In this document: piece by piece, positions 1 to 64,000 of the stretch
Layout: each line of letters opens with the position of its first letter
Numbering within the stretch: position 1 is the stretch's first letter
Origin: Thermococcus siculi
GTDB taxonomy: Archaea > Methanobacteriota_B > Thermococci > Thermococcales > Thermococcaceae
NCBI RefSeq assembly: GCF_002214505.1
Contig: NZ_CP015103.1
Location: forward strand, 1,798,001 to 1,862,000
Length of the DNA: 64,000 nt
Direction of reading: 5' to 3'
Notes under the pieces: generated by a model
What the model was told of the DNA's origin: nothing
The model's database searches: none
What the model saw: the letters and a program-made list of their open reading frames with translations, nothing else
Position numbers and translations under genes: made by a program

Positions 1-2
1 AT

Positions 3-3000
3 ACTAACGAAGTAACCTTCAGGCTCCTGTCAAACAAAGCCCTCTCGTCGGCGGTTCTGGTGCTTGACGGGGAAAGCCACGAGATGAATGGAGAAGGAAC
101 CGAATGGACGCTTGAGCTTACCTTACCCGAGGGAACCCACACCTTCCACGCCGAGGCCGTTGATATGGCAGGAAACGCCAACGAGACGGAAGAGAGGAGC
201 TTTACGGTGGATACCACCCCACCCACTCTGACGTTTGTGCCCTCAACACCGGAGAACGGTTCCCTCCTAAACCGCACCTCCGTTACAGTCAGTATAAGAG
301 CCGACGAAGACCTGAGTTCCGCGGTTCTCGAAATCGACGGCGTTAACCACACGATGAGCGGATCCGGAAGGGAGTGGAACTTCACGATCAGAGTCTCGGA
401 GGGAGGCCATAGCTTCAGGGTCTACGGCTTCGACTGGGCCGGCAACGTTGGAACGAGCGGAGTGAGGACCTTCACGATTGATACGACCCCACCGGAGATA
501 GAGTTCCTTCCCCCAACACCGGCCAACGGTTCTACCCTCAACACGAGTGGGATAACCGTCGGAATAACCGCCAGCGAAGTTCTGAGGGGGGCGTTCCTGG
601 AGCTTGACGGGGTTAACTACAGCATGACGAACCGCGGAGCGGAGTGGTGGTGCAACGTTACCGTCCCCGAGGGCGACCACAGGATCAGGGCATATGCAAT
701 TGATCTGGCGGGGAACAGAGGAAGGAGCAGAACTCTGAACTTCACGATTGATCTGACGCTGCCAGAGGCGACGTTCATTGAGCCGACGCCCGCCGATGGT
801 TCCGTAACCTCTTCAACCACGATCGAGTTCAGGATAACCCCCAGCGAGAAACTATCGGAAGCGGTGCTGCACATTGATGGGGAAACCCATACCATGACGA
901 GGCAGGACACCTACTGGACGGTAACCCTGACCCTCCCCGAGGGAGACCACACGTTCCAGGCGGAAGTGACGGACGAAGCTGGCAACAGGGGGCTTACGGA
1001 GGAGAGACGCTTCACAATCGACACCACACCCCCAAGCATAGCCTTCGTTCCACCCACTCCGGAGAACGGCTCGCTCCAGGGGGCGTACGTCTACAGGTTC
1101 GCAATCAACGCGAGCGAGAACCTCACCTCTGCGGTGCTCGAGCTGGATGGGACGAACATAACCCTCTCCGGCTCGGGGAGGCACTGGGAATCGGACGTAA
1201 TAAGCTTGAACAGTGGGTCACACAGCTTCAGGGTTTACGGGCAGGATTTGGCGGGGAACCTCGGAGAGAGCGAGTTCAGAGTTTTTGAGGTGGACAACAC
1301 GCCACCCAGCGTCGAAGAACGGCTCGCAAACCTCACGGTCATCTCCTACGTGGGTGACGTGGTCTACGCAAAGGCAGAGAGGAAGAGCCGGGCGGGGGTG
1401 ATTCTCAACGCGAGCGATGAGCATCCCGGCCTCTACACCGTTGACTTCAACCCGGATGCCAACACCCCGCAGGAGGGCTGGTACAGGCTGGAGGAAGGTA
1501 CTTACCTGAGCGGCGAGCCTTTCTTCATCCCCTTCAACACGAGCGAGGAAGCCTACGTGATCTACGCGGTGAACGTTGGGGATTCGCTGGGGAACTTTGG
1601 GTACTTCAGGTACTTCTACCTCACCGTCGAGGACACGACGCCTCCGGCCAGAATAGAGACCCTCTACGTTGGAACCTTCGTCGGGGGGGCCGAGATAGGC
1701 TGGATCAATCCAAGCGATGACGACTTCGACCACACGGAACTCTGGATAGGGGAGAACCTCGCTGGAAACTTCACGGGCGAACCGGGGAGCAGCAGTGGTT
1801 ACACCGCCTACCTAACTCCGGGCGAGACCTACAACGTCTCCGTAATCCCCGTTGACAGGTACGGGAACAGGGGAGAGCCAACCTGGAGAACCGTCACCAT
1901 TCCGTATCCGGACCTGAGCGAGGCAACCTACATTCCGCCGACGCCCGAGAACGGAACGGAACTGCCACCAGACACCCGGAACGTCACGGTTAAGGTGAGT
2001 TCGTCGGAGAAGATTGCCTCGTGCGTTGTGGTCTGGGACGGGAGCGCCTACAGCGTTCCAGTGGAGAGCAGGCTCGTCAACTACATCGACGAGAGGGGCA
2101 GGATGCGCTCAAGGATCGTCTACACCTGCGAGAAGACCTTCTCGGGCCGGCTCAACGGCGAACACTACTTCTACGCCATCGTCTACGACGGCTACGGCAA
2201 CGAGAGAACCCTTGGATTGAGGAACATAAACGTCCTCTGGCCGTGCTTTGAGGACTGCAGCCTGGAGATGACCTCTCCAAGGCCGGAGAGCAACGTCATG
2301 AGCCTGCTGGTTCCGGTGAACTTCACCTTCCGGGGCAACGCGCCGCCGGTCAGTTACACCCTCTCCATCGAGGGACTGGCGCGGTTCAACATCTCGCCCA
2401 GCGTGGGCTATATCCAAACGGAGGGGGGGCTGCTGGGGCGCGGGAGCTACCTTCTCGACCTGAGGGACCTGAGAAAGGAGGTTGAAAAGGCCATTGATGT
2501 CGGCGAGCCGTTGGTGCTGTCCATCACGGCAACAGGGCACTGTGGTAGGAGCGTAAGCGGGGAGACGGTTTTCACGCTCTGTAAGGGCAACAGGCCGCCG
2601 GAGATGAAGGCGGATCTCCACACCAACTACAGACCGGGTGAGAGCGTTGTTCCGGAGATAAGGGTCAACGACCCGGACGGAAACCTCGAAGGCCTTTACG
2701 TATCCATCAACGGCGGCCCTTACATCAGGTACGAAGAGGGAACGGACATCTCGGCCAACCTAACCCCCTACGCGGGGAACGTCGTCCGGATAAAGGCGGC
2801 CGACCTCTGCGGGGCCGAGACGGTTGAGACCTTCAAGGTCGAGGTCTCCGGGCCGCCAATCAGCGGAGACTGGGTGGTGAACGAGAGCCAGGCCTGCCAC
2901 GGAAGGGAGTACACCGTGAACGGCAGCGTTCTGATAACGGAAAGCGGCTCGCTCACGCTGAGGGACTGCCAGATTCACGTGCTCGGTGAAGGGGTCGAGG

Positions 3001-6000
3001 TCAACGGCACGCTGGAGGTCATCGAGGGTTCACTCGTGGACGGCCCATCCCTAAGCCTGACCGGGAGCGGTGGAAAGCTCGAAGTCGAGGATTCGGCCCT
3101 CGAAGGCCTCTCAGGAGGAACCTTCGATGGGAGCGCCGCCTTCATCGGCTCGGACGTTGGGGGCAGTGTGAGGATAAGTGGAAACCTGATGGCCGAGGGA
3201 AGCTCCTTCCACAGCGGTTCCGGGCTGACCTATCTGAAGCCCGACTGGATGGAGAAGAGAACGCTGAGCATCACCGGAAGCTCCTTCAGCGGTGGGGACA
3301 GCGGCTTCACCTTTATCGGGAGCATCTCGAACCTCCAATGGACGCTGGAGGACATCACAATAGAGAACAGCCGCGACTGCGGACTGTCCGTTCAGATACC
3401 CGAAAACGAGTACAGCACTCTCGTTGTGAAGGGAGCGGTGATACGGAACAACGGGAGAGGCGTCTGCGTAAAGAACGCGAAGATGCGCTTCGAGGACTCG
3501 GTGGTTGACTCGAACGGCGATGCAAACTTCGACCTCGACCTGAACGGCAACTGGCTCTGGGTGAGCGATTCGAACGTAACGGGGAGCAGGTATGCCTTCA
3601 TCGCCCGGAACACGGGTGGGATAGAGGTATGGGACATCAACGTGAGCGGGAGCGTCTCGCCGTATCCCGCCTACCTCATCGTCCACGTGAGCAGTGGAAA
3701 GAGGGCGAGATTTGAGAACGGGGACGCGGGCAACTTCTACGCCTACGTTGATGGTGATCTCGTCGTCAAGAGCTACCACCTCCAAGACGGCACGATTACC
3801 GTTCATCCGGGAGGGACCCTCCGCGTTGAGGACACCGACGGGATTCCGGCAACGAACCCGCTCGACAGGGACGCGAGCGTGCTAAAGAAGATGACGGTAA
3901 CCGGGGGATCGGGAAGCGAGGAGTCAACGCTCATCCTGCTGAACTCGAAGCTCGAAGGCAGCACCGTCGAGAGCTACTCGAAAGGGACGCTCATCAGGGG
4001 CTGCCACATTGAGGGCGGAAGCCTTGCGTTCAACACGTTCCTCTTCTGGAACCAGGAGGACACCGAAACGCTGGGCGAGGCCATAGGCGAGAACTCAGAG
4101 TGGTTTTACTCCACAACAAGACCAGCAGAGGACTGGATTTATACGACATCCACCGCTGGAATGGAAGCGAGCGATGGACCCTTCTACGCGGATTCCTACA
4201 AGTCCCACTTCACCGGTGGAACTGAGGTGGAGGAGTTCACCGACCTCTACCTCAAGAGGGTCTTTACCCTGGACGAGCTTCCTGCCCAGGCCTGGCTGAA
4301 CTACTACGCAATAAGCGGCGTGGAGATATACGTCAACGGAAGGAAGGTCGTTGATAAGCTCGACCACGAGGCCCAGCTCTCCTACACCTACGCCTGGGGA
4401 GGGGCAGAAATAACCGCCCACCCGCTCATGGACGTCATTGACGTGGGCGGCTACCTTAGGCCCGGCGAGAACGTCATAGCGGTGCACGTGAGGAGTCCTA
4501 ACCGCTACCCATACCTCCAGCTCGGGGCCTTTAAGGCGACGCTTAACCTCGTCGGGGGGATGGCAGGATTAACGGACAGCGTGGTGAGGGCACCAATCAC
4601 GGGAATGGCGGCGAGGCTCATCATGGCGAGGGACGAGGTGGACTCGAACATCACGTTTACCTACTACTCCAGGGTTAGGATAAGCGATTCGACGCTCCAC
4701 GGGGGCATCGGTGCGGAGGGCAGCCTCGAGCTATTCAGGAGTGAGGTTATTGGAAGCGGGAGCGGCCAAGGGATACATCTGGGGTCGGTGTTTAACGCAC
4801 TCGTCAACGAGAGCACCGTGAGGGGCTTCTCCCAGGGAATCCACGCGCAACCCGGAAAGAGAGGAACCTCAACCCTCGGTGTCTATTCAAGCAGGATAAG
4901 CGGGAACGGCGTTGGAGTCTATGCCCGCGGTATCAACATGACGGTGAGGAGCAGCTACATCATGCACAACGGCGAAGGAATTGATCTCAGCTACGTTGAG
5001 GGAAGGGTTGAGGACAGCTTAATCTCCGACAACGGTGTTGGAATACTCGTCCATCCCTACGTCGGTGGGGGACTCCTCGTTGACCACGACACCGTGGTGA
5101 GCAACGACGTGGGTCTCTCGGTGAAGGACGGAAACGGTGAGGGCGTCGCGATAGGGAACAGCATAATCCAGAACAACGATCTCGGCCTCTTCGTTAACGG
5201 CAGCGCGTCAATACTAGCCCTGAACAACTCCATCGTCAACACCCGTGGGGTTCACATCGTCAGGAACTCCGCTTACACAGTATTGAAGAGGACGGACTGG
5301 GGCGGCCACGAGCCGGTTCTCGTTGAGAACTACACCGGCGGAACCATGTACACCGCCGACGGCGAGGAGAGCGAGGACTACGATATCCTTGTCGAGAGCG
5401 GAACGCTAACCCTCGTTGACACGGTTGAGATCGGAAGCGGCTGGGGCTCAAGCCTCCTCGGCGCCTTCCTCTCCGTCTACCCGATGGAGGGGGACGAGGT
5501 TAAGGGCGTCGTGACTCTCGCCGGGAGCGCCAGCTCGAGGAGCGGGATAGCCAAGGTGAACTACACCCTCGTGTGGAACGGCACGGAGGAGCTGATAGGG
5601 GAAGCGACGCCGAACTCCCCCGAATACCACGACTACGTCACCTTCGACTCCCTCGCAAGGAACCTCACAGGTTTTGGCTACCTCAAGTTCACGGCAAAAG
5701 CCTCGGACGGAACGAGCGTGAGCGCTGTCAGGAGGGTCTACTTCGGAAACGCCCACATAGATATAGTCTCGGTCTCAGTAAACCATCCAACGGCCGTCTA
5801 CGTCTACCGCCGCTACCACGAGGGAGAGGAGACCAGCATGCCCTACGACGAGCGCTTCGCCAACGTCACGGTTACCCTCCGCAACACGGGCAACCTGACG
5901 GGGGTGGTCAAGGTCGAACTCGTCCTTCCGGAGTACATAGAGCGCCACACCGGCAGGGTAAGTCTCTTGGTTGCCGTTCCGGGGGGGATGAGCGGCGAGT

Positions 6001-9000
6001 TCCACGCGCTGATTCCAATAACCGTCTACGACCCGATAACGCTGAAATGGGACCCTCTCCCTGACGAACTGCCCTCCAACCACAGGATACCAATGGATGT
6101 TAAGCTCTACGACCTGGACGGCATCGTGAGGGACGAGGCCTCAAGGGAGATAGGCTTCGACCTCGGCCCGGTGTTCAAGATAGAGTCCTACTCGGCCTAC
6201 CCCTACACGCGCCAGTTCTGTCAGAACGAGCCCGGACACTGTCACGTGAAGGAGTTCTCGGAGGGAACGACGTACACCTACGATGGCGATGGAGATGATG
6301 ACCTCGAGGCGGCGGAGAGCCACCACTTCGACCTCGACATGAGGAACGTTGGGGACAAAAGGGCATACATAAAGCTGGTGGACGTGAGGGACCAGATACC
6401 CGAGCGCGATCCAAACGCCCACTACAAGTTCCTCAGGAAGATGTCCGTAGCCATAGAGGAGAAGGGCAACGTCTACACCCTCGACGTTGAGTCAGCGAAC
6501 TTAACAGGCCTCGCTCCTCCCGGAGGGCTGAAGTGGGTATACGGGGCATGGATGCCCTGGTGGCACGACGACCCGCCGAAGTGGATACCCCCGGTTAACT
6601 TCTCGGGGGACTACATGACCTCGGTTGCCATCAACTACGTCCCCTACGAGAACGGCCAACCCTCCGACTGGGTCTACACAACATATTCCATAAACTACGA
6701 GAAGACCCCGGTGAAGGCCCTCAACAAGACCTTCGTGCCCTTCAGCGAGTCCCTCGGGCCGGTTCAGATAGACGTGCTCGGCATCAACGGGAACAAGACC
6801 TACATGAGGCTCAGAAACACGGACGAGAACATCTACTACAGCTACTACGTGGAGGGGGCCTACGACATGGATCCGGAAGGCTACGTGTGGTACCACGTCA
6901 TACCGCCCGGCTTCGAGTTCAAGGCGATAGCGGATCAGAGCAAGGAACCGGGAACGGTGGTTCCCCACTACAGGGTCAACGCCGGCGTTGACTACTCCCT
7001 CCTGTTCAACGAGCTTCAGCTCGCGGCCATAGCCACCGAAGGGGCGCTCAAAGTCTACGACATAGACGTTCCCGTCGAGACCATAGTGATGGCCATAGCC
7101 AAGTCCGGGCTGAAGATAGGGAACATCGTCGGAAACATAGACTTCCCGGATGACCAGACGATAGAGGAGTACTCGAAGAGCAGCTCGGCCGTCCATGTAA
7201 ACGCGATGCTCTCCGCCGACAACACCACCATCGTCCCCCTGACGCTGAACGACTTCGTGCGCTGGGAGGAGGACTACGGGATGGATCAGGGCTACTACTA
7301 CAACCTAACCCACCTCTCGGAGATTCCGCTCGATGCGAAGGTTAGCGTGCTGACGACCCTCGCCAAGGCCATAGTCACGGACGATGAACTCCAGACGGTC
7401 TTCATAGAGACGGTGCTCGAGGTTGTGGACAACGACGTCCTCAACGAGGTTTACAAGAACGTGCAGGAGATGAAGGAGCCTCCAGATCCGGGGGACGAGG
7501 TGGAAGAGAACCTCAACAACATGAGGGATGATATAAACGAGATGCTCGTGGAGTACCTCCAGGAGGAGATAAAGAAGCAGAAGTCCTTCCAGGAGCTTGA
7601 TCCCAAAGAGCAGAAAAAGGCCCTCAAGAAGAGCGGAAAGAGCATAGCCGCCGCGATAGAAACCTTTGAGAAGATGGGCGAATGGGCCTTTTACAACATC
7701 TACGCCGTGATGACGAAGCCATCCCCCATGCAGATACAGGTTCTCGACCCGCCGGCCAACTACACGGTTGAGGCTGAGAAGATGGACACCGTGGTTCTCC
7801 TCGGGGGAGAGACCGGTAACCTCGACGGCTGGGGCAACGTGAGCCTTACCTTCGGGAATCCTGACGTTTACCGCGCTGAGTACATAGTGCCGACGCCAGC
7901 CACCAGAGTCGGCCCGCTCTTCAACGGAACCTTCGAGAGCATGAGGGTCGAGATAGACGGAAGGAGAGAGGGCCAAGTGCTCGGAGAGGTCAGGATGGAG
8001 ATAAGGCCCGACGCACGGAACGCCTCCATGGTCTTCGCCCTCTTCAGAAACGGGGCATTCGCGAGGGCCTTCGTCGGTGCCTACATGGTGAGAATTGAGT
8101 CCCTCAACGTGAGCATAGAGAACAACACGGTGTTCCTCAGCGCGGAGGGCGAGCTGGCCTCGCTCCCGGAGGATGAGGAAGTGCACATAACCCTGAACGT
8201 CGGGAAGATTCTCACCAACGCCACTATCCTCAGGGAGGGCCACTACAGGGTCGTCGAGTTGAAGCCGGCCTTTGGCATAGACCCCTCAAAGGTCGAGACT
8301 TCCTTCGGTGGAAACGCCACTCTCTCGGAGGGAAGGACAGGAAACGGGACGATTATCGTTGCATCCTCCGAAAACGAGACTCTTGAAGCGCCGGAGATCG
8401 CGGTAAGTCCAAGGGAGCTTTACACGGGAGGGACGGTGGGGATAGCAACCTCGGAGCCATGCCTCCTGACGTGGAAGCTCGGGAACCTCAGTGGGGAAGG
8501 AACCACCGTGCCAACCGAGAACCTCCAACCGGGGGACTACACGCTGAGCGTGACCTGCACCTATGGGAACCTCACCGGGAGGAAGGAGTTCTCCATAAGG
8601 CTCCTCAAGAGGCCACTCATTAAGAGAAAAGCATCGGGAGATGTAGTCTCCGGAAGAGAGGGCGAGTGGATAAGGGTCATAACCAACACAGACTTATACA
8701 GGCTCTACTTCGTTCCAGCATCGAACGTGAGCGGCACGGTGGTGGTTCGCCAGATCCCTGGCGGGGTAGAGAACTACCTCACCTACGCCCTCTTCAACGT
8801 GACACACCCGGTCGGCTGGTCCCTCGAGAACGTCACGCTCCGCTTCCGCGTCTCCAAGGAGTGGATGAGGGAGAACAACGCGAGTCCCGATAACGTTCTC
8901 CTCCTCCGCTGGGAAGGTGAATGGGTGGAGTACCAGCCGGAGTTCGAGTACGAGGACTTTGGATACACCTACTACAGGGTCAGCGTTCCGGGATTGTCCC

Positions 9001-9206
9001 TCTTCGCGGTGGCTGAAAAGATCGAGGCTCCCTCACCAGGAATCAACGAGACGACCGAAACGGAAACGACGACTCCAAGTCCAACGGAGACCACATCAAG
9101 CTCTCCATCACCGCCGAGCGCTTCAGGAAGAAGCAACCTCCCATACTACGCATTAGCAATAGCGGTGCTGATGCTTATCGGACTTTACCTCTACCGGAAG
9201 CGGTGA
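3..9206 (+). CDS. Giant cell-surface protein, 5' end outside the window
   Basis: The reading frame is open from the first bases, and the codons before position 60 already match the repeat that follows, so the true start lies upstream. Residues are counted from the codon at 60. Ig-like repeats recur at exactly 90 residues, marked by a TTPP-type motif at 52, 142, 232, 322 and 413. A fibronectin-like section follows, then two beta-helix-like sections (about 970-1300 and 1510-1800) separated by a jelly-roll-like section. An acidic DGDGDDD loop at 6282-6302 could bind calcium. A Lys/Glu-rich helical part lies near 2470-2540. The C-terminus is a Ser/Thr/Pro-rich stalk, one hydrophobic helix and YRKR, which is a membrane anchor with the bulk outside. 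N-glycosylation sequons are very frequent. The role is probably adhesion or surface structure; no catalytic motif was recognised. Confidence 0.85.
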   Translation, partial: TNEVTFRLLSNKALSSAVLVLDGESHEMNGEGTEWTLELTLPEGTHTFHAEAVDMAGNANETEERSFTVDTTPPTLTFVPSTPENGSLLNRTSVTVSIRADEDLSSAVLEIDGVNHTMSGSGREWNFTIRVSEGGHSFRVYGFDWAGNVGTSGVRTFTIDTTPPEIEFLPPTPANGSTLNTSGITVGITASEVLRGAFLELDGVNYSMTNRGAEWWCNVTVPEGDHRIRAYAIDLAGNRGRSRTLNFTIDLTLPEATFIEPTPADGSVTSSTTIEFRITPSEKLSEAVLHIDGETHTMTRQDTYWTVTLTLPEGDHTFQAEVTDEAGNRGLTEERRFTIDTTPPSIAFVPPTPENGSLQGAYVYRFAINASENLTSAVLELDGTNITLSGSGRHWESDVISLNSGSHSFRVYGQDLAGNLGESEFRVFEVDNTPPSVEERLANLTVISYVGDVVYAKAERKSRAGVILNASDEHPGLYTVDFNPDANTPQEGWYRLEEGTYLSGEPFFIPFNTSEEAYVIYAVNVGDSLGNFGYFRYFYLTVEDTTPPARIETLYVGTFVGGAEIGWINPSDDDFDHTELWIGENLAGNFTGEPGSSSGYTAYLTPGETYNVSVIPVDRYGNRGEPTWRTVTIPYPDLSEATYIPPTPENGTELPPDTRNVTVKVSSSEKIASCVVVWDGSAYSVPVESRLVNYIDERGRMRSRIVYTCEKTFSGRLNGEHYFYAIVYDGYGNERTLGLRNINVLWPCFEDCSLEMTSPRPESNVMSLLVPVNFTFRGNAPPVSYTLSIEGLARFNISPSVGYIQTEGGLLGRGSYLLDLRDLRKEVEKAIDVGEPLVLSITATGHCGRSVSGETVFTLCKGNRPPEMKADLHTNYRPGESVVPEIRVNDPDGNLEGLYVSINGGPYIRYEEGTDISANLTPYAGNVVRIKAADLCGAETVETFKVEVSGPPISGDWVVNESQACHGREYTVNGSVLITESGSLTLRDCQIHVLGEGVEVNGTLEVIEGSLVDGPSLSLTGSGGKLEVEDSALEGLSGGTFDGSAAFIGSDVGGSVRISGNLMAEGSSFHSGSGLTYLKPDWMEKRTLSITGSSFSGGDSGFTFIGSISNLQWTLEDITIENSRDCGLSVQIPENEYSTLVVKGAVIRNNGRGVCVKNAKMRFEDSVVDSNGDANFDLDLNGNWLWVSDSNVTGSRYAFIARNTGGIEVWDINVSGSVSPYPAYLIVHVSSGKRARFENGDAGNFYAYVDGDLVVKSYHLQDGTITVHPGGTLRVEDTDGIPATNPLDRDASVLKKMTVTGGSGSEESTLILLNSKLEGSTVESYSKGTLIRGCHIEGGSLAFNTFLFWNQEDTETLGEAIGENSEWFYSTTRPAEDWIYTTSTAGMEASDGPFYADSYKSHFTGGTEVEEFTDLYLKRVFTLDELPAQAWLNYYAISGVEIYVNGRKVVDKLDHEAQLSYTYAWGGAEITAHPLMDVIDVGGYLRPGENVIAVHVRSPNRYPYLQLGAFKATLNLVGGMAGLTDSVVRAPITGMAARLIMARDEVDSNITFTYYSRVRISDSTLHGGIGAEGSLELFRSEVIGSGSGQGIHLGSVFNALVNESTVRGFSQGIHAQPGKRGTSTLGVYSSRISGNGVGVYARGINMTVRSSYIMHNGEGIDLSYVEGRVEDSLISDNGVGILVHPYVGGGLLVDHDTVVSNDVGLSVKDGNGEGVAIGNSIIQNNDLGLFVNGSASILALNNSIVNTRGVHIVRNSAYTVLKRTDWGGHEPVLVENYTGGTMYTADGEESEDYDILVESGTLTLVDTVEIGSGWGSSLLGAFLSVYPMEGDEVKGVVTLAGSASSRSGIAKVNYTLVWNGTEELIGEATPNSPEYHDYVTFDSLARNLTGFGYLKFTAKASDGTSVSAVRRVYFGNAHIDIVSVSVNHPTAVYVYRRYHEGEETSMPYDERFANVTVTLRNTGNLTGVVKVELVLPEYIERHTGRVSLLVAVPGGMSGEFHALIPITVYDPITLKWDPLPDELPSNHRIPMDVKLYDLDGIVRDEASREIGFDLGPVFKIESYSAYPYTRQFCQNEPGHCHVKEFSEGTTYTYDGDGDDDLEAAESHHFDLDMRNVGDKRAYIKLVDVRDQIPERDPNAHYKFLRKMSVAIEEKGNVYTLDVESANLTGLAPPGGLKWVYGAWMPWWHDDPPKWIPPVNFSGDYMTSVAINYVPYENGQPSDWVYTTYSINYEKTPVKALNKTFVPFSESLGPVQIDVLGINGNKTYMRLRNTDENIYYSYYVEGAYDMDPEGYVWYHVIPPGFEFKAIADQSKEPGTVVPHYRVNAGVDYSLLFNELQLAAIATEGALKVYDIDVPVETIVMAIAKSGLKIGNIVGNIDFPDDQTIEEYSKSSSAVHVNAMLSADNTTIVPLTLNDFVRWEEDYGMDQGYYYNLTHLSEIPLDAKVSVLTTLAKAIVTDDELQTVFIETVLEVVDNDVLNEVYKNVQEMKEPPDPGDEVEENLNNMRDDINEMLVEYLQEEIKKQKSFQELDPKEQKKALKKSGKSIAAAIETFEKMGEWAFYNIYAVMTKPSPMQIQVLDPPANYTVEAEKMDTVVLLGGETGNLDGWGNVSLTFGNPDVYRAEYIVPTPATRVGPLFNGTFESMRVEIDGRREGQVLGEVRMEIRPDARNASMVFALFRNGAFARAFVGAYMVRIESLNVSIENNTVFLSAEGELASLPEDEEVHITLNVGKILTNATILREGHYRVVELKPAFGIDPSKVETSFGGNATLSEGRTGNGTIIVASSENETLEAPEIAVSPRELYTGGTVGIATSEPCLLTWKLGNLSGEGTTVPTENLQPGDYTLSVTCTYGNLTGRKEFSIRLLKRPLIKRKASGDVVSGREGEWIRVITNTDLYRLYFVPASNVSGTVVVRQIPGGVENYLTYALFNVTHPVGWSLENVTLRFRVSKEWMRENNASPDNVLLLRWEGEWVEYQPEFEYEDFGYTYYRVSVPGLSLFAVAEKIEAPSPGINETTETETTTPSPTETTSSSPSPPSASGRSNLPYYALAIAVLMLIGLYLYRKR

Positions 9207-9208
9207 GT

Positions 9209-9235
9209 CCTTCTTTTTCCTTTTTGCTTCCTTTG
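9209..9235 (+). terminator. T-rich terminator after the surface-protein gene
   Basis: Several runs of T (up to five) follow the stop codon at once. This is the usual signal for archaeal intrinsic termination. The next gene converges on it from the right. Confidence 0.55.
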
Positions 9236-9238
9236 CTC

Positions 9239-10120
9239 CTAAAGCACCCCTGCAGTTCTAAGGGCCTCCCTGATGTCTTCAAGGGCCTTTTCGTCGAGGG
9301 AGAGCGACGGAAGCCTCGGTCTGTCCACACTTAGACCCCGCATCTCCATTGCAGCCTTTATCGCGCTTATCTGGTTGTACCTCTTTACGACAACCTCGTT
9401 GACGAGGTTCACCCTCAGCTGAAGCTCCCTCGCCTTTTCGTGGTTTTCCTCCTTGAATGCCCGCCAGAGTTCGGCGCAGAGCTCCGGTGCGACGTTGGCA
9501 ACTGCCACAACAGCCCCGTGGGCGCCGAGAACCCACGAGGGATACATAACGTCGGCCGTTCCAGCGAGAATTGTAAATCTGTCCCCGAGCCTCCTGACCA
9601 GCTCGCATATCCTCCCCATGTTAGAGCCGGAGTCCTTGATGCCGACGATGTTGGAATGCTCCTCTGCAAGGCGCTCGATGACCTCAATGGGAATGTTCAG
9701 GCCGGCAAATTTTGGAACGTTGTAGAGGAGGATTTTTCCGTCGAGTTCGTCAGCGAGCGTTGAGTAGTGGGCGAAGAGCTCATCTGGAGACGGCTTGAAG
9801 TAGTAGGGCGGGCCTACGAGGAGGACATCAACTCCGAGGTCGAGGAGTGCCTTTCCGAGCCTTAGAACTTCTCTCGTCGAGTTCTCGGTTGCTCCAGCGA
9901 TTACCGGAATCTTTGATGGGGCTTCCTCTCTGACTATCTCAACGACCCTCAGCTTTTCCTCGAAGCTAAGATAGGGAAACTCCCCGTTGCTCCCGAGGGA
10001 GACGAGGCCGTTCAGGCCAGAGCTGATGAAGTAGTGAACGATCTCCCTGAGAACAGGCTCGTTAATGTTTTCGTCTCCGTCAAAGGGCGTTACATGGGGA
10101 ACGAAGACTCCTTCCAGCAT
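9239..10120 (-). CDS. DHDPS/N-acetylneuraminate lyase family class I aldolase
   Basis: A TIM-barrel aldolase of about 293 residues. Two family hallmarks are visible: the Tyr in YNVP and the Schiff-base Lys in GIKDS. The GSNGE loop of the pyruvate-binding site is also present. Known members condense or cleave pyruvate with an aldehyde (dihydrodipicolinate synthase, KDG aldolase, sialic acid lyase). Thermococcales are thought to make lysine by the LysW route rather than through diaminopimelate, so a 2-keto-3-deoxy sugar acid aldolase role is more likely than DapA; this is inference. I start it at MLEGVF. An ATG two codons upstream (10126) is equally possible. The reading frame further upstream runs into the promoter shared with the divergent ATPase gene. 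Confidence 0.8.
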   Translation of the reverse strand: MLEGVFVPHVTPFDGDENINEPVLREIVHYFISSGLNGLVSLGSNGEFPYLSFEEKLRVVEIVREEAPSKIPVIAGATENSTREVLRLGKALLDLGVDVLLVGPPYYFKPSPDELFAHYSTLADELDGKILLYNVPKFAGLNIPIEVIERLAEEHSNIVGIKDSGSNMGRICELVRRLGDRFTILAGTADVMYPSWVLGAHGAVVAVANVAPELCAELWRAFKEENHEKARELQLRVNLVNEVVVKRYNQISAIKAAMEMRGLSVDRPRLPSLSLDEKALEDIREALRTAGVL

Positions 10121-10140
10121 AGGCATCGGGTAGAGTAGGA

Positions 10141-10202
10141 GCGGGAGGTTAAACGCTTTTCGCGGGGAAAGGCTTAAATAGTTATTGCCCGAGTATAATA
10201 CC
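10141..10202. promoter_or_regulatory. Divergent promoter region of the aldolase and ATPase genes
   Basis: On the plus strand TTAAATAGTT (10174-10183) is a TATA box 29 bases before the ATPase ATG, so that transcript is probably leaderless. Between the TATA box and the ATG lies CGAGTATAATAC (10190-10201). A nearly identical arrangement stands before the second DUF234-type ATPase at 26361. On the minus strand a weaker AAAAGCGTTTAAC lies about 25-30 bases before the aldolase start. Confidence 0.6.
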
Positions 10203-11570
10203 ATGCCAATAACTTTCATCGACAGGGAGAAAGAGCTCACATTCATGGAGTCCCTCTGGAATAGGGATAACTCCTTCCTACCGATCTACGGCAGGAGGAG
10301 GGTTGGAAAGACCCGCCTGGTGAAGGAGTTCATCGGGGGAAAGCCCTCGGTCTATTACCTCGCCAGGAACAGCACCTACCGCGACAACCTGCTGGAGTTC
10401 TCAAGGGTCGTCCTTGAGAGATACCCAAGCCCATACCTCACTCCATCCTCTTTCTCAAGCTTCGCCGACGTCTTCAAATACCTGAGCGAGAGGGGGAAAC
10501 TCGTCGTGGTCATCGATGAGTTCCCCTACCTCATTCAGTCAGATAAGAGGGTTCTGAGCGAGTTTCAGTACATAGTGGACGAGGTCGTTAGGAGCTCGAA
10601 GATGCACCTCATCCTCGTCGGTTCGAGCGTTGGAATGATGGAGGAGCACGTTTTGAGCCAGAAGAGCCCGCTCTACGGGCGGAGGGACGGGCAGATAAGG
10701 CTCCAGCCGCTGGACTTCTTCAGCTCCTGGAAGCTGTTAGGTGTTGACGTGGAGGAGGTCGTGAAGATATACGGGGTAACCGGGGGAATCCCCGCCTACC
10801 TCCTCCTCTTCAAGAGGTTTGAGGACGTTAAGGATGTCTCCTTCACAAAGCGGGGCTTCCTCTACGCTGAGGGGGACTTTCTCCTGTCGAGCGAGCTGAG
10901 GGAGCCGAGGGTTTACAAGCTGATCCTCAAGGCCGTGGCTGAAGGAAGGAGGCGCTTCAACGAGATAAGCAACTTCACCGGAATCCCGCGCTCGAACCTC
11001 TTCAAGTACGTGGAAGTCCTTGAGAGGCTTGGCTTTCTCAGGCGGGAGGTTCCAGTAACTGCTTCACCAAAGACCAAGAACACGCGTTATGCCATAGCCG
11101 ACAACTACATGGCCTTCTACTTCCGCTTCGTCGAGCGTTATAGAAACGAGGTCGAGCTTGAGAGCCTGGACTTTTGGGGGGAGTTCCTTGAGGATTACAA
11201 CCGCTACCTTGGGGGGGTGTTTGAGGGAGTTTCCAAGGAGTTTCTCCTGGGGCTTAACAAGGCTGAAAAGCTTCCATTCAGATTCACCAAGATTGGGAGG
11301 TGGTGGCACAAAGAGGAGGAGATTGACCTCGTTGCCTTGAACGAGCGGGAAAGGAAGGCGTTGTTCGTCGAGGTCAAGTGGAAGGAGCTGAGCGAAAGGG
11401 AATCGCGGGGGATTTTGAGAGACTTGGAGAGGAAAGCGGAGATGGTCGGACTTAATGGATGGAGTAAAGAATACGGGTTGATTGCCAAGAGGCTCGAAGG
11501 AAAAGAAAATCTCAGGGAAGAAGGCTTTTTGGCCTGGGATTTGAGAGACTTCGGGGAAGCGGCCCAGTGA
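10203..11570 (+). CDS. Archaeal ATPase (ATPase_2 / DUF234 family)
   Basis: A 455-residue protein. The P-loop GRRRVGKT is at residues 30-37 and a Walker B ending in VVVIDEFPYL follows. A winged-helix section (FNEISNFTGIPRSNLFKYV) comes next, and the C-terminal DUF234 region carries EIDLVAL and VEVKWK, the acidic/Lys pattern of a PD-(D/E)XK nuclease-like fold. The family is greatly expanded in Thermococcales; its role is not established, and links to mobile elements, DNA handling or toxin-like functions have been proposed. The ATG is chosen because it sits 29 bases after a good TATA box. The gene at 26361 is a close paralogue with the same promoter design. Confidence 0.85.
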   Translation: MPITFIDREKELTFMESLWNRDNSFLPIYGRRRVGKTRLVKEFIGGKPSVYYLARNSTYRDNLLEFSRVVLERYPSPYLTPSSFSSFADVFKYLSERGKLVVVIDEFPYLIQSDKRVLSEFQYIVDEVVRSSKMHLILVGSSVGMMEEHVLSQKSPLYGRRDGQIRLQPLDFFSSWKLLGVDVEEVVKIYGVTGGIPAYLLLFKRFEDVKDVSFTKRGFLYAEGDFLLSSELREPRVYKLILKAVAEGRRRFNEISNFTGIPRSNLFKYVEVLERLGFLRREVPVTASPKTKNTRYAIADNYMAFYFRFVERYRNEVELESLDFWGEFLEDYNRYLGGVFEGVSKEFLLGLNKAEKLPFRFTKIGRWWHKEEEIDLVALNERERKALFVEVKWKELSERESRGILRDLERKAEMVGLNGWSKEYGLIAKRLEGKENLREEGFLAWDLRDFGEAAQ

Positions 11571-11695
11571 GATTGGCTCCCTAGGTCGTTCAAAAACGTT
11601 TTTTAGGAAGGGAGAGTAGATGAATTGAGTGGGGATTAGCACCGGATGAAATACCTGAAATATCGATAAATGCAGGTCCGTGAGGGGGAGTAAAA

Positions 11696-12523
11696 ATGCT
11701 CATAGAGCCGACCAAATACAGAGATGACCCAAAAAAGGTGGAAGTCCTTAGGAAATTCTTTACGATCAGCGAAGGGGCCGCGAAGATGTGGGGGCAACTT
11801 CTCGAATATACCCACCCAGAAGGGAGAAAGGCACTCGAAAAATACAAGGAAATTGAAAAAAAACGCGGATTTGGGGCAGCATCAATTGTTGGAACACCTG
11901 TTGTAAAGCACGACATCGCATCTGCCACAAAGCTGACGCTCTGGTTTAAGATCTTTGCAGAGGCGGCAGCAAGCGTGCTGGACGCTGATCCGCATGATAT
12001 ACTCAACATCTTGCTATGGGAAGATGTGGATAAACGTCTCCTACAGTGGAAGCACAACAGCGAAGATCCGCTTGGAACCAACTGGGATGCTATTAAAACG
12101 GCGCTCAAGGAGAGTGAAGATGCCGAAGAGCTTCTAGGAAGAAAGGTAACGGATGAGGACCTGAAAAAATTGGAAGAAATTGCAAAGGTCACGGCAAAAC
12201 TCGTGGATGCGTGGGTACCAGACGATGAAGAAAGGGCAAAGGCATGGCTGGACTTTGGGAAAAACTATGACGACCTAAAGGAGTTCATAGAAGAATGGGC
12301 AAAAGACCCTGAGAAGACGTTCCAGTACTTGGAAGAACTGCGGGAGGTGCTGCACAAGCACATAAAGAAGAAGGGGCTCCAGCCTGTGGGGAGCACGACA
12401 CCAGAGATAGAAGATAACCTGAGCGAAATAAGGGCCATGCTCGAGGAAGTCATCAAGAGAGTGGACGAGATGGAGAGGAGGATAGAGGCCATAGAGAAGG
12501 CTCTAAAGGACGAACGCGGGTGA
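11696..12523 (+). CDS. Unknown helical protein with C-terminal coiled coil
   Basis: I do not recognise this 275-residue protein. It is charged and almost all helical. The last 45 residues (about 230-275) are a heptad-like Glu/Lys/Arg coiled coil (EIRAMLEEVIKRVDEMERR), which suggests oligomerisation. There is no signal peptide or membrane segment. The ATG follows a strong GAGGGGGAG ribosome-binding site, and AAATATCGATAAAT about 35 bases upstream could be the TATA box. The sequence is more AT-rich than its neighbours and lies between two AAA+ ATPase genes, so it is probably accessory DNA. A functional link to the preceding ATPase is only a guess. Confidence 0.7.
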   Translation: MLIEPTKYRDDPKKVEVLRKFFTISEGAAKMWGQLLEYTHPEGRKALEKYKEIEKKRGFGAASIVGTPVVKHDIASATKLTLWFKIFAEAAASVLDADPHDILNILLWEDVDKRLLQWKHNSEDPLGTNWDAIKTALKESEDAEELLGRKVTDEDLKKLEEIAKVTAKLVDAWVPDDEERAKAWLDFGKNYDDLKEFIEEWAKDPEKTFQYLEELREVLHKHIKKKGLQPVGSTTPEIEDNLSEIRAMLEEVIKRVDEMERRIEAIEKALKDERG

Positions 12524-12569
12524 AGTATTTCGAGCCAAAACCCCGAAGAGAGAAAAGATATGGGGTTAC

Positions 12570-13742
12570 TCAATAAACCAGCCCAAAGAGGAACAGCGGG
12601 ACTCTGCCTTTCCCCGTGACGAGGCCATCAACCGCTATGTAGTCAGGTCTCTGGTAGCGGCCCTTTCCTTCTCCGCCAACCTCGACGACCCACTCCCCAA
12701 CTCTGAAGTCGGCCGTTTTCTCCCCCCTCTTGCCCTTGAGATAACAGAGACCGTAGTGACGCAGATGGTTGACGAAGAACTCCTCCCTCAGTGCTCCTCT
12801 GTGCACTTCAAATCCCTTCCTCGCGAAGAACTCCCTCAGGGGAACTGTTAGGTAGAGTTTGGGTTCCTTCCTCGGACTCTCGCATGAGTTTAAGGAAATC
12901 AGAAGGCCGGCCCTTGAGAGGTCTTCCACGAGCCGTATGGCCATATTCTTGGAAACTTCGAGGGCCCTGGCTATCCGTGAGTAGTTGGCCTCGAATGGGG
13001 CGGACCTTGCGATGATGTAGAGGAGTTTGAAGGCGTCTGTTTCGTATTTCACACTCACCTCACGCAGCGCGGAGAGGTCTTCGAGGATGACCTTTCTGAG
13101 GGAGTTGTCGAGGGCGTCGTAAAAGCCGCTCCTCGGATAGAGCACGCCACCCTCTCGCATGTACTCCCTCCAGAGGGGGTAAAGTTCAGCGTACATATTT
13201 GTCAGGTCAAAAGCTTTTGAGAGGACTTCTTTTAGAGTGTAGCTGGGAACGTCAAGGCTTCTCTTTATGTTGAGCCACTCTCTGAATGAAGCCGGAGGGA
13301 GTTCCTTCAGAACAACTCTCCTTGAGAGATCCGCCCCGAAGTGAACCAGATCTATCGCGGATGAACCCGAAAAGAACACTCTAACCTCGTGCTCATCGTA
13401 GAGGCTTTTCAGGTCATCGGCCCAGTTTGGCTTCCTGTGAATCTCGTCCACGAACACGTTCCTGTACCCCATCTCGGCCAGGGCTTTAACAATCTCGTAG
13501 AGAGAGAAGGGCTTTATTAGGGTCGAATCGGCGGAAAAGTAAACGCTTCTCTCAGTTTCGTTGGCAAGCTGAAGCAAGAGAACTGTTTTTCCGACGCCGC
13601 GAATGCCTTTAACGCCGACGTAGTACTCCTCATCGATGGACTTGAGCTCTTCAAAGAGGAAGCGTTTCCTGGGAAACTTTCTTGCCCATGCCATCACCCG
13701 TCTGCTGGTAGCGATGAGTGAGGTGAGTATCCTCTCGTCCAT
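12570..13742 (-). CDS. AAA+ ATPase of the AAA_14 type
   Basis: A 390-residue protein. The P-loop GIRGVGKT is at residues 46-53, the Walker B ends in VFVDEIHRK, and a sensor-like FFSGSS follows. After a helix-turn-helix-like part, the C-terminus has ADFRVGEWVVEVG, resembling the degenerate nuclease-like end of AAA_14/DUF4143 proteins. The start is the ATG at 13742, because the TATA box CTTTATAAGATAT (reverse strand, about 13763-13773) is 25-30 bases upstream; the frame further upstream crosses the promoter. A perfect 22-base palindrome lies directly upstream of the TATA box and suggests tight control. The gene converges with the unknown helical gene, 46 bases apart. The family role is unsettled. 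Confidence 0.8.
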   Translation of the reverse strand: MDERILTSLIATSRRVMAWARKFPRKRFLFEELKSIDEEYYVGVKGIRGVGKTVLLLQLANETERSVYFSADSTLIKPFSLYEIVKALAEMGYRNVFVDEIHRKPNWADDLKSLYDEHEVRVFFSGSSAIDLVHFGADLSRRVVLKELPPASFREWLNIKRSLDVPSYTLKEVLSKAFDLTNMYAELYPLWREYMREGGVLYPRSGFYDALDNSLRKVILEDLSALREVSVKYETDAFKLLYIIARSAPFEANYSRIARALEVSKNMAIRLVEDLSRAGLLISLNSCESPRKEPKLYLTVPLREFFARKGFEVHRGALREEFFVNHLRHYGLCYLKGKRGEKTADFRVGEWVVEVGGEGKGRYQRPDYIAVDGLVTGKGRVPLFLFGLVY

Positions 13743-13762
13743 GTTCTGAAGTTGATGCCCAT

Positions 13763-13827
13763 ATCTTATAAAGATTGTCCTTACGTAAGGACAATATGCA
13801 CTCAATTCGTTCTTGTAAAAGGACGAA
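13763..13827. promoter_or_regulatory. TATA box with two palindromic operator-like sites
   Basis: The TATA box of the AAA_14 ATPase gene covers 13763-13773 on the minus strand. Immediately upstream, 13774-13795 is a perfect 22-base palindrome with half-site ATTGTCCTTAC. A second imperfect copy lies 32 bases further up (13806-13827), with arms TTCGTTCTT and AAGGACGAA. The position over the TFB-recognition region would let a dimeric repressor block transcription. Confidence 0.65.
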
Positions 13828-13872
13828 ATGACAACTCAAAACCTTGGCCACAGAAGTATGTGCTTCATCTAG

Positions 13873-15423
13873 TTAGGACCACTTTTGTCCACGGTAGAAC
13901 TCCCCGAAAAGCTCAACCTCCTGGACATAGCTCCTCCTCAGCTTTAACGCCGTGTAGGCCCTCTCCAACTCCCTGCCGAGATAAAAGGCGTGCCTTGGAT
14001 CTATCTCAAAGTGCTCAAGGATGGTATCGATTATGGCGTTCGGTTCGTCTCCGACTATCGTGAGGACAGCCTCCGTCCTGCGGTGGGCGTTCACCCATAT
14101 TCTGCCCTCCTTCACCCAGATGCGGAAGTAAACCGGCTCAAGCTCAACGATCTTTTCTCTGGCCTCAACGATCTCCTCCGCAGGCTCAAAGTGCCACTCC
14201 GCTTCCCTCTTCTCCTTGAGAATGAGAAGGTCAAAGCCGAGGTCTTTGGGAATATCGAAAAGGTTCATGTCAGCTGCCCTTCTCAGCTCCCTGACTGAGC
14301 CTTTCGCCTTTGCGCTGACCTCAGTGGTGAGGAGAAGATTTATGGAAAGCTCCCTTGCGATTCCAGCGAGGAGGGCGTTCATCCCAACGCTGTCGGCGTC
14401 GTAAAGCTCAACCACGTTACCGACTCCAGCTAGGAGAACATCCTCCGGGTTCCTCTCCCGGTAGAGCTGGAAAGCCGTTACCGAGCGAGCTAAGTGGGGA
14501 ACGTGCTCGAGGATTAAGTCCGGGATGATGGTCTCATAGCCAAGGTCAATGGCTTTCTCTTTGAGCTTCTCAAGGAACGCGACCCTTTCAGAGGGTTTGG
14601 TAGGAAAGTATCCCTCTTTCTGATTCGTCGGGATTAGGACAACGGGCTTTTCAGTTACTAGACCCTCAAGGTTGCCCTCATCTACGCTGAGAAAGAGGTC
14701 TGCGTAATCCAGCGCTCTCTCGATTTCGGACGTGTTAAGTGAATCAAAGCTGATAGGGACGTCGAAGCCTTCTTCCCTTAACCTCTCGCGTATCTCAGGG
14801 ATTTCTTCAACAAAGTCGAGGTTTGTCTCCCCTGCCACCATTCCGATGTCGATTATGTCAGCACCTTCACGGAGGTAGTAGAGGGCCTTCTCCAGGGTTT
14901 TCTCGACGCCCAGCTTGGGGGCATCAACCACCTCCCCTAAAATCCTCGCTGGGAAGTCTCTTCCGACTGGCAGGTTTCCAATGAGAACGTTCCAGGGCTT
15001 CTTCAGGGCCTTCTCGATGTAGTTCCTGTTCCTCGTCCTGTTCCTGATGTCCTCAACCCTCTTGAGCGCATCAACAGAGAAGAGGTCATCGGCAGGAACT
15101 TCCTTGCTCAGCTTGAAGCCTTTTTCTAAGGCCTTCAAGACCTGCGGTAGATCCATCGCGTTCCTCGGCCCTTTGAAGGCTGGAATCCCGAGTTCGTCTT
15201 CGATAAGCTGGGCGGAGCCCCTAACGAGGCCTGGGATGAGGATAAGGTCGTAGGCATCACTCTTTATTCCAGCTTTTTTCAGGTATCTCGCAATCAGCTC
15301 TGGAGTCAGAAAAGCTGCCACACTAACGGGTGTCACAAAGACGTCGCAGCCCTTACCGTACTTCCTCACGAGGGGTTCGGCGAGTCTGCCGGTTACGAGG
15401 AGAATTCTTCTGGGTTTCTCCAT
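13873..15423 (-). CDS. Dihydropteroate synthase-related protein
   Basis: A 516-residue protein of the archaeal dihydropteroate synthase-related family (compare MJ0107). The N-terminal 160 residues are an extra domain (ILLVTGRLAEPLVRKYG). The central region from about 170 to 400 is a DHPS-like TIM barrel, with GADIIDIGMVAGE and ISFDSLN recalling pterin-site motifs. The last 110 residues are another extra domain. DHPS joins a pterin to p-aminobenzoate or a related arylamine; archaeal relatives have been considered for pterin cofactor synthesis, but the reaction here is inferred. The ATG at 15423 is the only good start. The gene is divergent from herA, with 90 bases between the starts. Confidence 0.8.
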   Translation of the reverse strand: MEKPRRILLVTGRLAEPLVRKYGKGCDVFVTPVSVAAFLTPELIARYLKKAGIKSDAYDLILIPGLVRGSAQLIEDELGIPAFKGPRNAMDLPQVLKALEKGFKLSKEVPADDLFSVDALKRVEDIRNRTRNRNYIEKALKKPWNVLIGNLPVGRDFPARILGEVVDAPKLGVEKTLEKALYYLREGADIIDIGMVAGETNLDFVEEIPEIRERLREEGFDVPISFDSLNTSEIERALDYADLFLSVDEGNLEGLVTEKPVVLIPTNQKEGYFPTKPSERVAFLEKLKEKAIDLGYETIIPDLILEHVPHLARSVTAFQLYRERNPEDVLLAGVGNVVELYDADSVGMNALLAGIARELSINLLLTTEVSAKAKGSVRELRRAADMNLFDIPKDLGFDLLILKEKREAEWHFEPAEEIVEAREKIVELEPVYFRIWVKEGRIWVNAHRRTEAVLTIVGDEPNAIIDTILEHFEIDPRHAFYLGRELERAYTALKLRRSYVQEVELFGEFYRGQKWS

Positions 15424-15513
15424 GAATGAGGGTTGGAAGGATGGCTTTTAGGGGTTGCGGTATCGGGCGAAAGGTTTTTGTTCCACCGGGAGAAATCAAC
15501 TAAAGGTGGTAAT

Positions 15514-17196
15514 ATGGAGGCCCGCGATAAGCCCGTTGGAATCGTGTTCGGTGAATCGACCACTGACCACTTCACCTTTATAGTGAACCCGAAGAACGAG
15601 CTTCCGCGCTTTGGGGAGTTCCTGATAGCGAGAAACAGGGACGGCGACGAGGTTCTGGCTCTTCTAAAGTCGATAAGGAACATAAACTGGCTGATGGATG
15701 CAGGGAGGGGGAGCTACGACTATGTTGAGAAGACGGTGAACGTTTTCTCAAAGGGTGTCCTTGACAAGAGCGAGGCCATACTCGCGACGGCGAAGGTCCT
15801 CGGGGTTCTGAGGAGGAGTGATGGAGAGTTCTTAGCGAAGCCCGCTCCCAACCGCGTTCCGATAAAGCCGGGGGAGAAGGTCTACCTTGCTAGGGACGAG
15901 GATCTGGAGAGGATCTTCTCCCAGGGTCATGTAAAGCTCGGCAGGCTCATAGCGAGGGATAACGTGGAGGTAAACCTCGACGCTAACAAACTGGTTTCGA
16001 GGCACTTTGCGGTTTTAGCTGTTACCGGCGCCGGAAAGTCCAACACCATAGCGGTTCTCACGAAGGAGCTTGTGAGCAACGTCAACGCCACCGTAGTCAT
16101 CCTCGACCCCCACGGTGAATACCAGAGGCTCAGCTGGCCCGGAGCAAGGGTGAACCCGATAAAGGCCACGATAGACCCGGGCAGGATAAGGCTCAGCGAG
16201 TTCGCCACCCTTCTTGGGATAGCTGAGAACGCCAGCCTGCAGAGGCGCTTCCTCGGCCTCGTCTACAGAACCGTTCGGGAGGAGATGAGGAGGAAGGGGA
16301 AGGTCGTCGGCGGGATGGACTTCATCCACGAGATGGAGGAAAAGATAGAGGAGTGGATACGGATTTACGAGAACTCGGAGAGCAAAGAAGAGAGGGTCAT
16401 CTACTACTATGACGACAAAGGGATAAAGGTGCCCAGAAAGATACAGCAGAGGGACCTGGAGGCGCTGATAAGGCTTAAGGACTACCTGGGCGAGCTTCGT
16501 GCCAACTTCGGCGAGTTCATAAGCCCCGTCAACGTCCTCAGCGAGATAAGGCCCGGAATGGTGAACGTCATAGACCTGAGCGGCATGGAAGAGGAGCAGA
16601 TGATTACCCTGGCGAGCTTCGTTCTCAGGGGAATTCTCAAGAACAGGATAGACTACGTGAAGGGAGTGAGAACCAACGACAGGAACCTCGTGCGTGAGGT
16701 TTCGGAGAGATATCCGGCTTTAACCAAGCCCGTCCTGGTAATAGTCGAGGAGGCCCACATCTTTGCCCCAAGGGGCGAGAAAAATCAGGCGACGCTCTGG
16801 CTCGGCAAGATAGCTCGCGAGGGGAGAAAGTTCGGCGTCGGTCTCGGCATCGTCTCCCAGAGGCCGAAGAAACTCGACGACGACATACTTAGCCAGACGA
16901 ACACCAAGATAATCCTAAAGCTCGTCGAACCCAACGACCAGCGCTACGTCCAGCAGGCGAGCGAGCAGATAAGCGAGGACTTGCTGGGCGACATAGCCTC
17001 ACTCGGAGTGGGTGAAGCGGTCATAGTCGGCTACGCGATAACGATTCCGGCGATGGTGAAGATATACAGCTTCGAGAAGGACATGAACGGCCACTACGGC
17101 GGCGGGGACATCGACATCGTAGGAGAATGGCTCGAAGGGAGAGAGGACGAGGAAGAGGTAACCGAGGAGGAGGCCATAGCGGAGCTCCCGCTGTGA
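15514..17196 (+). CDS. herA: DNA double-strand-break repair helicase HerA
   Basis: A 560-residue FtsK/HerA-type hexameric ATPase. It has an N-terminal HAS-barrel-like region, the P-loop TGAGKS at 171-176 and a Walker B with VIVEEAH (Glu412, Glu413). HerA pumps DNA into NurA and works with Mre11-Rad50 to resect DNA ends for recombination. The ATG at 15514 follows GGTGG; an upstream in-frame start at 15433 overlaps promoter sequence. It is the first gene of the herA-mre11-rad50-nurA operon, 9 bases before mre11. Confidence 0.95.
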   Translation: MEARDKPVGIVFGESTTDHFTFIVNPKNELPRFGEFLIARNRDGDEVLALLKSIRNINWLMDAGRGSYDYVEKTVNVFSKGVLDKSEAILATAKVLGVLRRSDGEFLAKPAPNRVPIKPGEKVYLARDEDLERIFSQGHVKLGRLIARDNVEVNLDANKLVSRHFAVLAVTGAGKSNTIAVLTKELVSNVNATVVILDPHGEYQRLSWPGARVNPIKATIDPGRIRLSEFATLLGIAENASLQRRFLGLVYRTVREEMRRKGKVVGGMDFIHEMEEKIEEWIRIYENSESKEERVIYYYDDKGIKVPRKIQQRDLEALIRLKDYLGELRANFGEFISPVNVLSEIRPGMVNVIDLSGMEEEQMITLASFVLRGILKNRIDYVKGVRTNDRNLVREVSERYPALTKPVLVIVEEAHIFAPRGEKNQATLWLGKIAREGRKFGVGLGIVSQRPKKLDDDILSQTNTKIILKLVEPNDQRYVQQASEQISEDLLGDIASLGVGEAVIVGYAITIPAMVKIYSFEKDMNGHYGGGDIDIVGEWLEGREDEEEVTEEEAIAELPL

Positions 17197-17205
17197 GGTG
17201 TCTCT

Positions 17206-18666
17206 ATGAAGTTCGCTCATATAGCTGACGTCCACCTTGGGAGGGAGCAGTTCAACCAGCCCTTCAGGTACGACGACTACCTCAAGGTCTTCCGTGAGGC
17301 GATTGAGAGGGCAGTAAAGGAGAGGGTTGACTTCATACTCATCGCTGGAGACCTCTTCCACGTGAGCAGGCCCTCACCGAGGACGATACGCGACGCGATA
17401 GAGGTCCTGGAGCTCCCGAGGCAGAAGGGAATCCCCGTTTTCGCGATAGAGGGCAACCACGACAAGACTATAAGGGAGACATCAGTCTTCGACCTGCTTG
17501 AGCACCTAGGACTGCTCCACACCGTTGGGCTGAGGAGGGAGCCAGGTAAAGGGGAATTTATCAAGAGCAAGAGGCTCTCGGAAAACCGCTACCTCGTCTG
17601 GGGACAGGTTGGGGACGTTGAGATACACGGGCTGAGGCACCACACGCGCTGGCAGCTCATAAGGAACGACGGTGCCGTCAACGTCCTCAAGGCGCTCTTC
17701 AAGGGCAGGAAAGGGATTCTGATGCTCCACCAGGCGGTTGACTACCTTGCCAAGGATACCCCATACCAGGACGCCTTCGACCTCAAGCTGAGCGAGCTTC
17801 CCGATGGTTTCTCCTACTACGCCCTCGGCCACATACACGTTCATCGCGTTGCTGAACCGTCACAAACTGGCTTAAGCGGGCCGATAGTTTATCCCGGCTC
17901 GCTGGAGAGGACGGAGGTGAGGGAGGCCAGCCACATAATCCGCTACTCCTCTAGGGACAAAAAGCCGAAGATTATGGAGAGTCGCGACGGGCCGAAGGGG
18001 TTCTACATCGTGGAGGACTTCCAGCCGGAGTTCGTTGAGGTGGATGCGAGACCCTTCTACTCCGTTAGGGTCGAAGGAAACAGCAAATCCGAGCTGAGGA
18101 AGAAGGTTGAAGAGGCTGCCTCGCTCATCCCGAAGGATGCTATAGCGGTCGTAACGCTTGAGGGGACGATAAAGGGTGGAGTGAGCCTAGCGGAGTTCAA
18201 CGACCTCCTTAAAGATTATGGATTAAGGTACTATACCTTCCGGAGCAGGGTTGTTGGAGAGGCGGTGATATCAAAGGAGAAGCTGAGCGAGGAAGAGCTG
18301 TTCACCGACTGGGAGCGGGAGCTTCTAATCCATCTCCGCGTTCCACCCAAGGAGTTCTCAGAGGGCCTCACAGAGTTCGTCTCCTGGCTGATGGAGAGGT
18401 ACGAGAAGGGCATCCCTGAGAGCACTCCAAAGAAAGTCCCTGAAGCTCAGAAAGAAGAGGAAAAGGCAGAACCTGTAAAAACTGGGAGGAAAGAAGCTGG
18501 GAAGCCAAAGACTGAGAAGAAGCCCGTGAAGAGAGAGGAATCCCAGAATAAAGAAAAAGAAAAGCCAAAACCCAATGAAGACAAAGCTCTCAAAAAGCCA
18601 AAACCGATTCCCAAACCCAAAAACCCGTCGAGCCTCGACGCCTGGCTGAGGAGGGGTAGGCCGTGA
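17206..18666 (+). CDS. mre11: DNA repair exonuclease/endonuclease Mre11
   Basis: A 486-residue manganese-dependent nuclease of the Mre11-Rad50 complex. All metal ligands of the Pyrococcus enzyme can be placed: Asp8 and His10 (DVHLG), Asp49 (GDLF), Asn84 and His85 (GNHD), His175 (LHQ), His209 and His211 (GHIH). The capping domain follows to about residue 330, then the Rad50-binding helices. The tail from about 405 is a low-complexity Lys/Glu/Pro region and is probably disordered. ATG at 17206. The stop overlaps the GTG start of rad50 by four bases, so translation is coupled. Confidence 0.96.
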
Positions 18667-21326
18667 GGATTAGGAGGATAAAGATCAGAAACTTCAGGGC
18701 GCACGAGAAGAGCGAGGTCGAGTTCAACGATGGCATAAACCTGCTGATAGGGCAGAACGGGGCTGGAAAGAGTTCGATCCTCGAGGCGATATTCGCGGCG
18801 CTCTACATGGGGCATCCGAGCTTTCCGAGGGGCTACCTCCAGGCGAACACACGCGTCAACGCGAAGGGCGGCATAGGTCTAACCCTTGAGTTCGAGCACG
18901 ATGGGAAGAGCTACAAAATCCACAGGGACACTAAGAAGAGCGAGCTGATTGAAGATGGCGCTCTGATAGCGGAGAAAAGCTCGGACATAGCGCGCTGGGT
19001 GGAGAAGAACGTCTACCCGATACAGGTCTTCACGAACGCCCTCTACATAAGGCAGGGCGAGATTGAGGGTATAATCACGAACCGCGAGATAATGGAGAAG
19101 GTTCTGAGGAAGGTTCTGGGCATAGAAGACTACGAGAACGCCGAGAAGAACGCCGCGGATGTGATAAGGGAGCTGAAGAGGAAGAAGGAGTACCTCAAAA
19201 AGCTCATCGAGAGGAAGGCCGAGGTCGAGGAGAACCTCCGCGAGGCCGAGAAGCGCTTCTCCGAGACGCTGAGGAGGATAAGCGAGCTGCGCGAGAGGGA
19301 GAGGAAACTCCAGAGGGAGTTCGAGGAGGCCGGGAAGGAGTACTCAAGGCTCAAAGGGCTGAAAGAGGAGCTGGATAAGCTGGAGAAGGAGAAGGCCGTC
19401 ATTGAGCAGAGGATAAAGGCCGAGAAGGGAAGGATAGAGGATTACGAGAGCCATATCTCCGATCTAAAGAAGGAGATAGAGGAGCTTGAGGGAAAACTTT
19501 CCCGCCTGAAGGAGCTTGAACCGCTGGAGAAGGAATACCTAAAGCTGAAGTCGCTCCTATCGCTCAAAGACGAACTCTCGAAGCTCAATCTCTCGGAGGC
19601 GAAGCTGACCGAGAAGAAGCGCTCCCTGGAGGAGAAAGTCGCCAAGATTGGGGAAGTTCAGAAAAACATCGCGGAGCTTGAAAAAGAGGAGAAATCCCTC
19701 CGGAAGGACTACGAGGAGCTGAAGCGGAAGAACGGCCTCTACCAGCGTGCCCTCCAGCTGAAGGCCGAGGCTGAGAGGTACAGGAACGAGCTTGAGAAGG
19801 CCGGTACCACGCCGGAGAAGCTCGAAGAGGATCTAAAAGCCATCGAGAAGGCGAAAGAAGAACTAGAAAACCTCCAGGAAGAAATGACAAGGATAAGGGA
19901 GGATATCGCGAGCCTCAGCGGACTGAAGGAGAGCCTTCTGGAGAACCTCTCGAAGCTTGAGGGTGCCAAGGTCTGCCCGCTCTGTAAGAGGCCCATCGAG
20001 GAGCACGATGAGGAAGAGATAAGGGCCGAGTACGACGCCGAAATAAGCTCCATCGAGAGGAAGCTGGAGAAGCTCTCGAAGGAGCTGACAAAGTTAAGGG
20101 AGAGGGAACCGAAGCTCAGGGAGACAATCAGGAAGGAGTCGAAGCTCATAAGGCTGAAGAAGACCGCCGATCTGCTGAAGGAAGTCGAGGAGAAGCTCTC
20201 AAGGTACGATTTAGCGGAGCTTGAGAAGGCCGCTGAGGAGTTCGAGAATGCGAAGGCGAGGCTCATCGAGATAAAGAGGGAACTCAGACACCTCCGGGAG
20301 GAGCTTGAGGAGCTGAAGGAGGCCAAATCAGAGCTTGAACGGATAGAGAAGCGGCTCGCAGAGATTGAGGAAAAGAAGAAGGGCATAGGGGAGAATCTAA
20401 AGAAGGAAGGGTTCGGCTCTTTTAATGAGGTCGAGGAACGCCTTAAAGAGCTAGAGCCGTCCTACCGCGAGTACCTGTCTCTGAAGGACGTCCCGGTACA
20501 GCTCGAGAGAGCCAGGAAAAAGCTCTCCGTCCTTGAGAGGAAGCTCGATGAGAGCATCAAGGCCCTAGGAAAACTGGAGAAAGAATCCGAGGGACTGGAG
20601 AAGGATATAAAGAGGCTCTCGAAGGAGTTCTCGGAAGAAGCTTATGGAGAAGCCGAAAAGAGATACATGGAGAGTGCGAGGGAGCTTGAGAAGGCAAGGG
20701 CAGAGCTGAAAGGAGCGGAAGAGCTTAGGGACGAGGTCATGAAGCTCCTCGACGAGCTGAAGGCTAAGAAGAAGGAGATAGAGGAAGCGGAGAAGGAAAT
20801 AGAGACTGTTGAGAAGGCCATAGCGGACATGACTGCCTTCAAAGAAAAGGTCGCCAGGCTCAAGGCGGAGGAAGAGCTTAGGGGCCTCGAGGAGGTTCAG
20901 AAGCTCGCGGGAGAGACCTTCTCGGAGATGACGGAGGGTAAGTACCAGGGAGTGAAGCTCAAGAGGGAGAAGAAGTACGGCAAAGAGAGGATAGAGCTGA
21001 AGGTTCTCTACGCCGGAAATGAGGTAGGTCTGGAGTTCCTCAGCGGCGGCGAGAGGATAGCACTCGGTTTAGCCTTCCGCCTGGCGCTCTCGCTGTACAA
21101 GGTGGGGAACCTTGAACTGCTGATTCTGGACGAGCCGACGCCCTTCCTCGACGAGGAACGCAGGAAGAAGCTCGTTGAGATAATATCGAGCCAGCTCAGG
21201 AAGATACCGCAGGTGATAATAGTTTCGCACGACGAGGAGCTGAAGGACGCCGCAGATTACGTGATACGGGTGGAGAACGTCGGTGGAAAGAGCAGGGTAG
21301 AGGTGGAGAGCCTTGGAGCGTATTGA
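18663..21326 (+). CDS. rad50: DNA repair ATPase Rad50
   Basis: An 887-residue SMC-like ATPase that bridges and processes DNA ends with Mre11. The Walker [10 protein letters not shown] is at residues 30-38. A long antiparallel coiled coil runs to about 760, interrupted by the zinc hook CPLC at 438-441. The ABC signature SGGE is at 794-797 and the Walker B LILDEP (Asp823, Glu824) follows. The GTG start overlaps the mre11 stop (GTGA). The end overlaps the nurA start by 14 bases. Confidence 0.97.
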
Positions 21327-22554
21327 CGATGAACACATAAACGAAATACGGCGGTTCCTCATTCAAAGCAGGGAGGAACTTGAAAGGCTGGTGCCCCTAG
21401 TCAGAAAGTACTTCAAATGGAATAAACTTCCTGAGCCAAAGGAGGCCAATGTCTATGCCGTCGATGGTAGCAGAATGGCGAAGAGGCTGAGCGGGGCTAT
21501 AATCTATGCGGTTTCAGCCGCAGGGATTGGGGAGAGGCTTTACTACTGGAACGACATAGGGACGCTGTTTCCCTATAGCAACGCCGACGACAGGATAAGA
21601 ATTCACATGGACACACTGGAGAAGAGGATGGGGGCGATGGTGAGCGAACTGGGAGGGGAACTCGTTCTCATGGATGGAACCCTCAGCGGTGCCCTTATAC
21701 GGCCTCCAACCTACATTGAATCCACCACGAGAAAGATCTATTCAAAACACGGCGACACGCTTCTGGATGCCTCACTGGACTTTCTGGACCTCCTTGACAG
21801 GGAATGGAAGGTTTGGAGAAAGCAGATGAAGGAGGAAGGCGTTGTCTCGGGTCCTTCGCTGATTTCGCGCGGCAGGGGCGGGAAGGACGTCTTCCGGATT
21901 CTCATGGAAATGAGTCCGAGCGTCAAAAAAAGCCTTTGGTGGGTGAAGGACAGGGAGGACCTCATAATCCTGTTTGAATATCTGGAGTACCTCCACGCCC
22001 TTGACAGGCTCTTTGGTGGGAGAACGGCAGCGGTAGCGAAGACTTTCTACAAATCCGACGTGATAGGAACCGTCGTCGAGAGAGAGGGCATCAAAAAGGC
22101 GCCCATAATGGTGGATACCCCCGTCGTCGCTTCACTGTCGGAGTCCCCTGGTTATCTGCCGTTTAACTATCGCTCAGGTATCAAGGAGGCCTTCCCGGAG
22201 TTCGTTATCAGCCTCATGCGGCACGGCAAATTCCAGAACCTTCGGGAAATCCTTGAAGTGGATGAAGGCAACCTCGTAAGGGCAAGAATACAGCCTGCTT
22301 ACGTGCGCTTTGCTGAGGGTGGGTTGATATACCTTCTGGAGGTTCCCGAGAAGCAGGACTTCGAGAGAACCCTCGCGGAGATTCTCTCCGTTGCAGAGGA
22401 CGAGTACGTCATCCCCCTTGAGTACGCCCACCACTCTGTCGTGATAAAGAAGAAGGAGTTTGACGCATACGTCAACGCGGTGCTGAGCGCGCTGGTCGGT
22501 GAGGACGAGCGCTTCCTGAGCTTCCTGCGCTACGGGAGGGAGCCTCTGGAGTGA
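21313..22554 (+). CDS. nurA: 5'-3' nuclease NurA
   Basis: A 413-residue RNase H-like nuclease that is driven by HerA and makes the 3' overhang for RadA. The active-site aspartate is in VDGSR (Asp51). A second acidic patch is in [11 protein letters not shown] (Glu116, Asp121), and a further Asp is in IMVDTPVV. The start is TTG at 21313, inside the end of rad50, with AGGTGGAGA just upstream. No in-frame ATG or GTG exists near this point, so the rare start is well supported. It is the last core gene of the resection operon. Confidence 0.93.
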
Positions 22555-22559
22555 GGGCC

Positions 22560-23297
22560 ATGATAGCGGTCGGAACCTGCGGCTTCTGTGAAGCCCACTC
22601 GAAGTACTACCGCGACTTCGACGCAATCGAGATACAGCAGACGTTTTACCGGATTCTCCAGGAGAAGACCCTGAGGAGATGGAGGGAAGAGGCCCCTGAG
22701 GGATTTACCTTTTCAATCAAGGCGTTCCAGGGGGTAACGCATCCCCCGAACAGCCCCACCTGGCGGAGGAGCAACGTCAGGCCGCCGAAAGAGGTGGGTC
22801 TTCTCAGGCCGAACCCGGATGGTCTTCACTTCTGGAGGCTGACGCTGAAGGAAGCGGAAACTCTCGGAGCGAGGTTCATATTAATCCAGCTGCCCAGGAG
22901 CTTCAAAGAGAACAATGAGAGCTTTGCCAACGCGGAGAAGTTCTTCGGGATCATCGAAAGGAAGGACTTTGAAATAGCCGTCGAGCTGAGGGGCTGGAGC
23001 GAGAAAGGTGTTAAACGCTTCGTTCGGGAGTTCGACGTAATAGACGTTACGGACCCCCTGGCCAGAATTCCACTGCACGGGGGCAGTGTTAACTACTACC
23101 GCCTGCATGGGCGCTATGAGATGGGAAGAATAGTTTACAGCCACACCTACAGCGACGAGGAGCTTGAGAAGGTAATGGAGAGAGTCCTCGGCTGGAACAG
23201 GGAGGAAAGCTTCGTCTTCTTCAACAACTCGAACATGTGTGGGGACGCGAAGAGGTTCAGAGAGATGATTGTGGAGAAAGTTAGAAAGGGTTTATAA
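22560..23297 (+). CDS. DUF72 family protein (YecE-like)
   Basis: A TIM-barrel-like DUF72 protein of about 245 residues. Family features are GTCGF at the start, the FYR and FTFSIKAFQ segments, the central RLHGRY, and VFFNNSNMCGDAKRF near the end. The biochemical role of DUF72 is not established. The ATG at 22560 is chosen; a GTG at 22551 overlaps the nurA stop and is also possible. The tight spacing places it in the herA-mre11-rad50-nurA transcript, which suggests, but does not show, a nucleic-acid role. Confidence 0.85.
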   Translation: MIAVGTCGFCEAHSKYYRDFDAIEIQQTFYRILQEKTLRRWREEAPEGFTFSIKAFQGVTHPPNSPTWRRSNVRPPKEVGLLRPNPDGLHFWRLTLKEAETLGARFILIQLPRSFKENNESFANAEKFFGIIERKDFEIAVELRGWSEKGVKRFVREFDVIDVTDPLARIPLHGGSVNYYRLHGRYEMGRIVYSHTYSDEELEKVMERVLGWNREESFVFFNNSNMCGDAKRFREMIVEKVRKGL

Positions 23298-23330
23298 CTC
23301 CCAAGACCGGAAATCCAAACGGTGGAGGAT

Positions 23331-23507
23331 ATGGGGGAGGTCACAATTAAGATTCCTCCAGGAGTCAATGAATCACTCTTCAAAAAGTTCCTCGAAAGAG
23401 ACGCCGAACTGCTCCTTAGAGCCATGAGAAAAAAAGTGAGACCCGGAATGCTCGGTAGGGCCACCGTAGAAGAGCTTGAGGAATACGCTGAGGAGGTTGG
23501 GCGTTGA
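23331..23507 (+). CDS. VapB-like antitoxin
   Basis: A 58-residue protein, beta strand then helices (EVTIKIPPGV, then a charged helical part). It is encoded directly before a PIN-domain toxin, with a four-base TTGA overlap. That size, order and overlap are typical of VapBC modules, in which the antitoxin binds the toxin and represses the operon. The start is the ATG at 23331 after GGTGGAGGAT. A TATA box (GTTTATAACT, about 23290) lies upstream, so the pair has its own promoter after the DUF72 gene. Confidence 0.75.
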   Translation: MGEVTIKIPPGVNESLFKKFLERDAELLLRAMRKKVRPGMLGRATVEELEEYAEEVGR

Positions 23508-23959
23508 TCTACCTGGACGCCAACGTGTTCTACAATTATCTGTTCGAGACGCCGCTAACTAGAAAAACCACAAAGATACTGGAAAAGTATAGAAACGATT
23601 CAGCGACATCTTTCTCAACGATTGAAGAGGCAATCTATGTTGTCATGAGAAAGCTCATTGCAGAGAGGGCTGGAATTAAAAACAGGTACGATGCACGGCG
23701 CTACCTGAGGACAAAGGATGGAAAAGCCATAGTGGAAGAGTCTTTTGAATCCGTTCTGGCGGTTCTGTTTGAGTACAGCATCGATTTGATTGAGGACATC
23801 ACGAGCGTGGGCCTTATTGAGATGTATGCGGTAAAGTACGGACTCATGCCGAGAGACGCTCAGATCGTGGCCACGTGCGTAACTCACGGCATCAAAAAGA
23901 TCGCAACGTTCGATACCGACTTTGATGCAGTGAAAGAATTGGCAGTCATTAGAGAATAA
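23504..23959 (+). CDS. PIN-domain ribonuclease toxin (VapC-like)
   Basis: A 151-residue PIN domain. The acidic active-site residues are in place: Asp5 (YLDANVF), Glu41 or Glu42 (TIEEA), Asp118 (MPRDAQI) and Asp137/Asp139 (ATFDTDFD). VapC toxins cut RNA, often tRNA or rRNA, until neutralised by VapB. The start is TTG at 23504, overlapping the antitoxin stop, with GAGGAGG upstream. The catalytic set looks intact, so the toxin should be active. Confidence 0.85.
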   Translation: MIYLDANVFYNYLFETPLTRKTTKILEKYRNDSATSFSTIEEAIYVVMRKLIAERAGIKNRYDARRYLRTKDGKAIVEESFESVLAVLFEYSIDLIEDITSVGLIEMYAVKYGLMPRDAQIVATCVTHGIKKIATFDTDFDAVKELAVIRE

Positions 23960-23977
23960 ATGAAGGAGATGCTGGCA

Positions 23978-24985
23978 TTAGACATCAAACCCCGGCTTCC
24001 TGACCTTTAGAACCTCTCTGTTAACCAGCGTTGGCGGTATTTCGCCGTTCTTGAAAGCTATGAGGTTCCTCGCCACCAGCTCGGCCATACCTTCCCTCGC
24101 CCCATGGGTAGCACTGCCGAGGTGAGGAGCAAGGACGACGTTCTTCAGCTTAAACAGCTCCGAATTGTAGTATGGCTCCTCCTCGAAGACGTCCAGACCG
24201 GCACCGGCTATCCAGCCCTCCTTAAGGGCCTTTACCAGCGCCTCAGTATCAACGACCTTTCCGCGGGCGATGTTCACCAGTATGGCAGTCGGCTTCATGA
24301 GCCTCAACATTTCTTCGTTGATCATGTGGTAGGTCTCCCTCGTGAGCGGAACCGCCAAGACTGTAAAGTCGCTCTCCCTCAAAAGCTCCTCAAGCGGCTT
24401 GAACTCCGCCTCAAGCTCCTTCTCGACCTCGGGCTTCCTTGAGCGGGCGTTGTAGAGTATCCTCATGCCGAATCCTAGCGCTCTTTTCGCTATCGCCTGA
24501 CCTATCCTGCCGAAGCCGATTATTCCGATGGTCTTGCCATAGACGTCGTGGCCGAGGTACATCAAAGGATGCCAGGCCACACCGCGCCTCTTCCACTCAC
24601 CGGAGCGAACGAAGTTATCGGCCTCAACTAACCTTCTGGCGGTGGCCAGGAGAAGCGTCCAAGCGAAGTCAGCGGTGGCGTTGGTTAGAACATCGGGAGT
24701 GTTCGTGACGTAGATTCCCCTCCTCGTTGCCTCCTCGACGTCTATGTTGTCGTAGCCAACTGCATAGTTCGCCACTATCCTCAGCCTCGGAGCGGCGTCA
24801 AAAACCTCTGCGTCAATCCTTTCGCTCAGCATCGTGACGAGGGCGTCCGCGTTCCTCACCCTCTCGAGGAGGACTTCCCTCGGTATTTCATGTTCGTCCT
24901 CCCAGACCTCGACCTCGAAGTGCTTCCTCAAAAGCTCTATACCGTTCTCGGGAATCCTGCGAGTGATGAAGACCTTCGGCTTCAC
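23978..24985 (-). CDS. gyaR: Glyoxylate reductase (D-2-hydroxyacid dehydrogenase)
   Basis: A 335-residue NAD(P)-dependent dehydrogenase that reduces glyoxylate and hydroxypyruvate. It shows the Rossmann GFGRIG motif and the catalytic Arg (NIARG), Glu (GLDVFEEEP) and His (APHLGSA). The start is the GTG at 24985 (then [14 protein letters not shown]), which matches the N-terminus and about 334-residue length of the Pyrococcus and Thermococcus enzymes and follows GGTGGTGGAA. The longer frame upstream overlaps the divergent gene and is not used. Confidence 0.92.
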
Positions 24986-25007
24986 TTCCACCACCTGAGA
25001 AAATTGG

Positions 25008-25024
25008 GGAGAGGTATAAAAAGC
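25008..25024. promoter_or_regulatory. Shared TATA box of two divergent genes
   Basis: GAGGTATAAAAAGCC is the only good TATA box in the 58-base gap between gyaR and the methyltransferase gene. It lies about 26 bases before the plus-strand ATG and about 33 before the gyaR start. Both genes may use overlapping promoter elements. Confidence 0.5.
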
Positions 25025-25043
25025 CTGTCCGGTAGTTACGACC

Positions 25044-26309
25044 ATGAAGGTTAGGGGCAGGGTCGGTTCCATAAGCGACGATGGTCTCGGGATCCTAGAG
25101 AAGGAAGGTAAGAAGCTCTACGTCCCCTTTGTCTATCCGGGGGACGTCGTTGAGATCAGAAGGACAAAACGTCGCTTTGGAAGGAGGATAGCGGTCGATT
25201 TTGACCTCTTTGAAGAATCTCCCCTGAGAGCCTCTCCGAGGTGCCCCCACTTCGGAACCTGCGGCGGCTGCCTGTGGCAGGGGTTAAGATACAGGGAGCA
25301 GCTGAGGTCCAAGGCGGAGATTTTCGAGCGGATCACTGGGATAAACGCCGAAATTAAAGGCTCGCCCAAAATCTGGGGCTTCAGGAACGTGAGCAACTTC
25401 ATCGTCACAACCACCGGAATCGGCCTGAAGGAGTATGGCAATTCGCTTGGGGTGGTGAATCTCAAAGAATGCCCCGTTTTCTCAAGGAAGACACCGGAAT
25501 ACCTGAGTGCTCTGAAGGGCTTCCTCCGCGAGACCTGTTTAAAGCCGTGGGATTTGAGGAAGAAAACCGGTGAGGTGCACTACCTACAGGTTAAGGAGGG
25601 TAAGTTCACGGGTGAAGTCATGGTTAACCTGATAGCCCACGTTAAGCCCTCAAAGGAGGCTCTAGAGATGTTTAAAGACTACTTCTCCTTCGCGGACTCG
25701 CTCTACTGGAGCATCAAAACAGACAAGAGAGACGACCCACGTGGCGAAGCAGAGCTTGTATCTGGAGAGGCATACATCCGCGAGAGGATTGCGGACGTTA
25801 TCTACCTAATTCACCCCAATTCCTTCTTCCAGACCAACAGCTACGCTTTACCCCTTCTCCTAAAGGCCGTGGAAGGCTTTACGGAGGGGGAAAGAGTTCT
25901 CGATCTGTACTCGGGAGTCGGCACCTTCGGTGTTTGGCTGGCAAGGAGGGGGTTCAAGGTTTATGGCGTTGAACTTAACCCCTTCGCAGTGGAGATGGCA
26001 AGAAAGAACGCCGAACTCAACGGAGTAGATGCCAAGTTCGAAGTTGGAAACGCGGAGGAAACAGCCATCGGGAACTACGACACCGTGATAGTTGATCCGC
26101 CGAGGAAGGGGATGAAGGAAGCGGCCGAACTCCTCGCAAAGAGCGACGTTGAGAGCATCGTCTACGTCTCGTGCAACCCCAAAGCTTTCAAGCTCGACTA
26201 CGAGAACCACCTTAGCAAGGCCTACCGCGTTGAGGATGCCGTTTTGGTGGACATGTTTCCGCACACGCCGCACGTTGAGGCGGTGATAAAGCTCGTAATG
26301 AAGGGTTAG
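25044..26309 (+). CDS. RNA m5U methyltransferase with TRAM domain and Fe-S cluster
   Basis: A 421-residue SAM-dependent RNA methyltransferase of the RumA/TrmA-like COG2265 family. An N-terminal TRAM-like domain ([14 protein letters not shown]) is followed by a 4Fe-4S motif ([10 protein letters not shown]), the SAM-binding [10 protein letters not shown], and the catalytic VYVSCNP near the end. Pyrococcus has two such paralogues, one for U54 of tRNA and one for 23S rRNA; I cannot tell which this is. ATG at 25044. Confidence 0.88.
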
Positions 26310-26328
26310 TTATCCGGAGAGCCGTAAT

Positions 26329-26360
26329 TTTTAAATAGTTGAAACTCGAGTATTATACTC
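26329..26360 (+). promoter_or_regulatory. ATPase promoter matching the one at 10174
   Basis: TTAAATAGTT (26331-26340) is the TATA box, 30 bases before the ATG. CGAGTATTATAC (26347-26358) lies between it and the start. The same two blocks, with one base changed, precede the paralogous ATPase at 10203. The transcript is probably leaderless. Confidence 0.65.
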
Positions 26361-27773
26361 ATGGGTAGACAAAAATTCGTAGACAGGGAACGCGAACTTG
26401 AGTTCTTTGAGAGGGCATACTCCAGCGGCAGGGCGGAGTTTCTCGTGATCTACGGCAGAAGAAGGATAGGGAAAACAGAGTTGCTTCTGCACTTTGCAAG
26501 GGATAAACCCCACGTCTACTTCCTCGCAACAGAAAAGCCCTACCGCGAGAACCTGAGGGAGCTCCAGAGACTTTTGGCGGAGTTTCTGGGGGACGAACTT
26601 TTTGGGAAGGTGGCCTTTGATGACGTAGATGAGCTCTTCATGGCGTTTGCCGACAGGATCGGCGATGAAAGGGTGATCCTGATAATAGACGAGTTCCCCC
26701 TATTAGTCGAGCACTACCGCCCGGTTCTGTCCCTCCTTCAGAAGGCCTGGGACTTAAAGCTCTCAAAAACCGGGGTAATGTTAATCCTCTGCGGTTCAAG
26801 CGTTTCGGCGATGGAGGGTGAGGTTCTGGCCTACAAAAGTCCCCTCTACGGAAGGAGAACCGGGCAGTGGCGGCTGACCGAGATTCCGTTCTTTTACCTG
26901 GGGGAGTTCCTGCCGGGCTACACCGTTGAGGATCTCGTAAAGACGTGGGGCATTGTTGGAGGAATCCCGGCGTATCTGCTCCAGTTTGATCCGAGGAAGG
27001 GCTTTGATGAGAACGTGGTTGAAAAAGTCCTCTCGAAGGGTGCCTTCCTCTATGAGGAGGCAGAGTTTCTGCTCCGGGAGGAGCTCCGCGAACCGGCAAA
27101 CTACTTCGCCATACTGCAGGCGATAGCAAGCGGAAGGAACCGCTTTGGGGAGATAGTGAACGCCACTGGACTCGATAAGAGCCTCGTTTCGAAGTACCTG
27201 GCAGTTCTCCAGAGGCTCGGGATAGTTGAGCGCGAAGTCCCAGTAACGGCGACCCTGAAAGCGATGAGCAAACGCGGGCTTTACTCGATTAAGGACAACT
27301 ACTTTGCCTTCTGGTTCCGCTACGTTCTCCCGAACAAGAGCTACCTTGAGGCCGGCCTGGGAGAGAGGGTTTGGAAGCACTCGGCGGAGGACTTCAACGC
27401 CTACATGGGTTCGGTCTTTGAGAGGCTCGTGAGAACTCCTGAGGTCTTCTTCAGGCTGACGGGGTTCCGCTTCACCAAAATCGGCCGCTGGTGGCGTAAG
27501 GGGGAGGAGATTGACATCGTTGCTTTGAACGAGCGGGAGAAGACGGCATTATTCGTCGAGGTTAAGTGGAAGGAGCTGAGGGAGCGGGAAGTGAGGGGAA
27601 TTTTGAAGGACTTGGAGCGGAAAGCAAAGCTCGTTGGGCTTGATGAGTGGGAGAAGAGCTATGGGCTTGTAGCGAAGGGGATCAAAGGAAAGGAGGGGCT
27701 TAGGGAGGAAGGCTGGTTAGTATGGGAGTTGAGAGACTTCGAAAGGCTTATTTCTTCTAAACTCCAACTTTAG
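26361..27773 (+). CDS. Archaeal ATPase (ATPase_2 / DUF234 family), second copy
   Basis: A 470-residue paralogue of the ATPase at 10203. It has the P-loop GRRRIGKT (residues 32-39), Walker B LIIDEFPLL, a winged-helix section (FGEIVNATGLDKSLVSKYL) and a C-terminal EIDIVALNERE...VEVKWK, a nuclease-like signature almost the same as in the first copy. The matching promoter argues for recent duplication or a shared regulator. A frameshifted gene starts about 12 bases after its stop, and a nucleotidyltransferase gene follows that. Confidence 0.86.
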   Translation: MGRQKFVDRERELEFFERAYSSGRAEFLVIYGRRRIGKTELLLHFARDKPHVYFLATEKPYRENLRELQRLLAEFLGDELFGKVAFDDVDELFMAFADRIGDERVILIIDEFPLLVEHYRPVLSLLQKAWDLKLSKTGVMLILCGSSVSAMEGEVLAYKSPLYGRRTGQWRLTEIPFFYLGEFLPGYTVEDLVKTWGIVGGIPAYLLQFDPRKGFDENVVEKVLSKGAFLYEEAEFLLREELREPANYFAILQAIASGRNRFGEIVNATGLDKSLVSKYLAVLQRLGIVEREVPVTATLKAMSKRGLYSIKDNYFAFWFRYVLPNKSYLEAGLGERVWKHSAEDFNAYMGSVFERLVRTPEVFFRLTGFRFTKIGRWWRKGEEIDIVALNEREKTALFVEVKWKELREREVRGILKDLERKAKLVGLDEWEKSYGLVAKGIKGKEGLREEGWLVWELRDFERLISSKLQL

Positions 27774-27785
27774 AGGGTGGTGGTC

Positions 27786-28776
27786 TTGTCGCTCTTGCCG
27801 CTCGCTGGAATGTTCATATTCGGCGGGAAGAAAGAGAAGAAAAGAGAGGAATCAAAGGTACCGGAAAGCCTGAGGGAAAAATATCTATTGTGGTGCAAAG
27901 ACACGGAAAGGGCCTTTATTACCTCCTCAGCCGCGCAACACCCGACCAAGATGTTAGAAAAATAACAACAATCTTGGGCCACAACCCGTGCACAGGCGGG
28001 CCGGACGCAATACAAAAGGCGAAGTACAAAAATACGTGTACGAAGCATCACCAGAAGAAAAAATAATTGCCGTGCATTATCCTTTACTCCATGCGTCCCT
28101 CGCAATTGCTATGGCATACCACACTGGTGTCCACAACACGCAAGCGGCAAGGGCGGTAGAGAACCTTCTAAATGCGTTGTATACAAACAGAAGAGACTAC
28201 GCATACATTAAGCAGAATTACAAAAGGCTTACTGGTGCACTTGTAAACCTGGCTGCAAAGAGAGGGCTAACCACAGATGAGGCTAAGACAGCAGAAGTGA
28301 TGGAAAAGGCGTTCGAAAAGACATTTAAGATAATAGACACGCTGCTTCCAGAAGTAACGGAAGAGGATCTGGAAGTACTCGGGAGAGCAATACACTACCA
28401 AACTGACGATCCCTTCGTCGTCCTGCGGAACGCGGGCATCGACATCGAGCCGGAACTTGAGGAGTTCAGGCAGTTCCTAGCGGAGATCAGCGGGAAGAAG
28501 ATAACGCCAAAAACCTCTGAACAGGAAAATACCTCGCCCCTAAGTGTTGAAGCCTGCGAGCTTCTCGGCGTGCTGAGGGGCTTAAAGTACGCCCACTACC
28601 CCAAGGAAGCGGTTGATGGGATAAAGAAAGAGCTTGAAACTAAGGTTGAAGCCCCCCTCAAAAAGCCAGAGGAAACCCCCGAACTTCTCGGGCTGTATTT
28701 CACCATCGTCTTCCTCATAAAGGCGGAAAAATTTGAAGATGCCGAAAAGCTCCTGGAAAAGCTGGGGTATGCATAG
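27786..28776 (+). pseudogene. Unknown protein split by two apparent frameshifts
   Basis: Three frames each carry a convincing part of one protein. Frame one: 27786 to about 27880, a hydrophobic start (SLLPLAGMFIFGG) and a Lys/Glu-rich stretch. Frame two: about 27882-28030, reading IVVQRHGKGLYYLLSRATP. Frame three: about 28033-28776, a helical domain from YVYEASPEEK onward. Adding one A to the AAAAA run at 27877-27881 and one to the run at 28028-28032 joins all three into a single protein of about 330 residues. I do not recognise it. It could be a membrane-anchored helical protein. The start may be TTG 27786 or ATG 27810. AT-rich, and directly after an ATPase gene. Confidence 0.65.
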
Positions 28777-28782
28777 GGTTAC

Positions 28783-28831
28783 GTTTTTATAATAGTCTCC
28801 AAAATAGTATTACATCGGATGTAATACTATT
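28783..28831 (+). promoter_or_regulatory. TATA box plus 29-base palindrome
   Basis: TTTTTATAATAG (28783-28794) is a TATA box. Downstream, 28803-28831 is a perfect inverted repeat with 14-base arms (AATAGTATTACATC and its complement) around one G. The expected transcription start, about 25 bases after the TATA box, falls inside the palindrome. This suits a repressor operator for the nucleotidyltransferase gene; a leader hairpin is the alternative. Confidence 0.7.
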
Positions 28832-28856
28832 AGAGCGGGTAGTTAGTGGTGAACTT

Positions 28857-29978
28857 ATGCCGACCGTTTTTGACCTAATAAAGGCTCAGAAGCTTAAGGG
28901 AAAAATTGAAGAGCTTATTGAGGTAGTTGAGGATGTCAATAGAGATTATCTTCCTTTCGAAATCAGAGAAATCCACCTCTCGGGAAGTGTCCTGAGGACA
29001 CCAGAAGCAAGGGACGTTGATACAACGATACATGCCTTTGAAGTCAAAGAAGTTAGGGGAGAATGGCAGGACTTCGTTAGAGTTCTCCGTGAAAACAAAT
29101 GGAAAATCCTAAAGCTTGTGGACAAGTACCGGGAGGAAATGTATCTCAAACGCATCAATTTCCGGGATTTCATCTATGAGTACGCCGATGAGTTAGTCAA
29201 CCTTGGAATCAAACAACCCTGGATATACAAGTGGCTCCCGATGTTCAGGCTTGAGGACTTCACAAATGTGGCTGTTCCTTATGATGTGAGAGACTTTATG
29301 CCAACTTTGATACAGAGGAGAATTTGTAGCCAAATGCACTGTGGAAGCCTTGAACTTCACGTTGTATATTATCCTGAAGGACAGAGGCCGGATAATGAGT
29401 TCTTTTTGGGTATCCCCAGCATCTCAATATGGAATTATAAGAAAGGAATCCTTGAAATTTCAGAGGAGACCTTCAAAGAGTACCTCCTTAAAGAATTCCA
29501 ACGTCTGACTGAACTGAGTCAAATGATACTCAACGGCAACATTGACATCTTCGCATACATGCCCGCAAGGTACCTGATGGAGAACCATGAAGACAACTTC
29601 TTTTTGACAAAACTCTTCAGGGAAGCCATTCTTAGTGAGGTGGAGAACCTGAAAGGACTCATCAAGAGTTACACCAAAATTGACCTTGACCAGATAACTA
29701 TCGAAGAACTTCAGGATATAAACTCAAAACTCAGGAAGAGCCAGAAACACATAGAACATCTCGGAATAGTGTGGGAAGCAACGGTAAATGCATGGGATGA
29801 AGTAATGGGAGGAGCTCCCGTACATGCGCTGCGGCTTTCCGAGAAGTATAGATCCAGAACGCTTGAGGAGCTCATTTTTCGAGTGGTTTCACGCAGAGTT
29901 ACTTCCTCATATCCCCGAGTTATAAAAACAAAGGACGTGAAGAAGATTTTCAACGAGATAGGACTTATGTCGATGTAA
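28857..29978 (+). CDS. Nucleotidyltransferase-fold protein of unknown role
   Basis: A 373-residue soluble protein. Residues 43-55 (GSVLRTPEARDVD) match the GS...DxD pattern of the DNA polymerase beta-like nucleotidyltransferase superfamily, with Asp53 and Asp55 as metal ligands. The remaining 300 residues are mainly helical and not recognised. Superfamily members include CCA-adding enzymes, MNT-type antitoxins or toxins, and second-messenger synthases. ATG at 28857 follows GTGGTGAAC. The strong palindrome upstream, the AT-rich sequence and the neighbouring split gene suggest a defence or toxin-like module. I cannot assign a substrate. Confidence 0.7.
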   Translation: MPTVFDLIKAQKLKGKIEELIEVVEDVNRDYLPFEIREIHLSGSVLRTPEARDVDTTIHAFEVKEVRGEWQDFVRVLRENKWKILKLVDKYREEMYLKRINFRDFIYEYADELVNLGIKQPWIYKWLPMFRLEDFTNVAVPYDVRDFMPTLIQRRICSQMHCGSLELHVVYYPEGQRPDNEFFLGIPSISIWNYKKGILEISEETFKEYLLKEFQRLTELSQMILNGNIDIFAYMPARYLMENHEDNFFLTKLFREAILSEVENLKGLIKSYTKIDLDQITIEELQDINSKLRKSQKHIEHLGIVWEATVNAWDEVMGGAPVHALRLSEKYRSRTLEELIFRVVSRRVTSSYPRVIKTKDVKKIFNEIGLMSM

Positions 29979-30002
29979 AGAAGAGAAATAATAGAAAGAG
30001 CC

Positions 30003-31799
30003 TCAAACGGCCTTCCAAAACGGATCCTGCTGAGCTTTCACCTTTGCCGTCATCTTCAGGGCTTTTATGTCCGTATCGTCGAGCTCGTTCTTGAGCTGCT
30101 TCGCCAGCAGAATAACGTCGTTCTTGCTCAAATCGACGTAGAGCGTCTCGCCAGGGTGAATGTGCCTGCCAACCATTGCCCCCTCTATGGCTATCGCCAC
30201 TGCATCCCCCTTCTTCGCCTCCTGGACGAAGTCGTTCTTGTTCTTGATGGACTTGATGACGCCGACCTTCTGGCCGTTCTGCTTGATGAGCGTGACGCCG
30301 GGCTTTATCCTTCCTTCAATGACCTCGATGCCGACTATGGCCGGGTGACTCCTCCTGAAGACGTAGCGCTCATCTGGGTAGAGTCTGATGACGCCCGGGA
30401 AGGTGACGTTCTTGAGGAGCTCGCGCTTCTTCTTCTCTTCCTCCTCCTTGACCCATGCCTCGTAGTCCTCGATGAGCTTGTAGATGATGTTTCCGACGAA
30501 GATGGGCACTCCCTTGGCGTTGGCCACTTCCTCAGCGTCCTCGTTGACCTTGACGTTGAAGCCGAGGACGACGCCGTACTTGGGCTCCTCCTCCTTAACG
30601 CTCAGGGCCTCCATGACGTCGGTCTTGCTGATGTTGCCGACGTCGGCCTTCCTTATCGGGATGTTCTTCTCTCCGAGCTCCTTACTGAGGGCCTCCAGGG
30701 AACCGAGGGTGTCAGCCTTGACGATGACGCCGACCTTTCCGGTGCTTATGACGACGCTCTGTATCTGGCTGAGTATCTCCTCCTTGGCCCTCTCGACCTC
30801 CTCCTCGGAGCGGGCCGCTATGACCGGAGAACCCGCCAGAGCCTCCTCCAGTCCGGGCGCGGCTATCTTTATACCTGCCGCCGCAACGACCTCATCAACC
30901 TGGTCAAAGCGGAACCTCGGGTCGCGTATCTCGTCGAGGGGCTTCGGCTTGAGCAGGGCGCGGATTTTCGTGACTATCGCCTTGTCCTTTCCACCGACGA
31001 CTATCGTGTCGTCTTTCCTGAGGGTTCCGTCGTAGATGATAACGTCGATTGTAGTTCCAAGACCGAGCTCCTCGCGAACTTCAAGGATGGTGCCGCGCGC
31101 TGGACCCTCCACCTCTATCTTGAGCTTCTGCTCGAGGTACTTTTGTGAGAGGCCCGCTATGAGGACGAGAAGCTCCGGGACGCCGATGCCGTACTTGGCC
31201 GATATAGGCACTATCGCGAGCTCCCTCGTGAAGTCCTGGACGCGGTCGAAGCGGTTGGCGTTGAAGCCCATCTCGTAGAACTTTCCTATCAGCTCCCATA
31301 GCTTCGTCTCAAGCTCCTGCTGTGCCCTCTGGTCCTGCTTCTTGATGTTGACGAGGAATGGCTCGTCCTCCTCGACCTTCCAGCCCTTTATCCTGTCTAT
31401 CTTATTGGCCGCAACGATGAACGGCGTCCTGTTCTTCCTGAGTATCTCGATGCTCTCTATCGTCTGGGGTTGAAAGCCCTCGTTGATGTCAACTATTAGA
31501 ACCGCGAGGTCGGCGAGGCTTCCTCCCCTGGCTCTCAAACTGGTAAAGGCCTCGTGGCCGGGGGTGTCGATGAAGAGCAGACCCGGAAGCTTTATCTCGC
31601 CCTTCCAGAGCTTGATGAGCGGGCCGGCCAGCGTTCTTACAGTATCTATCGGGACCTCGGTTGCACCGATGTGCTGGGTTATTCCGCCGGCCTCCTTGGC
31701 GGCGACCTTCGTCCGCCTTATTCTGTCAAGCAATGTGGTCTTTCCATGGTCCACGTGACCGAGAACCGCGATGATGGGCTGCCTAATCCTCTTCGTCAT
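30003..31799 (-). CDS. infB: Translation initiation factor aIF5B (IF2-like)
   Basis: A 598-residue GTPase that promotes joining of ribosomal subunits during initiation. The G1 motif GHVDHGKTT is near the N-terminus, followed by QHIGA, DTPGHE and NKID, then the beta-barrel domains and the long C-terminal domain. Its length matches other archaeal forms and there is no intein. The ATG at 31799 follows GAGGTGAGGAAG, and CCTTTTAAAAGC near 31837 is the TATA box. A GTG three codons upstream is less likely. Confidence 0.96.
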   Translation of the reverse strand: MTKRIRQPIIAVLGHVDHGKTTLLDRIRRTKVAAKEAGGITQHIGATEVPIDTVRTLAGPLIKLWKGEIKLPGLLFIDTPGHEAFTSLRARGGSLADLAVLIVDINEGFQPQTIESIEILRKNRTPFIVAANKIDRIKGWKVEEDEPFLVNIKKQDQRAQQELETKLWELIGKFYEMGFNANRFDRVQDFTRELAIVPISAKYGIGVPELLVLIAGLSQKYLEQKLKIEVEGPARGTILEVREELGLGTTIDVIIYDGTLRKDDTIVVGGKDKAIVTKIRALLKPKPLDEIRDPRFRFDQVDEVVAAAGIKIAAPGLEEALAGSPVIAARSEEEVERAKEEILSQIQSVVISTGKVGVIVKADTLGSLEALSKELGEKNIPIRKADVGNISKTDVMEALSVKEEEPKYGVVLGFNVKVNEDAEEVANAKGVPIFVGNIIYKLIEDYEAWVKEEEEKKKRELLKNVTFPGVIRLYPDERYVFRRSHPAIVGIEVIEGRIKPGVTLIKQNGQKVGVIKSIKNKNDFVQEAKKGDAVAIAIEGAMVGRHIHPGETLYVDLSKNDVILLAKQLKNELDDTDIKALKMTAKVKAQQDPFWKAV

Positions 31800-31892
31800 C
31801 TTCCTCACCTCTGAGCTTAACTCCGGCGGGGGCTTTTAAAGGGTTCGGCGCAAGGATTAAAAACCACCGTGGTAATTTCGTCCGGTGGTGCG

Positions 31893-32780
31893 ATGATAGG
31901 GTTCATCATTGGTACTGCGATAGGTCTGTTTCTGGCCCTTGCATACGGCAGGTTCAAGGGGAGGGCGGGAGAGATCGTGATGGCGGCGCTGATACCTTTC
32001 ATCACTTACCTCGTATCACTCTGGTTCTACGGCGATTTTGACCTTCAGGGAGCTACCGTTGTCGTTTCAACGCCCATCGGAGACTTTGTCCAGAGCAGGT
32101 TTTCAATCGGTCTAGATACTGCGCTGGCAACGCTCGTGACAGTTGCCTACGTCGGATTCCGTTCCAAGGGCGCCCTCAGCGTGGACGAATATTTGAGCGC
32201 GGGCCTCTTCCTGTGGACAACCTTCGGAATGGACGCGGGTCTAATGGCAACGGTGGGGCCGGGTTTTATGCTCATCGGCTTCGCCGTGCTGGCCCTGCTG
32301 ATCTTCCTCTCCATCAGGAATCCATTCCAGAGCCTTAATGCTACCCCGTGCGATGGAGAGCTTGGGAAGCTTGCCGAAAGGGAAGATCTCAACTGTCTGA
32401 GAGATAAAACCAGCTACAGTGTTTACAAGATTGGTGACACAATAGTCGTCGGTGGAAAGCTCCCGGAGGAGTTCCCGCGCTGGAGGGAAGTTCTGGAATG
32501 CATGCTGACTGTTCCGTCTTCTAAAGCAAGGGATAAAGCCTTAGACTACGGCCTCGCGTTCATTCCAGGTCTTGTCGGAGTTTTCATGAAGCCCGGGCTG
32601 CTGGCGCTGCTCTCGATTCCGGCCCTGACTTTCGTGCTTATGATACTTCAGGGCACTTACAAGGTAAAGAGAACCAGGAAGAACCTTCCGGAAGAATGCG
32701 GCGAAGTCATGGAAGAATACGCGGAGTTTTACAGGAGAAAGGTTAAAGAGAGGGACAGAATGGCAATTGTCATGGATTAG
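31893..32780 (+). CDS. Unknown multi-pass membrane protein
   Basis: A 295-residue protein with about five to six hydrophobic helices: 1-20, 30-48, 80-95, 105-150 and two near 225-260. A soluble part of about 75 residues (around 150-225) lies between the last two groups. No family was recognised. The ATG at 31893 follows GGTGGTG; GATTAAAAACC near 31858 is a possible TATA box, divergent from infB. The stop overlaps the convergent ndk stop by four bases. Confidence 0.75.
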
Positions 32781-33301
32781 CGCTCAAGGCAGTCCATGCT
32801 GTCCATATACTCTTTCTTTGCCTTTGCATGGGTGTGGTAGAACCAGTCGGCGGCCTTGCAGTACTCAAAGAGTTCTTCCGGCTTGAAGTAGAGGTTTATC
32901 TCCCTCTCGGCGCTCTCAGGGCTGTCGCTGGCGTGGATGACGTTGTAGATTGAGTCGCCTATGTCAAGGCCGTAGTCGCCGCGTATGCTCCCCGGCTCAG
33001 CGTCCTTCGGGTCGGTGGCACCGCACATCTTCCTGACGACGCTTATGGCGTAGCGCCCTTCGACGACCATTACAACGCTCGGAGCCTTTGTTATGTAGTC
33101 GATGAGCGGCTCAAAGAAGGGCTTCCCCCTGTGCTCCTCGTAGTGCTTCTCCGCCAGCTCCCTCGTTATCCATATCATCTTCATTCCAACGATTTTAAGA
33201 CCCCTCTTCTCGAATCTAGCGATTATTTCCCCCATGAGACCCCTGACAACGGCGTCGGGCTTGAGTATAACAAGCGTTCTTTCTATCCTGTTCTCGGCCA
33301 T
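32777..33301 (-). CDS. ndk: Nucleoside diphosphate kinase
   Basis: A 174-residue enzyme that moves the gamma-phosphate from ATP to other nucleoside diphosphates through a phosphohistidine. The active-site His is in NVIHASDSP. The N-terminal [14 protein letters not shown] and the GATDP nucleotide-site motif are typical. The C-terminus is slightly longer than usual. The ATG at 33301 follows CCGGTG. It lies in the conserved order L7Ae, S28e, L24e, Ndk, aIF5B, with one membrane gene inserted on the opposite strand before infB. Confidence 0.95.
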
Positions 33302-33405
33302 CGGCAACACCGGAGTTAATTGACCGGGTGGTTAATAGGTTTTTTGGAAACTCACATCAAGAAGGGTTGGTAGAAACCTTCGAAACAGGAAGGAAAAGAA
33401 AGAGA

Positions 33406-33612
33406 TCACCTCTTCCTCTTGGCCCTCTGGAGGCGGGCCTCCTCGAAGGCCTTGGTCCACTTGAGCTTCCTTGGGTTCCTGCCCATGAAGTAGAGCTTCT
33501 CGCACTTGCCCGAGCAGAAGAACAGGACTCTGCCGTCGTTCCTGACGTACATCTTGCCCGTTCCCGGCTCGAACTCCCTTCCGCAGTAGGAGCAGACGTT
33601 CCAGCGGGCCAT
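33406..33612 (-). CDS. rpl24e: Ribosomal protein L24e
   Basis: A 68-residue large-subunit protein with the zinc-finger pattern CSYCGRE...FFCSGKCEK (four Cys). The ATG follows GGAGGTAAAG and lies two bases after the S28e stop codon, so the two are co-translated in one operon. Confidence 0.96.
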
Positions 33613-33614
33613 CT

Positions 33615-33827
33615 TTACCTCCTCCTCTTGATTTCTCTGGCCTCACGCTCGGTCTCCCTGAGTATGACTATGTCGCCGACGCGGACCGGGCCCTTGATGT
33701 TCCTCCTGATGACGCGGCCCTTGTCGCGGCCCTCCAAGACCCTAACCTTGACCTGAGTAACGCCACCGGTGACGCCGGCCCTGGCGACTATCTCAATAAC
33801 CTCAGCCGGGTATCCTTCGTCGCTCAT
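33615..33827 (-). CDS. rps28e: Ribosomal protein S28e
   Basis: A 70-residue small-subunit OB-fold protein. The ending [12 protein letters not shown] and the [11 protein letters not shown] motif are characteristic. ATG at 33827 after GGTGTGAGAA. It lies between L7Ae and L24e in a single transcription direction. Confidence 0.96.
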
Positions 33828-33902
33828 TTCTCACACCCCTTAAAACTCCCCTCGCAGAGATCAACTTAAACCTTTCCGTGAGTGAATGTGAGGAAAAGGA
33901 GC

Positions 33903-34274
33903 TCACTTCATGAGCTCCCTAACCTTCATAGCTATGTCCTCAACGAGCTCGCGGCCCTTGCCGGGCTCGACTATGGCAACGCTGGCCGAGGGAACCTCAA
34001 GCCCGGCGGCGGCACCGAGCTCCTTCTTGCTCGGGACGTATATGTACGGTATCTCCTTCTCCTCGCACAGCGGCGGGAGGTGGGCAACTATCTCCTCGGG
34101 ATCAACGTCCTCGGCTATGATAACGAGCTTGGCCTGGCCCCTCTCAACGGCCTTGGTGGTCTCGTTGGTACCCTTCCTTATCCTTCCGGTGTCGCGGGCA
34201 AGCTCGACGGCCTCAAGGGCCTTCTCGGCGAGCTCCTGCGGAACCTCAAACTTGACGTAGCTTGGCTTCGCCAT
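33903..34274 (-). CDS. rpl7ae: Ribosomal protein L7Ae
   Basis: A 123-residue kink-turn-binding protein. Besides its place in the large subunit, archaeal L7Ae is the core protein of box C/D and H/ACA sRNPs and a subunit of RNase P. Typical segments are [32 protein letters not shown] and [14 protein letters not shown] at 34274 after GGAGGGATG. A candidate box C/D sRNA lies 100 bases upstream on the same strand. Confidence 0.97.
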
Positions 34275-34373
34275 CTTTCATCCCTCCGGGATCCTCATCG
34301 TTCATCGAATTTAGCATGCTCGATTCCGGGGGAGGCTTTAAAAGGGTTTCGATATCCCGCGAAAAGAGGGAGA

Positions 34374-34440
34374 AAGTCAGCAGCGGCCAAGCTCCTCATT
34401 CCCACAGGGGTCAGTGGAAAAGAGAAAAACTCATCATCTT
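34374..34440 (-). ncRNA. Candidate box C/D guide sRNA
   Basis: In the 189-base gap before L7Ae the minus strand carries, in order, box C ATGATGA (34437-34431), a D' box CTGA (34414-34411), a poor C'-like part, and box D CTGA (34380-34377). AAG before box C and CTT after box D can pair as a short terminal stem. The length of about 64 bases fits archaeal C/D RNAs. The weak C' box and slightly long first guide are against it. Targets were not determined. Confidence 0.4.
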
Positions 34441-34463
34441 GGCCATGTTCAAGCTCTAAACCT

Positions 34464-35078
34464 TCACTTCGACTCCTTGGCGTAGCCGCGGTAGATTTCG
34501 AGGCTTCTCCTAGCTCTCGCACGCGGTATCTGGTGTCCCATAAGGGCGACTATCTCGTCGGCCTTGGCCTTACCGTGGTACAGCATCTTCCTCTCCGTCT
34601 TTATCTTCTCGACCTTGAAGGTGTAGCCGCCGACTTCCAGGACTTCACCAACGACGAACTCCTCGTTCCTCGGAACCTTCACCTTGAAGGCCTGCGTGAG
34701 GCCCTTCGGCAGATAGATGGAGACCTTGATGACCTTCGGGTAGGTGAGGCTCTCGCCCCAGAGGGTCTGTATCTCCCCAATCTTCGCCTTCTCGACGCGC
34801 TTTTCGCCCTCTAGCTCTATTCCGGTTATCCTAACCTCGTCCTCCTCCGTCTCGACCACGTCGCCAATCTTAATCTCCTCCCCTTCGGGAAGCTCCGCAA
34901 AGGTCTTGAAGCTCCTCTCGTGCTTGCTGACGATGAGGGGAACCTTGATCAGCTTCGGAAGGGTCACGATCCAGACGTTGCCGCACTCGTTGCAGCGGAG
35001 CGTTAGCTCCCTCCCCCTCTCCTTGATGACCTCGACGTCATCGCTACCGCACTCCGGACAGACAAACCACTCTTCCAT
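34464..35078 (-). CDS. HVO_0476 family zinc-finger protein
   Basis: A 204-residue archaeal protein. The N-terminal zinc ribbon is CPECGSDD...CNECGNVW. Beta-rich domains follow, and the basic C-terminus (HQIPRARARRSLEIYRGY) may touch RNA. The function is unknown in the family. ATG at 35078 after GGTGAGAA; the TATA box TTTATAAACG is near 35113. It lies just upstream of the L7Ae gene, in the same direction. Confidence 0.8.
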   Translation of the reverse strand: MEEWFVCPECGSDDVEVIKERGRELTLRCNECGNVWIVTLPKLIKVPLIVSKHERSFKTFAELPEGEEIKIGDVVETEEDEVRITGIELEGEKRVEKAKIGEIQTLWGESLTYPKVIKVSIYLPKGLTQAFKVKVPRNEEFVVGEVLEVGGYTFKVEKIKTERKMLYHGKAKADEIVALMGHQIPRARARRSLEIYRGYAKESK

Positions 35079-35123
35079 TTCTCTCACCAGAGGGGAGAAG
35101 AGGGGAGGCGTTTATAAAGCTAC

Positions 35124-36038
35124 TCACTCCCTCAGGAAAACCCTGTACGTCCTGCCCTCTCGGGTGCGGGTTATCAGGCCCTTCTCCTCCATCTCGCGGA
35201 GGATTATGCTCACCTTGGCCTTGGAAACGCCCAGTTTCTCGGCGAGCTCGCTCTGGAGAACCGAACCCTCCCTCAGGATGGCGAGTATCTTCTCCTCGTC
35301 GGTTCTCAGGTGGGCCTTCTCCTCGCTGCGCTTCCTCTCGCGGTAGAGGACGTAGCCATAAACGCCGCCCCCACCGACGATTAGCCCCGCCAGAAAGAGG
35401 CCGACGTATATGAGCGAAGATGGCTGTTTGGGCGGAATAATCTCGCCGGAGAAGCCGACGATGAAGTAGAATTCCTCTCCAGCACGCACGTTCTGGCGCG
35501 TCCACTCGAGGAGCAGCCTGCTGGTGGAGCTCTCAACCTTGTCCGGCGATGGGATTATGGGCGATAGAACGGCGTATCCCTTGGGCACGACGAGCTGGAC
35601 GTGGAAGAGGCCGACGGGCTGGCTGAACTTCACGTAGTAAGTGAACTGCTGTTTCCCGTCGCTCTCTGTTATCATCCCCCTCGTCGTGAAGGTCAGCCTT
35701 ATCTTGGCGCTCTCACCAGGCCTCAGCAGGGGAAAGTTCATGTAGATGGCGTTCGTTCCGCCGAGAACCTCGCGAACGGTAACGTTTATCGGCTCGGTGC
35801 TGCTCCCCATCTCAAGGACCGCCCTCGGATCCTCAACGGGGTAGTCAGTGTAGATAACGTACTGGCTGAGGTTCGTGTAGGAAGTGATGTCTATCTCGAT
35901 CGTCTCCTCGACGTTTTCAGGGGCGATAACATCAAAGTACACTGCGTAGGCGTTTATCTCGTAGTCGTAGTCCTGGGCGGCCGCGTGGGAGGGGGCGAGA
36001 ACGAAAAGGAGGAGAAGAAAAATCAGGCCTAACCCCAT
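35124..36038 (-). CDS. Membrane-tethered winged-helix regulator
   Basis: A 304-residue protein with unusual topology. A signal peptide (GLGLIFLLLLFVLAPSHAAA) leads into about 200 outside residues of beta-rich sequence. One membrane helix follows (LIYVGLFLAGLIVGGGG), then RERKR and an inside winged-helix domain of about 60 residues (LAEKLGVSKAKVSIILREME). This would link an outside signal to DNA binding without a kinase. The ATG overlaps the stop of the PAPS-reductase-like gene (TAATG), so the two are coupled. The frame upstream of 36038 is inside that gene and is not used. Confidence 0.8.
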   Translation of the reverse strand: MGLGLIFLLLLFVLAPSHAAAQDYDYEINAYAVYFDVIAPENVEETIEIDITSYTNLSQYVIYTDYPVEDPRAVLEMGSSTEPINVTVREVLGGTNAIYMNFPLLRPGESAKIRLTFTTRGMITESDGKQQFTYYVKFSQPVGLFHVQLVVPKGYAVLSPIIPSPDKVESSTSRLLLEWTRQNVRAGEEFYFIVGFSGEIIPPKQPSSLIYVGLFLAGLIVGGGGVYGYVLYRERKRSEEKAHLRTDEEKILAILREGSVLQSELAEKLGVSKAKVSIILREMEEKGLITRTREGRTYRVFLRE

Positions 36039-37933
36039 TAGAGCTGGCTTCCTTCCTCCGGGTTCTTGATTTTTAACAGCGGGCATACGTCCATACACTC
36101 CCTGCAGTGGGTGCAGAGGTCGGGGTTCACAACTATCTTCATGCTCCTCGGGTCGATGCTCAAGGCCCCCTCCGGGCACTTGCCGACGCAGACGCCGCAG
36201 CCGACGCATTCGTAGGCGCGCTTGACGAGGTAGTACGCCTGCACTCCCTCGTTGAAGTCCTCAGTGTAGGCGCCGTCTTCCCTGAAGAGAACGTCGCCCG
36301 CTCTTATGTAGTTTTCGCCCTCCTCGACCTCTCCGAGTATCGGGGCAACCTCGCGGATTCTCCTGAGGTTTACCCTCGTGTTGAAGCGCACCGTGAAGAC
36401 GCCGTCTTCCTCCTCGTGGATGGTGTATTTGACGGGCTCCCATGAGCGCTCCTCCGGAACCTCAACACCAAGCTCCCTGGCTATCGCCTTCTCGCCCCTG
36501 CTGAGCTTTTTCCAGCGCCAGAAGCCGTAGGTTATCCATTCCTCCGGCATGTTGAACCGTTTCTGCCACACTCTCAGGGCGCTCTCCCACTTGGCCCACA
36601 GCTCTGGCTTCTCCTCCTTGAGGGTGTAGATTTCCGCCAGGGAGGCGCTCGGGCAGAGGAAGCAGCCTATCCTGTCCAGGCGATCCTCATAGAGGGGGTT
36701 GTACTTCAGGCCACGCGAGAATATGTAGAGCCAGACCTCCAAAGCCCTCCAGTGGAATATCGGTGAGGCGCCAGTCTCATTCGGCACCCACGGGTTCTTC
36801 CACACCCTTGGCTGTTTGAAGCGCTTTATGCTCTCGTACTTCCTCTGGCCGACGAACATGAGGACTCCTTTTGGATAGTTCTCCTTTATGGCCATCGTTA
36901 TCGGGCCGAGCTTCGTGACCTTACAGCACCAGCGGTAGTCCCTTCCTGGCGGAGAAAAAACGTGGAGGGCGCGCCAGAATGCGTCGCCGGCATCTGCAAC
37001 GATGAATTTAATCCCCTTCGGCTCCAGCTCCTTCCTCAGCCCCTCGACGTATTCAACGGTTTCGGGGAACTCGATTCCAGTGTTGTTGAAGAAAACAGTG
37101 AATCCCTCGTCCCCAAACTCTTCAAGGGCAAGTCCAAGAACCGCCAGGCTGTCTTTCCCACCGGAGAACGCTACCGCAACCGGAAGGTCCGAGTAGCGGT
37201 TTGCCGTTTTTCTCATGAAGCGCCTCGCTTCAGCGACCTTCTTTTCCAGCTCGATGCTGTTGGCCCTCAGAACGTCCTCCATCGTCGCCTTCTTGCCCTC
37301 GCGGTAGTTGACCGTCTTCTGTCTCCTCACCTTGACGCCGGTGCCGCGCTCCTTTCTCATGAGGGCTTCATAGTCCTTCTTCGCTATGCCGGTCGCTATG
37401 ACCTCACCGTTCTCCGAGACCAGGATTACATCGTCACCCCGCCTTATGCTCTCCTCCGCCTCGATTATCCCAACGGGGAGGAGATTGGAGCCGCTAAGGA
37501 TCGGCTCGATGGCCCCTTTATCGACGACTACCCACTTTCTCATACTCTTTCCGAATCGCTTCCAGAGGGCTATCGCTCCCTCTACCTTCAGTCCCGGCTT
37601 CCACTTCAGCTCCAGCGGGTCGAAGCGTATCCAGCCGAAGACGTAGCCGTCGAGGATTATCTCGTAGGTATCGTCCTCGCCAGGGGTCTTGTTGAGGAGG
37701 ACTATCTTTCCCTCGAAGAGTTCTCCCACATCAACGCCGTAGTGCTCCCTGAAGATTGAGCCTATGAACTCGATGTCCTTCTCGAAGGCGAATCTCAGAT
37801 CTCCCGGGGGCGTTATATTGAGCCTGAAGACCTTCTCCTTTCCGTGGACGGCGCAGGAGTCTCCTATGAGCGGGACGTTGCACTCCCCACACCAGTGAAT
37901 GTAAGCCTTACCGAGGAAGACCGGCCTTCCCAT
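36038..37933 (-). CDS. PUA / PAPS-reductase-like PP-loop / ferredoxin fusion protein
   Basis: A 631-residue protein. It begins with a Cys-pair segment (WCGECNVPLIGDSC), then a PUA-type RNA-binding-like region (about 130-205). A PP-loop ATP pyrophosphatase domain of the PAPS reductase family follows (VAFSGGKDS), with CCKVTKLGP and the Cys-containing GCFLCPS. The C-terminus has two 4Fe-4S ferredoxin motifs (CVGCGVCVGKCP and CTHCRECMDVCP). Such archaeal proteins are usually labelled PAPS reductase, but the PUA and zinc-like parts fit tRNA or other thiolation equally well. ATG at 37933 after GGTGAGAG, with the TATA box near 37968. Confidence 0.8.
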   Translation of the reverse strand: MGRPVFLGKAYIHWCGECNVPLIGDSCAVHGKEKVFRLNITPPGDLRFAFEKDIEFIGSIFREHYGVDVGELFEGKIVLLNKTPGEDDTYEIILDGYVFGWIRFDPLELKWKPGLKVEGAIALWKRFGKSMRKWVVVDKGAIEPILSGSNLLPVGIIEAEESIRRGDDVILVSENGEVIATGIAKKDYEALMRKERGTGVKVRRQKTVNYREGKKATMEDVLRANSIELEKKVAEARRFMRKTANRYSDLPVAVAFSGGKDSLAVLGLALEEFGDEGFTVFFNNTGIEFPETVEYVEGLRKELEPKGIKFIVADAGDAFWRALHVFSPPGRDYRWCCKVTKLGPITMAIKENYPKGVLMFVGQRKYESIKRFKQPRVWKNPWVPNETGASPIFHWRALEVWLYIFSRGLKYNPLYEDRLDRIGCFLCPSASLAEIYTLKEEKPELWAKWESALRVWQKRFNMPEEWITYGFWRWKKLSRGEKAIARELGVEVPEERSWEPVKYTIHEEEDGVFTVRFNTRVNLRRIREVAPILGEVEEGENYIRAGDVLFREDGAYTEDFNEGVQAYYLVKRAYECVGCGVCVGKCPEGALSIDPRSMKIVVNPDLCTHCRECMDVCPLLKIKNPEEGSQL

Positions 37934-38018
37934 CTCTCTCACCTGAGGGTGGAAGGGGATGAGGGTTTATAAAGGCAGGTGGTTGGGGAGTGGACCAGCC
38001 AAAGAGAAAACTTCGTGA

Positions 38019-39227
38019 TTAGACTTCGCCATACTCAACGACGTGGCTGTACTCTATTCCGTGGAGGAACCCCGGAACTTCGTTTCCACTGAGCACGATA
38101 ACATCCCTCGGATATTTGCCTTTAGCTTTTCCTGACTTCACCTCAACCCGCATACCCGGCACAACGGCGTCTATCTCGTAGTTGTCGCTCTGAAAGTAAT
38201 ACACCTTCCTAAACTTCCGGTAAAGGTGCTCCTGAACGGTCCACTCGTAGAGAACTGACTCCTCAATTTTAACCCGGCTCCACTCGGCGAACGCCCTCGC
38301 CATTAACGGGTCCCTGACGGTGAACTTCCGATTTTTCTTTGGAACGATTTTCTTCCCCCACTGGGAGAACGGTATCTCCAGAAGTAGCCTAAGCTCGGAG
38401 AGGACAGATACGTAGCTTCTCACGGTGTCCCTGTTGACGCCGACCTCCTGGCCGAGCTCGCTGTACGAGAGGGGGCTGGGTGCCTTAGATATTATAGCTC
38501 CCAGTATCTCCCTCGCGATTTCTGGATTCTTTTCTCTCTCCAAGCTTCGGAGGTCAGCCTTCAGTGCACCCACTATATCGCTCTTCCGTATCCTTTTGTT
38601 CAGGTAAGCCGCGTAGCCACCGGTCTTGAGATAGCTTTCAAAGGCCTCCCGGCCCTTCCCGTCGAAGTAGTCCTCAACGCCGATCAGAAGGCGGTAGTAG
38701 TCCCTGAAGCCGAGGGGCATTATTTCGAGAACTTTCCCATTACCTTTTCTCCCTGAGAAGTACCCAACGGCCCTGCCTAGGTTGATCGAGACCGAGCCCA
38801 TTACCGTGATGACATCATTCTTAAGCTTCTTGCGGTTTATGAGGTCGATGATGGCCTTCCACCAGTTCCGGACAGACGTCACCTCGTCGAGAAAGATTAG
38901 GGAGCTTTTTATCCCCTTGGCCCCCCTGAGCTTCAAATAAGTCTTGAGAACAGCAGCTAGATCGTCCTGGTCGTCTAGCATTGTGCAGTCGTAGTAAAAG
39001 ATTTCGTAGGGGTTTCTCCGTTCTCTGAGGAGTTCGTTTATGAGGAGCTTCACTCCGAGGGTTTTGCCGACCCTCCTCGGCCCAACCAAAAAGTTTACGG
39101 AAAAGGGTTCAAGCGAAAGCTCAGCTATCCAGGAGGGGATGTAGCGGTACTCCAAGTCCTTCCAGTCCTCGAGGTCCGGGTCTTCCTCGTGAACCCACCA
39201 CGGGTTATACTCCTCAAGGTCGAACAT
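38019..39227 (-). CDS. AAA+ ATPase of the AAA_14 / DUF4143 type
   Basis: A 402-residue ATPase. The P-loop GPRRVGKT is at residues 49-56, the Walker B is LIFLDEVTS, and a helix-turn-helix-like YSELGQEVGVNRDTVRSYV follows. The C-terminus has NYEIDAVVPGMRVEVKSG, the Asp and Glu-x-Lys set of the DUF4143 nuclease-like domain. The ATG at 39227 is chosen because AGATATATAAGC (minus strand, near 39254) is a TATA box about 27 bases upstream. A 27-base imperfect palindrome sits directly behind the TATA box. Confidence 0.82.
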   Translation of the reverse strand: MFDLEEYNPWWVHEEDPDLEDWKDLEYRYIPSWIAELSLEPFSVNFLVGPRRVGKTLGVKLLINELLRERRNPYEIFYYDCTMLDDQDDLAAVLKTYLKLRGAKGIKSSLIFLDEVTSVRNWWKAIIDLINRKKLKNDVITVMGSVSINLGRAVGYFSGRKGNGKVLEIMPLGFRDYYRLLIGVEDYFDGKGREAFESYLKTGGYAAYLNKRIRKSDIVGALKADLRSLEREKNPEIAREILGAIISKAPSPLSYSELGQEVGVNRDTVRSYVSVLSELRLLLEIPFSQWGKKIVPKKNRKFTVRDPLMARAFAEWSRVKIEESVLYEWTVQEHLYRKFRKVYYFQSDNYEIDAVVPGMRVEVKSGKAKGKYPRDVIVLSGNEVPGFLHGIEYSHVVEYGEV

Positions 39228-39249
39228 GGTATCTAATAACTGTCTCTGC

Positions 39250-39350
39250 TTATATATCTTGCGGACCATTGTTCTGCAAGATTTTATAAAGTCTTGCTGA
39301 ATAACAACCGACATGTGCTTATAAATACCTGCCGTTTTCAACAGGCAAGA
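39250..39350. promoter_or_regulatory. ATPase promoter with CTTGC-type inverted repeats
   Basis: 39257-39282 holds ATCTTGCGGACC and GTTCTGCAAGAT, 12-base arms with two mismatches around ATT, next to the TATA box on its upstream side. Further half-sites occur at 39291-39297 (GTCTTGC) and 39344-39350 (GCAAGAC), a perfect 7-base inverted pair. The cluster looks like an operator region for the ATPase gene. GCTTATAAATACC (about 39317-39329) is a possible plus-strand TATA box with no gene of its own. Confidence 0.5.
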
Positions 39351-39453
39351 CCAAAAGCCGGAAAAGGTAATAGGACGGCACTCAAAAGACCACAGCAACA
39401 TTTATAAGAACTTCAATCTTTCTAAGTTTGAAAACTAACTGGAGGCTATGGTA

Positions 39454-40377
39454 ATGAGCTTTGGGGTTGCGGCACTGGTGATCGTCGGCGTTTTTCTGTT
39501 GATACTGCTGCTCCTGAGCGTCAAGGTGATAAGGCCCTACCAGAAGGGACTCGTGGAAAGGCTTGGAAAGTTCAACAGAATACTTGAGCCGGGAATACAT
39601 TTCATAATCCCCTTCATGGAGCGCGTCAGGGTCATAGACATGCGCGAGCACGTTGTTGACGTCCCTCCGCAGGAGGTCATCTGTAAGGACAACGTGGTAG
39701 TCACTGTCGACGCCGTCGTCTACTACCAGATAATGGATCCGGTTAAGGCCGCCTACAACGTCAGCAACTTTCTCATGGCCATTATCAAGCTCGCCCAGAC
39801 GAACCTGCGTGCCATAATCGGTGAGATGGAGCTTGATGAGACCCTCAGCGGAAGGGACATAATCAACGCCCGCCTGAGGGAGGAGTTAGACAAGATAACC
39901 GACCGCTGGGGAGTTAAGATAACCCGAGTCGAGATACAGAGGATCGACCCGCCGAAGGACATCCAGGAGGCCATGGCCAAGCAGATGACCGCCGAAAGGG
40001 AGAAGAGGGCTATGATACTCCTGGCGGAGGGTAAGAAGGAGAGCGCCATCAAAGAGGCCGAGGGCCAGAAGCAGGCGGCCATACTGAAGGCCGAGGGTGA
40101 AAAGCAGAGGCAGATACTCATCGCGGAAGGTCAGGCCGAGGCCATAAGAAAGGTTCTCGAGGCCCTCAGCCAAGCGGACGAGAAGTACCTTACATTGCAG
40201 TACATCGAGAAGATGCCCGAGCTGGCCAAGTACGGCAACCTGATAGTTCCCTACGACACGGAGTCCCTTATCGGCCTGCTGAGGATACTCCAGAAGGTGA
40301 AGGAGACGCCGCTCCCTGAGCCAAGACCTCCGGCTGAAGGATCCCAAAACGAACCCGCAGGGGAGAAAAAGGCTTAA
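39454..40377 (+). CDS. Stomatin-like SPFH membrane protein
   Basis: A 307-residue prohibitin/stomatin homologue. An N-terminal membrane helix (ALVIVGVFLLILLLLSV) is followed by the SPFH domain (to about 190) and a coiled coil rich in Glu/Ala/Lys (about 185-250). It probably forms membrane rings that organise or control a partner protease. The ATG at 39454 lies 8 bases after GGAGG; the one at 39448 is too close. The short NfeD gene follows, as in the PH0470-PH0471 pair of Pyrococcus horikoshii. The TATA box ATTTATAAG is near 39405. Confidence 0.9.
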   Translation: MSFGVAALVIVGVFLLILLLLSVKVIRPYQKGLVERLGKFNRILEPGIHFIIPFMERVRVIDMREHVVDVPPQEVICKDNVVVTVDAVVYYQIMDPVKAAYNVSNFLMAIIKLAQTNLRAIIGEMELDETLSGRDIINARLREELDKITDRWGVKITRVEIQRIDPPKDIQEAMAKQMTAEREKRAMILLAEGKKESAIKEAEGQKQAAILKAEGEKQRQILIAEGQAEAIRKVLEALSQADEKYLTLQYIEKMPELAKYGNLIVPYDTESLIGLLRILQKVKETPLPEPRPPAEGSQNEPAGEKKA

Positions 40378-40411
40378 AGCCATCTCCCCTTAATGTTTGA
40401 CGGTGGTGGAC

Positions 40412-40834
40412 ATGGATCTGCTCCCCCTTTCACTTCTTATCCTCGGTCTTCTGGTAGTAGTCCTTGACATGATGGTCACGGCCTTCATAACGCCTATAGG
40501 CATAGCCCTCATAGTTCTCGGCCTCCTAATGGGCTTTGGAGTGGGATTCACCGAGAGCTTTGTCATAGCCCTGATAGCCGCCCTAATCTCATACATCATC
40601 GTTGCCAGGTACATCAAAAAAGACGTGAAGGACGCCGGGAAGGGCAAGTACACTTTCGAGCTGAAGGGCAAGCGTGGTAAGGTCGTCGAGATTGGGAAGG
40701 ATCACTACATAGTTGAACTGGAAGGCGACAGATGGATAGCGCTGCCCGCGGAGGAGAAGGAGGAGCTAAAAATTGACGATACCGTGGAGGTAGTCGACGT
40801 AGACGGCGTAAAACTGATGGTGAAGAAGGTTTGA
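40412..40834 (+). CDS. Short NfeD-like membrane protein
   Basis: A 140-residue protein with two or three membrane helices in residues 5-65 and a C-terminal OB-fold domain ([18 protein letters not shown]). It lacks the ClpP-like protease part of long NfeD proteins. It partners the stomatin gene 34 bases upstream; the OB domain is thought to bind stomatin. ATG at 40412 after GGTGGTGGAC. Confidence 0.88.
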
Positions 40835-40838
40835 AGAC

Positions 40839-42110
40839 TCAGAGATCGGGGAGCAGTTTCTCCTCCGCTTCCCGCCACAGATCCTCCAGCGTTTTTCCAA
40901 TCCTCGTAAACAGCCCGTCCCTGTAAACAACCTCCCCGTTCACGATCACAAGCTCAACGTCGCTCCCCCTTGTGGAGTAAACGACGTGCGAGTAAGGGTT
41001 CTCCCCGGGGAGGAACTGCGGTTTTCTGGCGTTTATCAGAACCAGATCGGCCAGGTAGCCGGGTTTTATCAGTCCTGCCTTCAGCTTGAGTGCCCTGGCG
41101 CCACCGACGGTGGCCCAGCTGAACACCTCCTCGGCACTGGCAACGTCCGTCCTCTTCCTCCAGACCTTGTTGAGAACCGCGGCAAAGCGCATCTCCGTGA
41201 ACATGTCCATCAGACCCACGGGGTTGGGGGAGTCGTTGCCGAGGGCTATGTTCGCTCCACTCTTGGCAAGCTCAACTACAGGGGCGATTCTGCCCTCCAG
41301 CTTCGCCATGCTGAGGGAGCAGTGAACGAGCGTTGCACCGCTCTTTCCGTAGAGTCCAACTTCTTCCTCATCAAGATAGATGCCGTGGACGCCGATGAGC
41401 CTCTCTCCCAGAACACCCGCTTCTGCCAGGTATTCAACCGGCGTGAGGCCATAGCGACGCTTTACTGTCTCAACCTCACCCCTGCTCTGAGAGAGGTGGA
41501 CGTGGATAGGGGCGTTCCTCTCACGGGAAAGCTCGCCTATCTCGCGCATCAGTTCAAGCGAGACCGTGTTTGTGGCATGGGGAGCGAGGGTTGGTTTAAC
41601 GAGTTCATCCTTCCCATCCCAGCGCCTGAAGAAGTGGAATCCCTCTTCCGGTGCCGCTATGGGAAAGTCCACCTCGTCCATGACCGTCTGGCCTATGAAG
41701 GCTCGTATTCCAAGCTCTCTAGCAACCTCTGCTATCTCATCCGCAAAGAAGTAGTGGTCGTTTATCGTCGTCGAGCCGTTTGCAAGTGCTTCGGCCATTC
41801 CCAGGAGTGCCCAGCGACGGACTTCCTTTGGAGTCCACTCAAGCTCCGCCGGCCAGATTACCTCGTTTAGCCAGCGTTCGATAGGAACGTCCTCGCCGAG
41901 GCCCCTGAACTTCGCCATCGCGACGTGGGTGTGGGAGTTTATCAGGCCGGGCAGGATGATGTAACCTTCCCCGCCGTAGACATCATCGACGTTGTATTCC
42001 CCCACGTTCTCAGCGGGGATGACTTCCCTGATTGAATTTCCCTCCACCAGCACGGCGGCGTTCTTAAGAACCCGCTCCGAGTCAATCACAGTTCCCGTGA
42101 GCGCAAACAT
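40839..42110 (-). CDS. Amidohydrolase, MTA/SAH deaminase family
   Basis: A 423-residue metal-dependent deaminase of the TrzN/MtaD type. Metal and substrate motifs are SHTHVAM, HVHLSQS, GVHGIYL and GNDSPNP. Family members deaminate 5'-methylthioadenosine, S-adenosylhomocysteine or 5'-deoxyadenosine; the exact substrate is not visible from sequence. ATG at 42110 after GGTGATTGG. The promoter contains 8-base inverted arms flanking the TATA region (42128-42162). The gene converges with the NfeD gene, with 4 bases between the stops. Confidence 0.85.
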   Translation of the reverse strand: MFALTGTVIDSERVLKNAAVLVEGNSIREVIPAENVGEYNVDDVYGGEGYIILPGLINSHTHVAMAKFRGLGEDVPIERWLNEVIWPAELEWTPKEVRRWALLGMAEALANGSTTINDHYFFADEIAEVARELGIRAFIGQTVMDEVDFPIAAPEEGFHFFRRWDGKDELVKPTLAPHATNTVSLELMREIGELSRERNAPIHVHLSQSRGEVETVKRRYGLTPVEYLAEAGVLGERLIGVHGIYLDEEEVGLYGKSGATLVHCSLSMAKLEGRIAPVVELAKSGANIALGNDSPNPVGLMDMFTEMRFAAVLNKVWRKRTDVASAEEVFSWATVGGARALKLKAGLIKPGYLADLVLINARKPQFLPGENPYSHVVYSTRGSDVELVIVNGEVVYRDGLFTRIGKTLEDLWREAEEKLLPDL

Positions 42111-42127
42111 TCCAATCACCGTTGTAT

Positions 42128-42162
42128 ATGTGTCAGCCCAGTACTTAAGAGTTTTGACACAT
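42128..42162. promoter_or_regulatory. Inverted repeat flanking the amidohydrolase TATA region
   Basis: ATGTGTCA (42128-42135) and TGACACAT (42155-42162) are perfect 8-base inverted arms, 19 bases apart. The candidate TATA box CTTAAG (42144-42149) is between them. A dimeric regulator bound here would cover the promoter. No known Thermococcales motif was matched. Confidence 0.4.
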
Positions 42163-42295
42163 CGCCATAAAAAGGTCCAAAGAGTTTAAATTCTGAACGC
42201 GGGAATTGAAAGCATGCCCCCGATAATGGTTGTAAGAGCCGGCATACTGGCCATAGAGCCGTGGATGAATTGACTCTTCTTGGTTAGCCTTGATT

Positions 42296-42321
42296 GGCCG
42301 GATTGGAACCGTCGTCCGGCC
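42296..42321 (+). other. Hairpin before asnS
   Basis: GGCCGGA and TCCGGCC can form a 7-base-pair stem with a 12-base loop. The gap from 42163 to 42335 also holds a TATA-like AGTTTAAATTC (42182-42192) and a 19-codon open frame at 42213-42272. Whether any of this is a small RNA or a peptide gene is open. Confidence 0.25.
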
Positions 42322-42380
42322 CGTTCCTGACCATCGCTACCGTTATAAACTCCCCCTCAAAGCCTCTGGAGGTGGTAATG

Positions 42381-43676
42381 ATGATCGATAAGGTTTACTG
42401 TGCCGATGTCACTCCCGAGATGGAAGGTAAGCGCGTCAAGCTCGCCGGTTGGGTTTATCGGAAGAGGGAAGTCGGAAAGAAGGTCTTCATAGTCCTCCGT
42501 GACTCAAGCGGGATAATCCAGACGATATTCAAGAAGGAGCTGAGTGAGGAAGCCTACGCCGAGGCGAAGAAGGTCGGAATCGAGTCCAGCGTCATCATCG
42601 AGGGAACCGTCAAGGCCGACCCCCGTGCGCCCACCGGGGTTGAGGTTCAGGCCGATAAGATACAGATACTCCAGAACGTGGACTTCTTCCCGATAACCAA
42701 AGACGCCAGCGAGGAGTTCCTGCTCGATGTGAGGCACCTCCACCTGCACTCCCCGAAGGTCGCCGCGGTTATGAAGGTCAAGGCGACAATGATGCAGGCG
42801 GCCAGAGAATGGCTCCTTCAGGACGGCTGGTACGAGGTCTTCCCGCCGATACTCGTCACGGGAGCCGTTGAGGGCGGAGCTACACTCTTCAAGCTCAAGT
42901 ACTTCGACAAAACGGCCTACCTCAGCCAGTCGGCCCAACTCTACCTGGAGGCTGCCATATTTGGCCTCGAAAAGGTCTGGTCGCTGACACCGAGCTTCAG
43001 GGCAGAGAAGAGCAGGACGAGGAGGCACCTCACGGAGTTCTGGCATCTGGAGCTTGAGGCAGCCTGGATGGACCTCTGGGACATAATGAAGGTCGAGGAG
43101 GAGCTTGTGAGTTACATGGTGCAGAGGACGCTTGAACTGAGGAAGAAAGAGATTGAGCAGTACCGCAAGGACGACCTCAAGACGCTAAAGAACACCGTTC
43201 CCCCCTTCCCGAGGGTGAGCTACGACGAGGCAATAGACATACTCCAGAGCAAGGGAGTCGAGATAGAGTGGGGCGAGGACATGGGTGCCGACGAGGAGAG
43301 GATACTCACCCAGGAGTTCGAGGCCCCGTTCTTCGTCTACGGCTATCCCAAGGGCATCAAGGCCTTCTACATGAAGGAGGACCCGGAGGACCCGAGGAAG
43401 GTTCTCGCGGCAGATATGCTCGCCCCCGAGGGGTACGGCGAGGTCATAGGCGGAAGCCAGCGTGAGGACAACTACGACAAGCTCGTGGAGAGGATAATCG
43501 AGGAAGAGATGGATCCGAAGAACTACGAGTGGTACCTCGACCTCAGGAAGTACGGTTCAGTACCGCACAGCGGCTTCGGCCTCGGACTGGAGAGGCTCGT
43601 TGCCTGGGTGCTCAAGCTCGACCACGTGAGATGGGCCACGCTCTTCCCGAGGACGCCAAGCAGGCTTTATCCGTGA
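42381..43676 (+). CDS. asnS: Asparaginyl-tRNA synthetase
   Basis: A 431-residue class IIb synthetase charging tRNA-Asn. An N-terminal OB fold binds the anticodon (KLAGWVYRKREVGKKVF). The catalytic domain has motif 2 FRAEKSRTRRHLTEFWHLE and motif 3 GFGLGLERLVAWVL. Its sequence follows the Pyrococcus AsnRS (start MIEKVYC) rather than archaeal AspRS, and EGGATLFKLKYF is typical. The start is ATG 42381; ATG 42378 just before it is also possible after GGAGGTGG. TATA box GTTATAAAC near 42345. Confidence 0.92.
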   Translation: MIDKVYCADVTPEMEGKRVKLAGWVYRKREVGKKVFIVLRDSSGIIQTIFKKELSEEAYAEAKKVGIESSVIIEGTVKADPRAPTGVEVQADKIQILQNVDFFPITKDASEEFLLDVRHLHLHSPKVAAVMKVKATMMQAAREWLLQDGWYEVFPPILVTGAVEGGATLFKLKYFDKTAYLSQSAQLYLEAAIFGLEKVWSLTPSFRAEKSRTRRHLTEFWHLELEAAWMDLWDIMKVEEELVSYMVQRTLELRKKEIEQYRKDDLKTLKNTVPPFPRVSYDEAIDILQSKGVEIEWGEDMGADEERILTQEFEAPFFVYGYPKGIKAFYMKEDPEDPRKVLAADMLAPEGYGEVIGGSQREDNYDKLVERIIEEEMDPKNYEWYLDLRKYGSVPHSGFGLGLERLVAWVLKLDHVRWATLFPRTPSRLYP

Positions 43677-43727
43677 GCCTGCTCCCACCACAACTTTTAT
43701 AAAACTCCCCCAAGACCATTAGCCCGA

Positions 43728-43804
<77 letters not shown>

Positions 43805-43878
43805 TCCTTGAAATAACCGTTTCCATACGCTTCACCTTCTCTAAATGTTCCAGAAGCTTATTTGCGAGGACCGACAGA

Positions 43879-44157
43879 CTATATCCCTCTTCTCCAAGTC
43901 AAATCTTTGACTTTTATGAAATCTACCAAGAGAACCTCAACAAAATCTCCCTCTTGGATATTCAGATGTTATCTCAACCCTAAAGGGATTGTTAATCTGT
44001 CATGAAGTGTTAATTGATCCCAAAACAACCCTCTACCTTCAGGAGTGCGGACGACGAGGAGGACTATGTCATTCTTATCTAAACCGAAGTAATCTCTTTC
44101 ATTGCTTGGGATTTCCATCCTTCCGTTCTTGTAGGCCTGTGCGTGAAATTTCACCAA
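43879..44157 (-). pseudogene. Double AbrB-domain regulator with in-frame stop
   Basis: The open frame 44157-43969 encodes an AbrB/SpoVT-type domain (VKFHAQAYKNGRMEIPSNER) and the start of a second one (DRLTIPLGLR), then TAA. Reading on past that TAA gives HLNIQEGDFVEVLLVDFIKV, the expected rest of the second domain, before a TAG at 43879. One nonsense change therefore interrupts a two-domain protein of about 92 residues. The start is probably TTG at 44157 after AGGTGA; a GTG at 44169 is also possible. AbrB proteins act as antitoxins or regulators. Readthrough, or function of the short form, is not excluded. Confidence 0.65.
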
Positions 44158-44210
44158 TGGCTCAATCACCTAGTGTCTTTCTCCCGGTTGGTCATTGGCT
44201 CCTCTCTTTT

Positions 44211-44232
44211 CTCCTCAAGGCACTTTGAGGAG
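44211..44232. other. Small inverted repeat
   Basis: CTCCTCAA and TTGAGGAG pair across a 6-base loop. It lies upstream of the decayed AbrB gene and about 200 bases before the GNAT gene. It could be an operator or a hairpin; there is no T-run. The rest of the gap 44158-44432 shows only the GNAT-gene promoter (ATTATTTAAATGC, 44388-44400). Confidence 0.3.
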
Positions 44233-44432
44233 CAATGACTCTACTTATCCTCACTTATGTATGACAATATCTTATTTGTGCTTACAGGGGTTATCGTTAA
44301 GCGACTAATTCATTATTATGGCATAGCTAGCGAGCCAAAGAAGTAAACTTCCACTACTGAAAACGAGCATAAAGATTACGGACGGAAATTATTTAAATGC
44401 ATGTTAGATTTTTCAGAGAGCGGGGGAGTGTA

Positions 44433-45227
44433 ATGAGCAAACCACACAGCGTTTGGCTACCCTCATATGGGAGAGTTATGGTTGAAGTTATGAATGAGGA
44501 CCATGTGGACATGATGGAAAAGTTTGACGCAGGATCTAACGGAGAAGAACAAACCAAATTTGCTAGAGAAAATGCATGGAACTTCCATAGTCATTGTTTG
44601 GCTACTGTTTTTGTTGTACATGATGACATTAAGATTATCTCCTATTTTACATTATCTCCCTTTATCATCAGGTTAAAACCAGAAAATTCCCTTCTAGATT
44701 TTGATGATGAAGTTATTGACAAACTTGAAACGTGTGCTGAACAATATGATGAACTCAAAGACCCTGTTCAGCGTATTGTCCAAGGGGTTAACAGATTTAG
44801 ACAGACAAAACATATCCTTGAGAATATTAGAGAGGTATTGAAAAACAATCTTACAATGGACATACACTACTCATCTGTACCATCTATCCTTCTTGGTCAA
44901 TTTGGCCTTCAAAAAGAGTACCGTTATAAAGCCTTAAAAGAAAGATTTGCAGATAAGGATATTAATAATCTTGGAGGAGAGATTTTAGAGAGAATTATAA
45001 TCCCTTATGCTATACGATATGGTGCGGAGATTGGGGGCATTGGTCTATCCTTACACGCAAATAAAACCGTTGCAAAGAAGTTCTATTTAAATCCTGAGAA
45101 AAACCCTCTTGCGGAGGACTTTTATGTGGTATCCTTTGGAGGAACATATGAATTACTATATCCTTTTGTTGATGATGTAATTGGTCTTAGGAAGTGGCTT
45201 TTAGGGAATGACACAAGAGAGAAATAA
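44433..45227 (+). CDS. TacT-like GNAT acetyltransferase toxin candidate
   Basis: A 264-residue protein that follows the layout of type II GNAT toxins: FDAGSNGEEQ (like the FxCGxxxLD region), ATVFVV and IISYFTLSP strands, then SILLGQFGLQKEY, the acetyl-CoA loop NNLGGEIL, and GIGLSLHANKTVAKKFY. Such toxins acetylate the amino group of charged tRNA and stop translation. It carries about 70 extra residues between the second strand group and ILLGQ. Start ATG 44433 after GGGGGAG; a TATA box is near 44392. No antitoxin lies upstream in the usual place; a 49-residue gene converges from the right. The sequence is clearly AT-rich. Confidence 0.7.
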   Translation: MSKPHSVWLPSYGRVMVEVMNEDHVDMMEKFDAGSNGEEQTKFARENAWNFHSHCLATVFVVHDDIKIISYFTLSPFIIRLKPENSLLDFDDEVIDKLETCAEQYDELKDPVQRIVQGVNRFRQTKHILENIREVLKNNLTMDIHYSSVPSILLGQFGLQKEYRYKALKERFADKDINNLGGEILERIIIPYAIRYGAEIGGIGLSLHANKTVAKKFYLNPEKNPLAEDFYVVSFGGTYELLYPFVDDVIGLRKWLLGNDTREK

Positions 45228-45229
45228 CT

Positions 45230-45379
45230 TTAGAATATACTTGGGATCTCTAAAGCCCTCTTAATATTCCTCTCTATCTTTTTTGGATCACGCTTTTTGG
45301 ATTCCTCAAATGCTCTCGCTAAATTCTGGAGCTCTTCAGGAGTCTCTAAGATGAGTTCGTAACCATTAAACTTAGCCAT
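45230..45379 (-). CDS. 49-residue protein, possible antitoxin or regulator
   Basis: A short gene: ATG at 45379, six bases after GGTGAG, and TAA at 45230, three bases from the stop of the convergent GNAT gene. The protein begins MAKFNGYELILETPEELQN and continues as a Lys/Arg/Glu-rich helix (KKRDPKKIERNIKRALEI). I recognise no family. The promoter is clear: TATA box ATTTATATAG (minus strand, 45411-45420), about 30 bases before the start. A six-element array with 10-base phasing begins just upstream of it. Small size, charge, position and elaborate promoter fit an antitoxin or autoregulator. Confidence 0.6.
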   Translation of the reverse strand: MAKFNGYELILETPEELQNLARAFEESKKRDPKKIERNIKRALEIPSIF

Positions 45380-45421
45380 CTTTTCTCACCATAATTTCAT
45401 ACGGAAGAAACTATATAAATG

Positions 45422-45477
45422 TTATGCACAATGCATAACAATTATGCATTATTATGCACTGTTCATAATGATTATGA
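45422..45477. repeat. Array of six TTATGCA-type half-sites phased at 10 bp
   Basis: TTATGCA at 45422, its complement TGCATAA at 45432, TTATGCA at 45442 and 45452, TTCATAA at 45462 and TTATGA at 45472. The spacing is exactly 10 bases each time, so all sites face the same side of the helix. The array abuts the TATA box of the 49-residue gene on its upstream side. Confidence 0.75.
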
Positions 45478-45513
45478 GGGAACTAGTCCGTTATATGTTA
45501 ATTTGAGAACTAA

Positions 45514-45831
45514 TCACTCGGAGAAAAGTTTTAGCTCCTCGTCTGGTGAGAGATCGTCCAGGTGATATTTCGAGAGAGATAAATGCCGGATAATTTCTGC
45601 ACGATCTCCCAACAACTCATTCAACCGGTAAGCTTTGGCAACTATGACTTCTACAATTGAATCCTTTTCAAGATGCATTGCGTCCCTGAGTCCTTTTGGA
45701 ATCGTGATATTCCCCTTGTCGACGAGTCTAGCGATGAACATCCCGCAGAGCACTTCGTCACTGACTTTAGCCTTTATGATTAGTTCAACATAATCTCCAA
45801 CGTCTAAGTCGTGATAGAGTCTGGTGTACAA
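45514..45831 (-). CDS. Double AbrB-domain protein with unclear start
   Basis: The frame from TTG 45831 encodes most of one AbrB-type domain (YHDLDVGDYVELII) and a full second one (FIARLVDKGNITIPKGLRD), then a helical tail (105 residues). The same frame continues upstream to a TAA at 45880 and reads KIHAKVTRGGQFTFP, the missing first strands of domain one, but with no ATG, GTG or TTG. So either the start codon has been lost, a non-standard start such as ATT is used, or the short form is made. GGAGG at 45848-45852 is too far from TTG 45831. It probably is, or was, an antitoxin or regulator. It shares the two-domain plan with the decayed gene at 43879. Confidence 0.6.
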   Translation of the reverse strand: MYTRLYHDLDVGDYVELIIKAKVSDEVLCGMFIARLVDKGNITIPKGLRDAMHLEKDSIVEVIVAKAYRLNELLGDRAEIIRHLSLSKYHLDDLSPDEELKLFSE

Positions 45832-45986
45832 TGGGAAAGTGAACTGACCTCCTCTGGTGACTTTCGCGTGAATTTTGTGTTATCTTCAACTTCTCGGTTT
45901 TCTCCAGCTCTCGCCGGCGAAATATTCTTGTATAAGGGAGTAACATCAGAGTGTGTTTACTTTAAAATCGTGAGGGAGGTCTTGAG

Positions 45987-46361
45987 ATGGCTCCCACTTG
46001 GGGAAATGGTTTTGCTCGAGGGGCAAGTGAAATGCTTTCTGCTACGGTTTTTGGAATGGTGTACTCTATATTAGGCGATGCTGCCGGCACAATGCCCTCT
46101 CCTTTCAGGAGGATGATCGTCCTGTTCATCTATATCTTGACTTTGGTAGGAATCAGTCAGGCTTTTGAAACCATTTCGAAGAGTGACTACTGGAATTATG
46201 GATATTTAGCAGGATACATATTCGGAGTGTTCTTTGTGGCGTATTTATTGCTGTTAAATAGCCTAATACCTGACTGGATGACATTGCTAGAGGCCACCAT
46301 CCTTCTTATTTTATTCGCATTGAGACTCTCGGTTAAAGAAAAAGAGCCAGATTGGTGGTAA
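45987..46361 (+). CDS. Small membrane protein of unknown function
   Basis: A 124-residue protein with three hydrophobic helices at about 42-60, 72-90 and 97-113, and a polar N-terminal 40 residues. No family was recognised. The ATG at 45987 follows GGGAGGTC, and TTACTTTAAAATC (about 45958-45970) could be its TATA box. It belongs to the AT-rich island after tRNA-Arg. Confidence 0.6.
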   Translation: MAPTWGNGFARGASEMLSATVFGMVYSILGDAAGTMPSPFRRMIVLFIYILTLVGISQAFETISKSDYWNYGYLAGYIFGVFFVAYLLLLNSLIPDWMTLLEATILLILFALRLSVKEKEPDWW

Positions 46362-46371
46362 AAACAAAAAT

Positions 46372-46608
46372 TCAGCCCGTCACGACTTTCACTATCTTTT
46401 CATTTTCATCCAAGATGATGGCCACGGCGTTGACCTGGTCGAGGTAAAAGTACCCGCTAAAGAGTATGTTGAGCTGTGCCTGGAGCGTTATGATGTTCAT
46501 GAGCCGTGAGTCGGGCTTCTGGCCGTTGAGCATCCCCATGAAGTTGGCATTGAGGAGCTTACAGGCCGCGTAAGTACCCTTCCTGTCTAGTCCTACGACG
46601 AGAGAGTC
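46372..46608 (-). pseudogene. C-terminal fragment of an unknown protein
   Basis: The minus strand reads a coherent 78-residue stretch from DSLVVGLDRKG to KIVKVVTG before TGA at 46372, but an in-frame TAG precedes it and no start or ribosome site is present. Codon use and GC content resemble the core genome, unlike the island beside it. It is best read as the remnant of a lost gene; the family was not recognised. Confidence 0.5.
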
Positions 46609-46625
46609 CTAACAGGAGAAATTAT

Positions 46626-46784
46626 CTAGATGAGGCCGTAGCTACCACCCCATTTCTGCCCTTCCTTGCTGATCAGATACCATTTTCCATTCTCCTTGAC
46701 AAAGTGGACGGAAAGGTCTGTCCTGTTGTTGAGCAGGGCTGAATACTCGTTCGCCGCAGGCCTACCATTCTTCAAAAACCTCTT
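46626..46784 (-). pseudogene. Second gene fragment
   Basis: The minus strand reads 52 residues from KRFLKNGRPAANEYS to GSYGLI with a stop at 46626. It includes HFVKENGKWYLIS, a pattern seen in small secreted or NTF2-like domains. It lacks an N-terminus: a TAA precedes it inside the terminator hairpin. It ends 17 bases before the other fragment, so a deletion or rearrangement probably removed most of both genes. Confidence 0.45.
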
Positions 46785-46792
46785 TTAGAGGT
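46774..46792 (-). terminator. Hairpin and T-run terminator
   Basis: On the minus strand ACCTCT AAA AGAGGT (46792-46778) is a perfect 6-base stem followed by TTTTT. It lies about 40 bases after the stop of the binding-protein gene and probably ends its transcript. Confidence 0.55.
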
Positions 46793-46832
46793 AGATTTCA
46801 CTGCAACGAAGAAAAAAGAAGTAAAATGGAGC

Positions 46833-47978
46833 TCACTTCCTCCTGAGCAGGACCGGTATCAGGGCAAGCCCGACGATTATTCCCGGTCCGCAAATGCCGC
46901 TGCCCTCTCCGGGGCTGGTGGTCTCGCCCGGACTGCCTGTAGTTCCGGTTATCTCCTCCGGACTCTTGCCCTCGACCATCAGCTCGGTCCACTGCTTGAG
47001 CCAGGTCTCGTAGTTCTCCTCTATCTCCTTCGAATCGACGGTGACCGGTTTGTCGATCTTCACCGCGTACTCGAAGACCTCAGGAAGCTGGACGTTCTTG
47101 TTCACCGGGTACATCCACTGGTTGAGCGGGAGCTTCTCCTGGGCCTCCTCGCTTATGAGGAACTCGATGAACTTCTTGGCCAGCTCGGGGTGCTTTGCTC
47201 CCTTGACGATTCCGGCTCCCTCTATCTGGAGGTAGTTCCCCTCCTCGAAGGCGACGGCCCCAACGTTGGTGTTGTTCTCGTAGTAGACGGTTGCAGCCGG
47301 CGATGTGGCATAGCTCAGGACGAGGGGATACTCGCCCTCGCTGAAGGCCCCCCAGGCCTCGCTCCAGCCCTTGACGATCTGAACGTCGTTCTCCTTGAGC
47401 TTCTGCCAGTAGTTAAGCCAGTCGTCACCGTAGACCGCTATCGTCCAGAGGAGGAAGGCCATTCCCGGCGAGCTTGTCCTTGGATCCTCTATTATGAGCT
47501 TGCCCTTCCACTCGGGCTTGGTGAGATCATCGAGGCTCTTCGGCGGGTTCTGGACCATGTCCTTGCGGTAGTTGACCGCTATGTAGCCGTAGTCGTAGGG
47601 AGTGAGATGGAAGGTGGGATCAAAGCTGTCGATTATCCACTGGGGAATTACGTCGACGTTACCAGGCTTGTATGGCTCGAGGATGTCCGCGTCAATTGCT
47701 TTGGCGAGATAGCTGTTGTCTATTCCAACCACGACATCTGCCTGCGGGTTGTCCTTCTCGAGGATGAGCCTGTTGAGAACCTGTCCGGCGTCGCCTATGA
47801 GGACGAGGTTTACCTTGACGCCGTACTTCTCCTCGAATATCGGGACGATCTCCTTCATCCACCATTCTATGCTGTCATAGGAGTAGACCGTCAGGGTCTC
47901 CTCGGCGGCAACTGGTTTCACCGCCCCAAGCGCCCCGATGACCAGCAGGGCGAGCATCAGGGTCGCGAGCTTCCTCAT
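46833..47978 (-). CDS. Thiamine-type ABC transporter binding protein with CGP-CTERM
   Basis: A 381-residue extracellular solute-binding protein of the ThiB/TbpA type. The signal peptide is MRKLATLMLALLVIGALGAV, and the mature part begins LTVYSYDS. Aromatic ligand-site residues (SIEWW, YDYGYIAVNY, GWSEAWGAF) fit thiamine or its phosphates. A Gly/Ser/Thr/Pro linker leads to CGPGIIVGLALIPVLLRRK, the CGP-CTERM signal of Thermococcales, so it is anchored at the cell surface. ATG at 47978 after GGAGGTGATG. No permease or ATPase gene is adjacent; downstream there are only gene fragments. Confidence 0.82.
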   Translation of the reverse strand: MRKLATLMLALLVIGALGAVKPVAAEETLTVYSYDSIEWWMKEIVPIFEEKYGVKVNLVLIGDAGQVLNRLILEKDNPQADVVVGIDNSYLAKAIDADILEPYKPGNVDVIPQWIIDSFDPTFHLTPYDYGYIAVNYRKDMVQNPPKSLDDLTKPEWKGKLIIEDPRTSSPGMAFLLWTIAVYGDDWLNYWQKLKENDVQIVKGWSEAWGAFSEGEYPLVLSYATSPAATVYYENNTNVGAVAFEEGNYLQIEGAGIVKGAKHPELAKKFIEFLISEEAQEKLPLNQWMYPVNKNVQLPEVFEYAVKIDKPVTVDSKEIEENYETWLKQWTELMVEGKSPEEITGTTGSPGETTSPGEGSGICGPGIIVGLALIPVLLRRK

Positions 47979-48109
47979 GACATCACCTCCATGACCTGGT
48001 TTTGAGTTTCGATAATAAGGTAATACAGACAATTAAAAAGCTTTGCTTCCCAGAACTGTTGCCCGGAAGGTAAGAGCTTTGAAAACTCCCATGAGTGAAA
48101 TAAAGGTGC

Positions 48110-49045
48110 TCACGGGCCGGCGGCGTAAACGAAGTAGTAAGCGTACAGGAAGTAGCCGTATATGGCCAGCAGCACTCCGGCGACTGCCCTGCCAATCTTT
48201 CCGGTGAGGCGGAGAGCGCCCGTGAGGATGACCATGACCAGCAGTGTTAAGGGCAGGGTGAAGGTGTATATCGTGTGATCCACCCTGATGGGGTTTATCA
48301 GCGCCGCTATGCCGATGACCATGAGGACGTCGAGGATGTTGGCGCCTATTACGTTGCCGACGCTTATATTGGGAAGCCTCTTGAGGGTCGCCGTCAGCGA
48401 GTTCGCCAGCTCCGGAAGGGAGGTCCCTATGGAGACGAGGGTAAGGCCGATGACGACCTCCGGAACCCCGAAGGCCTCCGCCAGGGTGACGGCGCTGTTC
48501 ACGACGAGCTTGGCGCCCACGACCACCACCAGGCCGCTGGCCAGCATTATGGCGGCGTCCCTTCTTGGATTGCCCTTGCCCTCCTCCGGGAGTTCCTCGA
48601 GCGTCATGTGCCTCTTGTAGAGGTAGTAGAGGAAGCCGAGGTAGAGGATTATGAGGGTGGCTCCATCGAGGCGGCTCACCGTGCCGTCGTACATTAGAAC
48701 GCCCGCGTAGGCGGTGACCGCTATCATGAAGAGGGAGTTCTTCCAGGCGCCGGATTCAACCTCCAGGGGCATTATGATGGCGGAAAGACCCAGGATAAGA
48801 GCAATGTTCGCCAGGGCGCTCCCTATGGCGTTTCCAAGGGCTATATCCGGGTTTCCCTGATAGGAAGAGATGGCCGAGACGGTAACCTCCGGAAGGGTCG
48901 TTGCTATGCTCGCCAGAACGAGGGCTATGAGGAATTCACTCACTCCAAAACCCTTGGCCGCACGGGAGGCTGCCTCAACGAAGTAGTCACTCCCCTTGAT
49001 GAGGAGGGCGAGTCCGACGACGAAGAGGATTATTTCAGCTATCAC
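48110..49045 (-). CDS. Cation/calcium exchanger (CaCA family)
   Basis: An 11-helix-scale membrane protein of 311 residues with the two inverted alpha repeats of the Na+/Ca2+ exchanger superfamily: ATTLPEVTVSAIS...GNAIGSALANI near residue 45-80, and GTSLPELANSLTA...GNVIGANILDV near 205-240. The paired Glu residues bind the cation. It most likely exports Ca2+ in exchange for Na+ or H+. I start it at GTG 49045 (VIAEIILFVVG), after GGGGAGAGAG; a TTG at 49057 overlaps that ribosome site. Confidence 0.88.
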   Translation of the reverse strand: MIAEIILFVVGLALLIKGSDYFVEAASRAAKGFGVSEFLIALVLASIATTLPEVTVSAISSYQGNPDIALGNAIGSALANIALILGLSAIIMPLEVESGAWKNSLFMIAVTAYAGVLMYDGTVSRLDGATLIILYLGFLYYLYKRHMTLEELPEEGKGNPRRDAAIMLASGLVVVVGAKLVVNSAVTLAEAFGVPEVVIGLTLVSIGTSLPELANSLTATLKRLPNISVGNVIGANILDVLMVIGIAALINPIRVDHTIYTFTLPLTLLVMVILTGALRLTGKIGRAVAGVLLAIYGYFLYAYYFVYAAGP

Positions 49046-49078
49046 CTCTCTCCCCAAGGGTAGAGTGGGAGGGGAGAT

Positions 49079-49591
49079 TTAAAAGTCATTTGGCGTCTCC
49101 CCGTCCTTCCCCTCCATCTTGATAACGTAGTCAGCCGCGTTCTGGAGCGCCACGGAAAACCCGGGTTCAACGCCTATGACTATCGTATCCTTGCCCCTTC
49201 TCTTTGCCTCGTTGATTATGGGGAGGAAATCCGCATCGCGCGTCGCGAGGGCTATTACCTCGACATCGGAGTTGTAGATGAGTTCCATCGCCTCTATGGC
49301 TATCCTCACGTCTGTGTCGCCGGCAACTATGATGGGTTCGAGTCCCTGGTTGACGACGGCCTCTATGAGGCCCTGAGGCGCGTACTGGTTGAGGACGACC
49401 TTGGCGACACGGATCTTTCCAACCCTCTCCAGTGCGTCTATTATGTCCTCGAGCTTTATTCCGAACTCCTTGCGGAGAATGTTGGGGCCGTCTATGATAA
49501 GGCCGATGCTCTTTTCCTTCACGGGCTTCGCTGGCTCCGCGGTAACCTCCTTGCCGCCCCGGCGTAGAACTTTAAACAGCGTTTCCTTCAT
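49079..49591 (-). CDS. NYN-domain protein (PIN-like nuclease family), copy B
   Basis: A 170-residue protein of the archaeal TIGR00288/NYN type. Acidic positions of the PIN-like fold are visible in [15 protein letters not shown] and [12 protein letters not shown] domains are predicted RNA-processing nucleases. The ATG overlaps the stop of the paralogue upstream by four bases (ATGA). The N-terminal 30 residues ([21 protein letters not shown]) differ from copy A. Confidence 0.85.
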
Positions 49592-50100
49592 TGCTCATCC
49601 CCCGTCGGGTTCAGGATTATCGTGTAGTCCGCGGCGTGCTTCAACGCGGCCGAAAATCCGGGTTCTATTCCGAGGACTATCGTCTCCTTGCCCTTTTCCT
49701 TGGCCTTGAGGATAACCGGAAGGAACTCCGCGTTCCTCGTCGCGAGGGCTATCGCATCGATGTTGGGGTTGTAGATTTCACGCATCGCCTCCACTGCAAG
49801 CTTCACACCCGTTTCGCCGGACACGACTATGGCCTCGAAGCCCTGGTTCGACACGGCCTCAATGAGGCCCTGGGGCGCGTACTGGTTGAGAATGACCTTC
49901 GCAACCCTGAGATCGCCGAGACCCTCGAGTGCTTCGACTATGTCCTCGAGCTTTATTCCGAACTCCTTGCGGAGGATGTTCGGACCATCGATGAGAAGCG
50001 CTATCCTCTTACCGCGGCTTATCTTCCGCCTCATCATTCCGATGCTTCTCATCCCATCTTTCGTCATCGAAATTATGCGCTCCCAGTTGCTGCCCGCCAT
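49588..50100 (-). CDS. NYN-domain protein (PIN-like nuclease family), copy A
   Basis: A 170-residue paralogue of the next gene, with about 60-70% identical residues by eye from [14 protein letters not shown] onward. In copy A the second and third motifs read SGETGVKL and ATRNAEFLP, so two Asp residues of copy B are Gly and Asn here. Copy A may thus be catalytically weakened. ATG at 50100 after GGTGACTC; the TATA box TTTTTATACT is near 50178, giving a leader of about 50 bases. Confidence 0.85.
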
Positions 50101-50243
50101 AGGGAGTCACCGTTGGAATCGTTACGACAGGACAACACCATCAACGGAATGCCACCTAATTTTGGGGCCAATAGTATAAAAAGGTTAGTTCGCCGGGGGC
50201 CGATGCTTGAAGAGTATAAGAAAAGCGGACGGGGACAAAGACT

Positions 50244-52676
50244 CTAGAGCAGCCTCTTGTAGTAGTACCAGAGACCCCTGATAATGTCGCGCACCTCTAT
50301 CATGGTGAAGGTCTCGGTCCGGTCTATGAGCTTCGCGGTTTCCTCCCAGCTGTGGGCCTGGAGAACGCGGTATATCAGGAGCCTTATCTGCCTCTCGTCG
50401 AGGTAGGGCTTCATCCAGCCGTCGAGGAAGTAGAGCTTCACTATCGGCTTGACCGCGTCGACAACGGTGTCGTAGGTGAGGACCTTGCCAGTGAAGGCAT
50501 CGAGGCGCTTCTTCTGGATCTCGGTCAGGTGAATCGGATAATCGACGGCCTCCCCGAAGGGCGTCTCGAAGAGCCAGCGCGCTATCTCCGGCTCAAGCTC
50601 CCTGTGCGTATCCCCGAGCCACTCCGTAAGCCTGACGCGGAACTCATCGCTAGCGATCTTGATCAGCTTCTTTGCCCTCTCGCTTATTGGCTTGAGGACT
50701 ATCGCGGTGAACTCGCCGCTGACCGGGTTTCTCGCCGGACTGAGGTGCACCACCGCGAAGCCGTTCTTCACCCAGAAGCGGGCCAGTTCTTCGCTCGCGC
50801 CGAAGCCCGAGCCTATCCAGTCAAGACCCTTTTCCTTCGCCTCCTTCTCAAGAAGCTCAAGGGCTTTACTCCCCAGTCCCATGTCCATCGCGTCCGGGTG
50901 AGTGGCTATTCTGACTATCCTGTATCCCTTCAGCTTGGCGAACTCCTTGAGGGTGTGGTGCTTGACCATCATATCGGGGATTATGTTGCCACGCGGCTTG
51001 TATCCCTTGGCCATCTTCTCTATGACCTTCTTGGGAATGTTGCCTTCCTTGGCTATCTGCACGGCGGTAACGATTTTCCCGTTCTTCAAACGGAGCACCC
51101 TAGCCTCGTGGTGCGGTGCATCGGCGAGCAGAGCCACATCGCTCGGCCTGTTGCGGTAGTGGGCGAGGATGTAGATTCCAACGAAGTTCCTCAGGTCTTC
51201 CCTGTCGTGCTCGAACCAGTCGTCGAGGTCCGGCTCCTCGAAGTAGACCTCCTTGTTCTTGATGAACTCGTAATCCTCCTCCGTCAGCTCGACCGGCTCC
51301 GCATCGAGGAGCAGAACGTCGAAGAGCCACTTCTCGATGGGGTCGTGGTCGGCGTAGCGGATCGGCTCGTCCATGTGTAGCTCCCTAAACTGGCGCTTCT
51401 CCTTCGCTTTCTTGAGGAACTTGACGGAGAAGCCCCTTCCCGCTCCCTCGTAGCCGTGAATCGTCGAGGAATAAACTACCCTCGGCTTGTCCAGGTACTT
51501 GTGGAGTATCGGGACGTGTATGCCGGCCGCCTCATCGAGGATGTAGAGGTCGGCACTCTTGCGGTAACCCTCAGCCGGAGGATAATAGCGCAGGCCTATC
51601 TTCCTCGCGTACAGCTCCTTTATCAGGCCCTTCTCCTCGACAACATAGGGCTTGAAGCCGAGCTTTTCAAGAGCGCGCCGGGCAAAGCGGAATAGGGATT
51701 GGACGTTTTCTGGCTCAGGGGCGGTAACGACGATGCGCGTTCTCTTGCCAAGCGCGAGGGCAAGGCCTATTGAGGCGATTCCAACGGAGACGCTCTTACC
51801 CCTTCCCCTGTCGGCCGTAACCACCAGCATGCCCTCGTTCTCCACCAGCCCCTCGAAGGCCTTTAGAACCTCAACCTGCCCCTCGGTAAGGGCCATCTCA
51901 TAGAGTTCCCGCGGGAAGAGGGTCTCGTCAGGAATCTCAACTCCCTTCCTGCCCTTTATCTTCGCCTGGGTCTTGTTCCGCTTCGGCTTCTTCCTGAGCT
52001 TCCCGTTCTCGGTGATGATGTATATCTCGCCGTACTCGGTGAGTTTTCTGATGAGCCTCCTGTTGAAGCGCTTCTTCACGTCGTCTATCGTGTAAGGGGG
52101 AGTAACGAGACTCTTGTGGAAGCCAGTCCACATGTCCTTCCACTTCTTGAAGGGGTGAGCCAGGATGAATATCAGTCCACCGCCGCGGACGGTCTCTATG
52201 ATTCTCCCGAGGTCGTTTGGGGAGTAGTCGTAGCTCATGTCCAGAACCAGAAGGTCATAAGTTCTTCCAAGGATGTCGCGAGTGTGCTTGAAGGTAACCG
52301 CCTTGATCTCGGTGTTCCCTCCGGCTAAAACGTCGAAGTGCTTCCTGAAGGCCTCGTAGCGCTTTCTCCCAAAGGTGTCCTCGCCGAGTGCATCTGTGGC
52401 GTAGAGCACCTCTATGGTGTTCTCGCTCTCATCCCTAAGGCGCTTCTTTATGAGCTCTTCAAGGACCGAATCCAGGACTCTCGCCGAAGCTCCAGCCAAA
52501 ATTCCAGCCAGCTCAGCCTTTTTGAGGGTGTCCCCTTCGATTACTATCATTCTCCGGTGGAACTTCTCCAAGGCCTGAGCGAGTGCAGTCTCGGTGAGCC
52601 TGAGAACGTCGTCCTTAACCTTCTCACCTTTAGCGTAGTCTCTCACTTCCTTATCAAAGCGGACCTTGACGGTCAC
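50244..52676 (-). CDS. tmcA: RNA cytidine acetyltransferase TmcA
   Basis: An 810-residue enzyme making N4-acetylcytidine. An N-terminal DUF1726-like domain is followed by an RNA-helicase-like ATPase (P-loop ADRGRGKS; LYILDEAAGI), then the GNAT domain (HPDAMDMGLGSKAL, SGFGASEELARFW) and a C-terminal tRNA-binding part. In Thermococcus kodakarensis the homologue acetylates many sites in all major RNAs and is needed at the highest temperatures. I start it at GTG 52676 (VTVKVRFDKEV), 7 bases after GGAGGT; GTG 52685 overlaps the ribosome site. TATA box TTTTTAAATCC near 52717. Confidence 0.94.
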   Translation of the reverse strand: MTVKVRFDKEVRDYAKGEKVKDDVLRLTETALAQALEKFHRRMIVIEGDTLKKAELAGILAGASARVLDSVLEELIKKRLRDESENTIEVLYATDALGEDTFGRKRYEAFRKHFDVLAGGNTEIKAVTFKHTRDILGRTYDLLVLDMSYDYSPNDLGRIIETVRGGGLIFILAHPFKKWKDMWTGFHKSLVTPPYTIDDVKKRFNRRLIRKLTEYGEIYIITENGKLRKKPKRNKTQAKIKGRKGVEIPDETLFPRELYEMALTEGQVEVLKAFEGLVENEGMLVVTADRGRGKSVSVGIASIGLALALGKRTRIVVTAPEPENVQSLFRFARRALEKLGFKPYVVEEKGLIKELYARKIGLRYYPPAEGYRKSADLYILDEAAGIHVPILHKYLDKPRVVYSSTIHGYEGAGRGFSVKFLKKAKEKRQFRELHMDEPIRYADHDPIEKWLFDVLLLDAEPVELTEEDYEFIKNKEVYFEEPDLDDWFEHDREDLRNFVGIYILAHYRNRPSDVALLADAPHHEARVLRLKNGKIVTAVQIAKEGNIPKKVIEKMAKGYKPRGNIIPDMMVKHHTLKEFAKLKGYRIVRIATHPDAMDMGLGSKALELLEKEAKEKGLDWIGSGFGASEELARFWVKNGFAVVHLSPARNPVSGEFTAIVLKPISERAKKLIKIASDEFRVRLTEWLGDTHRELEPEIARWLFETPFGEAVDYPIHLTEIQKKRLDAFTGKVLTYDTVVDAVKPIVKLYFLDGWMKPYLDERQIRLLIYRVLQAHSWEETAKLIDRTETFTMIEVRDIIRGLWYYYKRLL

Positions 52677-52725
52677 GGCCGCCACCTCCCGGATAAAAGG
52701 GAGAATGGGGATTTAAAAAGATAGC

Positions 52726-53829
52726 TCACCGGTAGAAGTTGACCTGTATCCTGTAGTCGGCAGCCAGCCTGAGGCTTTCCAGCTCGGCGCGTTTTTCTTC
52801 CACGTATTTTTCCAGTCGGGAGTAGTCCTCGGGAGTTATATACCCCTTTGCCACGAGTTCCCGGCCCAGCTGGAGCACGCGGCCCAATTTTCTGAGGCTC
52901 TTGTCGTATCCACATTCGCGGAAATCTATCCAGAGGCTCCGGCTTTCGTTAAGGGAATTAGCTAGGGCGTTTCTATCCGACTCATTCAGCAGCAGCACGA
53001 GGAAGTGGACTCCATACGTGGGGTCGTCCGCGTAAACTACCACTCCTCGATGGAGATACTCCCTGAATAGACTTTCTGTATCAGCGTCCGCCTTAACGAG
53101 CCAGGTCTCTTCACACCTTGTTATTCCGGAGTCATTGGCGGTGTAGTTAATGCCGGCGAGAAAACCCGCGGGCGGGGCCTTCATCTCCTCCCTGAAAGGA
53201 AAACCCGTAAAGACGAAAGCGTAGCCGAGGAGAATGAGGACCAGCATTCCAGAGGTAACCAGGAGGGCAAAGCCCGGCCTCTTCCTCTCGTTTTTGCGCG
53301 CCCAGAGGAATACCACCAGCCACAGCATCGTAAGGACGGTGGCCTGAATGAACACCATCCAAGCACGCCCAGTAGGTTGTAGATCAATACTCGCCCGCAT
53401 CAGCTTTTCCCGGTGTTTGGCAACGTCATCTTCAAGCCACACGACCGAGGAGAGCTTTGCGTAGAGAGATCCCCCGTCCCAGGTTCCTTTCTCATCCTTG
53501 AGGCCCTCGATGGTTTCGTTTATCTGTTTTTCCTGCTCGGCAATCCTCCGCAGAAGTTGGGGACGGTAATCGTAGGCAACGGGAAGAGTGAGGTTGTCCC
53601 GGGTGATTACCGTAATCTCCCAAGGAGAAACCTCTTCTATCCGCCCCTTCCTTGAGGCCTCGATTATCGCAAACGTCTTTGGGAAATAAACGCTGTACTG
53701 GACTGCCCCAGTGTAGGCAACCGGAGAGGGCGAGTGATTGTGGATCCACAACCACGAAATAGAGGAATCAATGAAAGGCAGGATCACGAATACAATGACC
53801 AGAACCGTCAAAACGCTCCGCGCCCTCAC
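52726..53829 (-). CDS. Unknown membrane protein
   Basis: A 367-residue protein. The first membrane helix is residues 5-25, and about 130 outside or inside soluble residues with a helical pair (LLRRIAEQEKQINETIEGL) follow. Two membrane helices lie near 170-190 and 200-222, then a C-terminal soluble domain of about 140 residues with two Cys (TRCEE and RECGY). No family was recognised. GTG start at 53829 after GGTGGAGATG. The stop lies 40 bases before the tmcA ribosome site, in the same direction. Confidence 0.75.
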   Translation of the reverse strand: MRARSVLTVLVIVFVILPFIDSSISWLWIHNHSPSPVAYTGAVQYSVYFPKTFAIIEASRKGRIEEVSPWEITVITRDNLTLPVAYDYRPQLLRRIAEQEKQINETIEGLKDEKGTWDGGSLYAKLSSVVWLEDDVAKHREKLMRASIDLQPTGRAWMVFIQATVLTMLWLVVFLWARKNERKRPGFALLVTSGMLVLILLGYAFVFTGFPFREEMKAPPAGFLAGINYTANDSGITRCEETWLVKADADTESLFREYLHRGVVVYADDPTYGVHFLVLLLNESDRNALANSLNESRSLWIDFRECGYDKSLRKLGRVLQLGRELVAKGYITPEDYSRLEKYVEEKRAELESLRLAADYRIQVNFYR

Positions 53830-53954
53830 GGCATCTCCACCATAACTATAAACTTGGAGTTGCCTTATTACTTTTTCGCATTGTGTTTTACTTAGACAGC
53901 AATCGAAACGCTAAGTTTTTATACGAAAAAGCGCAATTTGTTCTGGTGATTCTA

Positions 53955-55849
53955 ATGACAAAGGGTCTGATCGAGAAAGACCTCGGAAAGTTCAAGCTTG
54001 TGGGAAACGTAGATGCCTTCAGGAGAAAGCTCGTTTTCCAGGTGACTGAGATAAGCATTGAGAAGGACGACTACTTTTCAAAGCTCTACCTCTACGACGG
54101 CAGGAAGGTTAAGCCCTTCACAGCTGGAAAGAAGGACGCCAATCCGCGCTTTTCTCCAGATGGAAAGCTGGTTGCTTTCACATCAAAGCGTGACAAGGAG
54201 AGCAAGGAGGCTGAACTCTACGTCATCCCCACCGACGGCGGCGAGGCGAGGCTTTTAACCAAGTTTAAGTATGGGATTCAGAACATCCGCTTCACAGAGG
54301 ACGGGAAGAGCATAGCGCTCGTTACGCCGATAGACGTCGAGAAGAAGCCGAAGGACGACGTCCACATTATCAAGGAGATTCCCTTCTGGTTCAACGGTGT
54401 CGGCTGGGTCTACGGGAAGAGGAGCGTTGTTTATCTCGTTGACGTCGAGAGCGGTAGGAAGAAGCGCATAACGCCGAAGAACCTCGACGTCAGTCAGATC
54501 CGCTTCCACAACGGCAAACTCTACTTTACCGCCCAGGAAGACCGCGAGAAAACCCGATGGTCAGCGATCTCTACGTCCTCGAGGGCAGGAAGGCGAGGAA
54601 GTTGACGCCCGGAAAGTGGAGCATCTCGGACTTCATACCGCTCGACGACGAGACATTTATACTCAAGGCGAACACGCACGAGAGGGGAATCCCCACGAAC
54701 ACCCACATCTACCACTATAACCCGGAAACTGGAGAGCTCAGAAAACTCACGGCGGATCTGGACAGGGCGGCCTACAACTCCCTCAACTGCGACGTTAGGG
54801 GAAGTCAGAGGGCCGAGCTTGTCTTCAGAGACGGTTGGGTCTACTACGTTGCCACGGACGGCCCGAGGGCGAACCTTTTCCGCGTGAATCTCGATGGAAA
54901 GATCGAGCGCGTAGTTGGAGGCGATAGAAGCGTCGAGAGCTTTGTGATAGGTGACTACATAGCATTCACCGCCCAGGACGCGATTACGCCGACTGAACTT
55001 TACACCCTCCGCGACGGGAAGGAGAGGAAAGTAACCGACTTCAATGGATGGATTAAGGAGTACAAACTCTCGGAGCCGGAGCACTTCAAGGTCAAAGCCA
55101 GCGACGGCGTTGAGATTGATGCGTGGGTTATGAAGCCAATCAACTTCGAACCGGGCAAGAAGTATCCTACCGTTTTAGAGATCCACGGCGGGCCGAAGAC
55201 TGCCTATGGATACTCCTTCATGCACGAGTTCCACGTTTTGACTGCCAAAGGCTTCGCGGTGATATTCTCCAATCCGCGCGGGAGCGACGGCTACGGTGAG
55301 GAGTTCGCAGACATAAGGGAGCACTACGGTGAGAGGGATTACCAGGACATAATGGAGGTCGTGGACGAGGCGGTGAAGCGCTTCGACTTCATAGACCCTG
55401 AAAGGATAGGGGTAACCGGCGGCTCCTACGGCGGCTTCATGACGAACTGGATCGTGGGGCACACCAACCGCTTCAAGGCCGCGGTGACCCAGCGCTCCAT
55501 CTCCAACTGGACGAGCTTCTTCGGGACCACCGATATAGGCTACTACTTCGCCCCAGATCAGATAGGCGGCGATCCGTGGAGCAACACCGAGGGCTACTGG
55601 GAGAAGAGCCCGCTGAAGTACGCGCCGAATGTTGAGACGCCGCTCCTCATAATCCACTCAATGGAGGACTACCGCTGCTGGCTCCCGGAGGCGCTCCAGT
55701 TCTTCACGGCTTTGAGATACCTCGGAAAGACCGTCGAACTGGCGCTCTTCCCCGGCGAGAATCACGACCTCAGCAGGGGTGGGAAGCCGAAGCACAGAGT
55801 TAAGCGCTTAGAGCTTATAGCTGGGTGGATGGAGAGGTGGGTTAAGTGA
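53955..55849 (+). pseudogene. S9 family peptidase (acylaminoacyl-peptidase-like), frameshifted
   Basis: Two overlapping frames make up one S9 peptidase. The first (53955 to about 54552) holds the N-terminal beta-propeller blades (FSPDGKLVAF, FTEDGKSIAL). The second (from about 54553 to 55849) holds the remaining blades and the alpha/beta-hydrolase domain with Ser in GGSYGGF (codon 55424), Asp in HSMEDYR and His in GENHDLS. One extra A in the AAAA run at 54549-54552 restores EKNPMVSDLY and a protein of about 631 residues, the normal length. Intact homologues cleave short or N-acylated peptides. ATG 53955 after TGGTGATTC; TATA box GTTTTTATACG near 53918. Confidence 0.85.
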
Positions 55850-55855
55850 TGTGAC

Positions 55856-55876
55856 CGTATTTTGATTCTTTTTTCA
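55856..55876 (+). terminator. T-run terminator after the S9 peptidase gene
   Basis: TATTTTGATTCTTTTTTC follows the stop, with a run of six T. It separates the peptidase from the AT-rich HEPN gene, which has its own TATA box (AAAGTTTAATAC, about 55907-55918). Confidence 0.55.
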
Positions 55877-55952
55877 TTGTCTAATACAATGATAACAATA
55901 ATCGTTAAAGTTTAATACTATCAGGCACAATACAAATCTTGGAGGTATTGCC

Positions 55953-57374
55953 TTGAGACCTTTAGAAATCGAAAAGTGGATTGAAAGTAAGAAGAAACAG
56001 TACGAAAACTCTCAAGAATTATTGATAGAGTCTATTATCGCATATAAAGCTGGGGCTTATCGAGCAGCATATATTATGAGCTGGCTGTTCTTTGTTTCAG
56101 CAATAAAGGAAAGATTTCTAAAGATCCCAAATTGTCCTCAAGATATCCCCGAGGAAAGCTGGAAGTTAGTAAGAAAATGGTTTACTGATGAAAATTATTG
56201 GGACTTCAATGTGATGAAAGCACTGTTACGAGAAAACCTTAACAAAGAGGAGAAGGATATTGAGAAAATATTCAATGTTCCTAGCGACCTCCCCACATTA
56301 ATTAAAGCTTATCGCAAATATCGGAATATTTGCGCCCACGGCAAGGATTATACAATTTCTTATTCTCATGTAGAAGCTTTTTGGGGATTTATAATGGATG
56401 CTCTATCAAAGATAACTATAACAGGAGAAATTGAGGTATTTGTGGACAGATTAGTTGAGACATTTAACAAGTTCGGAGTAGATAATGATAAACTAGTAGG
56501 AGATTTACTATCTCAGGCTCTTCAAGTAGTTTCAGCTGACTCTTTTCAGGATTTTTTGGAGATGCTAGATAGTAAACTAGAGGAAAAAGATATGTCAGAG
56601 ATGACTAGACACAAAGTTTTCGTGAAGATATATGAGATAATTCAGAATTTTTCTAAGAGAGATCCCAAATATGCAGAATATTCTGAAGAACTTGTCAAAT
56701 ACGTCATCCAAAGCACTAAAATTGATACTCAAGTTTTTGCTGGGTTATACCCCGAAAGTTTAAGGGACATCTTATCTCAGAGACCAATATATGCCGAAGA
56801 ACTTCTCACGCTATTAGAACGTGCAGTTAGCACAGAAGAAGAAATGCCTCCATATATCCTTCCACAATGTTTAGAATTGGCATTAATGGATCTTGCTTAT
56901 CTGCAGGAAGATACTTTTAATAAACTCATAGGATTAGTAAAGAAAATACCTTACATTCTGACTAATTGGAATGTTCAGTGGGTTGGTACTATGCTATCCC
57001 AAAAACCAGAGCTCGTAGAAATACTAGATAAACATGGATTTTTTGATAATCTCAAAAGGGTTATACTCGATAAAGTGATAGTTCCCAAAGGATTTAATTT
57101 CACCACAGCAAACGAAAGGTCATTATTACCAACAATTTACATTAAACATAAAGGACTAGATGAAGACCTAGTTAAAAAGATGGTCATTGTTTTCTCAGAT
57201 AAGGATGAGCATTATCCATATCGTGTCAAAGACGCTTTGGAAGATTATTTCAAGACCAACACAGAAAAATGGGATGAATTCAAACAGATTTTTCAAAAAC
57301 TTAACGAATCCGGTGCGATTGAGATATCTTTAGAGGATTTCCACATAAATCCAGAAAAGGCAGACAAAAAATGA
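55953..57374 (+). CDS. HEPN-motif protein of an AT-rich island
   Basis: A 473-residue soluble helical protein. Residues 118-150 (KAYRKYRNICAHGKDYT...) carry Arg124-x4-His129, the RNase motif of HEPN domains, within a four-helix-like N-terminal region (1-155). The remaining 320 residues are repeats of helices without a recognised family. HEPN proteins act in toxin-antitoxin and anti-phage systems, usually with a nucleotidyltransferase or ATPase partner; none is adjacent here. Start TTG 55953 after GGAGGTATTGCC. Codon use is strongly AT-rich, in contrast to the genes on both sides, so recent acquisition is likely. Confidence 0.65.
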   Translation: MRPLEIEKWIESKKKQYENSQELLIESIIAYKAGAYRAAYIMSWLFFVSAIKERFLKIPNCPQDIPEESWKLVRKWFTDENYWDFNVMKALLRENLNKEEKDIEKIFNVPSDLPTLIKAYRKYRNICAHGKDYTISYSHVEAFWGFIMDALSKITITGEIEVFVDRLVETFNKFGVDNDKLVGDLLSQALQVVSADSFQDFLEMLDSKLEEKDMSEMTRHKVFVKIYEIIQNFSKRDPKYAEYSEELVKYVIQSTKIDTQVFAGLYPESLRDILSQRPIYAEELLTLLERAVSTEEEMPPYILPQCLELALMDLAYLQEDTFNKLIGLVKKIPYILTNWNVQWVGTMLSQKPELVEILDKHGFFDNLKRVILDKVIVPKGFNFTTANERSLLPTIYIKHKGLDEDLVKKMVIVFSDKDEHYPYRVKDALEDYFKTNTEKWDEFKQIFQKLNESGAIEISLEDFHINPEKADKK

Positions 57375-57550
57375 CAAAGCAGTACCATACCTACGATTTT
57401 CAAAGCGTGTAATTTATCGGCAACCCCCAGTAATGGCGTTTCCTCAGGCTACCTCGAAGTATTCAAAATCTTCAGGACCAAAAGGGGTGATTGAAACATA
57501 GATACGAAGAGAATAACCCGAAAAGTATTTGGGAGAAAGCTAAAACTGGC
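57375..57550. other. Intergenic stretch without recognised features
   Basis: 176 bases between the HEPN gene and the convergent PEPC gene. I see no tRNA, clear promoter, repeat or long frame. It marks the right boundary of the AT-rich insertion. Confidence 0.4.
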
Positions 57551-58975
57551 CTATCCCAGGAAACCCCGTATTCCGGCTGCTTCCACCACAAGGGACTCGT
57601 TGGGCTGTCCAGAGAGTATCGCGGAGGTTATCTCCCCGTGACCCTCGTCCCGCTCGTAGCTCTTCGCCATCTCCGGAAGGGGACCGAGGAACGGGAACTT
57701 CTCAACGACAGATGGGTTGAAATAGCGGAAAGCGAACTCGATGTCCCTGTACAGGCCGAGGTAGTGGTCGGAAATCTCATCCAGCTCCCTCTCGCTGAGT
57801 GCACTCAGGCCGAGCAGCTCCGGGGGGATTCCAATGGAGTAGAGCGACGCGGTGAACTTTATGGCCCTCGGCAGGGCCGAGCCGTTCACTTCCCTTGAAT
57901 AGCCAAAGAGACCTATATGGAGCTTCCTCCGCCTTCTGGACGGGACGTACTTTGCAATCTCCCTGATGTAGGGTGCGAGCGCCTTTAGCTCCCTTGAATA
58001 CCTCTCCTCGTACTTCTTAAGGAGGGAGAACACCTCCTCCGGCACGGGATCCGCACGCCCCCTCCTCCTGGATTTAACCCGCTCAACGGCCTTCATAACT
58101 TCCTTCGTGGGCCAGTCGTATTTGAACGAACTCTGAACGGTGTAGGTCTGGGCACTCGGGTACTCGTCCATCACCGCGTCCACGTTTTCCGGCGTAAAGT
58201 GCCCCCTGAAGGGAGCGCCGCCGACGCCGACGATGGGGTACACCTCAACGCCCGTCTCCTCTTCCAGCACCTGGAGGTCAAAGAGGGCCTTTTTATCGTA
58301 GAGCACAGCACTTATCAGGCCGTAGTTCAGTGCGGGGTCGCTCCTGGCCAGAAAGACCCTCTGGTATTCGAACTCTTTTCCCTTCAGGTACTCGGCCACG
58401 ACCGCAGCCGCGCCCAGGATGGCCTCCTTCGTCTCGAAGAGGGGGATAACGCTTATCTCCTTGGGGTAGAACTCACCTATCCACTCATGGAGCTTTATGT
58501 CGTAGACCCTCTTGTACTGCTTCCCCGCTATGTAGCGCCGGTATAGTTCATAAACCCTGTTCAGCTCGACAGGGGAGGTCGCCATCGGCAGGATGACCTC
58601 AAATATCGGGGCAGCTTCCTCACTGTAGAATATTCGGGCGTAGTCCGCGGAGCGGGGGATTGTCTCAAGGGTTTCGAGGAGGAGCTTTGCCTCGGCCTTT
58701 TCCACGCTCGGGTTGGGAACCCTGGGGGTCAGCCTGAACTCCCTGCCCAGCCTGCGGCGTCTGAAGAAGTGCCCATGGCGTTCGAAGAGCTTTTTGACGA
58801 CGAACTCGTCCACCTCTTTGCCCTCAAAGTCCCACATCTGCTCGCCCATCCCGAGGACGTTGAAGGCGTAGAAGGCCTCCGTCACCTCGTCCTCTCCACC
58901 CATCACAGGGGAACTGGCGAAGAATGGTATGTAAACGTTGTCAGGATGCTGAGTGCTCATCAGTCTTGGTATCAT
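57551..58975 (-). CDS. ppcA: Archaeal-type phosphoenolpyruvate carboxylase
   Basis: A 474-residue enzyme forming oxaloacetate from PEP and bicarbonate. It belongs to the short archaeal PEPC family, as the start MIPRLMSTQHPDN shows. Catalytic-type motifs such as FLARSDPAL and GQPNESLV are present. It feeds oxaloacetate into amino-acid synthesis. The ATG at 58975 follows GGTGGTC, and AATTTAAATTATG near 59012 is the TATA box. Confidence 0.95.
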   Translation of the reverse strand: MIPRLMSTQHPDNVYIPFFASSPVMGGEDEVTEAFYAFNVLGMGEQMWDFEGKEVDEFVVKKLFERHGHFFRRRRLGREFRLTPRVPNPSVEKAEAKLLLETLETIPRSADYARIFYSEEAAPIFEVILPMATSPVELNRVYELYRRYIAGKQYKRVYDIKLHEWIGEFYPKEISVIPLFETKEAILGAAAVVAEYLKGKEFEYQRVFLARSDPALNYGLISAVLYDKKALFDLQVLEEETGVEVYPIVGVGGAPFRGHFTPENVDAVMDEYPSAQTYTVQSSFKYDWPTKEVMKAVERVKSRRRGRADPVPEEVFSLLKKYEERYSRELKALAPYIREIAKYVPSRRRRKLHIGLFGYSREVNGSALPRAIKFTASLYSIGIPPELLGLSALSERELDEISDHYLGLYRDIEFAFRYFNPSVVEKFPFLGPLPEMAKSYERDEGHGEITSAILSGQPNESLVVEAAGIRGFLG

Positions 58976-59089
58976 TTAGACCACCATTCACAGGAATATA
59001 GGACATAATTTAAATTTTTTGAGAGAAATTTCGGATAAATGACAGTTGCCTTAAAAAAGGTTTTTAAAGGCGAGCGGAGACCCGTCTCC

Positions 59090-59677
59090 ATGCAGGCAGT
59101 GGTCATAGCGTTTCCGGAGAAGAGGTGGGAGAACTACACGATACCAATAAACGACGAACCCGTTGTGAAGCTCACGGAGCAGAGACTTTTGATGAGCAAG
59201 AGGATAGACGAGGTCATCACAATTGTCAGGAAGGACAAGCTGCGGACTTATTCTCTCCACGTCATGAACCCGGTTCCGGTTCAGGCAGGGAACAAGATGG
59301 AGGCACTTTTGAAGGCGATGCCGGACGGACCGTTCTTCCTCTCCGAGGGCAACATGCCGCTGATACAGCCCTTCCTGGTGAACTATCTGACCGGCCTCTT
59401 CTACGAGAACGAGCCGGAGGCGCTGATTCCAGTCTGGAAGGACGGAACGGCTGAAGTTACGCACGCAATATATGAGCCTTCCGCGCTTGAGGACGCAATA
59501 AACGCGGCCCTTGCAGAGGGCTACAGAAGTTTGGGTCGCATAACGGAGTTCCTTGACTACGAACCGGTACCGATCGAGGAACTGGCAAAGAGAAACCCCA
59601 AGGTAACGCTCAGCTTCTTCAGAGTCAGGAACTCCTTTGATGTCCGCTTTGCCGAGGAGAGCCTGAAGGGGCTGTAA
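59090..59677 (+). CDS. MobA-like nucleotidyltransferase-fold protein, atypical
   Basis: A 195-residue protein resembling the Rossmann-like NTP-transferase fold of MobA and sugar-nucleotide enzymes: MQAVVIAFPEKRW at the start, LTEQRLLMSKRIDEVITIV, GPFFLSEGNMPLI (the position of the usual GDMPF-type motif), and RNSFDVRFAEE near the end. The glycine-rich LAGGxSxRMG loop is missing, so ordinary nucleotide binding is doubtful. ATG at 59090; the TATA box GGTTTTTAAAGG (about 59059-59070) makes the transcript leaderless. Confidence 0.65.
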   Translation: MQAVVIAFPEKRWENYTIPINDEPVVKLTEQRLLMSKRIDEVITIVRKDKLRTYSLHVMNPVPVQAGNKMEALLKAMPDGPFFLSEGNMPLIQPFLVNYLTGLFYENEPEALIPVWKDGTAEVTHAIYEPSALEDAINAALAEGYRSLGRITEFLDYEPVPIEELAKRNPKVTLSFFRVRNSFDVRFAEESLKGL

Positions 59678-59746
59678 TCATATCTGCTGGAATTTTCTCA
59701 AATTTTTGGAGAAGCCTTAAGTAGTATAAACGCGTATAAGACACAA

Positions 59747-59771
59747 GGACAAAAGAGATACTCTTTTGTCC
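59747..59771 (+). promoter_or_regulatory. Inverted repeat in the leader of the secreted-protein gene
   Basis: GGACAAAAGAG and CTCTTTTGTCC are perfect 11-base arms around ATA. TATA-like GTATAAACGCGTATAAG lies just upstream (59724-59740), so the repeat falls near the transcription start of the gene at 59793. It could be an operator or a leader hairpin. Confidence 0.5.
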
Positions 59772-59792
59772 ACAACCTGTGAGGGGATGCCT

Positions 59793-60824
59793 ATGAGGAA
59801 ATTTTTTGGCGCAGCCTTATCGCTGCTGGTACTTTTCAGTTTGATGGCTATTGCGGGAGGGGGTTACGTTTCTGCGAAGCCGCTTACCCAGTACAACGTT
59901 TTGATTCTAAAGGACGCAAATGCGTGGGGTTCTCCCGTCGTCGAGAACACGCTGAGCGACCTGAACATTACATACCGGGTCATGAACAGCTCGGAGCTTC
60001 AGAGCGTGACCACATCGGAGCTTGTGAACGATTACGATATGATCATCATCGTCAGCGACCAGCCCCAAGGCTTTTACGACAGGATAGGCCCGCAGATGGG
60101 CAAGCTTGAGGATTACGTGAGGGCTGGAAGAACCCTTGAGATACACGCGGCCAACTGGGGATGGGGAGGCGGACTCTGGACGACGCCCCTGCCGAGGAAC
60201 GTCACGATAGTCCAGAGCTACTCGAATTACGATTACGTGATTCCGGACAACATAACACTCTACAGCACGTACTCAAGCCACGGTTACTTCGTCAACCTGC
60301 CCGCGGACGCGACGATAATAACGGTCCAAGCACCGGGTGGAGTTCCAGACTACAACAAACCCAGCACGGCCATCTACTCGCTCGGAAGCGGAAAAGTCTT
60401 CGTTACGGGCCTGACAATAGAGTACAGTGTCGCCTACCGGGGACCCGAATGGAAGAGCTTCTACGAGAGAATAGTTCTCGAAAATCTGGGGTACTCCCAG
60501 GTAACACCGCCAACCCCGCAGCCTACTCCAAGTGGGATAGACGTGATGCTCTTCAACTTCTACTACTACATCCAGTACCAGAGGAACCTCGAGGCCTTCA
60601 ACGAACTCTACCCACAGGCGGTCGAGGGGGGAGTGGACAACGAGACGCTGGCCCTCGCACTGATGGAGAACCAGACCGCTGGAGAGTACTACGCCAACGC
60701 CAGCCAGTACGGACCCGTGGTGGCAAACTTCCCGAGGATATACATCTTTATTGACCTCAGGAAGGCCGCGCTGCACCAGAAACAGGCGGTGGAAATATTG
60801 AAAGAGGCGATGGCCACCCCGTGA
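59793..60824 (+). CDS. Secreted protein of unknown function
   Basis: A 343-residue exported protein. The signal peptide MRKFFGAALSLLVLFSLMAI is followed by a glutamine-amidotransferase-like fold (YNVLILKDANAWG, YDMIIIVSDQPQGF, LEDYVRAGRTLEIHAANWG), reaching to about residue 240. A Pro/Thr linker (PPTPQPTPSG) leads to a helical C-terminal domain of 100 residues. The Cys nucleophile of true amidotransferases is absent, so a binding role is likely. Several N-glycosylation sequons are present. ATG 59793 after GTGAGGGG. Confidence 0.7.
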   Translation: MRKFFGAALSLLVLFSLMAIAGGGYVSAKPLTQYNVLILKDANAWGSPVVENTLSDLNITYRVMNSSELQSVTTSELVNDYDMIIIVSDQPQGFYDRIGPQMGKLEDYVRAGRTLEIHAANWGWGGGLWTTPLPRNVTIVQSYSNYDYVIPDNITLYSTYSSHGYFVNLPADATIITVQAPGGVPDYNKPSTAIYSLGSGKVFVTGLTIEYSVAYRGPEWKSFYERIVLENLGYSQVTPPTPQPTPSGIDVMLFNFYYYIQYQRNLEAFNELYPQAVEGGVDNETLALALMENQTAGEYYANASQYGPVVANFPRIYIFIDLRKAALHQKQAVEILKEAMATP

Positions 60825-60828
60825 GCCA

Positions 60829-61350
60829 TCACGCCACTTCCACCATTTTTCTCACGGTTTTCGCAACGCCCAGGGCTATCGCCGCCTTCAGGACGTCGAA
60901 GGGCACGAAGGGAAGCACTCCGAGGGTGAACGCTTTCTCAAAATCCCCCGCCATGAAGAACCCCAGGCGAAGCCAGCCGAGGAGGTAGATAACACCCACT
61001 CCAAGGAGCGAGCCGAGTGCCATTCCCCTGACCGTCTCCCCTGCCCTCTCGGTAGCGTATCCGACCAGAAACGCAGCTATTGGGAAAGCCAGCAGGTAGC
61101 CGCCGGTGGGGCCGTAGAGGTGGGCGAAGCCGCCGGAAAACTCGGCAAAGACTGGAAAGCCCACGGCACCGGTAGCAAGGTAGACCAGCTGGCTTATCAA
61201 CCCAAGCCTCGAACCCAGAATCAGGCCGCTGAGGAGGACGAGGAGAACCTGGAGAGTGAACGGAACGGGGCCGATTGGAACCGCTATCTGGGCGCCGACG
61301 GCAGTCAAAGCCGCGAAGAGTCCCGCGTAGGCCACTTCCCTCGCGTTCAT
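60829..61350 (-). CDS. bioY: Biotin ECF transporter substrate-binding subunit BioY
   Basis: A 173-residue membrane protein with six helices. Family motifs are VPIGPVPFTLQVLLVLLSG and LYGPTGGYLLAFP. BioY binds biotin and works with the EcfA ATPase and EcfT subunits, which are encoded divergently next door. ATG at 61350 after GGTGATAG; an upstream TTG at 61365 overlaps the promoter. The 47-base gap holds a TATA element for the divergent operon (AGTTTTTAAACC). Confidence 0.92.
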   Translation of the reverse strand: MNAREVAYAGLFAALTAVGAQIAVPIGPVPFTLQVLLVLLSGLILGSRLGLISQLVYLATGAVGFPVFAEFSGGFAHLYGPTGGYLLAFPIAAFLVGYATERAGETVRGMALGSLLGVGVIYLLGWLRLGFFMAGDFEKAFTLGVLPFVPFDVLKAAIALGVAKTVRKMVEVA

Positions 61351-61397
61351 TCTATCACCTTGCAAAGTTTTTAAACCCTTAACTTGAAATCCCCACG

Positions 61398-62189
61398 ATG
61401 ATCCGGGTTAAAAACCTTTGGCACGTCTACGAGAACGGCAGGGAGGCCCTGAGGGGAATAGACTTCGAGATGGGGGACGAGATAGTGGCCCTCGTCGGTC
61501 AGAACGGCAGCGGGAAGACGACGCTCGCCAAGCACCTCAACGGTCTGCTGAAGCCGACGAGAGGAGTGGTTAAAGTAGACGGGATGAACACGAGGGAGCA
61601 CACGGTCGCGGAGCTGAGCAGAAGGGTCGGCTACGTCTTCCAGAATCCGGAGCATATGTTCTTTGAGGAGAACGTCTTCAGGGAGGTAGCCTTCGGGCCA
61701 AAGAACCTCGGGCTGGACGATGACGAGATAGAGGAGCGCGTCAGGTGGGCGCTCAGGGCGGTCAATCTGGAGGGCTACGAGGAGAGGACACCATACTCGC
61801 TGAGCGGTGGCGAGAAGCAGAGGCTCGCGATAGCCTGCGTTCTCGCGATGAGGCCGAAGTACCTGGTGCTCGACGAGCCAACGACGGGACTGGACGGGAG
61901 AAGCTCAGCGAGTGTCGTCGATGCAATAAGAAAGCTCCACTCTGACGGGCACGGAATTCTTCTCATAACCCACGACATGGAGCTGGTTCTGGAGCTGGCA
62001 GAGAGGGTTGTTCTGCTTCACAATGGGAAGAAAGTCTTCGACGGCCCTGTGGAGGGGTTCTTCTCGCTTGAACTTCACGATTACGGGCTTGAAAAGCCCG
62101 AACTGTTGAGAATAAGCGAGAGGGTCGGGGCAGGTTTCGTGAGAACCCCCGCCGAGCTGGTAGAGTTCCTGGCTGGTGGTGCGGGATGA
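61398..62189 (+). CDS. ECF transporter ATP-binding protein
   Basis: A 263-residue ABC ATPase of the cobalt/biotin (EcfA/BioM) type. Walker A GQNGSGKTT, the signature SLSGGEKQR, Walker B YLVLDEPTTGLD and the switch His in ITHDM are all present. It powers uptake by EcfT and a substrate subunit. ATG at 61398, leaderless, 27 bases after the TATA box. It overlaps ecfT by four bases. Confidence 0.92.
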   Translation: MIRVKNLWHVYENGREALRGIDFEMGDEIVALVGQNGSGKTTLAKHLNGLLKPTRGVVKVDGMNTREHTVAELSRRVGYVFQNPEHMFFEENVFREVAFGPKNLGLDDDEIEERVRWALRAVNLEGYEERTPYSLSGGEKQRLAIACVLAMRPKYLVLDEPTTGLDGRSSASVVDAIRKLHSDGHGILLITHDMELVLELAERVVLLHNGKKVFDGPVEGFFSLELHDYGLEKPELLRISERVGAGFVRTPAELVEFLAGGAG

Positions 62190-62947
62190 TATACCCATTC
62201 TACTCGGAGAAGGATTCACTCCTCCATTCCCTCGATCCGAGGGTCAAAATAATCGGTGCCGCCCTCGGGATAGCGGCCATAATGCTCTACAACGACCCGA
62301 AGATACTCATCCCGCTCTTCTTCGTCTTCCTGCTCATCGGGATGTTCCTCGGAAAGGTCGCGGTTGGGGAGCAGCTCAGGCTCCTGAAGCCCCTCCTGCC
62401 GATAGTCATCATAACGATAATCGTGTGGCCCCTCATCTACGAGCCGAGGCTCAAGGGGCTCCTATTCGGAATCTCCTTCGCGACCAGACTGCTCACCTTT
62501 GCCCTCATAACCTTTCTGCTGCTGATGACGACGAGTCAGCGCGACCTCATACTTGGCTTCGTCCGGCTTGGCATGCCCTACGAGTTCGGCCTGACCATAT
62601 CCATATCCCTCCGCTACATTCCGACCCTTTACATCCTCTCCAGGAACATAATGGACGCCCAGAGGAGCCGTGGATGGGAGGTGGAGAAAGGCAACTTCCT
62701 CGTGAGGGCGAAGAAGATGACGGCGGTTTTAATCCCTCTCCTGGTCGCGTCGCTCAAGACGGCCCACGAGCTGAGCATAGCCCTCGAGAGCAGGGGCCTC
62801 GGGGCCTCTGAAAAGCGGACGTTTCTCTACGACATCAAGATGGGGAGGAGGGACTATCTGGCCATGGGTGTTATCCTGGTACTCTTTGCTCTTACCCTCT
62901 ACGCGCGCTACGGCCTAGGAATAGGGCACGTGGAGATATACTCCTGA
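62186..62947 (+). CDS. ECF transporter transmembrane subunit EcfT
   Basis: A 253-residue integral membrane protein of the CbiQ/EcfT family. The diagnostic coupling motif is AQRSRGWEVEKGN, with a second related one at ALESRGLGASEK. Hydrophobic helices lie at 20-55, 70-125 and 225-245. It couples the ATPase to BioY, and possibly to other substrate subunits elsewhere. The ATG overlaps the ATPase stop (ATGA). Confidence 0.92.
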   Translation: MIYPFYSEKDSLLHSLDPRVKIIGAALGIAAIMLYNDPKILIPLFFVFLLIGMFLGKVAVGEQLRLLKPLLPIVIITIIVWPLIYEPRLKGLLFGISFATRLLTFALITFLLLMTTSQRDLILGFVRLGMPYEFGLTISISLRYIPTLYILSRNIMDAQRSRGWEVEKGNFLVRAKKMTAVLIPLLVASLKTAHELSIALESRGLGASEKRTFLYDIKMGRRDYLAMGVILVLFALTLYARYGLGIGHVEIYS

Positions 62948-62965
62948 GGACTCCGGAAGAGCGCT

Positions 62966-63604
62966 TCAGCCTTTGAGGAACGGTTTTACGAGGGAATCAA
63001 TGGGAATCGAGTGGTCGCCGACGCTGCCAACGTACTCGGCGGGCGCGCGGAGAACCGTGAGGTTCATCCTGTAATGACCGCGGTAGGAGCTGGTTCTAAT
63101 GACGAGAAGGGCCTCGAACAGCTCCGGGAGGTCGTACAGTTGCCTGAACTCTCCCGGAAGATCGAGTTCGTTAAGATCCATCGTTGAGTGGGAGAGGGTC
63201 AGAATAAGACCCTTCTCATCGACAAGTTTTCTTATCTCGACGAGTTTCTCGGCGGAGCGGTTGAGAAGGGCTGGATACCTCGTTACAATAACCACGGAAC
63301 CGTCCTCCACGACGTTGAGTGCCCCGACCAGCTCATCGGCGGAATACACGTTTCCAGCGTAGAGGCTGGATAGATCCTCCGCGAGCTTTTTGAGGGTTCT
63401 GATGGAGGGACCGCCGGGTCCGATGTAATAGACTGGGCCATCGCCAAGGGAAGTGGCCATAAGATGGTACAGAAAGACCGTCTCGGCGAGTTCGTCTGTA
63501 AACACTACTCCAGCTAGACCCCCCTCTGGTAAGGCCAGGGGGAACGCATCGAAGGGTTTTATCTCCCGGGATTCAATCTCGGCCGGCTTGAAGAACATGG
63601 CCAT
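62966..63604 (-). CDS. RecA-like fold protein without P-loop
   Basis: A 212-residue soluble protein. Alternating strands and helices (PEGGLAGVVFTDEL, GPVYYIGPGG, GSVVIVTRYPALL, GLILTLSHST) recall a RecA/KaiC-like core, but no GxxGxGK[ST] loop exists, so ATP binding is doubtful. Family and role are not known to me. ATG at 63604; ATTATAAATATT near 63632 is the TATA box, so the transcript is leaderless. Convergent with ecfT. Confidence 0.7.
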   Translation of the reverse strand: MAMFFKPAEIESREIKPFDAFPLALPEGGLAGVVFTDELAETVFLYHLMATSLGDGPVYYIGPGGPSIRTLKKLAEDLSSLYAGNVYSADELVGALNVVEDGSVVIVTRYPALLNRSAEKLVEIRKLVDEKGLILTLSHSTMDLNELDLPGEFRQLYDLPELFEALLVIRTSSYRGHYRMNLTVLRAPAEYVGSVGDHSIPIDSLVKPFLKG

Positions 63605-63685
63605 CGGAGGAGTTTGGTTCAGGAAATATTTATAATTTTCTGAGCCGGCAGTCCAACCACCCGAACGAGGTCAAAAAGGGAGAGG

Positions 63686-64000
63686 TCAAAAGGCCGCCAG
63701 CGCCCCAAGTGTGAAGAGGCCCAGCGCCGCCAGAACCATCATGACCACGGCGGCTATCACCGCCGCCAGTATCCAGGCGAGGAAGGCCTTGAGCCAGCCC
63801 GTGTCAAAGACGGTTTTTATGACCCAGAGATTTGTCAGGAAGGCCAGGAAGGGCGCGAGTGGGGGAAAGACTGCCCCGACCACCACCGCCACGATTCCAC
63901 CCAGTATTCCACCGCCGAGTATCGCTATCATTGACCTGCCAATCGAGGCTCTCTCGATGCCTATCAGCTTCCCGGCCAGCCACAGGAATATCGCCGCTAT
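63686..64000 (-). CDS. Membrane protein, 5' end outside the window
   Basis: The frame is open from the stop at 63686 through to the window edge, so at least 104 residues are coded. Codons beyond the ATG at 63931 read IAAIFLWLAGKLIGIERAS, which is clearly coding, so that ATG is internal. Three or more helices are present, rich in Gly, Ala and Val (GGGILGGIVAVVVGAVF and AVIAAVVMMVLAALGL). No family was recognised. Confidence 0.65.
   Translation of the reverse strand: MAAIFLWLAGKLIGIERASIGRSMIAILGGGILGGIVAVVVGAVFPPLAPFLAFLTNLWVIKTVFDTGWLKAFLAWILAAVIAAVVMMVLAALGLFTLGALAAF

Follow-up and report, generated by a model that had tools for sequence, protein, structure and literature searches.

A phased array of TTATGCA half-sites, probably an operator, at the promoter of a small gene in a convergent Thermococcus cassette

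What might read a run of near-identical 7-bp units that is spaced to the base pair and sits against the promoter of a 49-residue archaeal gene? The question is raised by a short stretch of the 64-kb segment of Thermococcus siculi DNA that we analyzed (hereafter, the window). The original prediction placed six half-sites here, four exact and two degenerate, and we confirmed the coordinates of all six as well as the exact 10-bp step between successive units:

45422..45428, + strand: half-site R1, TTATGCA (7/7), overlapping the predicted BRE of the 49-aa gene
45432..45438, − strand: half-site R2, TTATGCA (7/7)
45442..45448, + strand: half-site R3, TTATGCA (7/7)
45452..45458, + strand: half-site R4, TTATGCA (7/7); the corresponding unit in G015 is in − orientation
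45462..45468, − strand: half-site R5, degenerate, TTCATAA on the + strand (6/7)
45472..45478, + strand: half-site R6, degenerate, TTATGAG (5/7)

The surrounding island is AT-rich, as had been claimed (≈35–44% GC versus 56–58% outside), and is preceded by a tRNA-Arg(TCT) gene at 43728-43804.

Within the window, the exact word TTATGCA occurs four times, each time inside the array, and the four-unit pattern has a single match, with none in 100 shuffles. To avoid picking a word after having seen the array, we also used a motif-blind scan that takes the best 7-mer, in either orientation, over six units at a fixed period. At period 10, the array scored 39 of 42 and the best of 40 dinucleotide shuffles 33; the maxima for periods 7–9 and 11–14 were 31–32 and fell at other places. 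The units are mixed in orientation (+ − + + − +). Although the spacing is exact, 10.0 bp per step drifts slightly against the ≈10.5 bp of a helical turn, so the earlier statement that every copy lies on one face of the DNA holds approximately.

The gene next to the array and its predicted TATA box are placed as follows:

45230..45379, − strand: 49-aa gene, candidate antitoxin, from a family of eight in Thermococcus with no known domain
45412..45419, − strand: predicted TATA box of the 49-aa gene, TTTATATA, in the 10-bp register of the array and conserved in relatives

The array does lie directly behind this TATA box, as originally described: the box precedes the array by one unit, in register with it, and a motif-blind scan begun at 45412, with the TATA box as the first unit, also scores 39. 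A GGTGAG ribosome site lies in the gene's short leader. It is found in 8 of 94 Thermococcaceae genomes, with its reading frame open in all eight, and a wider search of 115 genomes of the phylum added no further copies.

Alignment with other Thermococcales bears out the phasing, which is kept in two relatives; of the two conditions under which the original prediction would have been refuted, loss of phasing in relatives therefore does not hold. The array occurs at the same place in G012, which we take to be T. kodakarensis KOD1, and in G015, while the remaining five of the eight copies of the 49-aa gene are without it. The promoter stretch matches G012 at 75% over 132 bases and G015 at 71% over 118 bases; in G028, the match stops at the first half-site. 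Read in register, the units run + − + − − + in G015 and + − + − followed by a degenerate unit in G012, so that copies differ in number by exactly one 10-bp unit with the register kept. This one-unit difference in G012 also breaks the frame of a short ORF spanning the array (45419-45565), which we rejected. The motif-blind scan ranks the array first in each of the 14-kb loci of G012 and G015; the remaining five loci gave nothing. In a hand alignment of the three sequences, a small sample, 26 of 42 half-site columns are invariant versus 4 of 18 spacer columns (Fisher p = 0.005). Between the window and G012, the noncoding stretch is 75% identical and the DNA coding for the 49-aa protein 68%. Similarity to the array-less copies ends at the BRE, which looks like a junction of the cassette with other DNA.

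Elsewhere in the 94 genomes, the triple unit yields only scattered matches with three mismatches, a scarcity that would suit a regulator with a single target promoter. Palindromes with at most one mismatch are present in 17 of the 94 genomes, but nearly all the loci that we read lie inside genes, and at two mismatches the counts about equal those of the control; for these reasons we rejected a wider palindrome regulon. Separately, G034 carries a near-perfect palindrome, ATATGCACGTTGCATAA, at the center of L039, just upstream of a small predicted regulator gene that looks ArsR-like by eye.

Two features of the locus were absent from the original prediction, a convergent acetyltransferase partner and a second promoter element shared by both genes. 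The partner gene comprises:

44433..45227, + strand: GNAT-family acetyltransferase, candidate toxin, 264 aa, converging on the 49-aa gene
44389..44397, + strand: TATA-like element of the acetyltransferase gene, TTATTTAAA, found by inspection

In the window, the stops of the two genes are 2 bp apart. The acetyltransferase occurs in the same eight of the 94 genomes as the 49-aa gene, with an additional fragment in G048, and at all eight loci the pair is convergent and not one co-directional operon. Relatives of the enzyme give weak Pfam Acetyltransf_1/_7 matches, below cutoff, and a profile of seven acetyltransferases compared with the PDB finds the GNAT proteins 7f37 (3.6e-6) and KacT (5zgn; E = 2.5e-4). 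This points to a relationship with the GNAT toxins KacT, TacT, and AtaT, and it makes a toxin role a candidate one.

Several copies of the enzyme appear damaged. Compared with its relatives, the window protein carries extra segments, one of them inside the RGxGxGG acetyl-CoA motif, and given these insertions it is perhaps inactive. A structure model of the acetyltransferase was too poor to use (pLDDT 43). The G011 gene is in two pieces, with a 436-aa transposase-like gene between them (L054:7618-8928), and the G012 gene has its N-terminal part cut off by a stop or frameshift. In a tree of the acetyltransferases, the array-bearing copies do not form one clade, and that of the window sits on a long branch. 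Decay of the enzyme alongside a kept small gene would fit a toxin–antitoxin pair, and the pair, which occupies several different neighborhoods, resembles a mobile toxin–antitoxin cassette. PADLOC and NCBIfam gave no useful matches, and a search for viral or plasmid relatives of the array, the 49-aa protein, or the acetyltransferase returned a PHROG acetyltransferase profile as its sole match.

AbrB-like genes also neighbor the pair in some genomes. Those of the window, at 45514-45891 and 43894-44172, seem disrupted, with an apparent frameshift relative to L049:3384-3767 in one case and stops inside the match in the other. In G012, four such genes lie around the cassette (L049:3384-8502), two of them adjacent and alike, which suggests local amplification.

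The second promoter element, which we call the CGG box, is found at both ends of the pair:

45399..45410, − strand: CGG box at the 49-aa promoter, TTTCTTCCGTAT, directly downstream of the TATA box
44376..44387, + strand: CGG box at the acetyltransferase promoter, TTACGGACGGAA (12/12), followed directly by the TATA-like element

A box like TTCCGTCCGTAA, the G028 version at the 49-aa promoter, is present in all eight loci, where it immediately precedes the TATA element of the acetyltransferase gene and immediately follows the TATA box of the 49-aa gene. It scores 9–12 of 12; in random 90-bp stretches of the window, scores of at least 9 arise in ≈6% and at least 10 in ≈0.4%. Because the CGG box is universal and near-fixed in position at both promoters, it makes a better candidate than the array for the operator through which the cassette would regulate itself. 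With five of the eight gene copies doing without it, the array is dispensable for the cassette and may be an added layer on top of the CGG box.

From the array, its register and conservation, the constant gene pairing, and the shared CGG box, we infer that the array is probably a real operator within a mobile convergent cassette, at which a small dimeric regulator would bind cooperatively and control access of TFB and TBP. Cooperative binding of a small regulator along one face, as the original prediction had it, is the best available reading of the sequence and is partly supported by it. Each 7-bp half-site would be bound by one small dimeric regulator in either orientation, a tolerance that we attribute to the nearly palindromic core ATGCAT. 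Neighboring dimers, 10 bp apart and roughly on one face of the DNA, would then bind cooperatively; this filling of the array by dimers is proposed by analogy with ribbon-helix-helix arrays and archaeal viral regulators. With R1 overlapping the BRE and the TATA box as the following unit in register, a filled array would most likely hinder TFB/TBP access and repress the 49-aa gene, the alternative being activation from upstream.

As a special case of the operator reading, the 49-aa protein, alone or with the acetyltransferase, might bind the array and autoregulate as type II antitoxins do, a tentative assignment that we would not favor. Apart from its own gene and the partner gene, no gene was found linked to the array at all three loci that carry it, and an array that is essentially single-target in these genomes fits such a reader. 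In length and in its predicted strand-helix-helix outline, the protein also resembles a minimal ribbon-helix-helix protein, according to a modest model from two-sequence input (pLDDT 75) with a weak strand and two helices. However, none of its residues distinguishes the genomes with the array from those without it, the sequence is nearly the same in both, and the N-terminal stretch is nearly invariant either way. Glu8 and Glu12 fall on the predicted strand and would face the DNA in a ribbon-helix-helix fold, and the net charge, counted by hand, is near zero or negative, with several copies acidic. The eight family members have no match to ribbon-helix-helix/DUF1778 or any other DNA-binding Pfam family at E ≤ 10, nor does the protein match a PDB sequence or a Foldseek structure, and the universal CGG box suits autoregulation better than the array does. 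A regulator encoded elsewhere is no less likely than the 49-aa protein to read the array. A bolder version, in which the pair is a new archaeal convergent toxin–antitoxin family whose 49-aa antitoxin (or acetyltransferase complex) would polymerize from the array over the BRE and TATA while the CGG box couples the two promoters, we consider doubtful.

It is unlikely that the array is instead a relic of a mobile element, such as plasmid iterons or the end of an element, and does nothing to regulate the 49-aa promoter. The integrated plasmid TKV2 of T. kodakarensis spans 320,075-347,187 (PMC6972569). The array of G012 (genome size 2,088,737 bp) lies at 340.5 kb and would fall inside this range if G012 is T. 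kodakarensis. A further point in favor is that array-less copies lose homology right after the BRE. Yet in each of its three settings, which differ from one another, the array keeps the same register relative to the TATA box and the BRE of the 49-aa gene, and searches of 72,556 plasmid records and of viral contigs returned no match to it.

Thermococcales possess histones, and the array, near 57 bp long with AT-rich steps at 10-bp periodicity, is close to the ≈60 bp of an archaeal histone tetramer. That it positions a histone particle and not a specific regulator is nonetheless very unlikely, as a specific 7-mer is conserved and the spacers are not, and the mixed orientation moves TA and GC steps between units, spoiling any dinucleotide phasing. 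Least probable of all is binding by an AbrB/SpoVT-type neighbor from the island, which the original prediction had put forward and which co-occurrence led us to reject. The cassette does have an AbrB-like gene on either side in the window and four nearby in G012. However, G015 (99% complete), which carries the array, gave no hit to the family at E ≤ 1e-3, and in G028 an intact member accompanies a copy that lacks the array. Of the window genes, 45514-45831 seems frameshifted relative to its homolog in G012, and the second match has stops in it.

The operator reading is in keeping with several described systems. The array has at least three short sites at a fixed spacing that is conserved in relatives, as do cooperative half-site operators of the omega, MetJ, and RelB style. 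ParB of pSM19035 recognizes several 7-bp repeats, tolerates their orientation, and needs at least four contiguous repeats (PMC9499535). The pSM19035 parS/operator heptads, bound by the ribbon-helix-helix protein omega (ParB-pSM), share with our array the 7-bp repeats, mixed orientation, and constant spacing, but their period is a contiguous 7 bp and their role bacterial partition, whereas here the period is 10 bp and the setting an archaeal promoter. At relO of Escherichia coli RelBE, four short repeats place dimers on one face of the DNA, and their spacing is critical (PMC2812701). Short, strictly spaced repeats at a toxin–antitoxin promoter, here a candidate one, are common to both, although relO has 6-bp repeats in one operon promoter, and our locus has a longer array of another word and two convergent genes, each with its own promoter. 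The archaeal viral ribbon-helix-helix regulators SvtR and AvtR are thought to oligomerize along DNA toward the BRE and TATA (PMC5569661); unlike the 10-bp TTATGCA array, their consensus consists of single inverted repeats, and we detected no homology of the 49-aa protein to either. As in the KacT, TacT, and AtaT modules, with their DUF1778 ribbon-helix-helix antitoxins, a GNAT relative is always paired with a small gene; unlike in those modules, the genes are convergent and not in an operon, and the 49-aa partner has no detectable ribbon-helix-helix domain. The open-access literature yielded no TTATGCA operator of Thermococcales.

If real, the array would be an archaeal operator that is tolerant of orientation yet strict in phase and is built onto a BRE/TATA promoter, in a group of organisms with working genetics and with one copy apparently in T. 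kodakarensis. The locus further suggests an acetyltransferase cassette, convergent and so far undescribed, that travels from one Thermococcus genome to another.
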